Shown one piece after another: positions 1 to 64,000 of a DNA stretch of 64,000 bases. The notes beneath the pieces were generated by a model. The model did not search any database and had not been told where the DNA came from. It saw only the letters and a list, made by a program, of their open reading frames with translations. Positions within the stretch are counted from its first letter, which is position 1. The number at the start of each line of letters is the position of its first letter. Source of the DNA: Arthrobacter crystallopoietes (GTDB lineage: Bacteria; Actinomycetota; Actinomycetes; Actinomycetales; Micrococcaceae); NCBI RefSeq assembly GCF_017603825.1, contig NZ_CP072014.1, forward strand, positions 620,001 to 684,000, in the 5' to 3' direction. The position numbers and the translations under genes are program-made.

Positions 1-537
1 CCCGCCTTCACCCAGCAGCGGCGCTTCCGGACGGCAGACGAGGTGGTCTGCGACTGGCCGCACCGGTATCTTGCCGGCGAAGCCGCGGCCGGCCGTATCG
101 ACGGCAGGACCGTGGTCTGTGTACTCACCCACGAGCCCAAGTTCGATATCCCGCTGCTGCGCAACGCGCTGGAGCTGGACTTGGCCTATCTCGGCGCGAT
201 GGGTTCGCAGCGCAGCCATACCCAGCGGGTACGGGATCTGCTGGCCGAAGGAGTGGCGCCGCAGGCACTGGCCCGGCTGCATTCGCCGATCGGCCTGGAT
301 CTGCAGGCCGTCACCCCCGCCGAGGTGGCAGTGTCCATTACCGCCCATATCATCGCCTCACGCAACCCGGCAGCCACGGGACTCCCCCTGTCCCGGCGCA
401 ACGGGCCGATCCACAGCGACGTACCCGTCCATAGCGCTGCCCTCATCCACACCCTCGGAACGGCGCATACACGCGTTCCGGAAACCACCGGTCATGCCGC
501 ACGCAGCGCCTCCCTGGTCCTCAGCGGCAGACCCTAA
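1..537 (+). CDS. xdhC: XdhC family molybdenum-cofactor insertion protein, C-terminal part (5' end outside window)
   Basis: The reading frame is open from the first base to the TAA at 535-537, so the start lies upstream of the window. The visible 178 codons form the C-terminal Rossmann-like XdhC domain: a VVCVLTHEPKFD strand-loop, the YLGAMGSQRSH segment and an RLHSPIGLDL motif. XdhC proteins bind sulfurated molybdenum cofactor and hand it to xanthine dehydrogenase in the cytoplasm. The FAD and FeS/Mo subunits of that enzyme follow directly on the same strand (24 nt, then 1 nt gaps), which supports the role and an operon. The last ~45 residues are Pro/His-rich and unlike the family core. Confidence 0.88.
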   Translation, partial: PAFTQQRRFRTADEVVCDWPHRYLAGEAAAGRIDGRTVVCVLTHEPKFDIPLLRNALELDLAYLGAMGSQRSHTQRVRDLLAEGVAPQALARLHSPIGLDLQAVTPAEVAVSITAHIIASRNPAATGLPLSRRNGPIHSDVPVHSAALIHTLGTAHTRVPETTGHAARSASLVLSGRP

Positions 538-561
538 CGTTACGTATCTAGGAGTCCCTCC

Positions 562-1434
562 ATGGACATGAACACAATCGAGGCCGTGGTCCCCACCACG
601 GATCCCGGTGACTGGCGTGAAGGAGATGCCTGGCTCGCCGGCGGAACGGTGCTGTTTTCCTACGGCAGCTCCACGTTGCGCCGCCTGCTGGATCTCGGTT
701 CGGCCGGCTGGGAGCCGATCACTGTCAACAACAACGGAATCGAACTGGCTGCCACCTGCCTCATCGCCACCCTCTACGAACTTCCGGACACGCCGGTTCA
801 GGCCGGCACAATCGAAACCGACGGCGCGGCCAGGCTGGTGGACAACTGGCCGGCGCTGGAACTCGTGCGGCCCTGCTGCGATTCCTTCGTGGCGTCCTTC
901 AAGATCTGGAACATGTCCACGGTAGGCGGCAACATTTGCACGTCGCTGCCGGCCGGACCGATGACCTCGCTGTGCGCAGGACTGGACGGGACCGCCACCA
1001 TCCTCGGTCCGCACGGCACCCACCGCCAACTGCCGGTCGCCGAACTCGTCACGGGCGATGCGTCCAACGCGCTGCTACCCGGCGAACTGCTGCGCAGCAT
1101 CCAGCTGCCGGCGAGCGCACTGTCCGCGAGAACCGCCTTCCGCCGGCTCTCGCTGAGCAATCTGGGCCGCTCCGGCGTCCTGCTGATCGGCCGGCTGGAT
1201 CCCGACGAAACCCTGGTGCTGACCGTCACCGCGTCCACCAAACGGCCGGTGCAACTGCGCTTCGACGCCGCCAGCCACCCGGATCCGGAGGAACTCGAAG
1301 CCGCGCTGAATGCGGCCATCTCCCCGGAGCTTTACCACGACGACATCCACGGCCTGCCGCAATGGCGCCGGGACATGACCTACCGGCTGGCCGAAGAGAT
1401 CCGTGCCGAGCTGCTCATGGGAAGGATCGCCTGA
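562..1434 (+). CDS. Xanthine dehydrogenase FAD-binding subunit
   Basis: A 290-residue protein of the molybdopterin-dehydrogenase FAD-binding family (CoxM/XdhB-like), which passes electrons from the 2Fe-2S clusters to FAD. It shows an N-terminal WLAGGT FAD-contact segment, a central [22 protein letters not shown] segment matching the family's TVGGNI...P.GP flavin loop, and a C-terminal CO-dehydrogenase-flavoprotein-like region. The length is normal for a stand-alone subunit. The ATG is preceded by AGGAG at 550-554. The stop is one base from the ATG of the large subunit, so translation is probably coupled. The substrate is inferred from the partner protein and the urate-degrading genes further right. 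Confidence 0.88.
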
Positions 1435-1435
1435 C

Positions 1436-4327
1436 ATGGCAATGGACATCAATGGGGAAACGCACGCCAACAGCCCGCGGCCGGGCCAATGCCTGCGTAC
1501 CTTCCTGCGCGAAGAAGGCCTGCAGGGCGTGAAAAAGGGGTGCGACGGCGGCGATTGCGGCGCCTGCACCGTGCACGTCGACGGCGTCCCGGTGCACAGC
1601 TGCATCTACCCGGCGGTGCGTGCGGAGGGCCGCTCGATCACCACCATCGAAGGGCTGCCTGACGTGGCCGGGGCAGACCTGCATCCGATGCAGGAGCAGT
1701 TCGTCAAGGCGCAGGGCTTCCAGTGCGGCTTCTGCACCGCCGGCATGGTCATGACCGCGGCAACGTTCAGCGACGAACAGAAGCAGAACCTGCCGCGAAA
1801 TCTGAAGGGCAACCTCTGCCGCTGCACCGGCTACCGCGCCATCGAAGACGCCGTGCTGGGCAACGACGGCGGCGGTTGCTCCCATCCGCCGTCGGAAAGC
1901 TGCGCCTTGGACGCCCCAGCGGCTTCCCCGCCCGCGGGTACCTCGGCCGCACAGACCGGCACCGCTTCCGCACCCGCCCGCACGTCGGCCGCACCTGCAC
2001 CGGCAGCGGTCGGCGCGGACACCCCCGCCCCGGCAGCTCCCCTCGTTGTCACCGGCACCGCCCGCTACACCCTGGACGTTCCCGCCGACGAGTTCGGTGG
2101 CCTGCTGCACCTGAAACTGGCCCGTACGCCGCATTCGCATGCCCGCATCCGGGCGATCGATACCCGCGCGGCGCTGGCGGTTCCCGGGGTCGTCGCCGTC
2201 TTCACACATAAGGATGCGCCGGCCCAACTGTTCTCCACCGCGCAGCACGAGCTGTACACGGATGATCCGGACGATACCCGGGTGCTCGACGACGTCGTCC
2301 GCTTCAAGGGCCAGCGGGTGGCCGCGGTCGTGGCCGAAACTGTCGCCGCGGCGGAAGCCGGCGTGCGTGCCCTGGAGGTCGATTACGAGGTTCTGCCTGC
2401 GGTTTTCGAGCCCGAGTCCGCGATGGCACCCGGTGCGCCGCTGCTGCACGCAGACAAGCTGGCGGATTCCCGCATTGCCGTCCCGGAGCGGAACATCGTC
2501 GCCGAGGTACACACCGAGATTGGCGACGTTGCCGCGGCACTGGGCAGCGCCGACGTCGTGCATGAAGAAACGTACCTGACCCAGCGCGTGCAGCATGTGG
2601 CGCTGGAGACGCACAGCGCCATCGCCTGGACCGAGGCTGACGGCAGCCTGGCCGTGCGGTCCTCCACGCAGGTCCCGTTCCTGGTGAAGCGCACCCTCGC
2701 CCGGGTGTTCGCGCTGCCGCAGGAGAAGGTCCGGGTGGTGGCCGGCAGGGTGGGCGGCGGTTTCGGCGGCAAGCAGGAGGTCCTCACCGAGGACATCGTG
2801 GCCCTGGCGGCGCTGAAGCTGCGCCGGCCGGTGCAGCTGGAGTTGACCCGGACCGAGCAGTTCACCGCCACCACTACGCGGCATCCGTTCACCATCCGCG
2901 TCCGGGCCGGCGCCCGGCGGGACGGCACGCTCACCGCGCTGGCGCTGGACGCCACCGTCAACACCGGGGCCTACGGCAACCACGCGCCCGGCGTGATGTT
3001 CCACGGCTGCGGCGAGTCGATCGCCGTCTACCGCTGTGCGGCGAAGAAGGTGGACGCCCGCAGCGTCTACACCAACACCCTGCCCTCCGGCGCGTTCCGC
3101 GGCTACGGGCTGAGCCAGATGATCTTCGCGGTGGAATCCGCGCTCGACGAGCTCGCCGTCCAGCTGGGTGTGGACCCGCTGGAATTCAAGCGGCGCAACA
3201 TGATCCGCCACGGCGACGACATGCTCTCGCTGCACAGCGAACCCGAAGCGGACGTGCTCTACGGCAGCTACGGGCTGGACCAGTGCGTGGACCTGGTGCG
3301 CGGCGCGCTGGACCGCGGCCGCGAGCGCGGCGCCGGCGGCGAAGACCTGGGGCCGGAGTGGCTGGTTGGCGAGGGCACTGCGTTGTCAATGATCGACACG
3401 GTGCCCCCGCGCGGACACTACGCGCACAGCATCATCGTCCTGACCGCGGACGGCTACCGGCTGGACGTGGGCACCGCGGAATTCGGCAACGGCACCACCA
3501 CGGTACACGCCCAGCTCGCCGCGCAGGCCCTCGGCACCTCGCCCGCTGCCGTGCGCGTGCGCCAGTCGGACACGCTGCTGACGGAGCACGATTCGGGCGC
3601 CTTCGGCTCCACCGGCACGGTGGTGGCGGGCAAGGCGACGTTGGCCGCGGCACAGGATCTCGCCAGGATGCTGGGTTCCTTCGCCGCCGAGCTGAGCGGC
3701 GTACCGGCCGAGGACTGTGTGCCCGTCACGGGCGGGGTGGACTGCGCCGGACAGCTGCTGACCTTCGCGCAGCTGGCCGAGATCGCCGGGGAACGTTCCG
3801 TCACCCTGCAGGCCGAGGGCCGTTGGGGCGGCACACCGCGCTCGGTCGCGTTCAACGTGCAGGGTTTCCGCGTGGCAGTGAACTCCGCTACCGGCGAGCT
3901 GGCCATCCTGCAGAGCGTGCAGGCCGCGGACGCCGGCGTCGTCGTCAATCCCCGACAGTGCCGCGGGCAGATCGAAGGCGGAATCGCGCAGGCGCTCGGC
4001 GCCGCGCTCTACGAAGAGGTCCGGATTGACGACGGCGGGGCGGTCACCACCGATATCCTGCGCCAGTACCATATCCCCACCTTCGCGGACGTGCCGCGCA
4101 GCGAGGTGTACTTCGCCCGCACCTCCGACGAGCTGGGCCCGCTCGGCGCCAAGTCCATGAGCGAAAGCCCGTTCAACCCGGTAGCGCCCGCCCTGGCCAA
4201 CGCCGTCCGGGCGGCCACCGGCATCCGCTTCACCTCGCTGCCCTTGGCGCGGGACCGGATCTACCTGGCGCTGAAGGACGCAGGCCGCGTTCCTGCGGTG
4301 GGCACGGATCTGATGCTGGCACGGTAG
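1436..4327 (+). CDS. Xanthine dehydrogenase large subunit: 2Fe-2S domain fused to molybdopterin domain
   Basis: The 963-residue protein begins at ATG 1436, one base after the FAD-subunit stop; an upstream in-frame start at 1403 would overlap that gene and is unlikely. Residues ~1-160 carry two 2Fe-2S sites: [16 protein letters not shown] with a later Cys, then QCGFCTAGM and NLCRCTGYR. An Ala/Pro/Thr-rich linker (~160-205) leads into the Mo-binding domain with [21 protein letters not shown] (the Arg used for purine substrates in xanthine oxidases) and [11 protein letters not shown], whose Glu aligns with the catalytic Glu. It should oxidise hypoxanthine/xanthine to urate. FeS-Mo fusion with a separate FAD subunit resembles aldehyde oxidoreductases in layout, so substrate is likely but not proven. 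Confidence 0.88.
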
Positions 4328-4368
4328 GTCCGATCATCACCAGGCAATGACCTCGTGCGATGCCGCTG

Positions 4369-4539
4369 TCACAGCGGTTGGCGCTTGACCAGCCGAGTAC
4401 CGGTCTTGACCAACATCAGAACCAGCAGCAGGATGCCGACGTAGCCGTTGATCACAGCGGTTGGCGCTTGACCAGCCGAGTACCGGTCTTGACCAACATC
4501 AGAACCAGCAGCAGGATGCCGACGTAGCCGTTGATCACA
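4369..4539. repeat. 83-bp tandem duplication at the 3' end of the YkvI-like gene
   Basis: Bases 4369-4451 are repeated exactly at 4452-4534, and identity continues through TCACA (4369-4373, 4452-4456, 4535-4539), giving 88 matching bases at an offset of 83. The unit covers the last 27 codons and stop of the minus-strand permease gene. Because 83 is not a multiple of three, the outer copy is out of frame and non-coding, while the inner copy keeps the gene intact. The 5-base TCACA at both joints is the microhomology expected of slippage or unequal recombination. Perfect identity suggests a recent event. Confidence 0.95.
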
Positions 4540-5576
4540 TAAACGAGATTGACCATCTGGGAGAACGGCAGGATCAGGCCTATCACCGTTCCGGCTGCGG
4601 CGAGAGCTATGGTCAGGTATTTGAATCGGGGCGTCTTGTCGGCGAAGAAGCGTGACGAGACGGTCCACAGCAACGGGACCGCCGTCGTGTAGATTCCGGC
4701 GAGGATCATCACTGAGATTCCGGAGGCGAGCAGCGGGCCCACGTCGCTGGCCAGAACGAGCATCGGGATCTCGGTGCCGCCGACCCGCGTGATGTTGGCG
4801 AGCAGGCCCAGGCCGACGATAATGCAGGCAACCGAGAAGGCGATCGCCCCGACCAGCCCCCCGGTGGCCGCTTCCCTGCGGCTGCGCGCCGTTTTGCCCA
4901 GCGCGGTGAGGAAGGCGGCCAGCCACAGCATGCAGAAGCCGACATACGACAGCCCGGACATGAACCAGTTCGTCGAAGCTTGGGTCAGTTCCAGCCCCGG
5001 CAGTAGTGCGTTGCCGTCGGCGATCCCGGCAGGGTTTTGGACAATTCCCACGATGCCGAGTGCGATGGCGATCACGACGATCAGGGGGCCGATCTTGCCG
5101 ATGACATCGACCAGGCTCTTCAGTCCGAACCACACACTGATGCCAACCGCGATGGCCAGCCCGATGCCGCCGATGTATTTCGACATGCCGTAGTGCTCTT
5201 CAAAAACGGCGCCGGCGCCGGCAACCATCACGGTAAAGCTTAGGAACACGAAGAGGATCGAGAAGAAATCGAAGAACGTTCCCAGATGCTTGCCGCAGTA
5301 GTAGTGGAAAATCAGCGACGGCCGCTCGAACTTCTTTGCCTGGCCGACGGTAAAGAACTCGATCGCCACATACGTCATCAGGGCCAGGACCAGGATGCCG
5401 GTGCCGAAGATACCCCAGTAGCCGTAAGAGGCGAAGTACTGGAGGATTTCCTGGCCGGTAGCGAATCCGGAGCCAATGAGGAACGCGACAATTGCACCCG
5501 CGTACGTGAGTACGCGCGGGAGCGTTGTCTTCTCGCCTGTGGCCAGATGCGCTTGCGTGGGAGATGTTTGTGCCAT
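4452..5576 (-). CDS. YkvI-family membrane protein (LeuT-fold transporter-like)
   Basis: A 374-residue integral membrane protein with about ten hydrophobic segments. The first contains the family-typical GSGFATGQEI stretch, followed by a YYCGKHLGTFFDF loop and a C-terminal helix pair ending in basic residues. YkvI-like proteins resemble amino-acid/cation symporters of the LeuT superfamily; no substrate is established. The ATG at 5576 follows AGGAAG at good spacing on the minus strand. It is convergent with the xanthine dehydrogenase operon, from which it is separated by ~120 bp that include a spare copy of its own 3' end. Amino-acid permease is a looser alternative name. Confidence 0.75.
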   Translation of the reverse strand: MAQTSPTQAHLATGEKTTLPRVLTYAGAIVAFLIGSGFATGQEILQYFASYGYWGIFGTGILVLALMTYVAIEFFTVGQAKKFERPSLIFHYYCGKHLGTFFDFFSILFVFLSFTVMVAGAGAVFEEHYGMSKYIGGIGLAIAVGISVWFGLKSLVDVIGKIGPLIVVIAIALGIVGIVQNPAGIADGNALLPGLELTQASTNWFMSGLSYVGFCMLWLAAFLTALGKTARSRREAATGGLVGAIAFSVACIIVGLGLLANITRVGGTEIPMLVLASDVGPLLASGISVMILAGIYTTAVPLLWTVSSRFFADKTPRFKYLTIALAAAGTVIGLILPFSQMVNLVYVINGYVGILLLVLMLVKTGTRLVKRQPL

Positions 5577-5620
5577 ATCTACTTCCTGCGGAGTGGTGAT
5601 ATATCAATTGCTCACCGAAC

Positions 5621-5648
5621 GATATGGCAGAAATTGTGATCCAGTCAA
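5621..5648 (-). promoter_or_regulatory. Candidate promoter for the YkvI-like gene
   Basis: On the minus strand a TTGACT -35-like hexamer (5643-5648) and CATATC -10-like hexamer (5621-5626) are separated by 16 bases, ~45 bases before the ATG at 5576. The DNA around it is AT-rich compared with the flanking genes. This rests on pattern only. Confidence 0.35.
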
Positions 5649-5768
5649 CAATCGACATGGAACGATTTTCCTGCTTCGCAGCCCGTTCCCCTGTTTCAGG
5701 CGTCTCGCTGGAACGTCGACCCGACCAAATGCGTCAAATGCCAAGATTGAAAGTAATAGGAAAGCATC

Positions 5769-6024
5769 ACCGGAAGCGGCAACGCTCCTGTCGTCGTCTT
5801 CGACGACGCCGACCTTGCAGCCGCAGCCAAGGGATGATTTCCACAGCCCACTACGAAAGGGTCCTGGCCGCACTGGAGGACATCCGCAAGGACGGCCTGA
5901 CAGTCGCCGTCGGGGGCAAGGCCATCGAGGGCCCGGGCTGCTTCATCGAACCCACCGTAGTGACCGATGTGCCCGCCGCCGTCGCGATCGCTGGAACAGA
6001 GATCTTCGGACCGGTCGTGTCCGA
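5769..6024 (+). pseudogene. Aldehyde dehydrogenase remnant
   Basis: Two pieces of an NAD(P)-aldehyde dehydrogenase lie in different frames. Piece one (5769-5830) reads TGSGNAPVVVFDDADLAAAAKG, matching the segment that follows the family's E-L-G-G-K motif. Piece two (5834-6024) reads MISTAHYERV, then VGGKAIEGPGCFIEPTVV and GTEIFGPVVS, all from the C-terminal third. The catalytic-Cys region that should lie between them is deleted, and the protein stops being recognisable after GPVVS. No working product is possible. The original enzyme may have been a betaine- or semialdehyde-type dehydrogenase, but too little remains to say. Confidence 0.85.
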
Positions 6025-6057
6025 GGGAACCTTCGTCACTGGTGGGAAGATGTGCGG

Positions 6058-6801
6058 GTGCCGGAAAATTCCACCTTGCTCAATACCGGACCAGCAGTCT
6101 GGCTACTGCTGGCAGTCCTTCTGGTCGCCGCCGCAGCTATTGGACGTGCTGTGCTGGGGCTGCCGGTCAAATACATTCTGCTCGCGGGTATCCGCGCCTT
6201 GGTCCAGCTCACCGTCGTCGCCGTCCTTATTGCCCAGCTAGGACGATCTGGTTGGTTAGCGATGGCTTTCCTGCTGCTGATGCTGGGCGTGGCGTCCTGG
6301 ACTGCGGCGAAACGGATCGGAGGCAGCCCGTTCTGGATCGCTGCCCTGCCAATCAGTGCCGGCACACTCCCCGTGGCCGGCCTCATGGTGGTAACCGGGG
6401 TGCTGCCGCTCCATCCCCTGGCCCTGGCGGCGGTTGTGGGACAGCTCATCGGAGGATCGATGACTGCGATGAACTTGGCTGGCAGGCGGTTGAAACAGGA
6501 ACTTGCGCTACGGCACGGAGAAGTCGAAGCGGGCATGGCCTTGGGCCTGACCCTGCGTAATGCGAGGTCCCTCGTGGCGCGGCCAGTGGCAGCGGAAGCG
6601 CTGATACCGGCGTTGGATCAGACCCGGACGGTAGGCACGGTGACCTTGCCCGGGGCCTTCGTCGGACTGGTACTCGGCGGCGCCTCGCCTTTGGACGCGG
6701 GACTGGTCCAACTGGTCGTGTTGGTTTCCCTACTGGCCGCGGAAGCTGTTGCCATTTCCGTGGCCACTTACCTCGCCGAGGCCGGCCAGATGAACCGCTA
6801 G
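6058..6801 (+). CDS. FetB-like (UPF0014) ABC-type permease
   Basis: A 247-residue membrane protein with six to seven hydrophobic segments. It carries the family signature near residues 170-205: RPVAAEALIPALDQTRTVGT followed by LPGAFVGLVLGGASPLDAG, as in E. coli FetB (YbbM), part of a putative iron exporter. The GTG at 6058 is chosen because GGGAAG lies 8 bases upstream and hydrophobic sequence begins soon after; GTG 6052 is an alternative. No FetA-type ATPase lies beside it, so it either pairs with a distant one or is orphaned. It begins immediately after the aldehyde dehydrogenase debris, so its original promoter may have been lost or replaced. Confidence 0.75.
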   Translation: MPENSTLLNTGPAVWLLLAVLLVAAAAIGRAVLGLPVKYILLAGIRALVQLTVVAVLIAQLGRSGWLAMAFLLLMLGVASWTAAKRIGGSPFWIAALPISAGTLPVAGLMVVTGVLPLHPLALAAVVGQLIGGSMTAMNLAGRRLKQELALRHGEVEAGMALGLTLRNARSLVARPVAAEALIPALDQTRTVGTVTLPGAFVGLVLGGASPLDAGLVQLVVLVSLLAAEAVAISVATYLAEAGQMNR

Positions 6802-6913
6802 CGACGGGTTCGCCGCAACATACAGGCGGCGGTTGGCCGCGGATAGGAATCCTCCGGTTTGCATCGCCACGAAGTGCCCGTTGCCCTCAACCAAACTGGA
6901 ATCCAGACCTCCG

Positions 6914-7753
6914 TTATGAGGCCTTGGCCTGGCTGAGTTCTACGATCTCGGCCAGTTCTGCCAGCCGATGGGCTCGAGCGGATTCGGCGGGGGTGAAAGG
7001 GTTCCCGGGACGTACGAAGATGATCGGTTGATGCCAGGCTGTGGGGATTTTGAGCAGCGTGCCGTCCGCGGCGTGTCCCTGGACTGGGTGCTGCCCAGGC
7101 TCGGAGACGATTTCGGCGGAGAGCAGTTCGGCCACTGCCAACGGCAGTTCCGAGGGATTGCCTGCAATGCGCGCCGCGAGGCTCAAGGCCCGCGTCTGAC
7201 CGTCAACCAGTGCGATGGGAGTAGTACGCACAACACGCGGGCTGTTTCCGCCGCCTGCGACAAGGGCGTCGAGCAGGTCCTGCTCGGTCAGCCCGCCCGG
7301 GCTGGCCAGGACAAACTCATCGAGCACCCCGTCGCGCACCGGGTGAACGTGAATGCTGAGGATGTTGACGTCTAGACAGGACAAGGCGTGGGTAATCCGC
7401 TCAAGCGCTCCGGGTCGGTCGGCCAAGATTGTCCGGACACGCCATAACGAGTGCGCGCGGTGCAGGTTCTTCCTCCGGTGCAGAGCGGGTCCGTGCAGCC
7501 ATCGGCGCAACAAGCGTGTCGCCGATGGCTCGGCGACCCAAATGACCAGGACCGTAGCGGTAACGGTGAGTATCAATACCTTCACGGGATAAGACAAGTC
7601 AGTCTGGACGACCAGGGCATGCACCAGTAGTTCGATAGGCAGCATGGCGGCCACGTTGGCCAACGTCAGCCGGCTTCGGGGCGGTTCGGGAAGTTGGCCG
7701 CAAGAGTCGCAGGACAGTTCGGCGTGGAAGGGGGTTAAGGCACCGTGTCTCAT
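6914..7753 (-). CDS. Membrane-linked ACT-domain protein
   Basis: A 279-residue protein. Residues ~1-35 hold a CDSC pair, ~36-75 hold two hydrophobic stretches that look like membrane segments, and ~100-170 form an ACT domain (ILADRPGALERITHALS, then DVNILSIHVHP). The C-terminal ~100 residues are uncharacterised and contain a second ACT-like or acetyltransferase-like pattern I cannot assign. ACT domains bind small ligands, often amino acids. No catalytic domain is visible, so a ligand-sensing regulatory role is inferred. It is convergent with the FetB-like gene and divergent from the benzoylformate decarboxylase gene, with 270 bp between the two starts. Confidence 0.65.
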   Translation of the reverse strand: MRHGALTPFHAELSCDSCGQLPEPPRSRLTLANVAAMLPIELLVHALVVQTDLSYPVKVLILTVTATVLVIWVAEPSATRLLRRWLHGPALHRRKNLHRAHSLWRVRTILADRPGALERITHALSCLDVNILSIHVHPVRDGVLDEFVLASPGGLTEQDLLDALVAGGGNSPRVVRTTPIALVDGQTRALSLAARIAGNPSELPLAVAELLSAEIVSEPGQHPVQGHAADGTLLKIPTAWHQPIIFVRPGNPFTPAESARAHRLAELAEIVELSQAKAS

Positions 7754-8023
7754 GCCTCAATGCTCGCCCGGACCTGTTTCGTCCGCGTTGCGCCCGTATC
7801 AAGAACCGGAAACATGTCCTCCGCCGCCAAACAGATTGACGTCAGCGACGAAAAGGCTCCACTCAGAGAAGAGGGCTTTCGTGTCAACATAAGTGCGCTG
7901 GAGGTTCAGGAGCAAAGTCTATGTCGGCACCTTCGGCGCGCACTCGGTGCGGCGCCGCCGGCGGCGTCCGGCCCGGTGCCGCCATTACCATCGAAGTAAC
8001 GAAAATCTGAGGAAGGCTGACGA

Positions 8024-9634
8024 GTGGCTACCACGAAGAAGACGGTTCTGGAGACGAGTCTGGACATGTTCCGCGCGCTGGGGGTGACCACCATCTTCGG
8101 CAACCCCGGGTCCAACGAGATTCCCTTCCTCGCCGGCCTCGATGAGAGATTCGACTTCATTCTCGGACTGCACGAGCAGGTCGTCGTCGGCATGGCGGAG
8201 GGCTACGCCCGAGCCACCGGCAGGCCTGCCCTGGTGAACCTGCATGCTGCCTCCGGGTCGGGCAACGCCATGGGCGCCTTGACCAACGCCAGCTACGGGC
8301 ACATTCCGATGGTCATCCTCGCCGGACAGCAGGTCCGGCGCACCGTCGGCCAAGAGGCGATGCTGGCCAGTGTGGACGCTTCGGTCCTGCCGACGCCGCT
8401 AGTCAAGTACTCGCATGAGCCGCTGGCCGCCGCAGACGTGCCGCGGACCCTCGCTCAAGCCGTCTTCGAAACCTCTACCCAGCCATGCGGGCCGGTCTAT
8501 GTCTCCGTCCCGCTCGATGACTGGGCGGAGCCTGCCCTTGACGACGACGCCCTGCTCACCGAGCGTTCGGTGGTCGTCGCCGGCGGCCTCACCGACGACA
8601 TGGCACAGGAGCTCATCGCCACCGTGGACGGCGCAAAAAGGCTGGCGCTCGTCGTGGGCCCCCAAGTGGACGCCGCAGCCGTTGACGATCACACGGTTTT
8701 TGATGCTGTGGTGTCCCTGGCGGAGAAGTCGGATGCATCCGTGTACGTCGCGCCCTCGCCCTCGCGGGGTCCCTTCCCGACCACCCACCCGAACTTCGAG
8801 GGTGTCATCATCCCGGGCATCAAATCAGTGCGTGACCGCTTGGCCGGACATGACGTCGTCCTCGTCCTCGGCGCTGCCGTTTTCCGCTACCACCGCTGGG
8901 AGCCGAGCAACTATCTCGAAGCGGGTACCCGCGTTGTGCATGTCACCCACGACCCGCGCGAGGCGACCCGGGCACCCTTCGGCAGGTCGGTGATTGCCGA
9001 TGTGGCCGGCGTCGTGAAGGCCCTCGCCGAGGGCGTGCAGGACCGTGGCAAGCGACGCGGTGAGCCCGGCTCTCGCGAACTGCCCCCGGCCAGGACCTCC
9101 CCGGACGGTATGACAGGCACCGAAATCCTCGAGGTGCTCAATGCCTACGTGAACGACACCGTCGCCTATGTCAACGAGACCACCACCCTGGATCTGGACT
9201 ACCTTGAGAGGATCGCCATCGACCGGCCGGGTATGTATAACTTCCCGGCCTCGGGCGGCCTGGGATTCGGCCTCCCGGTGGCGGTCGGACTGTCCCTCGG
9301 GGACCCGGAGAAGACGATCGTGGCGACCGTGGGCGACGGCTCCGCCAATTACGGCATCACCGCGCTCTACACCGCGGCCCAGCGGCAGACGCGGACCGTG
9401 TTCGTCATCGTCAACAACTCCAGCTATGGGGCCCTCGCCGGCTTCGCCCAGCGGATGGGCACGCCGGACATACCGGGCTTGGAACTCGGCGGCATCGACT
9501 TTGTATCCATCGCCGAGGGCTACGGTGTACCCGCACAGCGGACTAGCACCCGCGAAGAGTTCGAGGAGGCGTACCAAAAAGCACTGAAGGCCAGCGGCCC
9601 GGTCCTTATTGACGCGCAGGTGGTCATCGGCTGA
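8024..9634 (+). CDS. mdlC: Benzoylformate decarboxylase-type thiamine-diphosphate enzyme
   Basis: A 536-residue ThDP-dependent decarboxylase. It keeps the active-site landmarks of benzoylformate decarboxylase: FGNPGSNE with the catalytic Ser, LGLHEQVVV with the ThDP-activating Glu, NLHAASGSGNAMGAL with the first His, and VFRYHRWEP with the second His. GDGSANYGITALYTAAQ is the ThDP/Mg site. The expected reaction is benzoylformate to benzaldehyde and CO2. The GTG at 8024 follows GAGGAAGG. No mandelate dehydrogenase, racemase or benzaldehyde dehydrogenase is intact nearby, although a broken aldehyde dehydrogenase lies 2 kb upstream. A broader 2-oxoacid substrate range is possible. Confidence 0.85.
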   Translation: MATTKKTVLETSLDMFRALGVTTIFGNPGSNEIPFLAGLDERFDFILGLHEQVVVGMAEGYARATGRPALVNLHAASGSGNAMGALTNASYGHIPMVILAGQQVRRTVGQEAMLASVDASVLPTPLVKYSHEPLAAADVPRTLAQAVFETSTQPCGPVYVSVPLDDWAEPALDDDALLTERSVVVAGGLTDDMAQELIATVDGAKRLALVVGPQVDAAAVDDHTVFDAVVSLAEKSDASVYVAPSPSRGPFPTTHPNFEGVIIPGIKSVRDRLAGHDVVLVLGAAVFRYHRWEPSNYLEAGTRVVHVTHDPREATRAPFGRSVIADVAGVVKALAEGVQDRGKRRGEPGSRELPPARTSPDGMTGTEILEVLNAYVNDTVAYVNETTTLDLDYLERIAIDRPGMYNFPASGGLGFGLPVAVGLSLGDPEKTIVATVGDGSANYGITALYTAAQRQTRTVFVIVNNSSYGALAGFAQRMGTPDIPGLELGGIDFVSIAEGYGVPAQRTSTREEFEEAYQKALKASGPVLIDAQVVIG

Positions 9635-9798
9635 TCCATCTTGTGGGTTGCCGGACCGATGCCGGTGGATGGCTCCCCACGCCCAGCACTTAATTCCGGG
9701 GGTTTCTCCCTCGGGACGCGCTGCAGTATTGAGTGGCCGGAGCCCTGAGAGTAGCGTGGCACCATCCCCAACCCTCAGCCCCTCACTGCGGAGTGACC

Positions 9799-11625
9799 AT
9801 GACACAGATGAGACGTCGGTTCGCTGCCTTCACGGCCGCCCTGGTGATGAGCGTGGGCAGCGGCGCCGTAGCCAGCCCGGCCTTCGCCGACCCACGCGAG
9901 ACCGACAAGAGCCCGACCGCCCAAGGGTACGGCGGTGCCGTAAGTACCGTGGACCCGGAGGCATCAGCGGCAGCGCTGAGAGTCCTCCGCGAAGGCGGCA
10001 ACGCCGCCGACGCCGCGGTAGCCGCCGCGGCGACCCTGGGCGTGACTGAACCGTACAGCGCCGGGATCGGCGGTGGTGGCTACTTCCTGTTCTACGACGC
10101 GGACACCGGTGAGATCGACACCATCGACGGCCGCGAGACCGCCCCCGCGGCCATGCCGCACGATGCGTTCATCGACCCGGGAACCGGCGAGCCGTACCGC
10201 TTCACGCCCGAGCTGGTCACCAGCGGCGTCTCCGTAGGCGTGCCCGGCACACCGGCGACTTGGGAGCGCGCGCTGGACCGGTGGGGAACCTTGAGCCTCG
10301 GCGAAGCGCTCAAGCCTGCCATCAAGGTTGCGAACCGCGGCTTCGTGGTGGACGAAACCTTCCGCCAGCAGACCCTCGACAATGAGCACCGCTTCGAGGC
10401 GTTCACGTCGACCAGTGACCTCTTCCTTCCGGACGGCGACGCACCTGCCGTCGGCAGTGTCTTCAAGAACCATGACCTGGCCAAGACGTACCGGCTGCTC
10501 GCGAAGCACGGGACGGAGGCCTTCTACGAAGGCCCGCTGGCAGAGGAAATTGCCGACACAGTACAGGATCCGCCGAAGACGAAGGACACAACTCTGCCAG
10601 TCCCGGTGGGCTTCATGACTGCGGAGGACCTCGCCGACTACCGCGCCGTGGACCAGGAGCCGGCGCACGCGGAATACCGCGGCTTCGATGTCTACGGCAT
10701 GGCACCGTCGAGCAGCGGGGGCACCACCGTCGGTGAGACTCTGACCATCCTGGACACGTTCAACCTGACCGAGATGGCCGTGCCCGACGCGCTGCACCAC
10801 TACCTCGAGGCAAGCGCGCTGGCCTTCGCCGACCGCGGCAAGTACGTGGGCGACCCGGCTTTTGTCGACGTCCCCACTGGCGCCCTCACGGACCCGCTGT
10901 TTGGCAAGGAGAGAGCCTGCCAGATCGACCCGGACGAGGCGGCTGGGAAACCCGTTGATCCCGGAGACGTATCAGAGTACGACGGCGTGTGCCCGGCTAC
11001 CGCCGCGGCGCCGGCCGAGGAGAAGGACACCGAGAACATCTCGACCACCAACCTGACGGTGGCAGACAAGTGGGGCAACGTCGTTGAGTACACGCTCACG
11101 ATTGAGCAGACGGGCGGATCCGGCATCGTGGTGCCTGACCGCGGATTCCTGCTCAACAACGAGCTGACCGACTTCTCCACCGTGTACGACCCGGAAGACC
11201 CGAACCGGATCGAACCCGGAAAGCGCCCCCGCTCCTCGATGTCACCGACCATCATCCTCGAGGACGGCGAGCCGTTCCTCGCGCTCGGCTCACCGGGCGG
11301 CTCGACGATCATCACGACCGTCGTACAGACCATCCTGAACCGGGTGGATCTGGAGATGACTACCCCGGAGGCGATCGCGGCGCCGCGTGCGTCCCAAAGA
11401 AACACCACCAGCGTCACGGCCGAGCCGGAGTTCATCGACGACTACGGTAGCCAGTTGGAAGAATACGGCCATAAGCTCACGCCCGCGGGCGACGCTTTCA
11501 CCTCCGCGGCAGAGATCGGCGCGGCGACCGCAATCGAGTTCATGTCCGATGGAAGCATGGTCGCTGCCGCCGAGCCAGCAAGGCGCGGAGGCGGCTCTGC
11601 CTTGGTACTCGAACCGTCGCGATAG
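9799..11625 (+). CDS. ggt: Secreted gamma-glutamyltransferase
   Basis: The 608-residue precursor begins at ATG 9799, preceded by GGAGTG. It has a Sec-type signal peptide (RRRF start, hydrophobic core, likely cleavage after SPAFA). The family core includes the N-terminal EGGNAADAAVAAAATLGVTEP segment. The autocatalytic nucleophile is the Thr in STTNLTVADKWGNVV at the start of the small subunit, and GSPGGSTIITTVVQ is near the C-terminus. The enzyme splits or transfers the gamma-glutamyl group of glutathione-like compounds outside the membrane. Actinobacteria use mycothiol rather than glutathione, so scavenging of external gamma-glutamyl peptides is a reasonable inference. The stop codon lies inside the downstream hairpin. 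Confidence 0.9.
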   Translation: MTQMRRRFAAFTAALVMSVGSGAVASPAFADPRETDKSPTAQGYGGAVSTVDPEASAAALRVLREGGNAADAAVAAAATLGVTEPYSAGIGGGGYFLFYDADTGEIDTIDGRETAPAAMPHDAFIDPGTGEPYRFTPELVTSGVSVGVPGTPATWERALDRWGTLSLGEALKPAIKVANRGFVVDETFRQQTLDNEHRFEAFTSTSDLFLPDGDAPAVGSVFKNHDLAKTYRLLAKHGTEAFYEGPLAEEIADTVQDPPKTKDTTLPVPVGFMTAEDLADYRAVDQEPAHAEYRGFDVYGMAPSSSGGTTVGETLTILDTFNLTEMAVPDALHHYLEASALAFADRGKYVGDPAFVDVPTGALTDPLFGKERACQIDPDEAAGKPVDPGDVSEYDGVCPATAAAPAEEKDTENISTTNLTVADKWGNVVEYTLTIEQTGGSGIVVPDRGFLLNNELTDFSTVYDPEDPNRIEPGKRPRSSMSPTIILEDGEPFLALGSPGGSTIITTVVQTILNRVDLEMTTPEAIAAPRASQRNTTSVTAEPEFIDDYGSQLEEYGHKLTPAGDAFTSAAEIGAATAIEFMSDGSMVAAAEPARRGGGSALVLEPSR

Positions 11626-11665
11626 CGCAGGCTTCCGGAGCGGTGCGCCCGGAAGCCTGCGCTAT
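11622..11665. terminator. Bidirectional hairpin between ggt and the isochorismatase-like gene
   Basis: A perfect 17-bp stem (11622-11638 with 11649-11665) and a 10-base loop, starting at the ggt stop codon and ending 8 bases from the stop of the convergent gene. There is no long U-tract on either side, as is common in this group, so it may act on both transcripts. Confidence 0.8.
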
Positions 11666-11673
11666 GGAACGGG

Positions 11674-12330
11674 CTAAGGGTTCATCAGGGATGCGCTGCC
11701 CTGGAACGCGTCGCGGCCTTGGACTGCGGACGTACCGAGGTCGCTTTTGGACAAAGCCTGGCCGGACTCGACCGCGGTGACCCACGCGTCGGTGCCGGCC
11801 ACGGCAGCGAAGTTCGACTGGAGCAGCACGAGCAGGGTCTGGTGCAGCTGTTCGGCCGGCACCTTGCCCGCCTCGTTGGCTAGGTGGGGCGAGCCGCTGG
11901 CGTCGGAGAGGATCTCGGCGGCGAGGCCGAGATCCTCGGCCGCAGCCGCGGTCCCGATGTCGCAGTTGTTGGTCATGTAGCCGACGATGGTGATCGTATC
12001 GACCTGCCGGTCAGCGAGCCACTGGGCGACGTCCGTGCCGGCGAAGACGCTGGCCTTGTCCTTGGTCACCCGCTTCCATGACGGGGTGACTCGCTTCTCG
12101 ATCTCGGGGTGCAGCGACCAACTCTCGGAGCCGACTGCGAAGACCGGTGCACCTTCGGGGAACTGGTGCTGGACGACGACGATGGGAAGGTCCTGCTGCT
12201 CAGCGGCGTCAATTGCGCGGAGAATATTGGCCAGCGATTCCTCACGCGGCGGGTACTGGATCTGAAGGATTCCGTCGAAGTATTCCTGCTGCACGTCCAC
12301 AATGATTAGGGCTCGGCGGGGTGCGGTCAT
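11674..12330 (-). CDS. Isochorismatase-like cysteine hydrolase
   Basis: A 218-residue alpha/beta hydrolase of the isochorismatase-like family. The catalytic triad is readable: Asp in ALIIVDVQQEYF, Lys in RVTKDKASVF and Cys in GYMTNNCDIGTAA. Family members cleave C-N or C-O bonds in amides such as nicotinamide, N-carbamoyl compounds or biuret; the substrate cannot be read here. The start is ATG 12330, preceded by AAGGAGAA; an upstream in-frame start at 12366 lacks such a site. It is transcribed away from a GlxA-type regulator 106 bp upstream, the usual arrangement for a regulator and its target. Confidence 0.82.
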   Translation of the reverse strand: MTAPRRALIIVDVQQEYFDGILQIQYPPREESLANILRAIDAAEQQDLPIVVVQHQFPEGAPVFAVGSESWSLHPEIEKRVTPSWKRVTKDKASVFAGTDVAQWLADRQVDTITIVGYMTNNCDIGTAAAAEDLGLAAEILSDASGSPHLANEAGKVPAEQLHQTLLVLLQSNFAAVAGTDAWVTAVESGQALSKSDLGTSAVQGRDAFQGSASLMNP

Positions 12331-12436
12331 TTTGTTCTCCTTGGTGGTCGGGGCTACTTGCCCCAATTAGTCTGCCCGCTCGACGCGGGGTATCGTGAGT
12401 GGCACAAAAGACGACCATGGATGGATTTGAGCCAAA

Positions 12437-13390
12437 ATGAAGATCGCGGTTTACGCCTTTAACGGGATCACGATGTTCCATCTCGCATCCCTGCTGATGG
12501 TGTTCGGCGAAGTGGGGCGCCAGAACCTGGCGACCGGTTGGGAACCAATCGTATGGACTGAGGACGGGAACGGAATCCAGACCGCCGAAGGGCTCTCGAT
12601 TCAGGACGTCGCCGGCCCGGAGGCTGTCGCCGGCGCCGATCTGCTCGTGTTCCCGTCCTGGCCTGTCGACTTGCCCCCGTCGAATAATTTTCTGACCGAA
12701 CTGATCAGGACCGCCCACGCGGACGGGATCCGCGTGGCCGGCCTCTGTCTCGGCGCGTTTCCCGTTGCCGACAGCGGGCTCCTGGACGGCCGCAGCGCCG
12801 TCACACACTGGGCCTCCGCACCTGATCTGGCCCGACGTCGTCCCGCCGTCACGGTCAACGACTCCGACCTCTACCTCGACCACGGCGACGTGCTCACCTC
12901 CGCAGGCACCGCATCGGCGATCGATGCCTGCCTCTACATCGTCCGCAAGCACTTGGGCTCCGCCGCGGCCGCGAAGGTCGCCCGGCACCTTGTCGTTGCA
13001 CCCCACCGCGAGGGCGACCAGGCCCAGTACGTCGACCGACCAATCCCCGACCCCGGCGGCGTCGGCGACCTCGGAAGCACCCTCGGCTGGGCGCTCACCC
13101 ACCTCGACCGGCAGCTTTCCGTCGACGAGCTCGCCGCCCATGCGGGCATGAGCCGGCGCAACTTCACCCGCAGGTTCACCGAAGCCACTGGCACCACGCC
13201 GGCCCGCTGGATCCTCTCGCGCCGCCTCGACGAAGCCAGGCGGTTGCTCGAAACCACCACCTGGCCAATCGCGCGCATTGCCCGCACCTGTGGTTTCGGC
13301 AGCGCCGTCGGCTTCCGGCAGAACTTTACAGCCACCTACAACACCACCCCCACGTCATACCGACAAAGGTTCACCGCCCCTGTCCCATGA
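12437..13390 (+). CDS. GlxA-type transcriptional regulator (DJ-1/PfpI domain plus AraC HTH)
   Basis: A 317-residue protein. Residues ~1-170 are a DJ-1/PfpI (class I amidotransferase-like) domain with the nucleophile-elbow sequence VAGLCLGAFPVADSGLLDG; residues ~215-315 are an AraC double helix-turn-helix (LAAHAGMSRRNFTRRFTEATG...RTCGFGSAVGFRQNF). The family senses small molecules through the first domain and binds DNA with the second. It is divergent from the isochorismatase-like hydrolase, which is its most likely target. The intergenic 12331-12436 should hold the shared promoter-operator region, but I see no clear palindrome. Confidence 0.88.
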   Translation: MKIAVYAFNGITMFHLASLLMVFGEVGRQNLATGWEPIVWTEDGNGIQTAEGLSIQDVAGPEAVAGADLLVFPSWPVDLPPSNNFLTELIRTAHADGIRVAGLCLGAFPVADSGLLDGRSAVTHWASAPDLARRRPAVTVNDSDLYLDHGDVLTSAGTASAIDACLYIVRKHLGSAAAAKVARHLVVAPHREGDQAQYVDRPIPDPGGVGDLGSTLGWALTHLDRQLSVDELAAHAGMSRRNFTRRFTEATGTTPARWILSRRLDEARRLLETTTWPIARIARTCGFGSAVGFRQNFTATYNTTPTSYRQRFTAPVP

Positions 13391-13479
13391 TCAGCATTGT
13401 CGTGGAGGGTCAATGCCGTTACTTGCGTTTCAGAGACTGGGGAGGCTGCAGTCACCTCGGCCGCGGCACGATCGCGCTT

Positions 13480-15636
13480 CTAGACTTTTCGGCGCGGTTT
13501 GGCTTGGGCCACGAGGTCGACCGCCCATGGACGTGTCCCGTGGCGGAACTCCATGCCTTGGGGCAGCCCATGGACGGTTGCGTCGGAGCCTGAAATGTCG
13601 ATTGTGATCCGTCCACCGGCCATTGGCGCATTGGTTATGTGCAGATCACCGTAGGACGCCGGAAGCGCGGGATCCATCCAAAGACCGCCGAGGGCAACGT
13701 CCGGATAGTAGCCCATCAGGCTTTTCACGAGCTGGATGGGGGTGGTCGCTGCCCAAGCCTGCGGAGAGCACGCCGTCGGGTAGGGCACTGGTTCCTCAAA
13801 GTGCTCACGGCTGAAGCCACAGAACAGTTCGGGCAGCCGCCCCTCGGTGTACTCGGCGGCCTCGAGCAGGGCCGTGGAAATCCGCTGTGCCTGCTCCACG
13901 AAGCCGTAGCGCATCAATCCTGCGGCAATGATCGCATTGTCGTGCGGCCAGACCGACCCGTTGTGGTAACTGGCCGGGTTGTAGGCACCCATGTCCGTGG
14001 CCAGAGTCCGCACGCCCCAGCCGCTGAACATCTCCGGAGACATCAGCCGTTCGGCCATCAGCTGGGCTTTGTCCTCGTCGATGAGGCCAAACAACAGGCA
14101 TTGCCCCATGTTGGAAGCGCAGGCGTCCACCGGCCGCTTGTCCTTGTCCAGCGCGATGGCGTAATAACCGCGCTCGGGCAACCAGAACTGTTCGTTGAAC
14201 TGCTGCTTCAGCCGCGCTGCACGGTCCCGGAACTCAGCTGCCAAGGCCGCATTGCCGACGTCGTAGGCCATCCAGGCGCGGCCCAAATATGCGCTGTAGA
14301 CGTAGGCCTGCACCTCGCACAACGCGATCGGCGGTTCCGCAAGGGTGCCGTCGGCGAAGTTGATGCCGTCCCAAGAATCCTTCCAGCCCTGATTGACCAA
14401 GCCCCGGTCGTTCAACCGCTGATACTCGACAAACCCGTCACCGTCCTTATCCCCGTAGTTCCGGATCCACTCCAACGCGCGGTCCACGTGTGGCAGCAGG
14501 GCAGCGATGGTCTCGGCGGCAAAGCCCCAGCGACTGACCTCTCCGAGCAGTGCCACGAACAGCGGTGTGGCGTCGACGCTGCCGTAGTAGGCCGACTTAC
14601 CGCCCAAGGCGAGCCCGCTGGAGACGTCTAGCCTGACCTCGTGCAGGATCTTGCCGGGCTCCTCCTCACTTAGCGGGTCCACCACGGTGCCTTGGCGGTC
14701 GGCCAGGGTCTGGATGGTGCCCATGGCCAGGGATGGGTCTACCGGCAGGGCCATGAGGGAAGCCCACAGCGAGTCGCGCCCGAACAGGGCCATGAACCAG
14801 GGCGCCCCCGCGGCCACCACAATCCGGTCCGGGTGGCCGGGATCCTCGATCCGGAGGGCACCCAGGTCGTCGTAGCTTCGGCGTAGAGTCCGCTCGATGG
14901 ACCGGTTGCCCATCTGCAGCACCGGAATCCTGGCCACCCACTCCTGCCGGCGCGCGTCGCGCGGAGACAGTTCGCCCGCGGCCGGTCTAATAATCGGCGC
15001 AATGGGATCGGCGCCATCCTCGGTAGGCACAACGGTCAACGCGGTGCTCCATTCCCCGTGGGGTGGGACAACGGCGCGGTACGTCAGCACTTCCGGCCCC
15101 ACCTCCGCGCCGGAAGCGCTGACGAGGACACCTTTGCTGATGTCCTGCCAGGTGGCTCGGATAGTCAGTGAATCACCCTCGGGCGCGCGTATTTCTTCCC
15201 AACGCCGCTGGTTTCGTGCTTCCTTCACCTCGAAAAGATCCGCGAAATCCGCTTCTATTTTGAGGGCGACTACGCATTCGACGGCGGCCGGGGAATAGTT
15301 CCGGATGGTGATCTGCTCCAGGATTCCGGCTCCCACTTCGCGTAGGCGCTCAACAATCAGAGGACTGTCGGCGTACCCATCCGGACGAGGAACGCGGCCG
15401 GCAAACAGCGCCCGGTAGGGCTCCTTGGTCGTCGCCGCCAGCGGCTCCAGCGGCTGACCGTTGACAGTGAGATTCCAGCGGGACAGGATGCGGGTGTCCT
15501 CGTGGAAAACCCCTTGCGGGTATTCCGGGTGAATATCGCCGTTCGCAGAGGAAATACAAAAAGATGATCCCTCCACCAACGTAACTGCCCCGGAGCCCAG
15601 CGGACCTGCAGCTGTGTCGGCATTCCATCCGGCCAT
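13480..15636 (-). CDS. Glycogen debranching enzyme-like (amylo-alpha-1,6-glucosidase family) protein
   Basis: A 718-residue protein. The N-terminal ~230 residues match the 'N-terminal glycogen debranching' beta-sandwich (SSFCISSANGDI, GVFHEDTRILSRWNL), and the C-terminal ~450 form an (alpha/alpha)6 catalytic barrel with FGRDSLWASLMALP, QGWKDSWDGI and YHNGSVWPHDNAI. Carboxylates in these motifs act as acid and base in related GH15/GH63-type enzymes. It probably trims alpha-glucans in the cytoplasm, as no signal peptide is seen. ATG 15636 is chosen because a GGAGGAG site lies just upstream; the longer frame from 15684 lacks one. Confidence 0.85.
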   Translation of the reverse strand: MAGWNADTAAGPLGSGAVTLVEGSSFCISSANGDIHPEYPQGVFHEDTRILSRWNLTVNGQPLEPLAATTKEPYRALFAGRVPRPDGYADSPLIVERLREVGAGILEQITIRNYSPAAVECVVALKIEADFADLFEVKEARNQRRWEEIRAPEGDSLTIRATWQDISKGVLVSASGAEVGPEVLTYRAVVPPHGEWSTALTVVPTEDGADPIAPIIRPAAGELSPRDARRQEWVARIPVLQMGNRSIERTLRRSYDDLGALRIEDPGHPDRIVVAAGAPWFMALFGRDSLWASLMALPVDPSLAMGTIQTLADRQGTVVDPLSEEEPGKILHEVRLDVSSGLALGGKSAYYGSVDATPLFVALLGEVSRWGFAAETIAALLPHVDRALEWIRNYGDKDGDGFVEYQRLNDRGLVNQGWKDSWDGINFADGTLAEPPIALCEVQAYVYSAYLGRAWMAYDVGNAALAAEFRDRAARLKQQFNEQFWLPERGYYAIALDKDKRPVDACASNMGQCLLFGLIDEDKAQLMAERLMSPEMFSGWGVRTLATDMGAYNPASYHNGSVWPHDNAIIAAGLMRYGFVEQAQRISTALLEAAEYTEGRLPELFCGFSREHFEEPVPYPTACSPQAWAATTPIQLVKSLMGYYPDVALGGLWMDPALPASYGDLHITNAPMAGGRITIDISGSDATVHGLPQGMEFRHGTRPWAVDLVAQAKPRRKV

Positions 15637-16010
15637 CCCGGCTCCTCCACCGATAGGCATCAGCAAGGCAATGCACGGACCCACCCGTCCGGCTGCCTGT
15701 CGCCGTCTTCCTCGACGTTATCGACGCTACGCCCGTCTCCCCACTGGCGCCAGCCCTCCGATTGGCCCGTATCAACCTTCCTTGGATGCATTGCTCTGTA
15801 TGGGGCGCAGTCGCTCCGTCCCGGAAGGACATGCCGGACGCACTTGGCCTTGTGCCCGCGCGTTTCCGGGTCCTTACTAGTGATAGGAGCCAATCGCCAC
15901 GCAGCCCGGTGCTGACTGACATGTTTCCCGGGTGCAGAGCGAAGACCGGTGCCACATGCCTGATCTGGCAGCCGTTCCCGGTTCCCAGCCGGATCATCTA
16001 TGGAGGAACT
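15637..16010. other. Intergenic region between divergent genes
   Basis: This 374-bp stretch separates the debranching enzyme (left) from the small barrel protein (right). It should contain both promoters. I found no convincing hairpin, repeat or conserved coding sequence; overlapping short frames have no plausible composition or ribosome site. Confidence 0.5.
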
Positions 16011-16307
16011 ATGTTTGCTCGAGTCAGCACGTACAGGACAAGCGCCGACGCTACAGGTGCGCCCACTGAGGAGACAATCAAGCGGGTGCTTGAATTGCCC
16101 GGATGTCTGGGCCTCTATTACCTGAAGGGGCGGGACAACAAATCCCTGTCCATATCGCTGTGGGATACAGAGGAAGATCTTGGCGGAAGCCAGCAGCAGG
16201 CGAACAAAATCCGCTCCGAGACCAGCACGGAACAACACATGGAGGTCTTGGAAGTGGAAGAATTCGAAGTTCTCACGAACCAGCTCAAAGACTGGGAAGT
16301 TCATTAA
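16011..16307 (+). CDS. Small dimeric alpha-beta-barrel (ABM-like) protein
   Basis: A 98-residue protein beginning MFARVSTYR, then LELPGCLGLYYLKGRDN and SISLWDTEEDLGGSQQQANKIR, ending in a strand-rich tail. This beta-alpha-beta pattern with an antibiotic-biosynthesis-monooxygenase-like WDTEEDL segment is typical of dimeric ferredoxin-like barrels. The ATG at 16011 is preceded by TGGAGGA; a longer in-frame extension upstream has no such site. Enzyme, haem- or quinone-related roles are all possible and none can be chosen from sequence. It is convergent with a broken GNAT gene. Confidence 0.7.
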   Translation: MFARVSTYRTSADATGAPTEETIKRVLELPGCLGLYYLKGRDNKSLSISLWDTEEDLGGSQQQANKIRSETSTEQHMEVLEVEEFEVLTNQLKDWEVH

Positions 16308-16389
16308 AGATCCGTTGCGGACTATGCGGTGCAGAGGGCGCGCGTCGCCGCTACTCCGTCGGAGTTGTACGCGGTTCGGTAGCCCTTAA

Positions 16390-16727
16390 TCAACGCGGTA
16401 TAGCTTCCAGGTGGTCAGGACGGATCCGCACGGTGTGCGGCCGGTACTCGGGATGTTTACGGATGAACGCCTTGATGTAGGGGCAGACCGGAACGATCTG
16501 CAGCCCCTGCCCGATGGTTTCGTCCAGAGCATGGCGCGCTAGTTTCGCGGCCAGGCCTTGGCCGGAGCGGGCGTCGACGACGACGGTGTGGTAGAAAATC
16601 CGCTGCGGCACGCCTGGTTCCTCGAATGCAACCCAATGGGCCGCGCCAATGACGGTATCCCCTCGAGGAGTTCGTAGCGGCGGCGGTCGGGATTGTTCCG
16701 TACGGTGATGGCAGGTTGGTGGTTCAC
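16390..16727 (-). pseudogene. GNAT acetyltransferase with a single-base frameshift
   Basis: Starting at GTG 16727 (AGGGAGAG upstream), the protein reads ITVRNNPDRRRYELLEG and then leaves frame. The continuation is in the next frame: DTVIGAAHWVAFEEPGVPQR, then IFYHTVVVDARSGQGLAAKL (acetyl-CoA-binding loop) and VCPYIKAFIRKHPEY, ending at 16390. The two join exactly if one G is restored in the run of four C on the plus strand at 16659-16662. This is a YidJ/YjdJ-like small GNAT. A sequencing error in the homopolymer would give the same picture, but the neighbouring pirin gene is also broken. Confidence 0.82.
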
Positions 16728-16811
16728 AGTCTCTCCCTAGGGCGAAGGGTCAGCCGCACGGGCGCATCCGGACGGTGGGCAGGGCCGGGGCCGGCAGGGG
16801 TGCCGGCCCGC

Positions 16812-17026
16812 GCGCATCCCCCCGCTTGCGGAGACAAGTTCGGGGCCGTAGTGCTCCAGGTAGCACCAGGCGCCGATGAGGCTGCTCCGTCGTTGCGGCA
16901 GGTTCCGGCGCACTTCACCGCCCGCGGCCCGCCCAGAGGCACATCGCGCGGGGCCAGCAGTTCGGCAACAATGGGCTCGGCGCCCCCGCAGACGATTTCC
17001 TCGGGATGGATATCCAGGTTGGTCAT
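16812..17026 (-). pseudogene. Truncated, frameshifted pirin N-terminus
   Basis: From ATG 17026 the frame reads MTNLDIHPEEIVCGG and LLAPRDVPLGGPRA, the start of actinobacterial pirin-family cupins. After a one-base loss near 16915 the match continues in another frame with RRNLPQRRSSLIGAWCYLEH and YGPELVSASGGM, where the first metal-binding motif should begin. The metal-ligand motif (H-P-H) and the remaining ~250 residues are absent, and the sequence runs into the GNAT gene. The product cannot function. Pirin followed by a GNAT is an arrangement I associate with Micrococcaceae, so this looks like a decayed former operon. Confidence 0.82.
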
Positions 17027-17352
17027 GCGAACGATCGACGAGACGGGCTGCCACGGGAAGACACCCGCGTCTGGCCTTGTCCCTCATTCCAACAGATACA
17101 TGCAGTCCTGCAGAAGGGGCGGCGTCTTTTAGGTTATGAGGCTCTACCGGAAACAGCTCAAGTGGGACGGACGGCCACTAGGGCACAATGACGCGCTACG
17201 ACCATCCGCTTCAGGTGCGCTGGAATATCATCCTCTCGAAGCATCCCTCATCCGGCCGTCTTGACTAGGCTGGCATTCCGTACTGCGCGCCGGCTACCTG
17301 GGCTGCACGTAGGCACAGTCCCCCGTTAGCACCACAGTGAGAGACATGGTCC
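17027..17352. other. Intergenic region
   Basis: A 326-bp stretch between the pirin remnant and the small membrane protein. It includes a few AT-rich positions but no hairpin, repeat or supported gene. It presumably carries the promoter of the following gene. Confidence 0.45.
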
Positions 17353-17826
17353 ATGATCGACGCGCTGCAAGACTTCACCGCTTCACTTCCGGCCGTGCTG
17401 CAGTGGGTGGGAGTGATTCTCGCGGCTGCGATTCCCTTTATCGAGTCCTATTTCGGGTCCGTTATCGGCGTGCTCGCCGGCATCAATCCGGTGGTCGCGA
17501 TCGTAGCCGCCATCGTCGGCAACGTGATCTCCATGCTGCTCTTCGTGCTCAGCGCCCATAGCCTGCGTTCGAAGGTAGTCAGCGGCAAGGCGTCCAAGGA
17601 GCCCTCTGCCCGCCGGCAGAAGCTGCGCGCCCAATTCGACAAGTACGGCGTCGCAGGCGTGAGCCTGCTGGGCCAGACCATTCTGCCAAGCCAGATCACC
17701 TCGGCCGCGATGGTCTCATTCGGAGCGTCGAAGAACGCCGTTATTTTGTGGCAGATCGTCTCGATCATCCTGTGGGGCGTCGCCTTCGGCGTCTTGGCTA
17801 GCCTCGGCGTCTCACTGATTGGCTAA
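17353..17826 (+). CDS. Small multidrug-export-like membrane protein
   Basis: A 157-residue protein with about four membrane segments: one at ~15-40 beginning WVGVILAAAIPFIESYFGS, a second around GINPVVAIVAAIVGN, a basic cytoplasmic loop (SLRSKVVSGKASKEPSARR), and two C-terminal segments. The E-S-Y-F-G and GxxxxGQTxLP-like patterns match the 'putative small multi-drug export' family. Transport has not been demonstrated for most members. ATG 17353 is the likely start. It stands alone and is convergent with the Rieske gene. Confidence 0.6.
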   Translation: MIDALQDFTASLPAVLQWVGVILAAAIPFIESYFGSVIGVLAGINPVVAIVAAIVGNVISMLLFVLSAHSLRSKVVSGKASKEPSARRQKLRAQFDKYGVAGVSLLGQTILPSQITSAAMVSFGASKNAVILWQIVSIILWGVAFGVLASLGVSLIG

Positions 17827-17869
17827 GCGACGGGGGCACCCCAGCTTCAGCCTCGATCAAGGCTTCGCT

Positions 17870-18322
17870 TTAGACAACGACGGTGATCCACTCGCCGTCG
17901 ATCGCGGCAGCAAAACGAGGCAGCGGCGCGGGAGCGGGCCCTCCCGTCACTGCCCCGTCCGCCAATGCGAACGTCGAGTTGTGGCATGGACAAGCGATCT
18001 CGCTTTCCGTGGCCGCCACCTTGCAGCCTTGGTGCGTGCATTCGGAACTGTAGGCAAGGACCGTTTCTTCATCCGGGCGGTGAATTAGGATCGGCGTACC
18101 CTCAACGTCCAGGTTTACAGAGCCGCCGACGGGGACCTCGCTGAGCTTGCCCGCCCGCACCGGCGTGCCCTCGGCGCCGACCGCCGCCGGTTCGCCGCTG
18201 GTGTCTCCCACAAGATTCTGGAAGGGCGAGCAACCGGCGAGGACACCAGCCGTTCCTGCGGCGGCACTGACGGTTAGGAGCGAACGGCGTGAAGTCACAC
18301 GGGAAGATTCCATACCTGCCAT
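17870..18322 (-). CDS. Rieske 2Fe-2S lipoprotein exported by Tat
   Basis: A 150-residue protein. Its N-terminus has a twin-arginine motif (SRRSLL) and a hydrophobic stretch ending in a lipobox-like LAGC, so it is probably exported folded and lipid-anchored outside the membrane. The Rieske cluster motifs are complete: CTHQGC (Cys, His) and CPCHNSTF (Cys, His). Such stand-alone small Rieske proteins are common in actinobacteria; partners are usually unknown. Start ATG 18322 or ATG 18313 are both possible. It is not next to cytochrome genes, so a role in a bc1-type complex is not supported. Confidence 0.85.
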   Translation of the reverse strand: MAGMESSRVTSRRSLLTVSAAAGTAGVLAGCSPFQNLVGDTSGEPAAVGAEGTPVRAGKLSEVPVGGSVNLDVEGTPILIHRPDEETVLAYSSECTHQGCKVAATESEIACPCHNSTFALADGAVTGGPAPAPLPRFAAAIDGEWITVVV

Positions 18323-18448
18323 TCTTGCTGCCCAAACTTGTAAATTTCCAGCGGCGCGCGCCTAAGAAGTCCCGTGACAGTCAACTTCGTTCGGAACCCG
18401 AGGCGGCCCGCGGCGACATTTGTGAACTCGTCCTCGCGGCTATGAGCT

Positions 18449-19801
18449 TCAGCCGGCGACCAGTTGCCGGGCGGCTTCGGAGTGGTCTGTGATCAGTTCC
18501 TGGAGATCCAGCCCCTCGATCTGCCCGTCCACTACACGCCATTGGCCGCCGACCATAACGCGGTCAGCCCGGTCTGCGCCGCAGAGCAGCAACGCGGAGA
18601 GCGGGTCGTGGCTGCCCGAAAACCGCAGCTCGTCCAGCTTGAAAAACGCCAGATCGGCCTGCTTTCCCACGGCGATCTCGCCAATATCGGCACGCCCCAG
18701 TGCACGGGCGGAGCCCTTGGTGGCCCAGCCGAGTGCGCGCTCTGGCGTCGCGAGCTCGGCGCCGTAGCGGAGCCGCTGCAGATACAGCGCCTGCTTGGCC
18801 TCGAGAATCATGTTGGAGCCGTCGTTCGACGCCGATCCGTCCACGCCCAGCCCCATGTTCACGCCGGCGTCCTCCAGTTCAATGGCACGGCAGATGCCGG
18901 AAGCCAGCCGCATGTTGGAACTGGGGCAATGCGCTACGCCGATCCCTGCGGTCCCGAGCTGCGTCACCTCGGCATCGCTGAAGTGGATCCCATGACCCAG
19001 CCAGGTGCGCGGTGCCAGCCAGTCCACGCTTTCGAGATAGTCGAGTGGCCGCAGGCCGAACCGTTCGAGGCAGAAGTCCTCTTCGTCGATGGTTTCCGCC
19101 AGATGCGTATGCAGCCGGACGTCATGCTGAACGGCGAGGGCGGCACTGTCTTTCATGATCTCCGGAGTGACGGAGAACGGTGAACAAGGGGCAAGAGCGA
19201 TCTGGATCTGCGCACCGGGCCCGCGTTCGTGGTAGCGCCCGATCAGCCTTTCGCTGTCGGCGAGGATCACCTCGGGAGCCTGGACCGTGCGCTGGGGCGG
19301 CAGGCCGCCGTCGTCCTCGCCGAGGGTCATGGAACCGCGGGTGAGCATGGCGCGCATCCCCAGCTCGCGCACCACCTGCACCTGGACGTCGATGGAGTCC
19401 TCCAGGCCGGCGGGAAAGAGGTAGTGGTGGTCCGCCGCCGTGGTGCAGCCGGAGAGCAGCAGTTCGGCCAGAGCCGCTTTGGTGGCGAGCTCCAGGTAGC
19501 GGGGAGTCAGGCGGGCCCAGACCGGATACAGGTTGATCAGCCACGGGAACAGCGGCACGTTGACCACCGGCGCCCAGGCCCGGGTGAGCGTTTGGTAGAA
19601 ATGGTGGTGGGTGTTGACCAGGCCCGGCAGCACCACGTGGTCCCGGGCATCGAACACCGCTGTCCAGGGTTCGCGGGGCCTCTGGCCCGCCGCCACGAGT
19701 TCGACGATTTCGCCGCCTTCGACCACCAAACCGCCAGCGGCGTCGTCGTTGTTGGCAGTGAAAATGGCCAGCGGGTTCTTCACCCAGATACGTACAGTCA
19801 T
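18449..19801 (-). CDS. 8-Oxoguanine/guanine deaminase (amidohydrolase family)
   Basis: A 450-residue TIM-barrel metal hydrolase: VLPGLVNTHHHFYQTLTRAW provides the first metal His pair, LHTHLAET the next His, GHGIHFSDAE another, and LGVDGSASND the metal Asp. These and the length match the 8-oxoguanine deaminase/atrazine-chlorohydrolase-like branch. Deamination of guanine-type bases yields xanthine-type products and ammonia. ATG 19801 is chosen for its AAGGAG site; the longer frame is implausible. It follows the urate permease on the same strand with a hairpin between them, so it may have its own promoter. The purine context supports the name; plain guanine deaminase is the main alternative. 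Confidence 0.82.
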   Translation of the reverse strand: MTVRIWVKNPLAIFTANNDDAAGGLVVEGGEIVELVAAGQRPREPWTAVFDARDHVVLPGLVNTHHHFYQTLTRAWAPVVNVPLFPWLINLYPVWARLTPRYLELATKAALAELLLSGCTTAADHHYLFPAGLEDSIDVQVQVVRELGMRAMLTRGSMTLGEDDGGLPPQRTVQAPEVILADSERLIGRYHERGPGAQIQIALAPCSPFSVTPEIMKDSAALAVQHDVRLHTHLAETIDEEDFCLERFGLRPLDYLESVDWLAPRTWLGHGIHFSDAEVTQLGTAGIGVAHCPSSNMRLASGICRAIELEDAGVNMGLGVDGSASNDGSNMILEAKQALYLQRLRYGAELATPERALGWATKGSARALGRADIGEIAVGKQADLAFFKLDELRFSGSHDPLSALLLCGADRADRVMVGGQWRVVDGQIEGLDLQELITDHSEAARQLVAG

Positions 19802-19902
19802 GATGCTCCTTGTCAGGTACAGGTATGGGCGCCGAGCGTAGGCAAATAACGACGGCGATGCCGCCAGCTCAGTGTTGTCCTGTCTGCTGATCCAGGAGAT
19901 CG

Positions 19903-19950
19903 CTTGGGGCCGGTCCCGGTCCGCGGGATGCGGAGCGGGACCGGCCCAAG
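19903..19950 (-). terminator. Terminator hairpin after the NCS2 permease gene
   Basis: Arms at 19903-19918 and 19936-19950 pair over 15 bases with one bulged G, enclosing a 17-base loop, 10 bases beyond the permease stop codon. The stem is very GC-rich. Confidence 0.7.
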
Positions 19951-19959
19951 GCACGTTTT

Positions 19960-21591
19960 CTAGTGTTCCTTGCCGGCTGCGTGCACACCGGTGGAGGGGC
20001 CGTCAGACTCCCCGGCGTCCTCAGGGTCCTCGGCGGCGTCGCCGTCGCAAATCCTGCGGATGTCCTCGGGGCAGCTGATCTCGCCCTTATCCAGCTTTTC
20101 CTTGACGATCTGGTACTGCTGGGCGGTGACTACCGGGATCTCGGTGCCATCCGCGGCCATCAGTTTGCCGCCCTGGTAGTAGTCGCCGTCCTGCAGCGCC
20201 TGCAGCTCGTCCTCCCGGACCATGCGCGGCGGGCTGGCCACCAGCGAGGACTGCTGATCGGAGTTTCCGGCCTTCAGGTGGTTGAAGAGCAGGTTCAGCA
20301 GCACAGCCATGATGGCGGCGGAGCTGATGCCGGAGTGGAAGATGATGCCGAACCAGGTGGGGAACTCATCGTAGAAGGTCGGGGACACCACGGGGATCAT
20401 GCCGAAGGCCAGCGACACGGCCACGATGATCATGTTCATGTTGTCTTTGTAGTCGACCTTGGACAGCGTGCGGATGCCGCTGGCTGCCACCGTGCCGAAG
20501 AGGACAATGCCCGCACCGCCAAGGACGGGTGTCGGCACGGCTGCGACAACGCGGCCGAGGATCGGCAGCAGTCCCAGGACCAGCATGATGACGCCGCCGG
20601 CGGTCACTACGAAGCGGCTCTTGACGCCGGTGATGGCCACCAGCCCGACATTCTGGGCAAAAGCAGTCTGCGTGAAGGAGTTGAATACCGGCGCCAGGGC
20701 GCTGGAGAGCATGTCCGCCCGCAGCCCGTCCGCAATGCGCCGCGAGTTGACCTTGGTCTTGGCGATTTCGCCGACCGCCAGGATGTCCGCCGTCGTTTCC
20801 GTCATCGTGACGAGGATGACGATGGTCATCGAGATGATGGCTGCGACGTCGAACACCGGCCAGCCGAAGGCGAACGGCTGCGGGAAGGCGAAGATGGCGC
20901 CGTTGCCCACATTGGAGAAGTCGGCGATGCCCAGGAGTGCCGCGACGACGGTGCCTGCGACAATGGCCAGCAGGATGGACAGGCGGGAGATTGCCGCGTT
21001 GCCGAGCTTGCTCAGCAACAGCACCGCCGCAAGCGTGCCGGCAGCGAGCGCGATGTTGGCCAGGCTGCCATAGTCGTCCGCCTGGGAGTTGCCGCCCATG
21101 GCCCAGTTGGCCGCAACCGGCATGAGCGTAAGACCGATGGTGGTGATGATGACGCCGGTGACTACCGGCGGGAAGAACTTGATGACCTTGGCGAAGAACG
21201 GCGCGATGGCCAGACCGATCACGGACGCGACCAGCACGGAGCCGAACACCATCTCGATGCCGCCGCCGCCGCTCAGAATAGCCGTCATGGTCGCAACGCC
21301 GGCAAAGGAAACACCTTGCACCAGCGGCAGCTGCGATCCGAAGAACTTGACCCCGTAGCTCTGCAGGATGGTTGCCGCACCGCCAACGAAGAGGCAGGAG
21401 GCGATGAGCAGGGCGATTTCATCCTGGCTCATGCCGGCCGCAGTGCCCACAATCAGGGGCACCGCAATGATGCCGCCGTACATCGTCAAAACGTGCTGGA
21501 AACCGTAAGCAAAGGACTTGCCGATCGGCAGCCTTTCGTCCTCGGGCCGCTGTCCGGTTATAGTCTTACGTGTAGTTTTTGCTGCATTCAC
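19960..21591 (-). CDS. NCS2-family nucleobase permease (urate/xanthine type)
   Basis: A 543-residue membrane protein with ~13-14 hydrophobic segments. It shows the NCS2 marks: QHVLTMYGGIIAVPLIVG near the N-terminus, QGVSFAGVATM, and NSFTQTAFAQNVGLVAITGV, which contains the family's QN-x-G signature. The C-terminal ~110 residues are hydrophilic and acidic, longer than in E. coli homologues and probably cytoplasmic. Proton-linked uptake of urate or xanthine is inferred from its place between the deaminase and the uricase operon. ATG 21591 is preceded by GGAGG-like sequence. Uracil specificity is less likely. Confidence 0.87.
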   Translation of the reverse strand: MNAAKTTRKTITGQRPEDERLPIGKSFAYGFQHVLTMYGGIIAVPLIVGTAAGMSQDEIALLIASCLFVGGAATILQSYGVKFFGSQLPLVQGVSFAGVATMTAILSGGGGIEMVFGSVLVASVIGLAIAPFFAKVIKFFPPVVTGVIITTIGLTLMPVAANWAMGGNSQADDYGSLANIALAAGTLAAVLLLSKLGNAAISRLSILLAIVAGTVVAALLGIADFSNVGNGAIFAFPQPFAFGWPVFDVAAIISMTIVILVTMTETTADILAVGEIAKTKVNSRRIADGLRADMLSSALAPVFNSFTQTAFAQNVGLVAITGVKSRFVVTAGGVIMLVLGLLPILGRVVAAVPTPVLGGAGIVLFGTVAASGIRTLSKVDYKDNMNMIIVAVSLAFGMIPVVSPTFYDEFPTWFGIIFHSGISSAAIMAVLLNLLFNHLKAGNSDQQSSLVASPPRMVREDELQALQDGDYYQGGKLMAADGTEIPVVTAQQYQIVKEKLDKGEISCPEDIRRICDGDAAEDPEDAGESDGPSTGVHAAGKEH

Positions 21592-21612
21592 AGCTGACCT
21601 CCTTGTCGGCTG

Positions 21613-21648
21613 CAGAGGCCGGGACGCGCGCGTGCGTCCCGGCCTCTG
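21613..21648 (-). terminator. Terminator hairpin after the uricase gene
   Basis: A perfect 15-bp stem (21613-21627 with 21634-21648) with a 6-base loop, 9 bases past the uricase stop and 21 bases upstream of the permease start. It likely separates the uraD-uraH-uricase transcript from the permease, or attenuates read-through. Confidence 0.78.
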
Positions 21649-21657
21649 ACATGTGGA

Positions 21658-22566
21658 CTAGCAGAATCCGGGAATATTGGCCCAGACTTCGTGCGTGGCG
21701 GGTGTACCCTCACGCTGGATGGTGGCTTCGATCAGTCCGTACGGCCGGTCGGCGGCGTAGAACACTTCGTTGGGGTTGTCCTGGCCGAACGGGCTCAGGT
21801 CCACCAGGAAGTGGTGCTTGTTCGGCAGCGACATCTTGATCTCGTCGATCTCCGGGTGCGCCTCGAGGACGAGACGGCCCATTTCGTACATGCTCTGCTG
21901 CAGTGCCAGAGAGTGTGTCTCCGCAAACCCCTTGAGCAGCAGAGCGCGGACGCTGGCGTAGACGGCGTCGAAATCGACGTCGAGGGTGTTGTAGCGCCAG
22001 CGCGCGGTCACATCGGTGGCAAGGATCCGGTCATTGGTTTCCTGCAGCGTGGTGTACTTGTCCCGCGGGAAACCGTGGAATTCCGAACCGGTGGACTTCA
22101 GGACGGTCAGGTCCTCAATGCCTGCCACAATGGTCTTCTTGTTGCCGGAAATCTCGAGCACCGCTGTGCGGACCTCGCTCTTGTTCCGGGAGAAGGCGTG
22201 GTCGTGGTCGTTGATGCGGTCCCAGAAGTACTGCTCGGCGGACCAGCGTCCGCCGGTGACCCAGTCGAAGCTCTCCGTGAAGTGCTTGCCAAGACGGAGC
22301 AGGAACTCCTCCGTGGTAGCAACGCCGTCGCGGGCGAGTGCGTACACCGTGTTCTTCTGGGTATCGGTAGCGACCACGTGGGCGTTGTCGCCGGCGGTGT
22401 GTGCCGCTTCGAAGTCGCCGCGCAGCTGCGAGGTGACGTTGAGGTCCTGGATCTGGTGGCGGTCGGTGTCCCGGGTGATTTTGACCAGTCGGACTTCGGC
22501 CTTGCCGTACTGGTTCTGGCCCAGGACGATGCGGGTGCCGGTGGCGGATTCCACGGTGGCGGTCAT
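21658..22566 (-). CDS. uox: Urate oxidase (uricase)
   Basis: A 302-residue cofactor-free oxidase that converts urate to 5-hydroxyisourate with O2. Visible motifs are QNQYGKAEVRLVK (catalytic Lys), VVATDTQKNTVYA (catalytic Thr), RINDHDHAFSRNK (active-site His/Asn region), and KHHFLVDLSPFG. Length and sequence are close to the Arthrobacter globiformis enzyme as I remember it. It lies 2 bases after uraH and is last in the uraD-uraH-uricase operon, so the product goes straight to the next two enzymes. The C-terminus ends IPGFC, without a peroxisomal-type tail. Confidence 0.96.
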   Translation of the reverse strand: MTATVESATGTRIVLGQNQYGKAEVRLVKITRDTDRHQIQDLNVTSQLRGDFEAAHTAGDNAHVVATDTQKNTVYALARDGVATTEEFLLRLGKHFTESFDWVTGGRWSAEQYFWDRINDHDHAFSRNKSEVRTAVLEISGNKKTIVAGIEDLTVLKSTGSEFHGFPRDKYTTLQETNDRILATDVTARWRYNTLDVDFDAVYASVRALLLKGFAETHSLALQQSMYEMGRLVLEAHPEIDEIKMSLPNKHHFLVDLSPFGQDNPNEVFYAADRPYGLIEATIQREGTPATHEVWANIPGFC

Positions 22567-22568
22567 GA

Positions 22569-22910
22569 TTAGCTCCCTCGGTATGTTGAGTATGCAAACG
22601 GGCTGATGAGAAGTGGTACGTGGTAGTGCTCCGCTGTGTCCTTCACTTCGAAGGTCAGCTCCACGAACGGGAAGAAGGTTTCCGTACCCTTCTGCCCAAA
22701 GTAGGGGCCGGTTTCAAACGTGATCCGGTAGATCCCTGCTTCGATCGCCTCGGGGCCAAGATTCTTGATACGGCCGTCATTGTCCGTATGTTCCGTGGCG
22801 ATTTCTTGCCAGCCGGTTGCCGTTTGGGCTTCCAGTGTGGCCTTGACACCGGAGGCAGGCCTCCCGGTCCCGGTGTCGAGAATGTGGGTAGTGACATGGC
22901 TGACGCTCAT
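22569..22910 (-). CDS. uraH: 5-Hydroxyisourate hydrolase
   Basis: A 113-residue transthyretin-like protein that opens the ring of 5-hydroxyisourate to OHCU. It carries the N-terminal HVTTHILDTGTGRPA motif with the catalytic His and the diagnostic C-terminal Y-R-G-S. An FPFVELTF strand and EHYHVPLLISPFAYSTYRGS close the fold; His in HYHVP is another active-site residue. No signal peptide is present, so it acts in the cytoplasm. Its ATG overlaps the uraD stop by four bases (22907-22910), showing translational coupling. Confidence 0.96.
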   Translation of the reverse strand: MSVSHVTTHILDTGTGRPASGVKATLEAQTATGWQEIATEHTDNDGRIKNLGPEAIEAGIYRITFETGPYFGQKGTETFFPFVELTFEVKDTAEHYHVPLLISPFAYSTYRGS

Positions 22911-23401
22911 GCTTCGATGACTCCTTCAAGTCGGAGGATGGCGATTTCGCGCAACTGGCCAGCGACGACGGCGATTTCCTCGTCGGGCGAATTGCGCAGC
23001 CGCTTTTCAAGCTGGCTAAGAATTTCCTCGGCGCTACGGCCGGCGGCCCGGATCAAAAAGACCCTGTCGAACTTTTCCTCGTACGCCTGGTTGCCTGAAC
23101 GCAGCCGGTCCTGGACCTCGGCGGACTGTGCGACGCCGGATTGTTCCTTACGGGACATATCCGCCTCAGTGCTGCTGCCGGCGGCTTTTTCGCCAATGCG
23201 CGGATGGTGCGCCAGGGCGCCGTCGATCTCTTCTTCCGTCCATGGGTGGGCCGCCTGCTCGGCGAACGACAGGAGCTCTTCGCGGCTGGTGAAAGGACGG
23301 GCACGGATTATCTCGGTGGCCCAGCGGGTTATGTCGACACAGGGGCGCAGCACGTCGAGGGCTGCGCTATCCGAGGCGGAATTAAAAGAGGCGAGATTCA
23401 T
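22907..23401 (-). CDS. uraD: OHCU decarboxylase
   Basis: A 164-residue helical protein that decarboxylates 2-oxo-4-hydroxy-4-carboxy-5-ureidoimidazoline to S-allantoin. The family's catalytic His is in the AHHPRIGEKA motif, and the SRKEQSGV segment (Glu, Gln) that follows is also conserved. Further along, FDRVFLIRAAGRSAEEIL closes the active-site pocket. It is the first gene of the operon, so the promoter lies in 23402-23622. Normal length, no anomalies. No allantoinase is present in this window. Confidence 0.95.
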   Translation of the reverse strand: MNLASFNSASDSAALDVLRPCVDITRWATEIIRARPFTSREELLSFAEQAAHPWTEEEIDGALAHHPRIGEKAAGSSTEADMSRKEQSGVAQSAEVQDRLRSGNQAYEEKFDRVFLIRAAGRSAEEILSQLEKRLRNSPDEEIAVVAGQLREIAILRLEGVIEA

Positions 23402-23503
23402 TGCGGGTGTCAGCTTTCTGGAGATCTAATCCACCTCAGCGCTGAACACCCTTGACCATCGATAAAATCGACTTGATTCGATGTTTCTGTATGGTGGAAT
23501 CTT

Positions 23504-23516
23504 TATTTCATAAATA
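23504..23516. promoter_or_regulatory. AT-rich inverted repeat upstream of the uricase operon
   Basis: TATTT-CAT-AAATA is a perfect 5-bp inverted repeat ~103 bases before the uraD ATG, inside an AT-rich island of an otherwise GC-rich region. It sits where a purine-responsive repressor could bind. The rest of 23402-23622 shows a nearby imperfect repeat around ATCGATAAAATCGA (23458-23471) and no gene. Confidence 0.35.
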
Positions 23517-23622
23517 GTGTAAGCGGTGTCACAGGGTACGTGTCAAGGGTACCGGAGTTTTATTTTTCTGGCTCCCGGTGATCAGGAACTGCTCACGCTC
23601 CCCTGGACCGTCGAAACGGCAA

Positions 23623-23665
23623 ATGGTGGCGGAAGCCCGAGTTGCCTCGAGGCTTCCGCCACCAT
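23623..23665. terminator. Terminator hairpin after tctA
   Basis: A perfect 15-bp stem (23623-23637 with 23651-23665) with a 13-base loop, 62 bases beyond the tctA stop on the minus strand. It isolates the tct operon from the uricase operon, which starts further left on the same strand. Confidence 0.75.
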
Positions 23666-23726
23666 GGTGGAATGAGCTCTACGTCCGAATCGCGCTCATA
23701 TCCGGCTTATCCCTGATTCCTGCGCG

Positions 23727-25232
23727 TCAGACGTCCTGCCTGACTCGGGTATTCAGGCGCTTCCACACCGTGTAGAGCAGCACCAGTCCGAGGACACCGT
23801 ACAGAGCCCAGGTAACCGGACCCTCCACCAGCACCGATACCTCGCCGCCGCTGGACATCATCGCATTGCGCAGGCTGGTTTCCGCCAGGGGCCCGAGAAC
23901 CACCCCGATCATGATGGGAGCCAACGGGAATCCGTAGCGGCGCAGCACGAACCCCAGTGCCCCGATGAGGAGAACGATCAGCAAATCGGACACGGCGGCA
24001 CTGGTGGCATAGACGCCGAGGCCGCAGAATACGGTGATACCGGCGTAGAGGTAGGGCTTGGGGATCAGCAGCAGCTTGGCCCAGAGCGGGGCGAACGGAA
24101 GGTTCAACACCAGGAGCATGACGAGCCCAACGAACAGGCTGGCCAGCAAGGCCCAGACGAGTTCGGAGTTGCGCTCGAAGAGCATCGGCCCAGGCTGCAG
24201 GCCGTACTGCTGGAAAGCCGCGAGCATGATTGCGGCGGTCGCGGACGTCGGCAGGCCCAGCGCGAGCAGAGCGCCCATGGCCGTTCCGGAGGTAGCATTT
24301 CCGGCGGCTTCAGGGGCCGCAACGCCCCGGATGGCGCCCTTGCCGAACTGCGGCGTCTTGCGCTTGCGGTCCAGCCTGCGCTCGGTGCCGTAAGCCATGA
24401 AGGTCGGCACCTCCGCGCCACCCACTGGGATGACGCCGAACGGGACGCCGTATGCCGTACCGCGCAGCCACGCCGGCAGTGCTTCGCGGAATTCTCGCTT
24501 GGACAGGTAGGGCCGGCCGGAGACCGTGACCGCGGAGAGCTTGGGATCGCGGTGGATGCGGGCCGCCACATGGAATACCTCGCCCAGGGCAAGGAGGCCA
24601 ACGGTGATAACGATGATGCTGACGCCGTCGAAAAGCTGGGGCACATCGGCAGTGAAGCGGGAGGCCCCGGAGATGCCGTCAATGCCGACCACGGCCAGCA
24701 TCAGGCCGATGGCCAGAGCAGACAGGCCCTTGACAACCGAGTCAGAAACAACGGATGCGGTTGCGATGAAGGCGAAAATTGCCAGCGCGAAGTACTCGGC
24801 AGGCCCGAAGAGTACGGCGATCTCGGCGAGCTTCGGGGCGAAGAACACCACCAGGGTAGTGGCGATCAGACCGCCGATAAAGGCACCGATAGCCGACGTC
24901 GCCAAGGCTTGGGGCGCACGCCCCGTCTTCGCCATCCGGTGGCCCTCGAAAGTTGTGGCGATCGCGGTAGAACCACCGGGCGTGTTCATAAGGATGCCCA
25001 TGGTGGAGTCACCGAAGAGGCCGCCGAAATACACCCCGGCAAACATGATGAACGCGCCCACCGGGTCAAGGCTGAAGGTCACCGGCAGGAGCAATGCCAC
25101 CGCCATGGATGAACCGAGGCCGGGCAGGACGCCGACGGCGGTGCCCAGGAAGGCGCCGACGAATACCCACAGCAGGTTCATCGGGGTCAGCGCCTGCGCA
25201 AAGCCGTCCAGGAGAAGATTCAGGGATTCCAT
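23727..25232 (-). CDS. tctA: Tripartite tricarboxylate transporter large membrane subunit
   Basis: A 501-residue membrane protein with ~12 hydrophobic segments. It contains the TctA landmarks [36 protein letters not shown] and, after a basic loop, [25 protein letters not shown]. TctA is the sodium- or proton-coupled channel that takes the ligand from TctC. The ATG at 25232 overlaps the last base of the tctB stop (TAATG arrangement), so coupling is tight; a longer frame from 25472 lies inside tctB and is rejected. Substrate is probably citrate or another tricarboxylate, given aconitase and isocitrate dehydrogenase next door. Confidence 0.92.
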
Positions 25233-25795
25233 TAACCGTAGATTCCTTCCAGAATTCCGCCGGGCAGGGTCAGACCCAGGCCGGCGCCGAAGGCCAGCTG
25301 GATACAGGAGGAAAAGACCAAGGCCAGTCCGATATCGAAGAGCGGGCGCTTGCTGCCGAGGGCATGCGAAACGCACCAGAACAGCAGAGCCGCAGAGAGC
25401 AGCCACCCGACGGGGACCAGCAGCAAGGCGAACGCCAGGAAGGCTCCGAACACTATGCCCAGAGACTTCCAATCACTGTGCATGCGGTAGTTCGCAGCGT
25501 CCTGCGGCACGGGTTCTGGATAGCGTAGGCCTTGGACGACCAGCAGTCCGGCCAGGACAAAGGTGGCGATGGTGATCAGGACCGGAAAGAACTTTGGGCC
25601 CGGTATCTTGGCACCTTCGGGAACGTCCATAGTGACGATTCCGTGGGTGAGGTAGAGACCGATCACCACGAGAATCCCGGCGACCATCAGGCCGCTGCGA
25701 CCCACCCAGAATCCATCTTCGGGTTTTCCGCCTGTACCGCCAGTTCCGCCGTCGGTCTGGCCCGTAGTGGCCGCGCTCTGGGCATCAACGGTCAT
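25232..25795 (-). CDS. tctB: Tripartite tricarboxylate transporter small membrane subunit
   Basis: A 187-residue protein with a Gly/Thr-rich cytoplasmic N-terminus (~30 residues) and four membrane segments, the standard TctB layout; GPKFFPVLITIATFVLAGLLV is the recognisable PxxFP segment of the family (broken here by naming only its start and end residues G and V). TctB is a poorly conserved helper of TctA. It overlaps the upstream universal stress gene by 11 bases and the downstream tctA by one base. Confidence 0.88.
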   Translation of the reverse strand: MTVDAQSAATTGQTDGGTGGTGGKPEDGFWVGRSGLMVAGILVVIGLYLTHGIVTMDVPEGAKIPGPKFFPVLITIATFVLAGLLVVQGLRYPEPVPQDAANYRMHSDWKSLGIVFGAFLAFALLLVPVGWLLSAALLFWCVSHALGSKRPLFDIGLALVFSSCIQLAFGAGLGLTLPGGILEGIYG

Positions 25796-26168
25796 CGGAG
25801 GCCACCTTCACGGTCAGGACAGGAGCGGTTGCCCCGAGGATAATGCTCTGCGCGTCGGAGCCAAGCAGCAGCTTGCTGACGCGGGAACGGTTGCGTACCC
25901 CAATGACGATCAGGGCGACGTCGTGCTCTGCCGCAGTATCCAGCAGCTCCTCTGCCGGATGGCCACCGCCGCGAGTGCTTTGCAGCAGCGTTGCCCCTGC
26001 TTCGATCGCGGCGTTGAGGGCAGCGTCTTCTCGCAGGTCGGCGGCCTCATCCCTGTCAGCGAGTGGGAATATGGCCAGCGGCGCGCCGGTCGACGATGCG
26101 GCTTCGAGACCGTGGCCGAGGGCAGCTTGGCCCTCCGGGGTTCGTTTGTATCCAACCAGGATTGTCAT
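25785..26168 (-). CDS. Universal stress protein domain (UspA-like) inside the tct operon
   Basis: A 127-residue single UspA domain: MTILVGYKRTPEGQAAL at the start and GVRNRSRVSKLLLGSDAQSI near the end, a variant of the ATP-binding G-x2-G-x9-G-S/T loop. The family's first Gly spacing is altered, so nucleotide binding is uncertain. It lies between tctC (40-base gap) and tctB (11-base overlap), and so is co-expressed with the transporter. A regulatory link to uptake is plausible but unproven. Confidence 0.85.
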   Translation of the reverse strand: MTILVGYKRTPEGQAALGHGLEAASSTGAPLAIFPLADRDEAADLREDAALNAAIEAGATLLQSTRGGGHPAEELLDTAAEHDVALIVIGVRNRSRVSKLLLGSDAQSIILGATAPVLTVKVASDDR

Positions 26169-26208
26169 GGTGTCTCCAAGGTGTTGGTGTTGGGCGGGGA
26201 GCGTCTGG

Positions 26209-27231
26209 CTAGTAGCCGAGTTCGTCCCAGATCTTGTTCACGGCTGCGGTCTCCGCGGCGAGGAATTCTTCGAATTCCTCGCCAGTCAGAAAGGTGTCGG
26301 TCCACTGGTTTCTCTCGATGGCATCGTGCCATTCCGGTGTGGCCACGATTTCCGTGACGATAGCCTGCAGTTCTTTCTTTTGCTCTCCGGTGATTCCAGG
26401 GGCAGCGACGATCCCGCGCCAGTTGGTCAGCTCAATGTCGTAACCAAGCTCCTTGAGCGTCGGCAGATCAATACCCTCGGGCCGCTCCGGAGCCGAAACG
26501 GCGAGCGCCTTGAGCTTGCCGGCCTCGATCTGGTCGGCGAAGTCGACGTAACCGCTGACCGATGCCTTGATAGTTCCCGACAACAGCGAAGTTGCGAGCT
26601 CCCCGCCGCCAGAGTAGGCAATGTAGTTCACGTCGGTCGGCGTGATCCCGCCGGCCTGCGCGAGCTGGGTAATGATCATCTGGTCGACGCTGCCCAGTGA
26701 CCCGCCGCCGAAGGCGAAACCCGAAGGGTCCTTTTTCCAGTCAGCCACGAGATCCTCTACTGAGTTGTACGGGGAATCCGCGGGGACGACCAGTACGTCG
26801 TAGTCGTCGGTGAGTCTGGCAATCGGGGTGACGTCGTCGAGCGAGACATCGGATCCGTTGATGTTGATCGCGCCGAGCATGGTGATGCCCATGATCATCA
26901 TCGTGGTGTTCTCCCCGGACATTCCGGCAAACTTGGTCAGGCCGATAGTCCCGCCGGCGCCCGGGATGTTCACTACCTGCGCGTTATTCACGATGCCCTG
27001 TGCCCGCATCGCCTGTTGGGCTTCGCGTGCCGCCCCGTCCCAGCCGCCCCCGGCACCGGCTGGAGCTATCAGCGTCAAGCGGCTGCGGGCATTGTCTCCG
27101 GCCCCGCTGGATGATGCGTTGATCGAGGCGAATGCCACCGCAATGGCGCCAAAAACGGCGAATACAGCGAGCGACACCCGCTTGAACCGGGCGGAGCGGT
27201 TTGAGGGTTTGGGGTTGGGGTTCACTGCCAT
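26209..27231 (-). CDS. tctC: Tripartite tricarboxylate transporter solute-binding protein
   Basis: A 340-residue exported binding protein. The N-terminus is basic then hydrophobic (RFKRVSLAVFAVFGAIAVAF), a signal peptide or anchor without a clear lipobox. The mature part has TctC features: LIAPAGAGGGWDGAAR, VNIPGAGGTIGLTKFAG, and AFGGGSLGSVDQM. TctC binds carboxylates outside the membrane and delivers them to TctAB. ATG 27231 is preceded by GGAAGGA; the frame's earlier start at 27306 has none. It is first in the operon tctC-usp-tctB-tctA, and an AT-rich motif shared with the aconitase promoter lies 80 bases upstream. Confidence 0.9.
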   Translation of the reverse strand: MAVNPNPKPSNRSARFKRVSLAVFAVFGAIAVAFASINASSSGAGDNARSRLTLIAPAGAGGGWDGAAREAQQAMRAQGIVNNAQVVNIPGAGGTIGLTKFAGMSGENTTMMIMGITMLGAININGSDVSLDDVTPIARLTDDYDVLVVPADSPYNSVEDLVADWKKDPSGFAFGGGSLGSVDQMIITQLAQAGGITPTDVNYIAYSGGGELATSLLSGTIKASVSGYVDFADQIEAGKLKALAVSAPERPEGIDLPTLKELGYDIELTNWRGIVAAPGITGEQKKELQAIVTEIVATPEWHDAIERNQWTDTFLTGEEFEEFLAAETAAVNKIWDELGY

Positions 27232-27310
27232 AGGTCCTTCCAACATGAGGCATGGGGTGGCGCATGCGAGGGCTGTCTGCCGCTCCAAGTGACCGGCGCC
27301 ACTCACACAC

Positions 27311-27330
27311 TATAGATTACGTTTTATAAT
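27311..27330. promoter_or_regulatory. Candidate operator/promoter of tctC
   Basis: TATAGATTA at 27311-27319 followed by TTTTATAAT (27322-27330) lies upstream of tctC. The same TATAGATTA word and TATAAAA-type half-site occur in the aconitase promoter at 28168-28184. The shared motif around the GntR gene suggests a common operator. Confidence 0.45.
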
Positions 27331-27430
27331 GTCCATTAGCTTTCGAAGGCAGCGAAACTTTCCAAAGCCCTCCAGCTACGCCCCAGCCACACCTGTCGGC
27401 AAGCCGTCAGGCGTGTCTCGTCGGATGAAC

Positions 27431-28102
27431 CTAGCGCTGTTCTTGTGCCAGCTCGTCGATGGCGCGCCGACCCAGACTGCCTTGTACATGCTGAAGCATC
27501 TGGCGTTCGGCTTCGGCCGCATTGCCAGCAATGATCGCTTTCATGATGCTTGCGTGCTCCCGGTCAACACGCCGGCGGTCAGCCGCGCTGTCTTTTCTCG
27601 TTTTGAGGCCCACCTGGCGGTAGCGGTCGGCCTTGTCCCACAGCCCTTCAAGCAAGTTGATCAGGAGTTCATTGTGTGAGGCTGTGTAAATTGCGCGGTG
27701 AAATTCGCGGTGGGCGGTCAGTGCGTCGAGGTCCGATTCATCGGCCAATGGTTTCAACCGCGCAGCGGCCTCCTTTAGCCGGACGATGTCACTGTCCGTG
27801 CGCCGCTCCGCCGCGAGGGCTGCGGCCATGGGGTCCATACGCTCGCGCACTTCGAAAAGATACTTCGCCTCGGTAGCGGACAACGTCGCTACCCGGGCGT
27901 TCTTGTGGGCGTCGATGTACACGAGACCTTCTGCATCCAGACGTCGCAGGGCTTCCCGCATTGGCGTCAGGCTCACTCCCAGCTCCGCGGCCAGTTGTGA
28001 CTGCGCCAACGGTTGGCCTGGCTCCAAGGTCCCGACCATGATCCGCTGACGGACTTCCTCGTAGGCGTACGCATTCTTGGTCAACGCCTGCCGCACGGCC
28101 AT
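27431..28102 (-). CDS. GntR/FadR-family transcriptional regulator
   Basis: A 223-residue regulator. Residues ~10-75 are the winged helix (YEEVRQRIMVGTLEPGQPL, then LAAELGVSLTPMREALRRLDAEGLV); residues ~85-215 are an all-helical FCD ligand domain with HREFHRAIYTASHNE and DREHASIMKAI, whose Asp/His residues usually bind a metal and a carboxylate. ATG 28102 follows AAGGA; the frame's far-upstream start at 28657 lies inside the divergent aconitase gene and is rejected. Lying between tctC and the divergent acn-icd pair, it is the likely carboxylate-sensing repressor of both. Confidence 0.9.
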   Translation of the reverse strand: MAVRQALTKNAYAYEEVRQRIMVGTLEPGQPLAQSQLAAELGVSLTPMREALRRLDAEGLVYIDAHKNARVATLSATEAKYLFEVRERMDPMAAALAAERRTDSDIVRLKEAAARLKPLADESDLDALTAHREFHRAIYTASHNELLINLLEGLWDKADRYRQVGLKTRKDSAADRRRVDREHASIMKAIIAGNAAEAERQMLQHVQGSLGRRAIDELAQEQR

Positions 28103-28167
28103 GCCTGATCCTTCTTTCGACTGTGTGAATTCCAGAATATAGTGTCCAGTCTCCCAGCAGGTGCTAC

Positions 28168-28184
28168 TTTTATAGATTATAAAA
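28168..28184. promoter_or_regulatory. Perfect inverted repeat in the GntR-aconitase intergenic region
   Basis: TTTTATA-GAT-TATAAAA: 7-bp arms around a 3-base centre, 21 bases before the aconitase ATG and 65 bases before the GntR ATG. It probably overlaps the aconitase promoter or transcript start. It shares TATAGATTA with the site upstream of tctC, as expected for one regulator controlling all three transcripts. Confidence 0.55.
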
Positions 28185-28205
28185 TGCTTCACCCTTGGAG
28201 GACAC

Positions 28206-30875
28206 ATGACTACGGGCTCAGACGTACTTAGCGGCACCCTTACCTTCGAGGTGGGTAGCAGCACTTTTCTGGCAACGGACGTCCGCGCCGCGCTGGGCGA
28301 GGACTTCGACCGGCTCCCCGTGGTGCTGCGCCTCCTGGCGGAGAACACCCTCCGTATGTCTTCGGCGGAGGAGAGCTTCCGCACCATCCAGAACCTGCGT
28401 GACTGGCTAGTCCGCCGGACGTCCGAAGAAGAGCTCGAGTTCCGGCCGCACCGGGTACTGATGCACGATACAACCAGCACCCCGGCGCTGGTCGACATTG
28501 CCGGCATGCGTGACTCCTTGGCGGAGGAGGGTGTGGATCCCTCCGTCCTGAACCCGCTGCTTCGCGTCGACGTCTCCGTGGACCACTCCCTGGCCGTTGA
28601 GGAATACGCCCGCGGGGATGCGGCGCCCCGGAACCTGGCGCACGAGTACCGGCGCAACCAGGAACGCTATCGCTTCCTGAAGTGGGCGGCCCAGAGCATG
28701 GAAACCGTACACATCAATCCACCCGGAACCGGGATCATGCATACGATCAACCTCGAACAACTTGCCACAGTTGTCTCCCTGATCGAGCAGGACAGCACGC
28801 TCCCCCTCGCTGTGCCGGACATGATGATCGGTACTGACAGCCACACCCCGATGGTCAATGGGCTGGGCGTGCTGGGCTGGGGCGTGGGCGGACTCGAAGC
28901 GCAGACCGTCATGTTCGGCATGCCAACGACGCTGCGCATTCCGGACGTAGTCGGGGTGAAACTGACCGGCGCCCTCCCTCCCGGTGCGACGGCTACCGAC
29001 GTGGCCCTGACCGTGACGCAGCAGCTGCGCGCCCTGGGAGTCTCCGGCGAGTTCGTTGAGTTTTATGGTCCCGGAGTTTCAAATTTGACGGTGGGCCAGC
29101 GCGCCGTGGTCTCCAACATGGCCCCGGAATACGGCGCCACCACTGGCTACTTCCCCATAGACAGCCACGTGCTCGACTACCTCAGGGACACCGGCCGCGA
29201 CGAGTTCCAACAAAGCCTCGTCGAAGCCTATGCCCGGGCCGCTGGATTCTGGTTCAATCCGGCGGCGGAGCCGGAATACTCGCAAAGCCTGCACGTTGAT
29301 CTGGCTTCCATCGAATTGCGTGCGGCGGGCCCCCGCCGCCCGCAGGACCTGCGCACCCTTGGCGAGATTCCCGGGATACTGCGCGGGGAAGACGCTGCCA
29401 TCTCTTCCCCTGCGCAGGACATGCCCGCATTCCCCGTGGCCCTTGCAGCCATCACCAGCTGCACCAACACCACGGATCCGAAGCTTCTCATTGCCGCGGG
29501 ACTCGTGGCCCGCCAGGCGAATAGTCTTGGCCTCAGCGTCCCGGACTGGGTAAAAACCTCCCTGGCTCCGGGCTCCCCTGCCGCTGCCAGCTATCTGAAG
29601 CGCTCCGGGCTCCTCGAAGACCTAGGCGCCATCGGTTTCGACATTGTAGGGTTCGGGTGCACCACCTGCATCGGGAATGCCGGCCCGCTCTCGGTGCCGG
29701 TCAAGGAAAACCTCGACGCCGGCAGCGTGCGCCCAGTGGCCATACTTTCCGGCAACCGCAACTTCCCGGGCCGGGTGCATCCGGACCTGGATCTGGGCTT
29801 TATCATGTCCCCGCCGCTGGTCATCGCGTACGCACTGGCCGGCCGCGCGGACGTGGATCTGTCCACCCACCAGTTCCTGCCCGCCGACGATGCCGCGGGC
29901 ACTGATGGTGTCATGCTCGCCGACTTGCTGCCGTCGCAGCAGGAAATCGACGCAGCGTGGGCTGTAGGGCAGGACCCCGAGGACTTCGCCCGCGACTTCT
30001 CTGTGGCGGAGCGCAATCCCCTGTGGTCACGGCTCGAAGCCCCGGATGCTGCTTGCTTCCCGTGGGATCCCGCGTCAACGATCCTGCGGCGGCCGCCCTT
30101 CGCTTCCACCTCCGAGGGCACCCAGCTAGGCCACTACACCGCGCACCCGCTGCTGGTGCTCGGCGATGACATCACCACCGACCACATCTCCCCGGCCAGC
30201 GGCATTCCCGCCGACAGTCTCGTTGCCGATTTCCTGGTTGAGCGCGGTGAAGACCGTGCCGACCTCAACGTATTCGCCTCCCGGCGGGGCAACTGGGAAG
30301 TTATGCTCCGCGGCGGGTTCCATAACAAGACCGTCGGCAACCGGCTGGGGGAAGGCATCCCGGGCGGGCTGCCGGTGGCCCACACCGTGCACGCGCCCAG
30401 CGGCGAGGTCATGCCGCTGTGGGAGGCCGCCGACTGTTACCGCCGTGACGGAGACGCCGTAGTTATCGTCGCCGGCGACAGGTTCGGCACGGGCTCCTCC
30501 CGCGACTGGGCCGCTAAAGTGCAGCGACTATTGGGAGTGCGCGCCGTCATCGCTGGCAGCTTCGAACGCATCCACCGCTCCAACCTCATCGGCATGGGCA
30601 TCCTCCCGCTGATCGCTCAGGAGGGAATCCGCGCAGGGCTCGGACAGCTGCGCCCGGGTGACCGGCTCGAAATCAAAGCCACGGAGACTGATCTGGCCGT
30701 GCGTGCCGACATTGCGGCCATCCTCCACCGCGCAGACGGGCAAAGCCAGGAGTTCACCGCACGCGCCGCAGTGGAAACGGATCTGGATGTTCAGCTGCTG
30801 AGGGCCGGCGGGGTCATCCCCTCCCTGCTCCGCCGCACCATTGAAGCCGCCCGCCAAGGGCCGAGGAAGGACTAA
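28206..30875 (+). CDS. acn: Aconitate hydratase (AcnA-type)
   Basis: An 889-residue 4Fe-4S hydro-lyase that isomerises citrate and isocitrate. The three cluster cysteines are visible in SCTNTTDP and in FGCTTCIGN. Substrate-site segments include MIGTDSHTPMVNGLGVLGWGVGG and, in the C-terminal swivel domain, GDRFGTGSSRDWAAK. The length is normal for AcnA. The ATG follows GGAGG 7 bases upstream. It forms an operon with icd (7-base gap) and is divergent from the GntR gene and tct operon, so it is probably a second, citrate-dedicated aconitase. 2-Methylisocitrate dehydratase activity is an alternative, but no prp genes are present. Confidence 0.9.
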   Translation: MTTGSDVLSGTLTFEVGSSTFLATDVRAALGEDFDRLPVVLRLLAENTLRMSSAEESFRTIQNLRDWLVRRTSEEELEFRPHRVLMHDTTSTPALVDIAGMRDSLAEEGVDPSVLNPLLRVDVSVDHSLAVEEYARGDAAPRNLAHEYRRNQERYRFLKWAAQSMETVHINPPGTGIMHTINLEQLATVVSLIEQDSTLPLAVPDMMIGTDSHTPMVNGLGVLGWGVGGLEAQTVMFGMPTTLRIPDVVGVKLTGALPPGATATDVALTVTQQLRALGVSGEFVEFYGPGVSNLTVGQRAVVSNMAPEYGATTGYFPIDSHVLDYLRDTGRDEFQQSLVEAYARAAGFWFNPAAEPEYSQSLHVDLASIELRAAGPRRPQDLRTLGEIPGILRGEDAAISSPAQDMPAFPVALAAITSCTNTTDPKLLIAAGLVARQANSLGLSVPDWVKTSLAPGSPAAASYLKRSGLLEDLGAIGFDIVGFGCTTCIGNAGPLSVPVKENLDAGSVRPVAILSGNRNFPGRVHPDLDLGFIMSPPLVIAYALAGRADVDLSTHQFLPADDAAGTDGVMLADLLPSQQEIDAAWAVGQDPEDFARDFSVAERNPLWSRLEAPDAACFPWDPASTILRRPPFASTSEGTQLGHYTAHPLLVLGDDITTDHISPASGIPADSLVADFLVERGEDRADLNVFASRRGNWEVMLRGGFHNKTVGNRLGEGIPGGLPVAHTVHAPSGEVMPLWEAADCYRRDGDAVVIVAGDRFGTGSSRDWAAKVQRLLGVRAVIAGSFERIHRSNLIGMGILPLIAQEGIRAGLGQLRPGDRLEIKATETDLAVRADIAAILHRADGQSQEFTARAAVETDLDVQLLRAGGVIPSLLRRTIEAARQGPRKD

Positions 30876-30882
30876 GCAGGAC

Positions 30883-32106
30883 ATGGAAAAGATCCAGACT
30901 GAGGGAACCGTTGTAGAACTCGACGGCGACGAGATGGCCCACCGGATGTGGACGCTGGTCAAGGAACGGCTGATCCTGCCGCACGTAGACGCTCCCATTT
31001 TGCGCTTCGACCTCTCACTGCCCAACCGCGAACGTACCGGTGACGCCGTGACCCATGACGCGGCTGCAGCCGTCGCCGAGCACCTGGTGGGCGTCAAGTG
31101 CGCTACTATCACCCCGGATGCGGGGCGGGCCGTGGAATACGGCCTCACGCGGCTCTGGCCCTCGCCCAACGGGACGTTGCGGAACGCTCTCAACGGCGTG
31201 CTCTTCCGCGAACCCATCATGATCGGCTCCGTACCGCGGCTTGTCCCGGGCTGGCGTAAGCCGATCGTGATCGGCCGCCACGCCCATGCGGACCAGTACA
31301 AGGCAGTGAACTTTGCCGCTCCAGGTGCAGGGCGTTTGACCTTGACCTACACCCCCGACGACGGATCCCCCGCCATCAGCCACGAAGTGACGTCCTTTCC
31401 GAGCGGCGGCGGCGTCGCCATGGGGATGTACAACTACACCGATTCGATCCGCGATTTTGCCCGGGCTTGCTTCTCGTACGGGCTCAAGCGCGGCTACCCG
31501 GTCTACTTGTCCACCAAGAACACCGTACTGAAGGCCTACGACGGCCAGTTCAAGGACGTCTTCGGGCAGGTTTACGACGGCGAATTCCGCACTGCGTTCG
31601 AAGCGGCCGGCATCGGCTACGAACACCGACTCATCGACGACATGGTGGCCTCCGCGCTGAGATGGGAGGGCGGCTATCTCTGGGCCTGCAAGAATTACGA
31701 CGGCGACGTGCAGTCCGACATTGTGGCGCAGGGATTCGGATCGCCGGGCCTGATGACCTCAGTGCTGACCACACCAGAGGGCCGCACCCAGCTCACGGAA
31801 GCCGCGCACGGGACAATCGCCCGCCATCACCGGCGCCGCCTAGCAGGAGAAACCACGTCAACGAACCCGATCGCGACCATCTACGCCTGGACAAGGGCGC
31901 TGGCACACCGCGCCATGCTGGATGGCAACGTCGCCCTCGCCGGATTCGCTTCCGGACTCGAGGAGGCCGTGGTGAAAACCGTTGACCGCGGGATTCTGAC
32001 GGCCGATCTGGCATCCTTATCAGAACCGGGAGCCTCCGGAGTGACTACCGAAGCGTTTTTGGACGCGGTGGCAGTGACGGTTGCCGACGCCAAGACGTCT
32101 GCCTAG
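30883..32106 (+). CDS. icd: NADP-dependent isocitrate dehydrogenase (homodimeric, eukaryote-like type)
   Basis: A 407-residue enzyme, isocitrate to 2-oxoglutarate with NADP. Substrate-site motifs are LWPSPNGTLRNALNGVLFRE and GWRKPIVIGRHAHADQY; the metal Asp residues lie in RLIDDMVASALR and CKNYDGDVQSD. AAHGTIARHH and STNPIATIYAWT contact the cofactor. Many actinobacteria instead have the monomeric ~740-residue enzyme, so this could be an additional, pathway-specific copy. ATG 30883 is 7 bases after the acn stop. It completes a citrate-to-oxoglutarate route with the adjoining Tct importer. Confidence 0.93.
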   Translation: MEKIQTEGTVVELDGDEMAHRMWTLVKERLILPHVDAPILRFDLSLPNRERTGDAVTHDAAAAVAEHLVGVKCATITPDAGRAVEYGLTRLWPSPNGTLRNALNGVLFREPIMIGSVPRLVPGWRKPIVIGRHAHADQYKAVNFAAPGAGRLTLTYTPDDGSPAISHEVTSFPSGGGVAMGMYNYTDSIRDFARACFSYGLKRGYPVYLSTKNTVLKAYDGQFKDVFGQVYDGEFRTAFEAAGIGYEHRLIDDMVASALRWEGGYLWACKNYDGDVQSDIVAQGFGSPGLMTSVLTTPEGRTQLTEAAHGTIARHHRRRLAGETTSTNPIATIYAWTRALAHRAMLDGNVALAGFASGLEEAVVKTVDRGILTADLASLSEPGASGVTTEAFLDAVAVTVADAKTSA

Positions 32107-32194
32107 GACTTTCGCCCCCAAAATTCTGCGCCTAACCTCTTGACCACCCATCAACCTCCCCTTAGCATTTTCATATAACAATATTATTTTTCCG

Positions 32195-32207
32195 CTATTC
32201 GGAATAG
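32195..32207. promoter_or_regulatory. Inverted repeat before the 59-residue gene
   Basis: CTATTC-G-GAATAG, 6-bp arms with one central base, 32 bases upstream of the ATG at 32240, in an AT-rich stretch (32160-32207) that looks like a promoter. The GGAAT/ATTCC core recurs in the repeat upstream of aceE. Confidence 0.4.
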
Positions 32208-32239
32208 AAGCTAGGAAAGCTAAGAATTGGAGAACCAGC

Positions 32240-32419
32240 ATGAATGCACCCAGCCCCGAAACCCAGACCGGACAGTCAACCACGGCCCACATCTACGAGG
32301 CCGGCGGGTCGGACCCGGATTTCTACATTCCGCCGACGCGGGCCCGGCACGGACAGGGCGGTCTGCTCAATACGCTGCGGAGCCTGCCGAGCCGGTTGGC
32401 TCGCGCCACGCGCGGCTAG
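32240..32419 (+). CDS. Small protein of 59 residues, unknown function
   Basis: ATG 32240 to TAG 32417-32419, with a TTGGAGAA ribosome site 8 bases upstream and GC-biased codons. The N-terminal half is polar (MNAPSPETQTGQST), the middle has an acidic-aromatic patch (YEAGGSDPDFYIPPTRARHG) and the end is a basic amphipathic helix (LLNTLRSLPSRLARATRG). There is no membrane segment or cysteine. It has its own AT-rich promoter region after icd and a strong terminator behind it, so it is probably a monocistronic gene. I do not recognise the family. Confidence 0.65.
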   Translation: MNAPSPETQTGQSTTAHIYEAGGSDPDFYIPPTRARHGQGGLLNTLRSLPSRLARATRG

Positions 32420-32444
32420 CGTCACCTACAGCCAAGGCTGGCTC

Positions 32445-32496
32445 AGTTAAAGGAGTGAGGGCGGATCCTACGGGATCCGCCCTCACTCCTTTAACT
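32445..32496. terminator. Very strong bidirectional terminator with UACG tetraloop
   Basis: A perfect 24-bp stem (32445-32468 with 32473-32496) closed by TACG between C and G, the UNCG-type tetraloop that stabilises RNA hairpins. It lies between the 59-residue gene (+) and aceE (-), 13 bases from the aceE stop. It ends in AACT/AGTT rather than a U-run. Confidence 0.9.
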
Positions 32497-32509
32497 GCCC
32501 TTCACGGGC

Positions 32510-35251
32510 TTAGGCGTCGCCTCCGGCGCTGCCCGAGGTTCCCGCGTTGACGTCGTCCAGCCGGTACCGGCGGAAGGCTTCGGCCGGGGCGTCTGCGGGC
32601 ACCTTGCCCTGCGCAGCGAGCAACTGCAGGGCGCGGACCACCACGGAGTGGGCGTCGATGCTGAAGAAACGGCGTGCCGCGGCCCGCGTATCCGAGAACC
32701 CGAAGCCGTCAGCGCCAAGTGTGGCGAATTCGTTCGGCACATACTGGCGGATCTGGTCGGGCACCTGCGACATGTAGTCGGAAACCGCAACGACCGGCCC
32801 TTCGGCGCCCTCGAGCTGTTGCGCGACGAACGGTTTGCGCGCTTCGGAGCCGGGGTTCAGGAACATCTCCCGTTCCGCAGCCAGGCCATCTCGGCGCAGT
32901 TCATTCCAACTGGTCACGGACCAAACGTCGGCGCTGATACCCCAGTCCTCAGCCAGGATGCTCTGTGCCTCCAGGGCCCACGGAACTGCGACGCCGGATG
33001 CCAGCAACTGGGTCTTCGGCCCCTGGGCTTCCGCGGCCTTCAGCTTGTAGATGCCGCCCAGGACGCCGTCAATATCCAGACCTTCCGGCTCGGCCGGCTG
33101 GACGATCGGCTCGTTGTACACGGTGAGGTAGTACATGACGTTCGGATCCGGGTGGTTACCGCCGTACATGCGCTCCAGCCCGGCCCTCATGATGTGGCCG
33201 ATCTCGTAGCCGAAGGCCGGATCATAGGTAACGACGGCGGGATTGGTCGCCGCGAGTACCGGCGAATGGCCGTCGGCGTGCTGCAACCCCTCCCCCGTCA
33301 GCGTAGTCCGGCCGGCCGTGGCGCCGATGATGAAGCCGCGGGTCATCTGGTCGGCGGCAGCCCAGAAGGAATCGCCCGTGCGCTGGAAGCCGAACATCGA
33401 ATAGAACACGTAGATCGGTACGAGCGGTTCGCCGTGCGTGGCATAGGCAGTGCCGGCGGCGGTGAAGGCCGCGACTGCGCCGGCCTCGTTGATGCCCGGG
33501 TGGATCAGCTGCCCGGCCGGAGACTCCTTGTAGGCCAGGACCAGATCGCGGTCCACGGAGAGGTAGTTCTGGCCGCCGGGGTTGTAGATCTTCGCCGTCG
33601 GGAAGAACGCGTCCATACCGAAAGTCCGCGACTCATCTGGGACCACCGGAACCACGCGGTTGCCGAATTCCTTGTCCCGCATCAGGTCCTTCAGCAGCCG
33701 GACGAACGCCATGGTGGTGGCCGCCTGCTGCTTGCCGGACCCGCGCTTGGCAACCTCGTACGCCTTCGCCTCCGGGAGCTTGATCTCCGCGTGCTTGCTG
33801 CGGCGCTCCGGGACGGAACCGCCGAGGGCAGCACGCCGGTCCATCAGGTACTGGATCTCCGGCGCATCCGCGCCCGGGTGGTAGTACGGCGGCCGGTACG
33901 GGTCAGCCTCGAGCTGCTCGTCGCTGATGGGGATCCGCAGGTAATCGCGGAAGTCCTTCAGATCCTGCAGGGTTAGCTTCTTCATCTGGTGGGTTGCGTT
34001 CCGGCCTTCGAAGTGCGGACCGAGCCCGTAGCCCTTGACAGTCTTGACCAGGACTACCGTAGGCTTGCCCTTGAACTCGGTTGCCGCCTTATAGGCCGCG
34101 TAAACCTTGTGGTAATCGTGGCCGCCGCGCTTGAGGTTCCAGATCTCGGCATCGCTCAGGTCCGCGACCATGGCCTTGGTCTCCGGGGTCTTGCCGAAGA
34201 ACTGGTCGCGGACGAAGCCGCCCGATTCCGCCTTGTAGGTCTGGTAGTCGCCGTCGGGGGTTTCGTTCATGATGTCCACGAGCGCGCCGTTGGTGTCCTT
34301 GGCCAGCAGGTTGTCCCATTCGCGGCCCCAGACCACTTTGACCACGTTCCAGCCGGCACCGCGGAAGAAGGCCTCGAGCTCCTGCATGATCTTGCCGTTG
34401 CCACGCACCGGCCCGTCCAGCCGCTGCAGGTTGCAGTTGACCACAAACGTGAGGTTGTCCAGCTTTTCGTTGGCGGCCAACTGGAGCAGGCCGCGGCTTT
34501 CCGGCTCGTCCATTTCGCCGTCGCCAAGGAAGGCCCAGACATGCTGGTCCGAGGTGTCCTTGATACCGCGGTTCTGCAGGTAGCGGTTGGACTGCGCCTG
34601 GTAGATGGCGTTCATCGGCCCGATGCCCATGGACACGGTGGGGAATTCCCAGAAGTGGGGCATCAGCCGCGGGTGCGGATATGAGGAGAGCGCATGACCG
34701 GCCTTCGACTTTTCCTGCCGGAAACCGTCCAGATCCTCCTCGGTGAGCCGGCCTTCCATGAAGGCGCGGGCATACATGCCGGGAGAGGCATGCCCCTGGA
34801 AGAAGACCTGGTCGCCGCCGCCCGGGTGATCCTTGCCGCGGAAAAAGTGGTTGAAGCCGACCTCATAGAGGGTGGCCGCTCCGGCGTAGGTGGAGATATG
34901 CCCGCCGACGCCTACCTCGGGACGCTGAGCCCGGTGGACCATGACGGCGGCATTCCAGCGCATCCAGGCGCGGTACTTGCGCTCGATTTCCTCATTGCCA
35001 GGGTAGTGCGGCTCCTGGTCTGCCGGGATGGTGTTGACGTAATCCGTGGTGGTCACCATCGGCACGCCGACGCTCTGCGCTCCTGCCCGCTGCAGGAGCG
35101 AGCGCATGATGAACTGGGCCCGGGCGGTACCTTGCGTGCTGATCAGCTGGTCCAGCGATTCGGACCACTCCGCGGTCTCTTCCGGATCACGGTCCGGCAA
35201 CTGGTCGGCGAGCGCGCTCAGGATAGCCGGCGTCTCATCAATAACAGTCAT
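32510..35251 (-). CDS. aceE: Pyruvate dehydrogenase E1 component, homodimeric type
   Basis: A 913-residue ThDP enzyme that decarboxylates pyruvate and loads the E2 lipoyl domain. It shows [19 protein letters not shown] and [15 protein letters not shown] in the active site, [12 protein letters not shown] as the ThDP/Mg motif with [16 protein letters not shown] completing it, and [17 protein letters not shown] in the transketolase-like domain. Full length. This AceE type partners with SucB/DlaT-like E2 in Corynebacteriales and Micrococcales; the E2 and E3 genes are not in the window. ATG 35251 follows GAGAGG. An inverted repeat ACGGAAT-N4-ATTCCGT lies ~60 bases upstream. Confidence 0.96.
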
Positions 35252-35310
35252 GTGCTACCTCTCCATTGAGGACAGAGTTCTCCTGCCGTCTCATTTTTTA
35301 TTTCCACAAG

Positions 35311-35328
35311 ACGGAATGTTTATTCCGT
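35311..35328. promoter_or_regulatory. Inverted repeat in the aceE-SDR intergenic region
   Basis: ACGGAAT-GTTT-ATTCCGT, 7-bp perfect arms with a 4-base spacer, between the divergent aceE (start 35251) and SDR (start 35404) genes, in AT-rich DNA suited to promoters. It is probably a transcription-factor site affecting one or both genes. Confidence 0.5.
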
Positions 35329-35403
35329 TATGTAAGATACAGTGAACGATGTTGGTGCGTTCCCTGTCAACGTTATGACGAACACGCCCTGTAAGGAGAG
35401 CAG

Positions 35404-36171
35404 ATGACATCCCAAGCTTCGGCACCCCAGGTGCTCACCGCCGTCGTTACCGGCGCTGGATCCGGCATTGGCCGCGCGGTGGCCCGTCAGCTGCTCGCGG
35501 CCGGCTTCTCACTTGCGCTGGCCGGACGGCGCCCTGAACTGCTCGCGGAGACCGCCGAGGACAACCCGGCGGCACTGGTGGTTCCGACGGACATCACGGA
35601 TCCGGCAGACGTCGACCGACTCTTCAACGCCGTGCGTGAACGCTGGGGCCGGCTCGACCTGCTCTTCAACAATGCCGGCACCTTCGGCCCGGCGGCCGGC
35701 ATCGACGAGATCAGCCTGGCCGACTGGAATGACACGGTGGCGGTGAACCTCACCGGTGCCATGCTGTGTGCTGCGGCGGCATTCCGGCAGATGAAGGTCC
35801 AGCAGCCGCAAGGTGGCAGGATCATCAACAATGGCTCCATTTCCGCGCACACGCCGCGGCCGCGCTCGGTGGCGTACGCGGCGACCAAGCACGCCTTGAC
35901 CGGGTTAACTAAGTCCATCGAACTCGACGGCAGGCCGTACGGCGTCAGCTGCGGCCAGATAGATATCGGCAACACCTCGACCGGCCTCCTGCACGGCGTC
36001 GGCATCAGCGACGGCGCCCTGCAGCCGGACGGCAGCAGACGTGTCGAGCCGACGTTCGACGTCGATGAGGCCGCCCGCGCGGTGGTCCTCATGGCCACGT
36101 TGCCGGCCCAGGCGAACATCAACCAGCTCACCATTACCGCTTCCGGAATGCCGTACATCGGCCGGGGCTAG
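35404..36171 (+). CDS. Short-chain dehydrogenase/reductase
   Basis: A 255-residue SDR oxidoreductase. The cofactor motif is VTGAGSGIG, the stabilising motif NNAG ([11 protein letters not shown]) and the catalytic Ser-Tyr-Lys appear as [14 protein letters not shown] then YAATKHA. Basic residues after the second strand (AGRRPE) favour NADP. The substrate is unknown. ATG 35404 follows AAGGAGAG. Its stop is 10 bases from the pyruvate kinase start, so the two form an operon transcribed away from aceE; that context hints at a central-carbon or C3 substrate but does not prove it. Confidence 0.88.
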
Positions 36172-36181
36172 AGGAGACACT

Positions 36182-37633
36182 ATGAGACAGGCAAAGATCA
36201 TTGCCACGTTCGGCCCTTCCGTTGCCACCTACGAAAGTACTGTGCAACTCCTGAGGGCGGGAGTCGACGTCGCACGTTTGAACATGAGCCACGGCGAGCA
36301 CGCGGTGCACGAGGAGACGTACAACAATATCCGCAAGGCCGCTGCCGAGCTGGACCAGCCGATCGCCATCTTCGCCGACCTGCAGGGGCCGAAGATCCGG
36401 CTGGGCAGGTTCGCCGCCGGGCCGCACGAACTGCGCGTAGGGGACACCTTCACCATCACCACCGAGGACTTCGCCGGCACCCCTGAGCTCTGTTCGACGA
36501 CGCACAAGGGCCTGCCGCAGGACGTCACCGCGGGCGATACGCTGCTGATCGACGACGGGAAGGTTGCCCTGCGCGCCGTCGCGGTGGATGACACCCGTGT
36601 AGTCACGGAGGTCACGGTGCCCGGCGCCGTCTCCAACAACAAGGGCATCAACCTCCCGGGGGTCGCGGTCAACGTCCCGGCCCTGAGTGACAAGGACGAG
36701 GCCGACCTGCGCTGGGCGCTGCGCATCGGCGTCGACATGGTCGCCCTGTCCTTTGTGCGCAATGCCGCGGATATCCAGCGCGTGCACGAGATCATGGGCG
36801 AAGAGGGACGCCGTACCCCCGTCATCGCGAAAATCGAGAAGCCGCAGGCCGTGGATGCGCTGGCCGAAATCGTCGCGGCCTTCGACGCCATCATGGTGGC
36901 CCGCGGGGACCTGGGTGTGGAGCTGCCGCTCGAAGACGTGCCCGTTGTGCAGAAGAACGCCATTGAACTGGCGCGGCGATCGGCGAAACCCGTCATTGTG
37001 GCGACGCAGGTGCTGGAATCCATGATCGACAATCCCCGGCCCACCCGGGCCGAGGCGTCGGACTGCGCAAACGCAGTGCTCGACGGCGCGGATGCGGTCA
37101 TGCTCTCCGGCGAGACCAGCGTGGGGAAGTATCCGGTGGAGACCGTGCAGACCATGGCACGTATCATCGAGTCCACCGAGCAGCACGGGCTGGAGCGCGT
37201 CCCGCCGCTGGGCAGCAAACCGAAAACCCGCGGCGGTGCCATAACCCGTGCGGCGGTGGAGATTGCGGACCAGCTCGACGCCAGGTGCATCTGCGTTTTC
37301 ACGCAGTCCGGAGATTCGGCCCGCCGGCTGTCCCGGCTCCGTCCGAACAAGCCCCTGTTTGCCTTCACGCCGGTGCAGTCGACCCTGAACGTGATGGCGC
37401 TGATGTGGGGCATCCAGCCGCGGCTGGTCGACTTCGCCGAGCACACCGACCACATGACGGCCCAGGTGGATCGGGTCCTCTATGAGCAGAACCTGGCGGA
37501 AATCGATGAACTGGTAGTGATCGCCGCCGGTTCTCCCCCGGGCCAGGCCGGTTCTACCAACTCCCTGCGCGTCCACCGGGTGGGTGACATTGCCGACGCC
37601 GGAGAACAGTTAGCCGCGCGGCAGCAGGCGTAG
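36182..37633 (+). CDS. pyk: Pyruvate kinase
   Basis: A 483-residue glycolytic enzyme (phosphoenolpyruvate + ADP to pyruvate + ATP). Motifs in order: AKIIATFGPS, VARLNMSHGE, FADLQGPKIRLG, the active-site IAKIEKPQAVD and MVARGDLGVELP, and VATQVLESMIDNPRPTRAEASD. The C-terminal ~130 residues form the regulatory domain. The ATG at 36182 follows AGAGGAG; the frame's earlier start at 36041 lies within the SDR gene. Operon partner: the upstream SDR. A second pyk elsewhere in the genome is possible. Confidence 0.94.
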   Translation: MRQAKIIATFGPSVATYESTVQLLRAGVDVARLNMSHGEHAVHEETYNNIRKAAAELDQPIAIFADLQGPKIRLGRFAAGPHELRVGDTFTITTEDFAGTPELCSTTHKGLPQDVTAGDTLLIDDGKVALRAVAVDDTRVVTEVTVPGAVSNNKGINLPGVAVNVPALSDKDEADLRWALRIGVDMVALSFVRNAADIQRVHEIMGEEGRRTPVIAKIEKPQAVDALAEIVAAFDAIMVARGDLGVELPLEDVPVVQKNAIELARRSAKPVIVATQVLESMIDNPRPTRAEASDCANAVLDGADAVMLSGETSVGKYPVETVQTMARIIESTEQHGLERVPPLGSKPKTRGGAITRAAVEIADQLDARCICVFTQSGDSARRLSRLRPNKPLFAFTPVQSTLNVMALMWGIQPRLVDFAEHTDHMTAQVDRVLYEQNLAEIDELVVIAAGSPPGQAGSTNSLRVHRVGDIADAGEQLAARQQA

Positions 37634-37638
37634 GCGCG

Positions 37639-38850
37639 TCAGCTCTTGCTCGTTGATTTGGCGACGGCCGCCAGCCCCAGCAGGCAGCAGACCAGCCAGA
37701 TGGCAGCCGCGGGCCCCAGTGGGGCGGCGACCAGGCCGCCGGCCAGCGGGATGACCACCTGGCCGATGCGGTTGCCGAGCAGCCTGATGGCCAGGGCCGC
37801 GCCGCGGGACTGCGGGGAAACGGCCTGGGTAATCAGGCTCATGGTCAGCGGCTGGCCCAGGCCCAGCAGGAAGCCGCCGACGAACAGGGCGATTCCCGCT
37901 ACCCAGAGTGCGTCGAGGAAGAACGGTGCGACGGCGATGGCCGCGCCGGAGCCTACCAGGCTGGCGATCAGCAACTGGTAGCGGGTCCACCTCTGGATGA
38001 GTTGGGCCAGGATGACGCGGGAAATGATGGAGGCTCCGGCGCGCACGGCCAGCAGGATGCCCACCCAGACCGGGGCCACGCCATGTTCCTCCGCCACCAG
38101 CGGCAGGAAGGCCACCAGAATGTCGATGGCGGAGAGCAGGGCCAGCGAAGCGGCCATGTTCCAGGCGACGCCGGGGGTGCGCAGAATGGCCAGGGCGCCT
38201 TCCCTCGGCAGCGCCTTCGCCCCTGACTGCTGTCCCCCACGGCCGCCGGTGCGCGATTTCACCAGCATGGCCGGGGCGCCTGCCAGCGCGATGCCGGCAG
38301 CCAGCAGCAGGGCGGTGTTCACAGAGGCCATCCGGGCATCGCCGGTAGTTTCCAGCCCGCCGCCCAACAGCAGGCCCGCCAGCAGCGGCCCGATCAGCTG
38401 GCCCAGGGAGAAGGCGGCGGTGAACCAGCCGAAGCCGCTGTCCAGCTGGCTCAGCGGGGCATACCGCGCAATGGCCGATTGACCGGCGATGGTAAAGACC
38501 AGATGGCCCATGCCCAGCAGCGCGCTGGCCACGCCGATCCAGAGGAAGTCTCCTGCCGCCGCCAGCAGCAACGCCGCCACGGAAAGCAGGACTGCCCCGA
38601 GCACCACCATGCCGCGCAATGACTGCACCCGGTCGCTCACGCGGCCCAGCCAGAGCGCGGCGACCACGGGCAGGATGGCGTAGACGGCGGTAACCACACC
38701 GATCACGGCGGCATCCCCGCCGAGCGCCAGGAGTTTATAGGAGATCACCGGCCGGGCCAGGTTCAGCGCCGTCTGCGTCAGCACGGCCGCGCCGATCAGG
38801 ACCCACAACCACAGCCGCGAGCTGTGCTTCTCTGCTGCTGGTTCGCTCAT
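37639..38850 (-). CDS. Major facilitator superfamily transporter
   Basis: A 403-residue carrier with 12 hydrophobic segments. The loop between segments 2 and 3 reads LGRVSDRVQSLRG, the MFS G-x3-D-R motif, and a basic central loop (SRTGGRGGQQSG) separates the two halves. Substrate unknown; drug- or metabolite-efflux is typical for this branch. ATG 38850 is preceded by AGGGGA, while the longer frame from 38895 lacks a site. It is convergent with pyk (5 bases between stops), with no separate terminator visible. Confidence 0.85.
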   Translation of the reverse strand: MSEPAAEKHSSRLWLWVLIGAAVLTQTALNLARPVISYKLLALGGDAAVIGVVTAVYAILPVVAALWLGRVSDRVQSLRGMVVLGAVLLSVAALLLAAAGDFLWIGVASALLGMGHLVFTIAGQSAIARYAPLSQLDSGFGWFTAAFSLGQLIGPLLAGLLLGGGLETTGDARMASVNTALLLAAGIALAGAPAMLVKSRTGGRGGQQSGAKALPREGALAILRTPGVAWNMAASLALLSAIDILVAFLPLVAEEHGVAPVWVGILLAVRAGASIISRVILAQLIQRWTRYQLLIASLVGSGAAIAVAPFFLDALWVAGIALFVGGFLLGLGQPLTMSLITQAVSPQSRGAALAIRLLGNRIGQVVIPLAGGLVAAPLGPAAAIWLVCCLLGLAAVAKSTSKS

Positions 38851-38953
38851 TTCCCCTGGTTCCCTCGAATGCCCGCCCCTATTCTGCCCTGCCACGCAAC
38901 CGTTCGCCGCAAAACCATTGCGGCGTTACGGCTACGGTGGTCGAATAGTGTCC

Positions 38954-40060
38954 ATGGCTACCGCCGGTACAACAGTTCTCGCGATCGGTACGAAGAAAGG
39001 CCTGTGGCTGGCAACCAGCACAGACCGGGTCAACTGGTCGCTGTCCGCACCGCACTTTTTAATGAATGAGATACCGAGCATCGGGATCGACCAGCGCGGC
39101 GGCCGCACCCGGCTGCTCGTCGGCGCCCGCTCCGAGCACTGGGGACCCACGGTCTTCCACTCGGACGATCTGGGCGGAACCTGGACCGAACCCGAAAACG
39201 GCGCCATCCGCTTCGCCGAAGAGGACGGCGCCGCGTTGGAGCGGATCTGGCAGCTTTATCCGGACGCGGAGAACCGCCCCGGCGTCGTCTGGGCCGGCTG
39301 CGAACCGATCTCGGTCTGGAAATCCACCGACGGCGGGGAGCACTTCGAGCTCAACCGCAGCCTTTGGGCGCACCCGGACAAGGACCAGTGGGGCGCCGGC
39401 TTCGGCGGGGCCGCTGCACACTCCGTCCTGCCCAGCCCAGCGGACGAAAACACTGTCCATGTCGCGATGAGCACCGGCGGCGTCTACCGGACCACGGACG
39501 GCGGGACGAGCTGGACCGCGCGCAACCACGGCATCAGCGCCTACTTCATGCCGGACCCCAATCCCGAAGTCGGTCAGTGCGTGCACAAAATCGCGCGGGA
39601 TCCCGAGGTACCCACCACGCTGTTCGCGCAGAACCACCACGGCGTCTACCGTTCGGACGACAACGCTGACACCTGGGTTTCCATCGCGGACGGCCTGCCC
39701 ACGGACTTCGGTTTTGCCATGCTCACGCACCCGCGGAAGTCCGGCACCGCCTGGGTTATTCCGATCAAGGCCGACGGCGAACGCATTCCGCCGGACGGCC
39801 AGCTCGCCGTCCACCGCACCAGCGACGGCGGTAACTCCTGGACCCGGCTGCACACCGGTTTGCCGGACAACGAGTTCAACGTGGTGCTGCGCGATGCAGC
39901 CGCCGTGGACGGCGCGGATCCGGCCGGCGTCTACTTCGGTACCCGCGGCGGCTCTGTCTATGCGAGCGCCGATGAAGGCGAGGTCTTCGTCGAAGTCGCC
40001 TCTCACCTGCCGGACGTGCTTTGTGTCCGTGCCGCCACAACCAACGACGGCGGCCGGTAG
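38954..40060 (+). CDS. BNR/sialidase-like beta-propeller protein
   Basis: A 368-residue protein made of repeated Asp-box (BNR) units: HSDDLGGTWTEP, KSTDGGEHFE, RTTDGGTSWTAR, RSDDNADTWVS and RTSDGGNSWTRL, as in sialidase or VPS10-type propellers. No signal peptide is seen, so it is probably cytoplasmic, and sialidase catalytic residues cannot be placed. ATG 38954 is preferred; a TTG at 38918 would extend it. It ends 3 bases before a MoaD/ThiS-like gene, so the two are co-translated. This pairing, if conserved, suggests a shared but unknown role. Confidence 0.78.
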   Translation: MATAGTTVLAIGTKKGLWLATSTDRVNWSLSAPHFLMNEIPSIGIDQRGGRTRLLVGARSEHWGPTVFHSDDLGGTWTEPENGAIRFAEEDGAALERIWQLYPDAENRPGVVWAGCEPISVWKSTDGGEHFELNRSLWAHPDKDQWGAGFGGAAAHSVLPSPADENTVHVAMSTGGVYRTTDGGTSWTARNHGISAYFMPDPNPEVGQCVHKIARDPEVPTTLFAQNHHGVYRSDDNADTWVSIADGLPTDFGFAMLTHPRKSGTAWVIPIKADGERIPPDGQLAVHRTSDGGNSWTRLHTGLPDNEFNVVLRDAAAVDGADPAGVYFGTRGGSVYASADEGEVFVEVASHLPDVLCVRAATTNDGGR

Positions 40061-40063
40061 CCG

Positions 40064-40363
40064 ATGAATGAGACCACCCTGGCGGTCACCGTCGTCGTCC
40101 CTAGTCTCCTGGCCAAGGTGACCGGCGACCGGCGCGAACTGCGTGTGCCGGTGGAGAACGGGGCAACCGTGGCCCAGGTGCTGGACCGGCTCGCCGCGGA
40201 ATATCCCGTGTTCGACCGGCGGGTGCGCAACGAAATGGGCGCGGTCCGCCGGTATGTGAACCTTTATGTGGACGGGGAAGACATCCGCGGGTTGGACGGC
40301 CCCGCCACCCGCATCGGGCCCGGGCAGGAGTTACTGATCATCCAGTCCGTCGCCGGCGGCTAG
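40064..40363 (+). CDS. MoaD/ThiS-family ubiquitin-like sulfur carrier
   Basis: A 99-residue beta-grasp protein: VTVVVPSLLAKVTGDRRELRVP, ATVAQVLDRLAAEYPVF and VNLYVDGEDIRGLDG, ending IIQSVAGG. The terminal Gly-Gly is the adenylation and thiocarboxylation site of MoaD/ThiS/CysO-type carriers. (The first segment is quoted only in outline; key features are the alternating strands and DGED turn.) No E1-like ThiF/MoeB or molybdopterin synthase gene is adjacent, so the activating partner is elsewhere. It is coupled to the BNR-propeller gene by a 3-base gap. Confidence 0.85.
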   Translation: MNETTLAVTVVVPSLLAKVTGDRRELRVPVENGATVAQVLDRLAAEYPVFDRRVRNEMGAVRRYVNLYVDGEDIRGLDGPATRIGPGQELLIIQSVAGG

Positions 40364-40428
40364 AACGGGCACAGCCCGTCCCGGCCACCGGCGACCAAGC
40401 CGTACGCAACTCAACCAGGAGGTTCAAG

Positions 40429-40644
40429 ATGACTACCGACAATGGCGGTTTGCCCGACCCGAAGGAAGCGGACGCAGCCGACGTGCAGTGGCAGAACGAG
40501 CCCCTGCAGGATGACTCGGATAGCGACGCCACTCCGCTGGAACGCCCGGCATCTTGGGAAGCCAATGATGCCGACGTGCAGGAGCAGGCCCTGTCCATCA
40601 ATCCGGACGAAGATGACGACTACCCCCACGGCGAGGTGCCCTAA
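40429..40644 (+). CDS. Small acidic protein, probably disordered
   Basis: A 71-residue protein with an AGGAGG ribosome site 7 bases before its ATG, so expression is likely. About a third of the residues are Asp or Glu (NEPLQDDSDSDATPLERP, INPDEDDDYPHGEVP) and there are no hydrophobic helices or cysteines. A central EANDADVQEQAL segment resembles a short motif seen in many small actinobacterial proteins whose role is unknown. It is 65 bases after the MoaD-like gene and 18 bases before the IclR gene. Confidence 0.65.
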   Translation: MTTDNGGLPDPKEADAADVQWQNEPLQDDSDSDATPLERPASWEANDADVQEQALSINPDEDDDYPHGEVP

Positions 40645-40652
40645 CAACAATA

Positions 40653-40673
40653 GAATTCTGGTATGCAGAATTC
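40653..40673. promoter_or_regulatory. 21-bp palindrome over the IclR start codon
   Basis: GAATTCTG-GTATG-CAGAATTC: perfect 8-bp arms around a 5-base centre, containing the ATG (40663-40665) of the IclR gene. IclR-family repressors commonly bind such palindromes, and placement over the start suggests autoregulation. No ribosome site precedes this ATG, so the mRNA may be leaderless. Confidence 0.65.
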
Positions 40674-41457
40674 GAAGGCGCAGCGGAAGAAGCCGACCTA
40701 CTCCATCGACGCCGTCGATAATGCCCTCCAGCTGCTCCAGTTGCTGCGCGACCTGGGGAGCGTGCGGCTCAAGGATGCGGCCACCGAGCTTAATGTCGCG
40801 CCGTCCACCGCGCACCGGCTGCTGGCCATGCTCGTCTACCGCGGTTTTGCCATCCAGGACGAGTCGAAGCGGTACCTGCCCGGGCCCTCGCTCGGGGTGG
40901 GGCCCGCCGGCATCGGTTGGACGACGCAGCTGCGCAGCATCGCCCAGCCTCATTTGGAACTGCTGGCAGCCCGGCTGAACGAAACCGTCAACCTGATGAT
41001 CCGCGTCGGCACGCAGGTACGTTTCCTCAGCACCGTTGAAGGCTCGAACATCCTGCGCATCGGCGACCGGCAGGGAACGGTACTTCCCGCGAATTCAGCC
41101 TCGGGAGGCAAAGCCATCCTGGCTGAACTGGACCGGGAAGTGCTGGAACAGTTGTTCCGCACGAACAATGCGGACATCAGCGGCGCCGCCATCCCTGCGG
41201 CCGACTACCCGGGCTTCCTGCAGGAACTTGACGCCATCCGGGCCAACGGCTTCGCCGCCAACTTCGAAGGAACAGAGGAAGGCGTCAGCGCCCTCGGCGC
41301 AGCCATCCACGATGCCGCCGGAGTAGTAGTCGGCGCAATAAGCGTGGCCATTCCGACAACGCGCTTCCGCAAACAGTTCGACGCCGGCCTCGTCCACGAA
41401 GTGTTCAAGACGCGCCAGTCGCTCGAAGCCGACCTGGCATTGGCGTTCGCCGGGTAG
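40663..41457 (+). CDS. IclR-family transcriptional regulator
   Basis: A 264-residue regulator. Residues ~12-75 are the winged helix (YSIDAVDNALQLLQLLRD, then LKDAATELNVAPSTAHRLLAML); residues ~90-260 are the effector domain with LNETVNLMIRVGTQVRFL and LPANSASGGKAILAEL, a typical ligand-loop segment. The start codon lies inside a palindrome that is a candidate operator. Targets are not obvious: the next genes are a mycothiol-dependent enzyme (+) and an acyl-CoA ligase (-), which would fit control of aromatic or fatty acid breakdown. Confidence 0.9.
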   Translation: MQNSKAQRKKPTYSIDAVDNALQLLQLLRDLGSVRLKDAATELNVAPSTAHRLLAMLVYRGFAIQDESKRYLPGPSLGVGPAGIGWTTQLRSIAQPHLELLAARLNETVNLMIRVGTQVRFLSTVEGSNILRIGDRQGTVLPANSASGGKAILAELDREVLEQLFRTNNADISGAAIPAADYPGFLQELDAIRANGFAANFEGTEEGVSALGAAIHDAAGVVVGAISVAIPTTRFRKQFDAGLVHEVFKTRQSLEADLALAFAG

Positions 41458-41565
41458 CGGGCATGTCCGGGGAGCATCAGACGAAAGGAATTTGCGGTCG
41501 ATAGGCGGATACAGCTCGAGCCGCGGGTACCGTGGGATCTAAACGTCTCTCGGCAAGGAGTACCA

Positions 41566-42309
41566 ATGGCAGCGAGTCATGACTTGGCCACCGACCCCGC
41601 CCTGCAGGAAGCACTGCTGACCGTGCGCCGCGGGACCCAGTTCTTCGGCCGCAAGCTCAACGAACTGCCCGACGACGCACTCCAAGCGCCCTCGTTGCTG
41701 CCGGAATGGACCCGCGCCCATGTCATCGCACACGTCGGCTACAACGCCCGCGCGATCGCCCGCCTGATGAAGTGGGCCAACACCGGCAACGAAACACCTA
41801 TGTATTCCTCCTGGGACGCGCGCAACGCTGAAATCGAGCACGGCGCCGCCCTGTCTCCCAAGGAACTGCGGAACCTCTATACGGACTCCGCCGCGCAGCT
41901 CGACGCGGCATGGCGCGACACCCCGCCGGACGCCTGGGAACACCATGTCAAAACCGCGCAGGGCCGAACCGTCCCCGCCTCGGAAACCGTATGGATGCGT
42001 ACCCGCGAAATCTGGATACACGCCGTTGACCTGAACAATGGTGCTGCCTTCGTCCAGATCCCTGCCCACGTCCTCAACCGTTTGCTTCAAGAGATCACCG
42101 GAGCCTGGAAAAGCCGCGGCGACGACAAAGACCTGCTCCTCAAAGTTACCGATGCCTCAACCGTGACGGAATTCGGTGACCTCGGCTCCGACAATCCTGA
42201 CGTCATCAGCGGCACCCTTGCCGACATCACGGCCTTCGCCGCCGGCCGCTCCACCAAAGGCATCACCTCCAGCAAACAGCAAAGCCCGACGGCGCCCCGC
42301 TGGCTCTAG
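41566..42309 (+). CDS. Mycothiol-dependent maleylpyruvate isomerase family protein
   Basis: A 247-residue DinB-like fold protein. LPEWTRAHVIAHVGYNARAI carries the first metal His residues, and TREIWIHAVDLNNG the later one, in the pattern of mycothiol-dependent maleylpyruvate isomerase of the gentisate pathway. An ETPMYSSWDARNAEIE segment is also typical. The reaction would be maleylpyruvate to fumarylpyruvate. AAGGAG precedes the ATG by 6 bases. No gentisate dioxygenase or fumarylpyruvate hydrolase is nearby, so the exact substrate is less certain than the family. Confidence 0.85.
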   Translation: MAASHDLATDPALQEALLTVRRGTQFFGRKLNELPDDALQAPSLLPEWTRAHVIAHVGYNARAIARLMKWANTGNETPMYSSWDARNAEIEHGAALSPKELRNLYTDSAAQLDAAWRDTPPDAWEHHVKTAQGRTVPASETVWMRTREIWIHAVDLNNGAAFVQIPAHVLNRLLQEITGAWKSRGDDKDLLLKVTDASTVTEFGDLGSDNPDVISGTLADITAFAAGRSTKGITSSKQQSPTAPRWL

Positions 42310-42314
42310 CCGGA

Positions 42315-43820
42315 TCAGGCATTGGCGCGAAGCGCGTGCTTCTGGATCTTCCCGGTGGCGTTGCGGGGCAGCTCGTCGACGAGCACGATGTCACGGGGCA
42401 CCTTGTAGGTGGCCAGGCGCTGCTTGAGCTCTTCGCGCATCGCTTCGCTGGTCACGTGCGTATCGGGCGCGAGGACAACGAAGGCCCGCCCCGTTTCGCC
42501 CCACTTATCGTCCGGCACACCGATCACGGCTGCCTCCTGCACCCCGGAAACGCTGAGCAGGGCGTTCTCCACCTCGGCCGGGTAGACGTTCTCGCCGCCG
42601 GAGATGTACATGTCCTTGATCCGGTCCTTAATGAACATGTAGCCGTCCTCGTCGACCACGGCGATGTCGCCGGAGTGGTACCAGCCGCCGTCGAGGGCCT
42701 TGGCGGTCTCCTCGGGCTTGTTCCAGTAGCCGGCCATGACGTTGGGACCCTGGACTATGACCTCGCCGGGGACCCCGGGCGGGACCGGCTTGCCATCGAG
42801 GTCCACCACCTGGTTTTCGGTAAAGAAGTGGGCTCTCCCCGCCGAGCCGGCCTTAGCCAAGCCGTCACGGGGTTCGAGCATGCAGACGCCGGGGCCGGTT
42901 TCGGTCATCCCGAAGCCCTGCATGATGGCAACCTTCTTGTCCTGCCAGGTCCGGATGGTCCGCTCCGGCAGCGGCGAGCCACCCACCATGAATCCCCGCA
43001 CCGTGGAGAGATCCGCCTCCGGGAAGGCCGGATCGCTGCTCAGGGCATCGAGCATGGCCGGCACCAGGAAGGCCGAGGTTACCCGGGACTGTTCCATCTC
43101 GGCCAGCACGGCCGCGGCTTTGAAAGTCCGGTGGATGATGATGCGCCCGCCCAGCGTGAATGTAGGCAGGGTCATCATGTTCAGCCCGGCGATATGGAAC
43201 AGCGGTGCGGCGGCAAGGTGGACCTCGTCCTGCCGGAGGTCCTGGCCGATCAGCGCATTGACGTACTGGTAGAACAGATTGTTGTGCGTCAGCATCGCCC
43301 CCTTGGGGCGGCCGGTGGTTCCGGAGGTGTACATGATCAGGGCGAGGGCCTCAAGATCGACGTCGTCCTGGACGGGTTCTTGGCTCCCGGCGGCCAGGAA
43401 GTCCTCGAACAGGGCTCCCGGCCCGCCGCCGTCGACGCTGAGCCACTGCTGGATGTCGAGCTCGGCGGCGAGTTCCTCGGCATTGCCCCGCTGGTCCTCG
43501 CCGAAGACCACAACCATAGCTCCGCAGTCACGCAGGATGTAGTCAACTTCCGGTTTCCGGAGCCGCGGGTTGATCAGCACGCAAACGGCACCGATAAGAC
43601 CGGCCGCGAAGAACGTTTCCAGCAATGCAGGATGGTTAAAGCCCGCGTAGGCCACCCGGTCCCCCTTGGATACTCCGGCACCGGCGAGGGCATTGGCCAG
43701 CCGGGTAACGCGCTGATCAAACTCACGATAAGTCCGCTCCCGGCCTTCGAAGACGACGCAGACATCGTCCGGGCGGACCTTCGCGCGGCGGGCGGGCCAC
43801 GAACCTATGCCGAGATTCAC
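42315..43820 (-). CDS. Acyl-CoA synthetase (AMP-forming)
   Basis: A 501-residue ANL-superfamily ligase that activates a carboxylic acid with ATP and CoA. Motifs in order: MYTSGTTGRPKGAMLTHNN (phosphate loop), GFGMTETGPG, GWYHSGDIAVVDEDGYMFIKDR (with the hinge Asp/Lys region), and PRNATGKIQKHAL with the catalytic Lys. Chain-length preference is not readable; medium/long-chain fatty acid or aromatic acid are the options. The stop is 5 bases from the convergent mycothiol-enzyme stop. A TTGACA-containing repeat lies 53 bases upstream. Confidence 0.9.
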   Translation of the reverse strand: MNLGIGSWPARRAKVRPDDVCVVFEGRERTYREFDQRVTRLANALAGAGVSKGDRVAYAGFNHPALLETFFAAGLIGAVCVLINPRLRKPEVDYILRDCGAMVVVFGEDQRGNAEELAAELDIQQWLSVDGGGPGALFEDFLAAGSQEPVQDDVDLEALALIMYTSGTTGRPKGAMLTHNNLFYQYVNALIGQDLRQDEVHLAAAPLFHIAGLNMMTLPTFTLGGRIIIHRTFKAAAVLAEMEQSRVTSAFLVPAMLDALSSDPAFPEADLSTVRGFMVGGSPLPERTIRTWQDKKVAIMQGFGMTETGPGVCMLEPRDGLAKAGSAGRAHFFTENQVVDLDGKPVPPGVPGEVIVQGPNVMAGYWNKPEETAKALDGGWYHSGDIAVVDEDGYMFIKDRIKDMYISGGENVYPAEVENALLSVSGVQEAAVIGVPDDKWGETGRAFVVLAPDTHVTSEAMREELKQRLATYKVPRDIVLVDELPRNATGKIQKHALRANA

Positions 43821-43872
43821 TGCAACTCCTTCGTAGCGGGATCACGTCTCAAACCATTGGAACAGCCTTTTA

Positions 43873-43885
43873 TTGATATTGTCAA
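43873..43885 (-). promoter_or_regulatory. Candidate promoter/operator of the acyl-CoA synthetase gene
   Basis: TTGAC-AAT-ATCAA-type repeat: on the minus strand TTGACAATATCAA, with TTGA arms inverted around five bases and a consensus TTGACA -35 hexamer. It lies 53 bases before the ATG; the -10 element is unclear. An imperfect GC-rich hairpin at 43896-43924 may terminate the membrane-protein gene upstream. Confidence 0.35.
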
Positions 43886-43959
43886 CGATTCCACAGGAAA
43901 GCCGGGCACCGCCCGCGGGCTTCCCTTAACCTTCCACGCGGATGCCGAGACTGGCGCGG

Positions 43960-44376
43960 CTACGCCTGCCCGCCCGTGGTTAGCACAGTGAGCTCTCCGG
44001 CCTTGAGCACCCCGAACGCGAAGGCCAAGAGCGCAGGGGCCAGCAGCGACGAGAGTCGGAACGCATGCCCCTTCTTCCAGCGCCACAGCGCCAGCACTCC
44101 CACCGCCAGGCCGTAAGCCAGCGCAATCAGCGCCGCCACTGAGGATCCTTGGCCCCAGAAATAGGGGAGGCAGACGACGGCGGCAAGCAGCAGTTCGGCG
44201 ATGCCCACTCCACGCTGGACGGCGGCACGGGGCTCGTCGGCATAAATAAACCACGGGAAACGGAAGATGTTGGTCAAGGCGCTGCCCAGCAAGAGCGCGA
44301 CAAACGCTATATGGGCAAACGCCACCATGATTTCGTAGACCCCATACCCGTCATTGGCCACCATTATGTTCCGCAC
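43960..44376 (-). CDS. Four-helix membrane protein, unknown function
   Basis: A 138-residue protein with four predicted membrane segments: IMVAFAHIAFVALLLGSALT, a short amphipathic NIFRFPWFIYADEPRA loop, then ELLLAAVVCLPYF, VAALIALAYGLAVGVLALW and a C-terminal LLAPALLAFAFGVL. GTG 44376 or ATG 44364 could be the start. The pattern resembles small uncharacterised DUF membrane proteins; I cannot name one with confidence. It is a single gene between the acyl-CoA ligase and the Rpf terminator. Confidence 0.6.
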   Translation of the reverse strand: MRNIMVANDGYGVYEIMVAFAHIAFVALLLGSALTNIFRFPWFIYADEPRAAVQRGVGIAELLLAAVVCLPYFWGQGSSVAALIALAYGLAVGVLALWRWKKGHAFRLSSLLAPALLAFAFGVLKAGELTVLTTGGQA

Positions 44377-44482
44377 ACTTTCGTCCGATTGATCATTCCT
44401 CTAGATCGAACCTGTGAACGGGCGGGCCTGTTCCAAAAGGGCTGCCAGTGAGACCGACGCCACTTCGGCCCCACGGGCAGCA

Positions 44483-44520
44483 GAAAGCCCCGCGCAGTTG
44501 GGGGGAAACGCGGGGCTTTC
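44483..44520 (-). terminator. Terminator hairpin after rpf
   Basis: A perfect 12-bp stem (44483-44494 with 44509-44520) with a 14-base loop, 48 bases past the rpf stop; the minus-strand 3' arm ends in CTTTC. The stem core is GCCCCGCG. Confidence 0.8.
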
Positions 44521-44567
44521 TTGGGTAACTGCGCGGCAAAACGCAGTTGAATTAGGTCAGCTGGGCC

Positions 44568-45290
44568 TTAGTTGGCCGGCAGCTGCAGAACCTGGTCAAC
44601 GAAGATCAGGTTCGGGTTGCTGACGGTGTCAGCGTTGGCTGCGTGCAGTGCCTGCCAGCCACCCTCGATGCCAAGCTCGGTGGCAATGGTGTTGAGGGTA
44701 TCGCCAGCCTGCACGGCGTAGGTCTCGCCGCTGACGGCAACCTGGGCCTGGACCGGAGCCTGCGCGGCCGGTGCCTGGGCAACCGGGGCCTGCTGGACAG
44801 GTGCCTGCTCGACGGGGGCTTCCTGGACCGGAGCCTCAACCGGGGCCTGTGCCGCGGCGTATTCGGCAGGTGCTTCCTGGACCGGTGCCTCGGCAGGTGC
44901 GGGAGCCGGTGCTCCGCCGCCGCCGTTCAGGCCCAGCTTGGCCGAGCATGCGGGCCATGCGCCCCAGCCCTGGGTTGCCTGGACCTTCTCGGCTACAGCA
45001 ATCTGCTCAGCCTTGCTTGCATTCTGCGGGCTTCCGCTGCCGCCGAATGCTGCCCAAGTGCTGGGGGTGAACTGCAGTCCACCCGAGAAGCCGTTGCCGG
45101 TGTTGATGCTCCAGTCGCCGCCGCTTTCGCATTCGGCCAGGGCGTCCCATGTGGCGGTGTCGGCAGCGTTGGCCGGGGTTCCGACCATGGCTACACCGGC
45201 ACCGGTGAGGGCTACTGCCGCAAGGCCTCCGCGCAGGGCACGGCTGAAGTTCTTGTTCTTATTTGAGTTCACGATGCTCCGCAGGGCCAC
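44568..45290 (-). CDS. rpf: Resuscitation-promoting factor with LysM domain
   Basis: A 240-residue secreted cell-wall lytic protein. After a basic start and hydrophobic core (signal peptide, cleavage likely near PANAAD), residues ~42-120 are the Rpf lysozyme-like domain: TWDALAECESGGDWSINTGNG with the catalytic Glu, GGLQFTPSTWAAFGG and WGAWPACSAKLG. A Pro/Ala/Glu/Gln-rich linker of repeated E-A-P-V-Q-style units follows (~125-185), and a C-terminal LysM (TYAVQAGDTLNTIATELG) binds peptidoglycan. GTG 45290 or GTG 45269 may start it. The leader has riboswitch-like structure. Confidence 0.93.
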   Translation of the reverse strand: MALRSIVNSNKNKNFSRALRGGLAAVALTGAGVAMVGTPANAADTATWDALAECESGGDWSINTGNGFSGGLQFTPSTWAAFGGSGSPQNASKAEQIAVAEKVQATQGWGAWPACSAKLGLNGGGGAPAPAPAEAPVQEAPAEYAAAQAPVEAPVQEAPVEQAPVQQAPVAQAPAAQAPVQAQVAVSGETYAVQAGDTLNTIATELGIEGGWQALHAANADTVSNPNLIFVDQVLQLPAN

Positions 45291-45339
45291 CTTCGCTCCA
45301 TCCGTCCCCGGACTTCACTGCGCCGCCGTCAACCACTCG

Positions 45340-45500
45340 TTTGGATCGAGGTCATTTTCGACGTCTGCCATGTTGACGGCATTCGGTGTTGGGCAGCGCC
45401 GAGCATATTCGGTTTTCAGTAAGTCTGCCGGTTGGGATCCGGCTCCCCCGAACGGGGGTCATCCCCGCACAAGCCGCCACGTTACCGGACTGTTATCAAC
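45340..45500 (-). ncRNA. Candidate c-di-AMP (ydaO-type) riboswitch upstream of rpf
   Basis: The minus-strand leader of rpf contains, in order, CGGGGGAGCCGGATCC (45438-45453), an ACCGAATGCCGTCAACATGGC segment (45366-45386) and GACGTCGAAAATGACC. These resemble the GGGGGAACC, ACCCGAAUCCGUCAGCU and GCGUCGAAAGG blocks of the ydaO/yuaA motif, which often precedes rpf genes in actinobacteria. Stems cannot be fully verified by eye. The rest of 45291-45938 should also hold the cysE promoter; nothing else coding is seen there. Confidence 0.4.
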
Positions 45501-45938
45501 GATGCAAAATCGTGATGAATCGTTCCGCGTGTCGCGCCGCGTGTCGTGCGTCTGCCAACTCGCTGTTTTACTCGCTGCGCCGGGGTTAGCAGGAGGGCTG
45601 TTCCGACCGGGTCACGGCGAGGGTACTTTCGCCCGGTTTCCAATGTAGCTAAAAACGCTTGATGTACCGTCTCACCTGCGCAAATACCCCAACGCTCGAT
45701 GTCGGCCCCGCCCCGAAATTATCGACGGCGGCAGTGCGCCCGGGACAACAAAAATACGAACGAATTCTGCTCGTCGAGGCGGCCCGGAACCCTCTCTGAA
45801 AAAAATTTTGCGGCCCGGTGGCGTAGAGCCCGGCAAACACCCCGAACACTTACTGCGGAAAACTGCAGGTGCGCCGGGAATACACTGGCTCGGGCCCGGG
45901 TTGCCGCGAAGGGAACCATAACCGCTACAAGGAGTTGA

Positions 45939-46532
45939 TTGACCGTGGCCAGGAATAGCCTGCTGGCACTGCTGCGCGAGGACCTCAAGGCCGCGCGCGC
46001 CCAGGACCCGGCCGCGAACTCGGATCTGGAAGTCGGCTTCGCCTACTCCGGGGTGCACGCCGTCTGGGCCCATCGCATTGCCCACGCCATGTGGAACCGG
46101 CCGCACCTGCGCACCGGTGCGCGGCTGCTGTCCCAGTTCGCCCGGTTCCTCACCGGGATCGAAATCCATCCCGCGGCCACCTTGGGCCGCCGCGTGTTCA
46201 TCGACCACGGCACCAAGATTGTCATTGGCGAAACCTCCGTGATCGGCGACGACGTAATGATGTACCAAGGTGTCACCCTGGGAGGCCGGGCGTTGGATAA
46301 GACCAAGCGGCATCCGACCGTCGGCAACCGCGTGATGCTGGGCTCCGGTTGCCGGATTCTGGGCCCCGTGAGCATTGGCGACGATTCAGCGATCGGCGCC
46401 AACGCCGTCGTCGTAACGGATATCCCCGCCAACTCCGTAGCCATCGGCGTGCCTGCTCAGTGGCGGCATAAAGACGGCAATTATCCGCTGGATCCGCGTC
46501 TGGACCTGATCGACCCGGCGTTCCTGCTCTGA
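45939..46532 (+). CDS. cysE: Serine O-acetyltransferase
   Basis: A 197-residue left-handed beta-helix acyltransferase that makes O-acetylserine for cysteine synthesis. The N-terminal helical part reads LREDLKAARAQDPAANS and HAVWAHRIAHAMW; hexapeptide repeats follow, with FIDHGTKIVIGETSVIGDD (catalytic His-Asp region) and GVTLGGRALDKTKRHPTVGN, ending with IGVPAQ. Starts: TTG 45939 (4 bases after AAGGAG) or GTG 45945 (10 bases after it). No cysK follows; a terminator separates it from the next gene. The short N-terminus is typical of the actinobacterial/EpsC-like form. Confidence 0.93.
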   Translation: MTVARNSLLALLREDLKAARAQDPAANSDLEVGFAYSGVHAVWAHRIAHAMWNRPHLRTGARLLSQFARFLTGIEIHPAATLGRRVFIDHGTKIVIGETSVIGDDVMMYQGVTLGGRALDKTKRHPTVGNRVMLGSGCRILGPVSIGDDSAIGANAVVVTDIPANSVAIGVPAQWRHKDGNYPLDPRLDLIDPAFLL

Positions 46533-46540
46533 TAAAAGAC

Positions 46541-46587
46541 CGGCAGCCGGGCAGCAGCGCCACTTGGACACTGCCACCCGGCTGCCG
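46541..46587. terminator. Bidirectional terminator between cysE and the surface-protein gene
   Basis: Stem CGGCAGCCGGGCAG (46541-46554) pairs with CTGCCACCCGGCTGCCG (46571-46587), with a bulged A and a 16-base loop, 9 bases after the cysE stop and 27 bases from the stop of the convergent gene. A short TAAAAGA precedes the stem. Confidence 0.75.
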
Positions 46588-46613
46588 TGAGGCCCTGGCT
46601 GCTAGCTCAAGCC

Positions 46614-47159
46614 TTAGCTCTGGCGGCGCTTGACCATAAAGGCGCCTGCTGCCCCCGCCGTGACCAGCAGGCCAAGTCCTGCTGCGCCCCATGCTGCCGG
46701 GGAAACCGACGTGGTGGCCGCGGAACGGTCTGCCTTCAGTTCCTTGGGCTCTTTGTCCTCCTTGGGTCCGGTCTGCCCATTGGCCGGCGGTCCGGTGACG
46801 ACAACCGAAGCCGTGCCGACTTCGCCGCTTTCATCGCCCTCCACGGAGATCCAGTGGCGGCCCGGCTTGTCGATCGAAATCTCGTCCGAGAACTCGCCCG
46901 AGGCATTGGCCGAGGTGGTCTTCGTGAATCCGCGGAAGTTTTTGGTGGACTGGTTCTGGGCCACGGTGATGGTGGCCTCTTCGTTGGCCTCGAGACCTGC
47001 ACCGGAAACGGTGAATTCCTCGCCGGCCTGGACGCTGCCGGCCGATACGACAACGGATAGTTCCGGGGCGGGGTACTGGGCATCGGAGGCGTAGGCCGCG
47101 GTGCCGGCTGACAGGGTAAGCGCAGCGGACAGGGCCACTGCTGAGACTATCTTCTTCAT
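46614..47159 (-). CDS. Secreted, membrane-anchored Ig-like surface protein
   Basis: A 181-residue precursor. Signal peptide at the N-terminus (MKKIVSAVALSAALTLSAG, cleavage likely after AAYA). Residues ~30-120 have a beta-sandwich pattern (VVVSAGSVQAGEEFTVSGAG, then ATITVAQNQ and WISVEGDESGEVGTASVVV) like bacterial Ig or NEAT-less surface domains. A charged, Pro/Lys-rich stalk leads to a C-terminal membrane helix followed by KRRQS, as in cell-wall anchored proteins, but no clear LPXTG is present. Start ATG 47159 fits the signal peptide. Partner and function unknown. Confidence 0.7.
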   Translation of the reverse strand: MKKIVSAVALSAALTLSAGTAAYASDAQYPAPELSVVVSAGSVQAGEEFTVSGAGLEANEEATITVAQNQSTKNFRGFTKTTSANASGEFSDEISIDKPGRHWISVEGDESGEVGTASVVVTGPPANGQTGPKEDKEPKELKADRSAATTSVSPAAWGAAGLGLLVTAGAAGAFMVKRRQS

Positions 47160-47524
47160 ATTTGATGCTCGATTCGTGTTGGGGAGAGTGCGAATCACTG
47201 ACAAGGCCTGCGGACAGGCCAAAGGGCGCTGCTAACTGCGGCGCCCCCGGAAAGCGACTTTATCGTTTCACCACGCGAAAGCAACCTTTTACTACCTCAC
47301 CAGTGGACATATCATCCAAAGTTAACCTCGGCCAGCTGCTCCAAATTGAAGCTGTTTCGGCATCGGCCGCTGTCGCTGTCGTTGGTTCCGGGGCACTTCA
47401 AATGCCCCGATGCGACGTATTCAGCCCAAGCCGGCAGCCCCGTGGTGCGGCCCAAACCTGCCCGGCTACGCTAAGGCAGAAATGCATAGATGGACTGCTG
47501 CTGAAAGGGCGGTGAGCGAAGCAG
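47160..47524. other. Intergenic region between surface protein and GNAT genes
   Basis: A 365-bp divergent intergenic stretch. It contains an AT-richer zone at 47255-47320 suited to promoters and a 7-bp hairpin CGGGGCA/TGCCCCG (47389-47409) of unknown meaning. No supported gene. Confidence 0.5.
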
Positions 47525-48022
47525 ATGCTGCTGAGAGCAGCCACTCCGGAAGATCTGCGAGCCTTCCTGCGCGGGGGACCTGACTCCCTGGCTGCCGGGT
47601 TGGGAGTCAGCATTCCGGCCGGGTGGCCCGAATACCCTTGGGTAATTGAGTTCACGCTCGAAGTACTCCTAAAACAGCCCGACCGGGCCGAGTGGCGGAT
47701 GTACTACTTTCTGGATCCTGAGCTGGGCTCCCTGATTGGATCCGGCGGCTACAAGGGCCCGCCCAAGGACGGGACAGTCGAAATCGGCTACGAGATCGCT
47801 CCCGGCTTCCGCGGGCAGGGATATGCCACCGCTGCTGTCCGTCAGCTCGTCGAGCGCGCCTTCAACACCGTGGAAGTGGCGGTGGTCGAAGCCCGCACGC
47901 TTCCACGCGCCAACGATTCCGGGGCTGTCCTCACGAAAGCCGGATTCGCATGCCAAGGCATCGTGCCGGACGATCAGACAGGGCAGGCGTGGCTCTGGTG
48001 GAAAGCCCGCGCGGGAGCATGA
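47525..48022 (+). CDS. GNAT-family N-acetyltransferase (RimJ/RimL-like)
   Basis: A 165-residue acetyltransferase. The acetyl-CoA loop is IAPGFRGQGYATAAVRQLVE (R/Q-x-x-G-x-G/A pattern), preceded by the IGSGGYKGPPKDGTVEIGYE strand pair and followed by VEARTLPRANDSGAVLTKAG, as in RimJ/RimL-type enzymes that modify protein N-termini or small amines. The start ATG 47525 has a weak upstream site (GGCGGTGAG). Substrate unknown. It is a single gene. Confidence 0.8.
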   Translation: MLLRAATPEDLRAFLRGGPDSLAAGLGVSIPAGWPEYPWVIEFTLEVLLKQPDRAEWRMYYFLDPELGSLIGSGGYKGPPKDGTVEIGYEIAPGFRGQGYATAAVRQLVERAFNTVEVAVVEARTLPRANDSGAVLTKAGFACQGIVPDDQTGQAWLWWKARAGA

Positions 48023-48341
48023 TTCCGCGGACGCGTCCGGCCAGCAGCCTCTCCATGAAGAGCACCGTCAGCAGATGTCCCGCCAGCGTTTCATAGCGCC
48101 CCCTCCGTGAGGTCAATGAACTGGACCAACGCGAAATTCATTAAGGTGCCGCCATCCATCATCAGACACTATCGAAAGGTCAGCGGCGAGTCGGGGGCCC
48201 TGACCGGGGCGGCCAGCGATAACAGGTCCTGACAGCCCTTGTGCCCACGGCAGTACAGGGCCACACTGCTCGCAAAGAGTTTTCCGAACGGGGCACCGGA
48301 AACGACGCATCGGCCACAGTATTTAGAAGGAGGTGGCCGCC
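48023..48341. other. Intergenic region
   Basis: A 319-bp stretch between the GNAT gene and the DUF4389 gene. Short frames on the minus strand lack ribosome sites and recognisable sequence. The end (48325-48333, AGAAGGAGG) is the ribosome site of the next gene. Confidence 0.45.
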
Positions 48342-49835
48342 ATGAAGCCCGGTCACGTGGTGTTACTGGTCCTCGGGATCCTGCTGTCCTTGGCCGGCCT
48401 GGCGCTGGTTTCAACGGCGGCTTTCACAGGACTGGTCCAAGCTGCCCAGGACGACGACGGCTACCTCACCTCCCAGCCGGTCCGGCTGGATGCCGACTCC
48501 TACGCCCTGACCAGCCAGCCGTTGGACGTGGTCATCGACGAGGAGCTGCCGCCCGGCGTGCATCTGGGCGACGCGTTCGGCTTCCGGCTCGAGGCGCGGG
48601 CCGCCCAGCCCGGACAGGACGTCTTCATCGGAATTGCCTCGGTGGATGCCGTCGATAATTATCTGGCCGGCGTGCCCCACTCCCAGCTCGCGGACGTCGA
48701 GTTCCGCCCCTTCGACGCGGACTACCGGGAGCTGCCGGGGACCTCCGCGCCGCAGCCTCCCGCCGAGCAGGACTTTTGGGCGGTCTCCGCATCCGGTCCG
48801 GGCGAGCAGCGGATCAGCTGGGACCTGCAGTCCGGCAGCTGGAGCGTGGTGGTCATGAACGCGGATGCCAGCCAGCCCGTCTCGGTGGACGTGCAGGCCG
48901 GCGTCAGGCCGGGCTTCCTGGGCCCGCTCACGATGGGCCTGCTCATCACAGGACTCGTGCTGCTGATCATCGGCTTGCCCCTGCTGATCCTCGGCGCAGC
49001 GGGAATCGGGCGGGCCTTGGCGTCGCGGCCCTCTGCGTTGTCCGGCGACAACCCGGTGGACCGGCGCGCGGCAGGTGACCACACGCCGTCGCACTCAGCT
49101 TCTCCGGCGACTGGACGGCCGGTTTATCCCGCCGCGCTGTTCGGCGCACTGGACCCGGGCCTCTCGCGCTGGCTGTGGCTGGTGAAGTGGCTGCTGGCCA
49201 TTCCGCACTATTTCCTGCTCTTTTTCCTGTGGTTCGCGTTTGTGGTCACCACCATCGCCGCCGGTTTCGCCATCCTTTTCACCGGCCGCTATCCGCGGCC
49301 TCTGTTCCACTTCAATGTGGGCGTGGCGCGCTGGAACTGGCGCGTGGCCTTCTACGCCTACTCCGCGCTGGGCACCGACCGCTACCCTCCGTTCACCCTG
49401 GCTCCGGCCAGCTACCCGGCGGACTTCGACGTCGCCTATCCCGAACACCTGACCAACGGCCTCGTGCTGGTCAAGTGGTGGCTGCTGGCTATTCCGCACC
49501 TGCTGATCGTGTCCGCGTTCTCGAATGCGGCGATCTGGTGGGGTGCGGGCGGGAACTGGGACGGCAATTACGCCGGCGCAGCAGGCCCCTCCCTGCTGGG
49601 CCTGCTAGTCCTGATCGCCGGAATCATCCTGCTCTTCACCGGCAGGTACCGCCGCTCGCTGTTTGACCTGATCATCGGGATCAACCGGTGGATTTACCGC
49701 GTCCTCACCTACACGGCGCTGATGCGCGACGAGTATCCGCCGTTCCGGCTTGACCAGGGCCCGTCCGAGCCATCGCTGGAAACCGGTGACGCCGCCGCGC
49801 AGCCAGGTCCCCACCAACGCGAGCCTCTTGGCTGA
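48342..49835 (+). CDS. Membrane protein with two DUF4389 repeats
   Basis: A 497-residue protein. A membrane segment at ~5-30 is followed by an extracytoplasmic region (~35-190) rich in Asp and Tyr, another membrane pair (~195-225), then two DUF4389 units. Each begins L-W-L-V-K-W-L-L-A-I-P-H or similar, and contains FTGRYPRPLFHFNVGVARW or FTGRYRRSLFDLIIGINRW and a YPPF motif. ATG 48342 is chosen because GGAGG lies 8 bases upstream; GTG 48333 overlaps that site. Function of the family is not established. Single gene. Confidence 0.82.
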   Translation: MKPGHVVLLVLGILLSLAGLALVSTAAFTGLVQAAQDDDGYLTSQPVRLDADSYALTSQPLDVVIDEELPPGVHLGDAFGFRLEARAAQPGQDVFIGIASVDAVDNYLAGVPHSQLADVEFRPFDADYRELPGTSAPQPPAEQDFWAVSASGPGEQRISWDLQSGSWSVVVMNADASQPVSVDVQAGVRPGFLGPLTMGLLITGLVLLIIGLPLLILGAAGIGRALASRPSALSGDNPVDRRAAGDHTPSHSASPATGRPVYPAALFGALDPGLSRWLWLVKWLLAIPHYFLLFFLWFAFVVTTIAAGFAILFTGRYPRPLFHFNVGVARWNWRVAFYAYSALGTDRYPPFTLAPASYPADFDVAYPEHLTNGLVLVKWWLLAIPHLLIVSAFSNAAIWWGAGGNWDGNYAGAAGPSLLGLLVLIAGIILLFTGRYRRSLFDLIIGINRWIYRVLTYTALMRDEYPPFRLDQGPSEPSLETGDAAAQPGPHQREPLG

Positions 49836-49927
49836 GGGTGAAATCCTTCATCTGCGCCGTTCCGCCGTGATGCTGTGGGTACTATTAGGGCAGATTTCCT
49901 CGAACGGCCTATGGAAGGGGTGCTCCC

Positions 49928-50602
49928 GTGCTCAGAGTCATCAGCTACAACCTCCGAAAGCACCGTGCCAGCCGTGAACTGCTGAAACTGACCCAGGACT
50001 TCGACGTCAATGTCCTCTGCCTCCAGGAATGCGACACCACGGACCTGCCGCCCACGCTGGGGCCGCTGCATTTGGCCGACTCCACCAAGGGCAACCGGCT
50101 GGGCCTGGCGATGTACTACCACAAGGACCGCTTCACCGCCCTGGACACCAATACTTTCGCGCTGAAGAAGTCCCTGCATGACTATGTCCTCTCACCCGCC
50201 CACGAGCGGCTGCTCGGAGTGAAGCTGGTTGACAACGAGACGCAGCATGAACTCGTGGTCGGCTCCTTCCATGCCGCTCCGCTGACCGCGACGAATTCGC
50301 TCCGGCGCCACCAGATCAAGGCCGGCCACGCAGAACTGCTCACCATGGGCGGCGAAGGCATGACGCTGATGGTGGGCGACTTCAACTACCCCTTCTTCAC
50401 CAAGAACCTCATCTCACACCTCAAGGAAACCGGCTACGAGCTCACGCTCAGCAACCGCCGGACCTACACGCGCTACAAGGTCTTCCAAGGCCACTTCGAT
50501 TTCGCCACCTCGCTCGGGCTGAATATCGAGAGTGTCGAAACTCTCCCCCGCGGGGAGTCGGACCACCTGCCCATCCTCGTCTCGGCCGAATACCTGAACT
50601 AG
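49928..50602 (+). CDS. Endonuclease/exonuclease/phosphatase family hydrolase
   Basis: A 224-residue metal-dependent phosphoesterase of the EEP fold: VISYNLRKHR at the start (Asn metal site), VLCLQECDTTDL with the metal Glu, VGSFHAAPLTATNS, MVGDFNYPFF with the Asp-x-Asn pair, and ESDHLPILV with the catalytic Asp-His. Substrates in the family range from nucleic acids to phospholipids; none can be picked. GTG 49928 has GGAAGGGG upstream. No signal peptide, so cytoplasmic. Confidence 0.88.
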   Translation: MLRVISYNLRKHRASRELLKLTQDFDVNVLCLQECDTTDLPPTLGPLHLADSTKGNRLGLAMYYHKDRFTALDTNTFALKKSLHDYVLSPAHERLLGVKLVDNETQHELVVGSFHAAPLTATNSLRRHQIKAGHAELLTMGGEGMTLMVGDFNYPFFTKNLISHLKETGYELTLSNRRTYTRYKVFQGHFDFATSLGLNIESVETLPRGESDHLPILVSAEYLN

Positions 50603-50666
50603 CTGCGCCTACTGCCCGCCCGCCCGCGGCCACCTCCGACCACGGTCACGAAGTGAAGGAGAACTG

Positions 50667-52925
50667 ATGGCTGACCCATACGACTCCCAAAAGGCCGGCA
50701 ACGAGGCTCCCCAGCCGATGGTGGAGCGCAGCAAATTTGGAGTGAGCGAGAGGCGCAGGCCGAATGACGCCGAGGAAAGCCGTCCGCCAATTTCCAGCAG
50801 TGAGCTGCTGAGCAAGGGACCCACCGAGCTCGCCGAACACCGTGGCCCGCGGATCAACTGGCGTGTTTTGATCATCGCTGCCGTGATCGTCATTGCTTTC
50901 TCCATCTGGGCGATGGTCACGCCCGCGCATGCATCGGACACCATGCTTTCCGTCGTCACCTGGATTGCCGTGAACCTGGGCTGGTTCTACGTCCTCACCA
51001 TCACCTTGGTTGTCTTGTTCGTCCTGTGGGTGGCACTCTCCAAGGAGGGCAGCGTCCGGCTCGGACCTGACCACTCCCGACCCAAATACAACCTCTTCAC
51101 ATGGGTCGCGATGCTCTTCGCTGCGGGCGTCGGAATCGACATGCTTTTTTACTCGGTCACCGGGCCGATCTCGCAGTATGTCGCTCCCCCATCCGCCACA
51201 CCGGAATCTGCCGAAGCCGCGCAGGACGCAGTTGTCTGGACCATGTTCCACTACGGCATAGCGGGCTGGTCCATGTATGCACTCCTCGGCATGGCCATGG
51301 GTTACTTCGCCTACCGCTGGGGGATGCCGCTCTCCATCAGGGCGGCCCTCTACCCGCTGCTGGGCAAACGGGTTCGCGGGGCTACCGGCGATGTCATCGA
51401 CATCTTTGCCTTGGTCGGAACCGTATTCGGCGTGGCAACCTCGATGGGCATCGGCGTCGTTCTGCTCAACGTCGGTTTCGCCTGGCTGTTCGGCCTGCAG
51501 GAAGGGCTGGCGCTGCAGATCGCCCTCGTGCTCGTCGCCGTGGTTATGACCATCGCCGCGTGCACCTCCGGCGTGGACAAAGGCATCCGGCTGATCTCCG
51601 AGCTCAACCTTTGGGCTGCGGGGGCAATGATGCTCTACATTCTGGTCACGGGCCACACCTCTTTTCTGCTCAACGCGATGGTTGAGAACATCGGACGCTT
51701 CGTCTTCACGCTGCCCGAGCGCACGGTGCAGACCTTTGCCTATGAGGACGGCGGAGCACAATGGATGGGCGGCTGGACCCTGTTCTTCTGGGCATTCTGG
51801 ATGGCCTGGGGGCCATTTGTGGGGCTCTTTCTGGCGCGGATCTCACGCGGAAGGACGTTGCGGGAGTTCGTCATCGCCGCCATCACAGCACCGGTGCTCT
51901 GCGATTTTTTCATCGTCTCGATCTTCGGCAACAGTGCCCTCCGCGAGGTCCTCAACGGGAACACGGAGTTTGCACAGCTGGCGATGGACAGTCCCGAGCA
52001 CGGCTGGTACGCACTGCTCGAGATGTTCCCGGGAGCTCCCTTCCTGATCGGACTGGCCACGCTATCCGGGCTGCTGTTCTACCTCACCAGTGCCAATTCA
52101 GGTGCCATGGTGATGTCCAACTTCTCCTCCTCGATTCCCGATCCCGCAGTGGATGGCGCGAAGTGGTTACGCATTTTTTGGGCTTTGGTCACCGCAATCC
52201 TCACGGTGGCCATGCTTGTAGCCGGGGGCGTGACCACGATGGAGTACGCGACGCTCATTTTCGCCCTTCCGGTGACCATCATTGCTTACCTGGTCATGGC
52301 GTCCTTCTCGAAAGTGCTCAGGATGGAGCAGGCCGAACGTGAAGGCCAGGTAATGCGCCGGCGCTCGGTTGCCGCCCACGGCGGTCAGACCCCGGAGAAG
52401 ACCTGGCGCCAACGCCTTGCGCGTCTGCGCTCCTACCCCTCGAAGAAGTCCGTGGCGCAGTTCGTCGAGCGCACTGTGCACCCGGCGCTGGAAGACGTGG
52501 CCAGGGAATTCAACGAGCTGGGCTACGATGCCATGCTCACCACCGCCCCCAATGGGGAAACTGGCATCGAGGAGAACACCCTCGTGGTCAACATGGAAGA
52601 CCACCGCAATTTCCACTATCAGGTGGCGGCGGTCGAGGCCCCCGTGCCCACCTTCGGCGGCCGCAGCATGGCCAGGGAAAGCGACGTGTACTTCAGGCTT
52701 GAGGTGTTCACCCAGACAGGCACGGAGGGCTACGACCTCATGGGGCTGACCCAACAACAGGTCATCAACGATGTCCTCGACCGTTATGAGGCGCACCTGT
52801 CGTTCCTGCAATACTCCAACGAGCGTGCCTATGCCTCAGTCATCACGCCCCCTGTGCCACCATCAACGGACGCGATACCTCATGTGCCCACAAGAGCCGA
52901 CGACGTAGAGCGGGTCGACGAATGA
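50667..52925 (+). CDS. BCCT-family betaine/choline/carnitine transporter
   Basis: A 752-residue transporter with 12 membrane segments from ~65 to ~545. It has the BCCT aromatic substrate-site segment GWTLFFWAFWMAWGPFVGLFLARISRGRT (named here by its W-A-x-x-x-A-W-G-P-F-V-G core) and an earlier GVGIDMLFYSVTGP region. The N-terminal ~60 residues are hydrophilic and the C-terminal ~200 cytoplasmic, as in osmoregulated BetT-type carriers; the GIDMLFY variant replaces the GIG-type Na-site motif, suggesting proton coupling. Probable role: compatible-solute or choline uptake. GAAGGAG precedes ATG 50667. Confidence 0.9.
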   Translation: MADPYDSQKAGNEAPQPMVERSKFGVSERRRPNDAEESRPPISSSELLSKGPTELAEHRGPRINWRVLIIAAVIVIAFSIWAMVTPAHASDTMLSVVTWIAVNLGWFYVLTITLVVLFVLWVALSKEGSVRLGPDHSRPKYNLFTWVAMLFAAGVGIDMLFYSVTGPISQYVAPPSATPESAEAAQDAVVWTMFHYGIAGWSMYALLGMAMGYFAYRWGMPLSIRAALYPLLGKRVRGATGDVIDIFALVGTVFGVATSMGIGVVLLNVGFAWLFGLQEGLALQIALVLVAVVMTIAACTSGVDKGIRLISELNLWAAGAMMLYILVTGHTSFLLNAMVENIGRFVFTLPERTVQTFAYEDGGAQWMGGWTLFFWAFWMAWGPFVGLFLARISRGRTLREFVIAAITAPVLCDFFIVSIFGNSALREVLNGNTEFAQLAMDSPEHGWYALLEMFPGAPFLIGLATLSGLLFYLTSANSGAMVMSNFSSSIPDPAVDGAKWLRIFWALVTAILTVAMLVAGGVTTMEYATLIFALPVTIIAYLVMASFSKVLRMEQAEREGQVMRRRSVAAHGGQTPEKTWRQRLARLRSYPSKKSVAQFVERTVHPALEDVAREFNELGYDAMLTTAPNGETGIEENTLVVNMEDHRNFHYQVAAVEAPVPTFGGRSMARESDVYFRLEVFTQTGTEGYDLMGLTQQQVINDVLDRYEAHLSFLQYSNERAYASVITPPVPPSTDAIPHVPTRADDVERVDE

Positions 52926-52937
52926 TCTTGCCAACGG

Positions 52938-53921
52938 CTAGTCGCTCAGGGCGTACGGCGGCACATGGCGGGCATTGTTGAACGGCTCGAACCAGTTCTC
53001 GAACTTCATCGAAGCCACGCCGGTCCCGATGCTGTCGAGGTAGTCCTCGAAACCATCCAGCGCCTCGCTATACAGCAGTTCCGCATCCGTGTCCTCGAGC
53101 AGGAACTCTTCCACGGTTGCCCGCCAGTCTTCGTCCAGCTCCAGCCCGGCTTCCTCGGCCAGCAACTGCGCCTCGTTGAGCAGGCAGCGCAGCGCAAGCT
53201 CCTGGGCAACGCACGACGGCGGCTGCCAGCGGCCGGCAATCCTGGTAGTAAGGTCGACGGCGACCGTGAGGAACCGCTGGGCGAACAGGGCCGTGTAGCG
53301 GTGTGCGAAGCGCGGCGGCAGGCCCGAAATGACGAACGTTTCGTCCATGTCCGCCGCCGTCGGCGTTCCCCGGCTGCGCAGCAACTCAATGTCCGAGAAC
53401 AGCTCGTCCATCATGACAACGGAGGCGTGCCACAGCAGTCCGGCGACCAGTTTGGCCTGCCGGAGCGAACGACGGCGCTCCCCCTCGTCCTCAAGTTCGT
53501 CGTCGTAGCCGAGCATGTCGGGGCTCAGCCCCTCCACCTGGGCGGAGAGATCGATGAAATCCTGTTCGGTGACTGGAGCATCGGGAACGTCGGCAGGCCG
53601 GCGGTCGGCAAACTCGCCGTCGATCACGATCGCCGTGTCGGCAGCATGGATGTCGTCATCGTCGGCGGGATTGCCCGTCTCCGCGGAGACCCGGAATGCA
53701 CGCGGCTCCACCCCCTCCACGCCGGCGAGGACGTCCGCCGCCTGGATCGGATCCGAGGCGATGATGAGCGCGTTCATCGGGTCGCTGATCGCATACTCGA
53801 CTTCCTGGGTGTCGGAGGCACGAGAGATCGCACTATCCCGGAGGGCGTCGGGGTCGATAATGTTCACCTCGATCGTCACCCGCAGGGATACCGCTTGGCC
53901 CTGCCCGCTCTCCTCGTTCAT
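52938..53921 (-). CDS. Hypothetical acidic helical protein
   Basis: A 327-residue cytoplasmic protein without membrane segments. The N-terminal ~110 residues have a mixed beta/alpha pattern with many Asp residues (NPADDDDIHAADTA); the C-terminal part is helical with acidic clusters (YDDELEDEGERRRSLRQAK and ATVEEFLLEDTDAELLYSEA). Start ATG 53921 is a judgement: the open frame extends to 54065, and neither candidate has a clear ribosome site. I do not recognise a family. It is convergent with the BCCT gene, 12 bases between stops. Confidence 0.6.
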   Translation of the reverse strand: MNEESGQGQAVSLRVTIEVNIIDPDALRDSAISRASDTQEVEYAISDPMNALIIASDPIQAADVLAGVEGVEPRAFRVSAETGNPADDDDIHAADTAIVIDGEFADRRPADVPDAPVTEQDFIDLSAQVEGLSPDMLGYDDELEDEGERRRSLRQAKLVAGLLWHASVVMMDELFSDIELLRSRGTPTAADMDETFVISGLPPRFAHRYTALFAQRFLTVAVDLTTRIAGRWQPPSCVAQELALRCLLNEAQLLAEEAGLELDEDWRATVEEFLLEDTDAELLYSEALDGFEDYLDSIGTGVASMKFENWFEPFNNARHVPPYALSD

Positions 53922-54106
53922 GGAGAAAGCATATATCTGACAGTCCGTACCGCGGCCTATCCTGAGGAACATGGACGATGTCGTGGGATTGGGCAAGTTG
54001 TACGAGATGTCGCCGAACCTGAGGGCCAAAAAACTAGTCCTGTCCCACTTCGTTTCACCGAACATGTCCAGGCTAACGACCGCCGGCTCACCATATAGTC
54101 AATAGG

Positions 54107-54592
54107 GTGAGTTCAGAAGCGTTGTCCCGCCCCGCCGTCGTACGCCGCCCTAATCCCTTCCAGGCCCTGATGGCGGTGATCTGCATCCCGATGGCCATCC
54201 TGGTTCCCGTGTGGGTGGTCGCCGGGCGGGTGCTGTTCGGGATCTCCGGGCCGATGCTGTCGATCCTGGCGTTCACGCTCGGGCCGGTGCTGCTGCTCCT
54301 GCTGCTGTTCTCGGGGGTCAAGACCGTGGCGAACGCCGTCAAAACACGGCCTTTCGGCGCGCCCCTGAAGACATCCGCACTGCTGCTGACCACGTATCTG
54401 GTGGCCTTCGGATTCGGTTTCACCGTGCCAGACTTCGGTGAGAACGGCGGTTCGGTGTTGACGGCCTTGGCCGGCGAATCCGCATTGGGCATGTCCATCG
54501 CGCTGTGCAATCCGCTCGGCATCATCTCCATTGCCCTGTCCATCACCGTGACAGTGGTCTGCTACCGGGACGCCAAATACGCACGGCATTAG
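54107..54592 (+). CDS. Four-helix membrane protein, unknown function
   Basis: A 161-residue protein with four hydrophobic segments: around AVICIPMAILVPVWVVAG, ILAFTLGPVLLLLLLFSG, TSALLLTTYLVAFGFGF, and IISIALSITVTVVCY, with a short basic N-terminus and KYARH tail. GTG 54107 has AATAGGG upstream. No known motif. Expression direction away from the hypothetical gene at 52938. Confidence 0.65.
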   Translation: MSSEALSRPAVVRRPNPFQALMAVICIPMAILVPVWVVAGRVLFGISGPMLSILAFTLGPVLLLLLLFSGVKTVANAVKTRPFGAPLKTSALLLTTYLVAFGFGFTVPDFGENGGSVLTALAGESALGMSIALCNPLGIISIALSITVTVVCYRDAKYARH

Positions 54593-54671
54593 CTGTTTGA
54601 TCCCCGCGCGGACTTTGGCTTGCTAGAGTCCGAAGCAGTAGCAGAACGCCACGAACCTGGAGGTGATTGCC

Positions 54672-55166
54672 TTGCCGATGCCAAGGATCCGATGGGCGGT
54701 GATACTCGCCGCCGCTCCCCTGCTGGCCGGCTGCGGGGTATCCATGCCGGCCGATCCGGACGGGACGCTGCAGGAAATTACCGGCGGGACGATCCAGGTA
54801 GGAGTCACCGCCGCAGCGGGCGAGGAAGGCAACTGGGTCCAACTGCAGCCGGGCGCCGAACCGGCCGGGATAGAGCCGGATCTGGTACGTGGTTTCGCCG
54901 CTACCCGCGAGGCCACCATTGAATGGATCGGGGGCACGGAGCACGAACTCGTGGACGACCTTGAACACGGCGAGCTGGATCTGGTCATCGGTGGCTTCGC
55001 GGATGACACGCCCTGGACCAAGCACGCGGGCATGACCCGGCCGTACATGGAGACTAAAGACGAACGCGGCAAGACGGTCAAACACGTCATGCTGACGCCG
55101 CTGGGCGAAAACGCTTTCCTGCTCGCCTTGGATAAGTACCTGCTGGCCCAGGAGCTGCAGTCATGA
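54672..55166 (+). CDS. Truncated solute-binding lipoprotein
   Basis: About 164 residues. A lipobox (LLAGC) ends the signal peptide, so it should be an outer-face lipoprotein. The mature part has the N-terminal pattern of family 3 solute-binding proteins (IQVGVTAAAGEEGNW, then GIEPDLVRGFAA and LEHGELDLVIGGFADDTPWT), but the protein stops after one lobe (~140 residues against ~230-250 usual). TTG 54672 is preferred because GGAGG is 8 bases upstream; GTG 54663 and ATG 54678 are alternatives. Its stop overlaps the next ATG (ATGA), so it is made with the CDF transporter. Confidence 0.7.
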   Translation: MPMPRIRWAVILAAAPLLAGCGVSMPADPDGTLQEITGGTIQVGVTAAAGEEGNWVQLQPGAEPAGIEPDLVRGFAATREATIEWIGGTEHELVDDLEHGELDLVIGGFADDTPWTKHAGMTRPYMETKDERGKTVKHVMLTPLGENAFLLALDKYLLAQELQS

Positions 55167-56173
55167 GCGCCGGGCACAACGTGCAGGCCGTGCACTTCGG
55201 CAATACGCGGCTCCCGGAGGAGCAGCGCGAGACCCTGCGCAAGGCCAAAAAACTCGAGTGGATCACCATCGCGTTCCTGGCCTTCACGGTAGCGCTGGTG
55301 TATCTGGTGCTCGGCAACTCGCAGGCCATGAAGGCGGCCTGGATCGAGGACATGCTCTCCTTCCTGCCGCCCATCGCGTTCCTCGTGGCCGCCCGCGTCA
55401 TCCGCAAGCCGCCCACCGTGCAGCATCCCTACGGCTACCACCGCGCCATTGGGATAGCCCATTTGGTGGCCGCCGTCGCGCTGCTGGTCATGGGCACCTA
55501 TCTGCTGGTGGACTCGGCGCTGGGACTGGTCACCGCGGAGCACCCGACGATCGGCGGCGTGGAACTGTTCGGCCGGACCATCTGGCTGGGTTGGCTCATG
55601 ATCGGCGTCATGCTGCTGATCGCGGCGCCGCCGGTCTTTATCGGCCACGCCAAGATGAAGCTGGCCGAGAAGTTGCACGACAAGGTGCTCTATGCTGACG
55701 CCGACATGAACAAGGCCGACTGGATGACCGCCGTCGCCGCCGCCGTAGGTGTGGCGGGGATCGGCATCGGCTGGTGGTGGGCAGACTCCGTGGCCGCCCT
55801 CGTCATTTCGGCCAGCATAGCTAACGACGGCGTCAAGAACCTGCGCGGTGCAGTCAGCGACCTCATGGACGCCCGGGCCCGGACTTACGACAACGCCGGC
55901 CCGCACCCGCTGCTCGGTCGAATCGACGACTTCCTGGGCAACACCGGCTGGGTGGGCGAGGCCAAAAGCCGGATTCGCGACGAAGGCCATGTTTTCCATG
56001 TGGAGTCCTTTGTTGTTCCACGCGAAGGCAGCACGCCGACGGCGGAAGACTTGGAGCAGCTGCGCGAGGACTGCGTGGATCTGGACTGGAAGATCCAGGA
56101 CCTGGTGATCGTCCTGGTCCCGGAGCTGCCCGAAGAGTTCCTGCCGGGCGTCGAGACCGGCGGCGAGGATTAG
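55163..56173 (+). CDS. Cation diffusion facilitator family transporter
   Basis: A 336-residue CDF carrier with six membrane segments. The second carries the metal-site region VALLVMGTYLLVDSALGL-like sequence after the HPYGYHR motif, and WADSVAALVISASI holds the other Asp of the family's D-x3-D site. A C-terminal cytoplasmic metallo-chaperone-like domain (~220-325) is present. CDF proteins export Zn, Fe, Mn or similar ions. It overlaps the truncated binding lipoprotein gene by four bases, an unusual partner for this family. Confidence 0.87.
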   Translation: MSAGHNVQAVHFGNTRLPEEQRETLRKAKKLEWITIAFLAFTVALVYLVLGNSQAMKAAWIEDMLSFLPPIAFLVAARVIRKPPTVQHPYGYHRAIGIAHLVAAVALLVMGTYLLVDSALGLVTAEHPTIGGVELFGRTIWLGWLMIGVMLLIAAPPVFIGHAKMKLAEKLHDKVLYADADMNKADWMTAVAAAVGVAGIGIGWWWADSVAALVISASIANDGVKNLRGAVSDLMDARARTYDNAGPHPLLGRIDDFLGNTGWVGEAKSRIRDEGHVFHVESFVVPREGSTPTAEDLEQLREDCVDLDWKIQDLVIVLVPELPEEFLPGVETGGED

Positions 56174-56187
56174 CTTCCGGCGGGGCT

Positions 56188-56811
56188 TCAGCCGGCGAGC
56201 GCCTTCCGCACCAGGGCACGCCGCTTGCCGCGGCGTTCCACCAGCTCGAACCCGGCTGCTAGAAACACGTCCAAGGTGCCGTAGTACAGCTCCTGCTGCG
56301 GTGTCTTGCCGCCGGCAGTATCCACCGGGTACCCCTCGACCGCTCTGGCTCCGCGGCTTGCCGCATGTTCGACGGCGGCGTCCAGCAGCCGGTGGGACAG
56401 GCCGACTCCACGCGCCTCGCGCTTGATATAGAAGCAGGCCACCGTCCACAAGCTTGCCGGGTCCTCGTTCTCCGCCAGCCGGGCGACCGAGGAACGTTCC
56501 AGCCTGGTATGGTACTGCCGCGGTGCCACGGATACCCAGCCCAGCGGTTCGCCGTCGAGCCTTGCAACCAGGCCGAACGGCTCGCCGGTCTCCACGCGCG
56601 CACGCATGAAATCCCGCCGTTCCGCGCTGCTGGAAGATGAATAGTCGCGCGAGGACAGCCGGAACCAGGAACACCAGCACCCGCCCTGCACCCCATCGGG
56701 GCCGAAGAGTTCCTCGAAAACTGGCCAGGTCGCCGTCGTTATTTCCACCAGTTCGAGCCCGGAAAGGTCCCTCTGGGTCGTGCCATGCTGCGTCCCATCC
56801 AGCTGCGCCAT
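56188..56811 (-). CDS. GNAT-family N-acetyltransferase
   Basis: A 207-residue acetyltransferase. GWVSVAPRQYHTRLERSS and VACFYIKREARGVGLSHRLL contain the acetyl-CoA binding R-x-x-G-x-G-L/G variant, followed by AAVEHAASRGARAVEGYPVD and DVFLAAGFELVERRG. A CWCSWFRLS stretch near residue 45 resembles the family of GNATs with an N-terminal CxC motif. ATG 56811 is tentative: GGAGG is only 1 base away, so a nearby alternative start is possible. Convergent with the CDF gene. Confidence 0.8.
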   Translation of the reverse strand: MAQLDGTQHGTTQRDLSGLELVEITTATWPVFEELFGPDGVQGGCWCSWFRLSSRDYSSSSSAERRDFMRARVETGEPFGLVARLDGEPLGWVSVAPRQYHTRLERSSVARLAENEDPASLWTVACFYIKREARGVGLSHRLLDAAVEHAASRGARAVEGYPVDTAGGKTPQQELYYGTLDVFLAAGFELVERRGKRRALVRKALAG

Positions 56812-56863
56812 GCCTCCAGCTTGGCAGCGACGCGGCACCTTGCGAAGACCTGCCGGCGGTTTT

Positions 56864-57487
56864 CTAGGCGCCGATCGCCATCCGGATCCCGAGCGCGAAC
56901 ATAACCACCGCGATCGCTCCGTCCAAGATCCGCCACGAGGACGGTTTCGCGAAGAACGGCCGGAGCAGCCGGGCGCCGAAACCGAGCGCACTGAACCAGA
57001 GAATGCTGCCCAGCATCGCGCCGCCGCCGAACCACCAGCGCGCATCCGGCGCCTGGCTGTTGGCCACCGAGCCCAGCAGCAGCACCGTGTCCAGGTACAC
57101 GTGCGGGTTCAGCCAGGTCAGGGCCAGCACCGTGGCCACGGCGGCCTTGGTGCTGAGCGGGCCCTGCTGCTCGCCGGCTGTGAGCGATCCGGGCCGGATG
57201 GCGCGCTTCGCCGCGATCAGGCCGTAACCGATCAGGAACGCGGCGCCGGCATAGCGGATGACGTCGACCACCACCGGCGCGGCCTCGATCAGCGCTCCGA
57301 TGCCCAGGATGCCTGCGGCGATGAGCACCGCGTCCGACAGGGCGCAGATGGCAACGACGACGGCAACATGCTCACCGCGGATGCCCTGCCGCAGCACAAA
57401 CGCGTTCTGCGCCCCAATGGCGATAATCAGCGCCAGCCCTGTCCCCAACCCGAGGACCGCCGCCTGGACCAAATCAAGTGCATTCAC
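56864..57487 (-). CDS. LysE/ArgO-type basic amino acid exporter
   Basis: A 207-residue membrane protein with six hydrophobic segments and the LysE family start GLGTGLALIIAIGAQNAFVLRQGIRGEH, named by its G-A-Q-N-A-F-V-L-R-Q core. LALTWLNPHVYLDTVLLLGS is the second family motif (W-L-N-P-H). LysE/ArgO proteins export lysine or arginine. GTG 57487 is the in-frame start; an ATG at 57483 is out of frame. A fragment of a different LysE-type gene lies 300 bp to the right on the opposite strand. Confidence 0.9.
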   Translation of the reverse strand: MNALDLVQAAVLGLGTGLALIIAIGAQNAFVLRQGIRGEHVAVVVAICALSDAVLIAAGILGIGALIEAAPVVVDVIRYAGAAFLIGYGLIAAKRAIRPGSLTAGEQQGPLSTKAAVATVLALTWLNPHVYLDTVLLLGSVANSQAPDARWWFGGGAMLGSILWFSALGFGARLLRPFFAKPSSWRILDGAIAVVMFALGIRMAIGA

Positions 57488-57586
57488 AAGATTCGAAGGT
57501 ACTATGCGCCGGACTATTCCCCTGCACCGGCGGGGAACGTACGTTGGATTGGTAACCGTCCACCTTCCCCTTCAGGAGGAAACCGC

Positions 57587-57781
57587 ATGACAGACAACCC
57601 CAGCCCCATCGACATCCAGAAGGCCCTTGGCGGCGTCGACTATCCCGCCTCGGCCGCCGACCTGGTCAAGCACGCGGAGAACTCGGGCGCCGACAATAGC
57701 GTCCTCGAGGCACTGCGCGGCCTGCCGGAGAAGGACTACGAGACTCCGGCCGAGGTCAACAAGGCCATCTCCAACAGTTAA
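57587..57781 (+). CDS. DUF2795-domain small protein
   Basis: A 64-residue protein: SPIDIQKALGGVDYPASAADLV, KHAENSGADNSVLEALRGLP and EKDYETPAEVNKAI. The spacing of L-x-x-V-x-Y-P and L-x-x-L-P matches DUF2795, common in actinobacteria and cyanobacteria, function unknown. AGGAGGA precedes the ATG by 5 bases, a strong ribosome site. Single gene between lysE and the LysE-type fragment. Confidence 0.85.
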   Translation: MTDNPSPIDIQKALGGVDYPASAADLVKHAENSGADNSVLEALRGLPEKDYETPAEVNKAISNS

Positions 57782-57794
57782 GAGCCTAACCGGT

Positions 57795-58061
57795 ACGAAT
57801 CTACTGAATCCCAAGGTCGGGGTTTTCTACATCGCGATGATTCCGCAGTTCATTCCGGACGAAGCCGCTCCGCTCCTGATGGCCATAGCCTTGGCCGCGG
57901 TACACAACCTGCTGGGCCTGCTGTGGTTCACCGGCATAATCTTCGGCACGCATGTCGCCCGGAAATGGCTGCGGACACTGAAGGTGGCGAAGACGACGGA
58001 CCGAATCACGGGCACTGTCATAATCGGATTCGGCACTGCCCTGTCCATGGAAACCCGGTAG
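57795..58061 (+). pseudogene. C-terminal fragment of a LysE/RhtB-family exporter
   Basis: Frame from 57795 reads TNLLNPKVGVFYIAMIPQFI, a late family motif, then an ALAAVHNLLGLLWFTGII membrane segment and RITGTVIIGFGTALS near the stop at 58059-58061. The N-terminal half with the start, GxxP motif and first helices is missing; the frame opens directly after the DUF2795 gene. Only about 88 of ~205 residues remain, without a start or ribosome site. It is a truncated remnant, different in sequence from the intact LysE at 56864. Confidence 0.85.
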
Positions 58062-58174
58062 CCCTCCAGGGTGCGTCCCCTCGGCGAGGGTGCGTCGGTT
58101 CTGCACCAAGGTGCGCCGGCACGCGTCGGGGCGGTATTTTGGAAGGGATCCATTTTCCCCAGTAGAGGACCCTT

Positions 58175-58636
58175 ATGTCTCCGCGCGCCCTGTTCCGCTC
58201 TGTCGCCTTCGCCGAGGCGGTGACGTGGACGCTGCTGCTGATCGGCCTGTTCCTCAAGTACGTCACCGAAACCACTGAGGTAGGCGTCCGCATCGGCGGG
58301 GGCATCCACGGGTTCGTGTTCCTTTGCTACGCGGCGGTCACGTGCTTCATGTGGGTCAACCAGAAGTGGCCGGCCAAAACCGGCCTCCTCGCACTGGTTT
58401 CCGCCGTCATTCCCTATGCCACCATCCCGATGGAAAAGTCGCTGGACAAGAGGGGCCTGCTCAACGGTGGCTGGCGCCTGGCCGTTGGCGGCGAGGAGCC
58501 GCGCGGCTTGCTTGAGAAGCTCCAGGCGTGGGTGCTGCGCAAGCCCATCACGGCCATCGTCGTCGCACTCATTGCTGTGGCCGCGGTCTTCAGTTTCCTG
58601 CTGTTCCTCGGCCCGCCCGACACCTGGTTCGCGTAA
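58175..58636 (+). CDS. DUF3817 integral membrane protein
   Basis: A 153-residue protein. Residues ~1-95 are the DUF3817 domain: FRSVAFAEAVTWTLLLIGLF, YVTETTEVGVRIGGGIHGFVF and KTGLLALVSAVIPYATIPME (given as core stretches), with three membrane segments; a fourth near the C-terminus (IVVALIAVAAVFSFLLFL) follows an amphipathic linker. Function unknown. ATG 58175 is preceded by AGTAGAGGA. Single gene. Confidence 0.87.
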   Translation: MSPRALFRSVAFAEAVTWTLLLIGLFLKYVTETTEVGVRIGGGIHGFVFLCYAAVTCFMWVNQKWPAKTGLLALVSAVIPYATIPMEKSLDKRGLLNGGWRLAVGGEEPRGLLEKLQAWVLRKPITAIVVALIAVAAVFSFLLFLGPPDTWFA

Positions 58637-58649
58637 GGTCCGTCCGCGG

Positions 58650-59525
58650 CTACCGGCCGGAGAGTTGTTCGACCAGCTTCAGCAGCGCAGTGTTGTCCAG
58701 TTTTCCGTCGCCCTGTGCCACCAGCGCCGCCATGAGCTGAGCCGCCGCCGTGCCCAAGGGGATAGTGACTCCCGCGTCCCGTGCGGCCGCGGTGAGAATG
58801 CGCAAGTCCTTGTTGTGCAGCTCCGCGCGGAAGCCGGGCTGAAAATTCCGTTCCACCATGCTGGGTGCGCGCCGCTCCAGCACCGCGCTGCCGGCGAGAC
58901 CGCCGGAGAGGGCGTTGATGGCGATAGTCGGATCCACCGAGTTGGCCTCCAGGAAAACGATGGCCTCGGCCACGGCTTGGATGTTGACAGCACAGATCAG
59001 TTGATTGGCGGCCTTGACCGTCTGCCCTGCCCCGGCCGGACCGACATGGACGATCGTCTTGCCCATGGCCTCGAAGACGGGCCGGGCCGTTTCCACGTCG
59101 GAGGCTTCCCCACCGACCATGATGGACAGCGTGGCTTCGATGGCGCCGCGTTCGCCCCCGCTGATCGGCGCGTCGAGCACGCCGAAGCCCGCCGACTGTC
59201 CTGCCTCGGCGAGCTTGCGTGCCGTGGCCGGCTGGATGGTGCTCATGTCAATGAAAAGGGCACCTTCGCGGGCGTGGGCAAAAACGCCGTCGTCGCCCAG
59301 GGCCATCGCCTCGACGTCGGGCGAATCCGGCAGGCAGGTAATGATGACGTCGCGGTCCCGAACGGCTTCAGCCACGGTGGCAGCACCGGTGCCACCGGCT
59401 TCGACGAAGCGCTCCACCTTGGCCTGTGAGCGGTTGTACCCGGCCACATCGAACCCTGCCTTGACCAAATTTGCCGCCATCGGGCCGCCCATAATGCCCA
59501 AGCCGATGAAACCAATCTTCGTCAT
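58650..59525 (-). CDS. glxR: 2-Hydroxy-3-oxopropionate (tartronate semialdehyde) reductase
   Basis: A 291-residue beta-hydroxyacid dehydrogenase: IGFIGLGIMGGPMAANLVKAG (NAD(P)-binding, G-L-G-x-M-G), then FIDMSTIQPATARKLAE and LDAPISGGERGAIEATLSIM substrate loop, catalytic Lys in AGQTVKAANQLICAVNIQAV, and GFRAELHNKDLRIL. This subset reduces tartronate semialdehyde to glycerate, using glyoxylate from allantoin or glycolate breakdown. 3-Hydroxyisobutyrate dehydrogenase is the main alternative. No glyoxylate carboligase is adjacent. Start ATG 59525 after GGCAGG; the longer frame is rejected. Confidence 0.85.
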   Translation of the reverse strand: MTKIGFIGLGIMGGPMAANLVKAGFDVAGYNRSQAKVERFVEAGGTGAATVAEAVRDRDVIITCLPDSPDVEAMALGDDGVFAHAREGALFIDMSTIQPATARKLAEAGQSAGFGVLDAPISGGERGAIEATLSIMVGGEASDVETARPVFEAMGKTIVHVGPAGAGQTVKAANQLICAVNIQAVAEAIVFLEANSVDPTIAINALSGGLAGSAVLERRAPSMVERNFQPGFRAELHNKDLRILTAAARDAGVTIPLGTAAAQLMAALVAQGDGKLDNTALLKLVEQLSGR

Positions 59526-59587
59526 GAAAAACCTGCCTTCGTCGTGGAAATCGGACGCCACACACCTGCCGGCCACTGTAGTGGCCA

Positions 59588-60109
59588 TCACTCGGGTCCC
59601 GGTAATCGATTGCGGACGGTGACCAGGTCGACGTCGAGCACTTGGCCCGCGTCCACCAGGACTGTCATGTAGGTGCAGACCGGCTGGCGCCGCCGGTCTG
59701 TCGGCGAGCCTGGATTGAGCAGCCGCAGACCGCCGGGCGACGTCGTGTCCCACGGAATGTGGCTGTGTCCGAAGACCAGCACATCTGTCTCGGGGAAGTT
59801 CGCATCGGCACGCTTTTCGCGCCCGACGGCGGCTCCGGTCTCGTGGATCATGGCGAAGCGGACGCCCTCGATTGCTACTCTGGCGACTTCCGGCAGCCGC
59901 GTCCGCAGCTCTTCGCCGTCGTTGTTCCCAAAGACTGCCACCAGCTGTCTGCTCCGCTGTTCAAATTCGTCCAGCAGCTCCGGGACCACCCAATCGCCAG
60001 CGTGGAAGACCACGTCGGCCTGCTCAACGGCGTCCCAGACCTCGGCGGGCAGCTGCCGCGCGCGCTTGGGAACATGGGTGTCCGCGACGAGCAGCAGCCT
60101 TCTGGCCAC
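59588..60109 (-). CDS. YfcE/MJ0936-type metallophosphoesterase
   Basis: A 173-residue two-metal phosphodiesterase. Motifs in order: LLVADTHVPK (D-x-H), VVFHAGDWV (G-D), VFGNNDGEE (G-N-x-D/N), MIHETGAA and VFGHSHIPWD (G-H-S-H), all metal or phosphate ligands of the calcineurin-like YfcE branch. Substrate is not defined for most members. GTG 60109 shares a base with the stop of the upstream TetR-like gene, so the two are translationally coupled. Confidence 0.9.
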   Translation of the reverse strand: MARRLLLVADTHVPKRARQLPAEVWDAVEQADVVFHAGDWVVPELLDEFEQRSRQLVAVFGNNDGEELRTRLPEVARVAIEGVRFAMIHETGAAVGREKRADANFPETDVLVFGHSHIPWDTTSPGGLRLLNPGSPTDRRRQPVCTYMTVLVDAGQVLDVDLVTVRNRLPGPE

Positions 60110-60585
60110 TAGACGCCCTGCGCCTTCCGCTCTGGTGCCGTTTCGGCAAGAAGTGTTTCCAACCGGTTGTCCGTGAGGTAGGTCATGCCTTCCAGGATGC
60201 CCGTCAGCTTGCGGCGCTCTGCGGCGGTGAAGCGGGTTTCATCCAGGATGTCACTGACCCACAGGCCGTCCATGGCGAGGCGGACGATGATACCGATGAT
60301 GCCCGCGGGGTCCCGCGGGTCGAGGTCGCGGCTGTCCAGCCTGCGGTTCAAGTAGATCAGCGCCTCGGCCAGATTCGGCCGGGCCACGGCGGTGGCGAGC
60401 AGTGCTGCCTGGTTCCGGTCTGCGTTTGACCTGGCGTCTGCGAAAGCCCGGATGTAGGCCCGTTCTTCTGCACCTGCTGGGACGGGATCCCGTTCGGCCA
60501 GTCTGCCCAGCTGGTGGACCAGCTCGGTAATAATCTCTTCGACGTCCTGTTCGATTTCCTCGATGGGCGCCCCGGGCCTGAACAT
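60109..60585 (-). CDS. TetR C-terminal ligand-domain protein lacking a DNA-binding domain
   Basis: A 158-residue helical protein. The pattern DRNQAALLATAVARPNLAEAL, RLAMDGLWVSDIL and ERRKLTGILEGMTYL matches the C-terminal ligand/dimer domain of TetR regulators, but the N-terminal helix-turn-helix is absent. The start ATG 60585 has a strong GGAGGAG ribosome site, and DNA upstream (60586-60708) does not encode the missing domain in any frame. It may be a deletion product or a stand-alone sensor or dimerisation partner. Coupled to the phosphoesterase gene. Confidence 0.65.
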   Translation of the reverse strand: MFRPGAPIEEIEQDVEEIITELVHQLGRLAERDPVPAGAEERAYIRAFADARSNADRNQAALLATAVARPNLAEALIYLNRRLDSRDLDPRDPAGIIGIIVRLAMDGLWVSDILDETRFTAAERRKLTGILEGMTYLTDNRLETLLAETAPERKAQGV

Positions 60586-60708
60586 ATCTCCTCCAGCTAC
60601 TTGTCTGCGGGTTCTCCGCTTGCCTTCAAGTCTAGCCACGACACACTGCAACCCACTGCAACCCACCCATCGGCATGCGCCCGCTGTGGTGGAGGCGCTT
60701 GGTACTAC

Positions 60709-62079
60709 TTAGCCGTGCTCGACGGCCATGTTCGAGAAGCGTGAATAGTGGCCTTGGAAGCCGACCACGATGGTCTTCGTCGGGCCGTTACGGTGCTTGG
60801 CCACAATCACGTCGGCTTCACCTGCGCGAGGTGACTCTTTGTCATAGATGTCCTCGCGGTGCAGGAGGATGACCATATCCGCATCCTGCTCGATCGAGCC
60901 CGATTCACGAAGGTCGGAGACCATGGGCTTCTTGTCCGTACGCTGTTCGGAACCACGGTTCAACTGCGAGAGCGCAATCACGGGAACCTCGAGTTCCTTA
61001 GCCAGCAGCTTGAGCGCACGCGAGAACTCGGAAACTTCCTGCTGGCGCGATTCCACGCGCTTGCCGGAGGACATCAGCTGCAGATAGTCCAGGACCACCA
61101 GTTTGAGGTCATGGCGCTGCTTAAGACGACGGCACTTGGCCCGGATTTCCATCAGCGACATGTTGGGGCTGTCGTCGATGAACAGCGGAGCATCGTTCAT
61201 GCGGCCCATAGTGGTGGCGATCTTGCCCCACTGCTCGTCCTTGATGGTTCCCTTGCGCAGGTCCTGCAGGCCGATGGTTGCCTCGGCGGAGAGCAGACGC
61301 ATGGCGATCTCGTTCCGACCCATTTCCAGGGAGAAGAAGACCGTCGTCATGTTGTTTTTGATGGCTGCGGACCGGGCAAAATCCAATGCGAACGTCGATT
61401 TGCCCACAGCCGGCCTGGCCGCGATAACGATCATCTGTCCGCCGTGCAGGCCCTGGGTCAGTTCGTCGAGTTCGTAGAAGCCGGTGGGAACACCCGTCAT
61501 GCCTTCGCCGCGATGGCCGGCGGACTCGATCTCGTCGACCGTGCCTTCAATAATGTCCTTCAGCGCGACATAGTCTTCAGCCGTGCGGCGCTCGGCCACT
61601 GTGTAGATCTCGGCCTGCGCCTGGTTGACGATATCGTCGACTTCGCCATCCTGCGAGTATCCGAGCTGGACAATCTTGGTTCCGGCATCCACCAGCCGGC
61701 GGAGCACAGCACGTTCACGCACGATCTCCGCGTAGAAGCCGGCGTTGGCAGCAGTGGGGACGGACTGGATGAGGGTGTGCAGGTATGCGGGTCCGCCGAT
61801 GCGCGAGATTTCGCCGCGCTTGGTCAGCAGGTCGGAGACGGTGACGGCGTCCGCAGGTTCGCCGCGGCCATAGAGGTCGATGATGGCCTCATAGATCGCT
61901 TCATGCGAGGGTCGGTAGAAGTCGACGCCGCGCAGCACCTCGACGCAGTCGGCGATGGCGTCCTTGGACAGCATCATGCCGCCGAGTACTGACTGTTCGG
62001 CTACCAGATCCTGAGGCGGGGTACGTGCGAAATCCGGTTCCCGGCCAGCCTGGGCGGAGTCGGCATGTACTAAAGTCAC
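60709..62079 (-). CDS. dnaB: Replicative DNA helicase DnaB
   Basis: A 456-residue hexameric helicase. Residues ~20-125 are the N-terminal DnaG-binding domain (QDLVAEQSVLGGMMLSKDAI), then a linker, then the RecA-like motor: Walker A ARPAVGKSTFALD, Walker B region KLVVLDYLQLM, a SQLNRGSEQRTDKKPMVSDL segment (DnaB motif 4-like) and VAKHRNGPTKTI. There is no intein. GTG 62079 is the start, with AGCAGG upstream. Actinobacterial dnaB commonly follows rpsF-ssb-rpsR-rplI, which is not the case here; a DnaA-box-rich region lies upstream instead. Confidence 0.96.
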   Translation of the reverse strand: MTLVHADSAQAGREPDFARTPPQDLVAEQSVLGGMMLSKDAIADCVEVLRGVDFYRPSHEAIYEAIIDLYGRGEPADAVTVSDLLTKRGEISRIGGPAYLHTLIQSVPTAANAGFYAEIVRERAVLRRLVDAGTKIVQLGYSQDGEVDDIVNQAQAEIYTVAERRTAEDYVALKDIIEGTVDEIESAGHRGEGMTGVPTGFYELDELTQGLHGGQMIVIAARPAVGKSTFALDFARSAAIKNNMTTVFFSLEMGRNEIAMRLLSAEATIGLQDLRKGTIKDEQWGKIATTMGRMNDAPLFIDDSPNMSLMEIRAKCRRLKQRHDLKLVVLDYLQLMSSGKRVESRQQEVSEFSRALKLLAKELEVPVIALSQLNRGSEQRTDKKPMVSDLRESGSIEQDADMVILLHREDIYDKESPRAGEADVIVAKHRNGPTKTIVVGFQGHYSRFSNMAVEHG

Positions 62080-62250
62080 CGCTGCCTGCTTTCTCTACTA
62101 AAACGACAAACCGGGCAATCGCATCCCGCCTCGCCCGTTGAAACGGGTATATCAGCCGCCTCCGACGCTTTCCGCTGCTCCCGGTTGAGGGCACGAAAAA
62201 CTAGAGACCGGATCGCGGTCTGTTGAGGGATACTCCGCAACGTTAGCCCT

Positions 62251-62519
62251 CTATCCACACAGAACCAAGCGAGTTATCCACCGGCTCTGTGGATTAATTG
62301 TGGATTAGGCGGCGTGTCTTGTGCACAGCCTGTGTGTACAACTGTGGATAACAAAGTTAACTTGCGAGTAACATGGCTCTGACCTGCGGAAACTTTTATT
62401 CCCCTCTGTGGATTAAAAGATTTTCTGTGGACCATTCATCCACACCGCTCGTGTTGACAGATGCCTCACATAGCCCTACAAGCTGCTTATTCACGTCGTT
62501 ATCCACAACGTTTTCCACG
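62251..62519. other. Cluster of DnaA-box-like 9-mers upstream of dnaB
   Basis: Two perfect TTATCCACA boxes (62343-62351 minus, 62499-62507 plus) and many one- or two-mismatch forms: 62251-62259, 62274-62282, 62288-62296 (minus), 62299-62307 (minus), 62407-62415 (minus), 62426-62434 (minus), 62436-62444, with weaker ones at 62319-62327 and 62511-62519. They flank an AT-richer zone (62351-62425). The whole gap 62080-62670 has no supported gene. It could be a DnaA-binding regulatory or titration region, or a replication origin; the sequence alone does not decide. Confidence 0.75.
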
Positions 62520-62670
62520 CGCGGACCGCAACGGTGTGCCCACCCTGCGCCACTGACGTGCGTCGTTACCCATCCGGCCTGAAAACGGAAAATCCCGCCC
62601 CACTTTTAGTTGGCGGCAGTCTCGGGCGGAAGGCTGCTGCCCCTCTGGTTGTGCCCGTAGGATTGATCAC

Positions 62671-63414
62671 ATGGAGCTTTTCCTGATCCCTCTGCTGATT
62701 CTGGTTGTCGTCGTTGTGCTCGGCCTGCTCCTGTTGAAAACGGCCAAACGCAGAGCCGCACCCACCAACGACGGCGGCGCAACCGGCCGCCGGCCCAACC
62801 TGACTGCGGCGCCTGCTACCTCCAAGGAGCATTCCGAGCAGGCCAGCAGCCGGCTGAACCAGCAGCAGCACACGGCTGTCTACTCCGCTATCGCAAGGGG
62901 TGATGCGCTGCGGGCGATCAAGGACTACCGGGCTGCGACCGGAGCCGGACTGCGCGAAGCCGCTGCCGCCGTCGCAAATATGTCCGCACACCCCCAGCCC
63001 TACACTCCCCCGCCAGGGCCCAAGCCGAAGGATGGTCCCGACACCGCCCAGCCGGAGTCGGTCGGCCCTACCGAGAGGAGCACCGCTTCAAAACCGGATA
63101 CTCCTCCTGAACCGCTCGCCACTCCGGAGTCAAGCGCCGCTGCCGACGCCTCGGCTGCCCGCGCAAGCGTCACTCCGGCCACGGGCTACCGTTACCGGGC
63201 CATCGTCTCCAAGGGCGATGAGATCAGGGAAATCGCGAGTACCCGGCTCAATGACGAGGTCTTTGCCAGGATCAGGGCGAGGGCGCTCGACGGCGACAAG
63301 GAAGCCGCGGTCCAACTGCTGATGGAACACTCGGACGCGTCCCAGCAGGAAGCATCCGGTTTTGTGGAACTCATCCACGACGAGCCCCCGGCCGGAGCCC
63401 CGGAAGGCCCCTGA
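62671..63414 (+). CDS. Membrane-anchored protein with bL12 C-terminal-like motifs
   Basis: A 247-residue protein. An N-terminal membrane helix (ELFLIPLLILVVVVVLGLLLL) is followed by KTAKRR. Residues ~60-105 contain a motif reminiscent of the ribosomal bL12 C-terminal domain: AVYSAIARGDALRAIKDYRA then TGAGLREAAAAV, where bL12 has I-K-x-V-R-x-x-T-G-L-G-L-K-E-A. A Pro/Ala/Ser-rich linker (~110-165) leads to a second helical unit (EIREIASTRLNDEVFARIRA, then AAVQLLMEHSDASQQEASGF). Function unknown. Start ATG 62671; no strong ribosome site seen. Confidence 0.65.
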   Translation: MELFLIPLLILVVVVVLGLLLLKTAKRRAAPTNDGGATGRRPNLTAAPATSKEHSEQASSRLNQQQHTAVYSAIARGDALRAIKDYRAATGAGLREAAAAVANMSAHPQPYTPPPGPKPKDGPDTAQPESVGPTERSTASKPDTPPEPLATPESSAAADASAARASVTPATGYRYRAIVSKGDEIREIASTRLNDEVFARIRARALDGDKEAAVQLLMEHSDASQQEASGFVELIHDEPPAGAPEGP

Positions 63415-63454
63415 GCCCTTCTCGCGGAAGTCACCCATCTGACAGACTGCCCCC

Positions 63455-63892
63455 ATGGCTGAAAACAAGACTGCGCCCACCACTGAATCCGCCGACGACT
63501 TTGTGAATGCTGTGGAGCATCCCGTCCGGCGGGCGGACGCACAGGTGTTGCTGGACCTCTTCGAGGATCTGACGGGCCAGCCGCCAGTCATGTGGGGGCC
63601 GTCCATCATTGGCTTCGGCAGTTACCACTACCAATACGCCAGCGGTCGCGAAGGTGATGCTGCCGCCGTCGGTTTCTCCCCGCGCAAGGGCACCCTGGCG
63701 CTCTACGGACTGACCTATGCGCCCGGGTCAGCGCCGCTGCTGGAGGGGCTGGGCAAGCACAAGACCGGGGCGGCCTGCCTCTATGTCAACAAGTTGGCAG
63801 ACGTGGACCTCGCGGTCCTCAGGGCGCTGATCAGCCTCGGCTACAAACACATGACGACTGCGGTCCACGAGTCGCTGCAGAGCCGGTACTAG
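63455..63892 (+). CDS. DUF1801-domain protein
   Basis: A 145-residue protein with the DUF1801 core: MWGPSIIGFGSYHYQYASGR, AVGFSPRKGTLALYGLTYA, GKHKTGAACLYVNKLADVDL. The family (YdhG/YjbR-related, SRPBCC-independent) has a small alpha-beta fold and unknown function. It is 40 bases after the bL12-like gene, so the two may be cotranscribed. The remaining 63893-64000 holds nothing I can identify. Confidence 0.85.
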   Translation: MAENKTAPTTESADDFVNAVEHPVRRADAQVLLDLFEDLTGQPPVMWGPSIIGFGSYHYQYASGREGDAAAVGFSPRKGTLALYGLTYAPGSAPLLEGLGKHKTGAACLYVNKLADVDLAVLRALISLGYKHMTTAVHESLQSRY

Positions 63893-64000
63893 CCGGAGCG
63901 CAGTCAGAGGCTAATGGCGCAGGCACTGGATAAGGAGCGGCGCGAGGCCTAAGCGGCGGCACAGGGGCTAACCGGCGAGCAGCCATACCCACAGCCACAC

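Follow-up and report, generated by a model that had tools for sequence, protein, structure and literature searches.

What is a dense array of DnaA boxes doing in front of the replicative helicase gene of Arthrobacter crystallopoietes? The window analysed here is a 64,000-nucleotide stretch of DNA, positions 620,001 to 684,000 of the single 4,381,539-bp contig. The array lies at about 682 kb of the contig, within the 591-bp gap between dnaB and a divergent open frame starting at 62671. A single dnaB match was found in the genome, and it encodes a full-length DnaB; the closest named DnaB among the matches listed (best 80 of 591, possibly without the record of the present genome itself) is that of Arthrobacter koreensis, with 96% protein identity. 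In at least 5 of 9 same-genus genomes dnaB carries in-frame inserts, and the dnaB genes of two congeners (L277 and L278) contain an intein (Pfam Intein_splicing and LAGLIDADG), of which the dnaB of the window is free. The features of the region are listed below in window coordinates; all boxes come from the motif scan, and further evidence is given in brackets.

60709–62079, minus strand: dnaB, replicative helicase, 456 aa, GTG start (Pfam DnaB_C, 2.2e-107; DnaB N-terminal domain, 1.9e-33)
62240–62245, minus strand: putative −10 of the dnaB promoter, TAACGT (sequence; conserved TANNGT column; fixed offset)
62251–62259, plus strand: DnaA box CTATCCACA within the −35/−10 spacer
62263–62268, minus strand: putative −35 (TTGGTT) of the dnaB promoter, with a 17-bp spacer to the −10 (sequence; same geometry in Streptomyces)
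62274–62282, plus strand: DnaA box TTATCCACC, promoter-proximal half of an inverted pair, 5 bp before the −35 (alignment)
62288–62296, minus strand: DnaA box TAATCCACA, the other, distal half of this pair, with 5 bp between the boxes (alignment)
62299–62307, minus strand: DnaA box TAATCCACA, in tandem with the 62288 box at an 11-bp step (distance analysis)
62319–62327, plus strand: weak box TTGTGCACA, its core TGTGCACA kept in 10 of 11 aligned relatives
62333–62341, minus strand: weak box TTGTACACA
62343–62351, minus strand: perfect DnaA box TTATCCACA, 55 bp from the 62288 box (distance analysis)
62389–62428, no strand: 40-bp stretch of lowest GC within the gap, 32.5% (base composition)
62407–62415, minus strand: DnaA box TAATCCACA
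62426–62434, minus strand: weak box TGGTCCACA
62436–62444, plus strand: DnaA box TCATCCACA
62454–62459, plus strand: possible −35 (TTGACA) of a divergent promoter with a weak −10 (sequence and a conserved TTGTCAAC-like block; inferred)
62487–62495, plus strand: weak box TTATTCACG
62499–62507, plus strand: perfect DnaA box TTATCCACA, close to the array's distal end
62511–62519, plus strand: weak box TTTTCCACG, the box of the array farthest from dnaB
62671–63414, plus strand: divergent open frame, 247 aa, without Pfam match (ORF list, Pfam; the neighbour differs in other relatives)

The 269 bp between 62251 and 62519 contain 13 matches to TTATCCACA with up to two mismatches and 8 with up to one. 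The sequence-only reading had described a cluster of about eleven boxes, two of them perfect, on both strands. The cluster, its two perfect boxes and their distribution over both strands are borne out by the motif count; the number itself becomes 8 or 13, according to the cut-off. When the same 269 bp were shuffled 3000 times with dinucleotides preserved, the mean counts were 0.08 (up to one mismatch) and 0.97 (up to two), with maxima of 2 and 5, and no shuffle attained either observed count, which rules out a chance cluster. The window was also scanned in 262-bp stretches at a 30-bp step, allowing two mismatches, and its densest spot elsewhere holds 3 boxes. Among 53 blocks sampled from the genome (712 kb including the window, about 16% of the genome), three exceed 4 boxes per 262 bp: the dnaB region with 13, the 936–942 kb block with 12 and the dnaA block at 918–926 kb with 9. 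The remaining 50 blocks reach at most 4. Thus the similar density in random intergenic regions that would have told against the site was not encountered in this 16% of the genome, where only the dnaA block and the 938 kb cluster are comparable. The array region is also poorer in GC than the window (47% compared with 64%).

Across the whole genome perfect boxes number 27 against 10 for the reversed motif, boxes with one mismatch allowed 387 against 227, and TCCACA-N2..32-TCCACA pairs 33 against 12 for the control. Two such pairs occur within 300 bp in the dnaB region, on the dnaA–dnaN side of dnaA, at 938.8 kb and at 4,054 kb. The last of these (genome positions 4054362–4054394) consists of three TCCACA cores in 33 bp that overlap into two pairs, and lies outside the other DnaA clusters.

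Could the array be a replication origin? The Pfam domain of dnaA was located at 922.3–922.8 kb, 240 kb from the array, and dnaA is flanked by box clusters of its own, at 921,669–921,826 in front and 923,405–923,603 behind. The adjacency to dnaA and dnaN by which oriC is recognised is absent at the dnaB array. GC skew is weak and was read from sampled blocks. Between 690 and 926 kb it is negative in 11 of 13 blocks, whereas 12 of 16 have positive skew between 942 kb and 3.2 Mb; the blocks at 926 and 936 kb have values of +0.005 and −0.027. On these sampled blocks the skew switches near 926–942 kb and not at 682 kb. The position of dnaA and the sampled skew both stand against a main origin at dnaB, and the unusually placed origin offered as one option by the sequence-only reading is given up here. 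An origin at this site, main or secondary, can still call on the positive skew of the adjacent 6-kb block (684–690 kb, +0.017), on a box lattice resembling that of dnaA/oriC loci (see below) and on base composition, the minimum GC over 40 bp being 32.5% at the dnaB array (62389) and 35% at oriC. The AT-rich 40-mer would leave a small opening for unwinding at the dnaB site; overall we regard an origin here as extremely improbable.

Conservation of the array was assessed by one rule: the 1 kb upstream of dnaB had to include a 300-bp stretch with at least three boxes (TTRTCCACA, up to one mismatch). Such a cluster was found in 29 of 30 relatives (the best 30 DnaB matches of 59 genomes searched), so that the lack of conservation among relatives proposed earlier as grounds for doubt did not materialise. 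It was also found in 70 of the 80 named loci that ranked highest among 591 confirmed ones, and in 27 of 40 class-wide genomes, hand-picked at about one per family from 118 together with four from the search of the 59 genomes, 8 of the 40 belonging to the own order. In 1 of the 40, at least three boxes were also present in a control stretch taken from farther upstream; this control was in most cases longer (about 1.5 kb), and its GC and coding content may not be the same as in the test region. Outside the class but within the phylum, 3 of 20 genomes (picked from 37 searched) carried a cluster, and conservation beyond the class is weak. The upstream frames vary among relatives while the array remains with dnaB. 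A link of the cluster to rplI or another neighbour was considered and rejected, rplI lying 5.3 kb upstream and the neighbours varying.

By the same rule the cluster is missing from 13 of the 40 class-wide genomes and from 10 of the 80 named loci (best 80 of 591); therefore the array is not indispensable. Upstream frames were inspected in 20 of 150 loci. In array-less Nesterenkonia (two) and Rothia (L148, L151, L155), a same-strand frame of at least 300 codons ends 85–96 bp before dnaB, and there are hints that the array may have been lost there when dnaB joined an operon. In Sediminivirga, also array-less, an equally long frame lies on the opposite strand and is uninformative for the operon idea.

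The boxes nearest to dnaB are closely docked to its predicted promoter. In an alignment of 11 relatives, GTGGATA directly precedes a conserved TTGG-like block in 9, with TANNGT about 17 bp further on. The order in Streptomyces is box, 5 bp, TGTGGATAA, 5 bp, TTGG, 17 bp, TANNGT; the layout listing from which it was read took in all 80 named loci (best 80 of 591), and some pairs in it (e.g. that of L007) are a second pair of weak boxes and not the promoter pair. The inverted pair was present in 41 of 125 regions. When TTG-17±1-TANNNT was sought near a pair, 28 matches were obtained, of which 27 fall at an offset of 27–29, 165 combinations of offset and spacing having been tried. The most frequent spacing accounts for 18 matches, 7 in the own family and 11 in Streptomyces. 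These pair counts, like the all-region distance counts below, are weighted heavily towards Streptomyces and Arthrobacter, the redundancy cut having been mild (125 of 150 regions kept). Most matches to the exact promoter geometry thus belong to the own family and Streptomyces; Nocardioides and others have the inverted pair without the exact TTG-17-TANNNT promoter.

The same gap may contain a promoter pointing away from dnaB: the 11 aligned relatives retain in part a plus-strand TTGACA-like block at 62454–62482. This block would speak for boxes that chiefly serve the divergent gene at 62671, or serve it and dnaB alike; the neighbouring frame differs, however, among relatives that keep the array, and the best conserved box pair adjoins the dnaB promoter. 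We consider this possibility very unlikely.

The spacing of the boxes was then compared between regions. Distances of up to 70 bp between boxes in the same, dnaB-ward direction (n = 261, 125 regions) fall at 9–13, 19–24, 32–35, 41–45 (with one at 47), 53–57 and 63–68 bp. A family-balanced set was compiled by taking a single genome for each of 39 family labels (38 families, one of them entered twice); 32 of these genomes have at least two boxes. In these 39 genomes all 55 of 55 same-direction distances between 14 and 70 bp lie in 11-bp bands, which cover 53% of the range and were set after earlier distance distributions had been viewed. The best period is 10.9 bp, with R of 0.73; random replacement of the boxes gave R of at most 0.48 in 5000 trials, none as strong as the observed phasing. 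Distances between boxes in opposite directions are also phased, less sharply, with R of 0.70 at 11.0 bp (n = 40) and 0.56 at 10.6 bp (n = 22). An origin of the lattice in two over-sampled lineages was rejected, as leaving out the own family and f35 (presumed to be Streptomyces) still gave R of 0.75 for 42 distances. Nor is the lattice unique to dnaB: dnaA/oriC loci share it, with R of 0.69 at 10.4–10.6 bp in a sample of 30 of 59 dnaA loci, mostly from the own family. From this similar period it follows that the lattice is a mark of DnaA assembly and not of dnaB alone. Eleven base pairs correspond to one 9-bp box plus 2 bp, and a 2-bp gap is preferred by E. coli DnaA for paired boxes, according to the section of PMC11317965 used here.

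Does the array act on dnaB, or does it bind DnaA for another end? If it were mainly a sink or nucleotide-switch site for DnaA, like datA, DARS or the Bacillus clusters, and stood beside dnaB by chance, its early duplication after initiation would lower free DnaA. Its box density at least equals that of the other clusters of the genome (13 compared with 9 and 12 per 262 bp), and in the relevant section of PMC7738170 the dnaB site is among the five top DnaA regions of M. tuberculosis. In the own family (37 genomes including the present one) dnaA and dnaB share a contig in 28; G010, whose record starts by dnaA, was left out of the distances. In the other 27 the separation is 19–261 kb, with the two genes divergent in 26 and dnaB less than 100 kb from dnaA in 22, a proximity that would suit a sink. 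In the 18 box-scanned genomes with both genes on one contig, however, the distance to dnaA varies about tenfold (25–261 kb) and the array is kept at dnaB, with its boxes docked to the dnaB promoter at fixed spacing. A mere sink needs neither linkage to dnaB nor fixed spacing, and both count against it. We therefore judge a role mainly as a sink to be unlikely.

The array is, as far as its sequence indicates, a real and conserved regulatory site of a known kind. The earlier proposal of a DnaA-controlled dnaB promoter is well supported by the sequence, the array staying with dnaB and being docked to the promoter in two families, and we consider it quite probable that DnaA binds and regulates here. 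That the regulation is an activation seems only somewhat the better guess, its direction being deduced from the promoter geometry and from one DnaA mutant in a distant genus. A plain promoter has no need of a 40-mer that equals the one at oriC in AT content, and the presence of such a 40-mer counts against a promoter-only reading.

Control of dnaB by DnaA might proceed as follows. DnaA would bind the inverted pair adjoining the −35; hand calculation puts the centres of the pair about 45 and 59 bp upstream of the presumed start. DnaA would then extend over the lattice by cooperative binding, with one protomer for every 11 bp as at oriC, and from there could contact RNA polymerase, most likely activating dnaB, so that helicase supply would follow DnaA activity. 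The further box between −35 and −10 was present in 3 of 6 same-genus loci scanned, the own one included (L007, L008 and L017); in this subclade full occupancy could repress the promoter. The array may also bind enough DnaA to be a minor sink; the titrating or reactivating site named by the sequence-only reading is conceivable as an additional effect of this sort.

A second non-origin cluster was found at about 938582–939298 of the genome (L001, 936001–942000), with up to 12 boxes per 262 bp (two mismatches allowed). It lies between a rhomboid and an alpha/beta hydrolase gene, after the cyclophilin and rhomboid genes, and two genes from crgA (941.9 kb). In gene order it matches the Rv0010c–Rv0011c DnaA site of M. 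tuberculosis, where we take Rv0009 to be ppiA and Rv0011c to be crgA. The genome thus has clusters at four places that match DnaA regions of M. tuberculosis: before dnaA, at oriC, upstream of dnaB and at 938.6–939.3 kb. In a class-wide sample of 30 of the 59 crgA loci found, some of them incomplete, at least two boxes occur in the 400 bp that follow crgA in 23 of 30, compared with 1 of 30 in each of two upstream control stretches; in the present genome these 400 bp are without boxes and the cluster lies further out. The section of PMC7738170 used here states that the Rv0010c–Rv0011c site has no obvious counterpart in other species. A wider scheme can be imagined, in which an ancestral actinobacterial initiation sensor, an oriC-like DnaA filament on the 11-bp lattice, would read the pool of active DnaA and by early duplication would set helicase supply and lower free DnaA, together with the crgA site; we hold it to be speculative and rather doubtful.

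These results suggest that control of the helicase gene by DnaA, as known from mycobacteria, is an old trait and widespread in the class Actinomycetes, and they describe how its sites are arranged. With the lattice and the fixed spacing to the promoter it becomes possible to test how an origin-like DnaA assembly works as a gene switch and in what way helicase supply may be matched to initiation in these bacteria. Our searches of the open-licence part of PubMed Central returned nothing on box layout at actinobacterial dnaB, and the portions of PMC13270200, PMC4447404 and PMC6478999 consulted have no bearing on it; within that literature we came across no earlier account of the class-wide conservation, of the lattice or of boxes docked at a fixed distance to the promoter.

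DnaA boxes also cluster away from the origin in datA and DARS of E. coli and in the Bacillus DnaA-box clusters. datA and DARS change the nucleotide state of DnaA with the help of IHF, and removal of the titrating Bacillus-type cluster alters the timing of initiation. These sites are defined by their effect on DnaA level or nucleotide state, whereas the dnaB array is tied to one promoter; we know of no settled datA/DARS-like system in these actinobacteria. In the DnaA regulon of E. coli, as given in the section of PMC11317965 used here, promoters are bound through double boxes 2–3 bp apart, the 2-bp gap being equal to the 11-bp step observed here. A double box is present at 15 of 16 bound regions there, compared with an array of 270 bp in the present case, and the bound regions that this section names do not include dnaB. 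DnaA of Caulobacter crescentus, a member of a different phylum, binds upstream of dnaB as proposed here (cited in PMC7738170). The closest parallel is mycobacterial. According to the same section of PMC7738170, DnaA of M. tuberculosis binds upstream of dnaB in vitro, ChIP-seq in mycobacteria also places it there, and lower binding by one DnaA mutant accompanies lower dnaB expression. That section does not include the box layout of the mycobacterial site; the pair, the lattice and the docking described here come from other genera. As in A. crystallopoietes, where the cluster lies directly upstream of dnaB, the site of M. tuberculosis and M. smegmatis is just upstream of dnaB and apart from oriC, and the array is thus of a known kind, DnaA binding upstream of dnaB having already been shown in mycobacteria (PMC7738170, same section).
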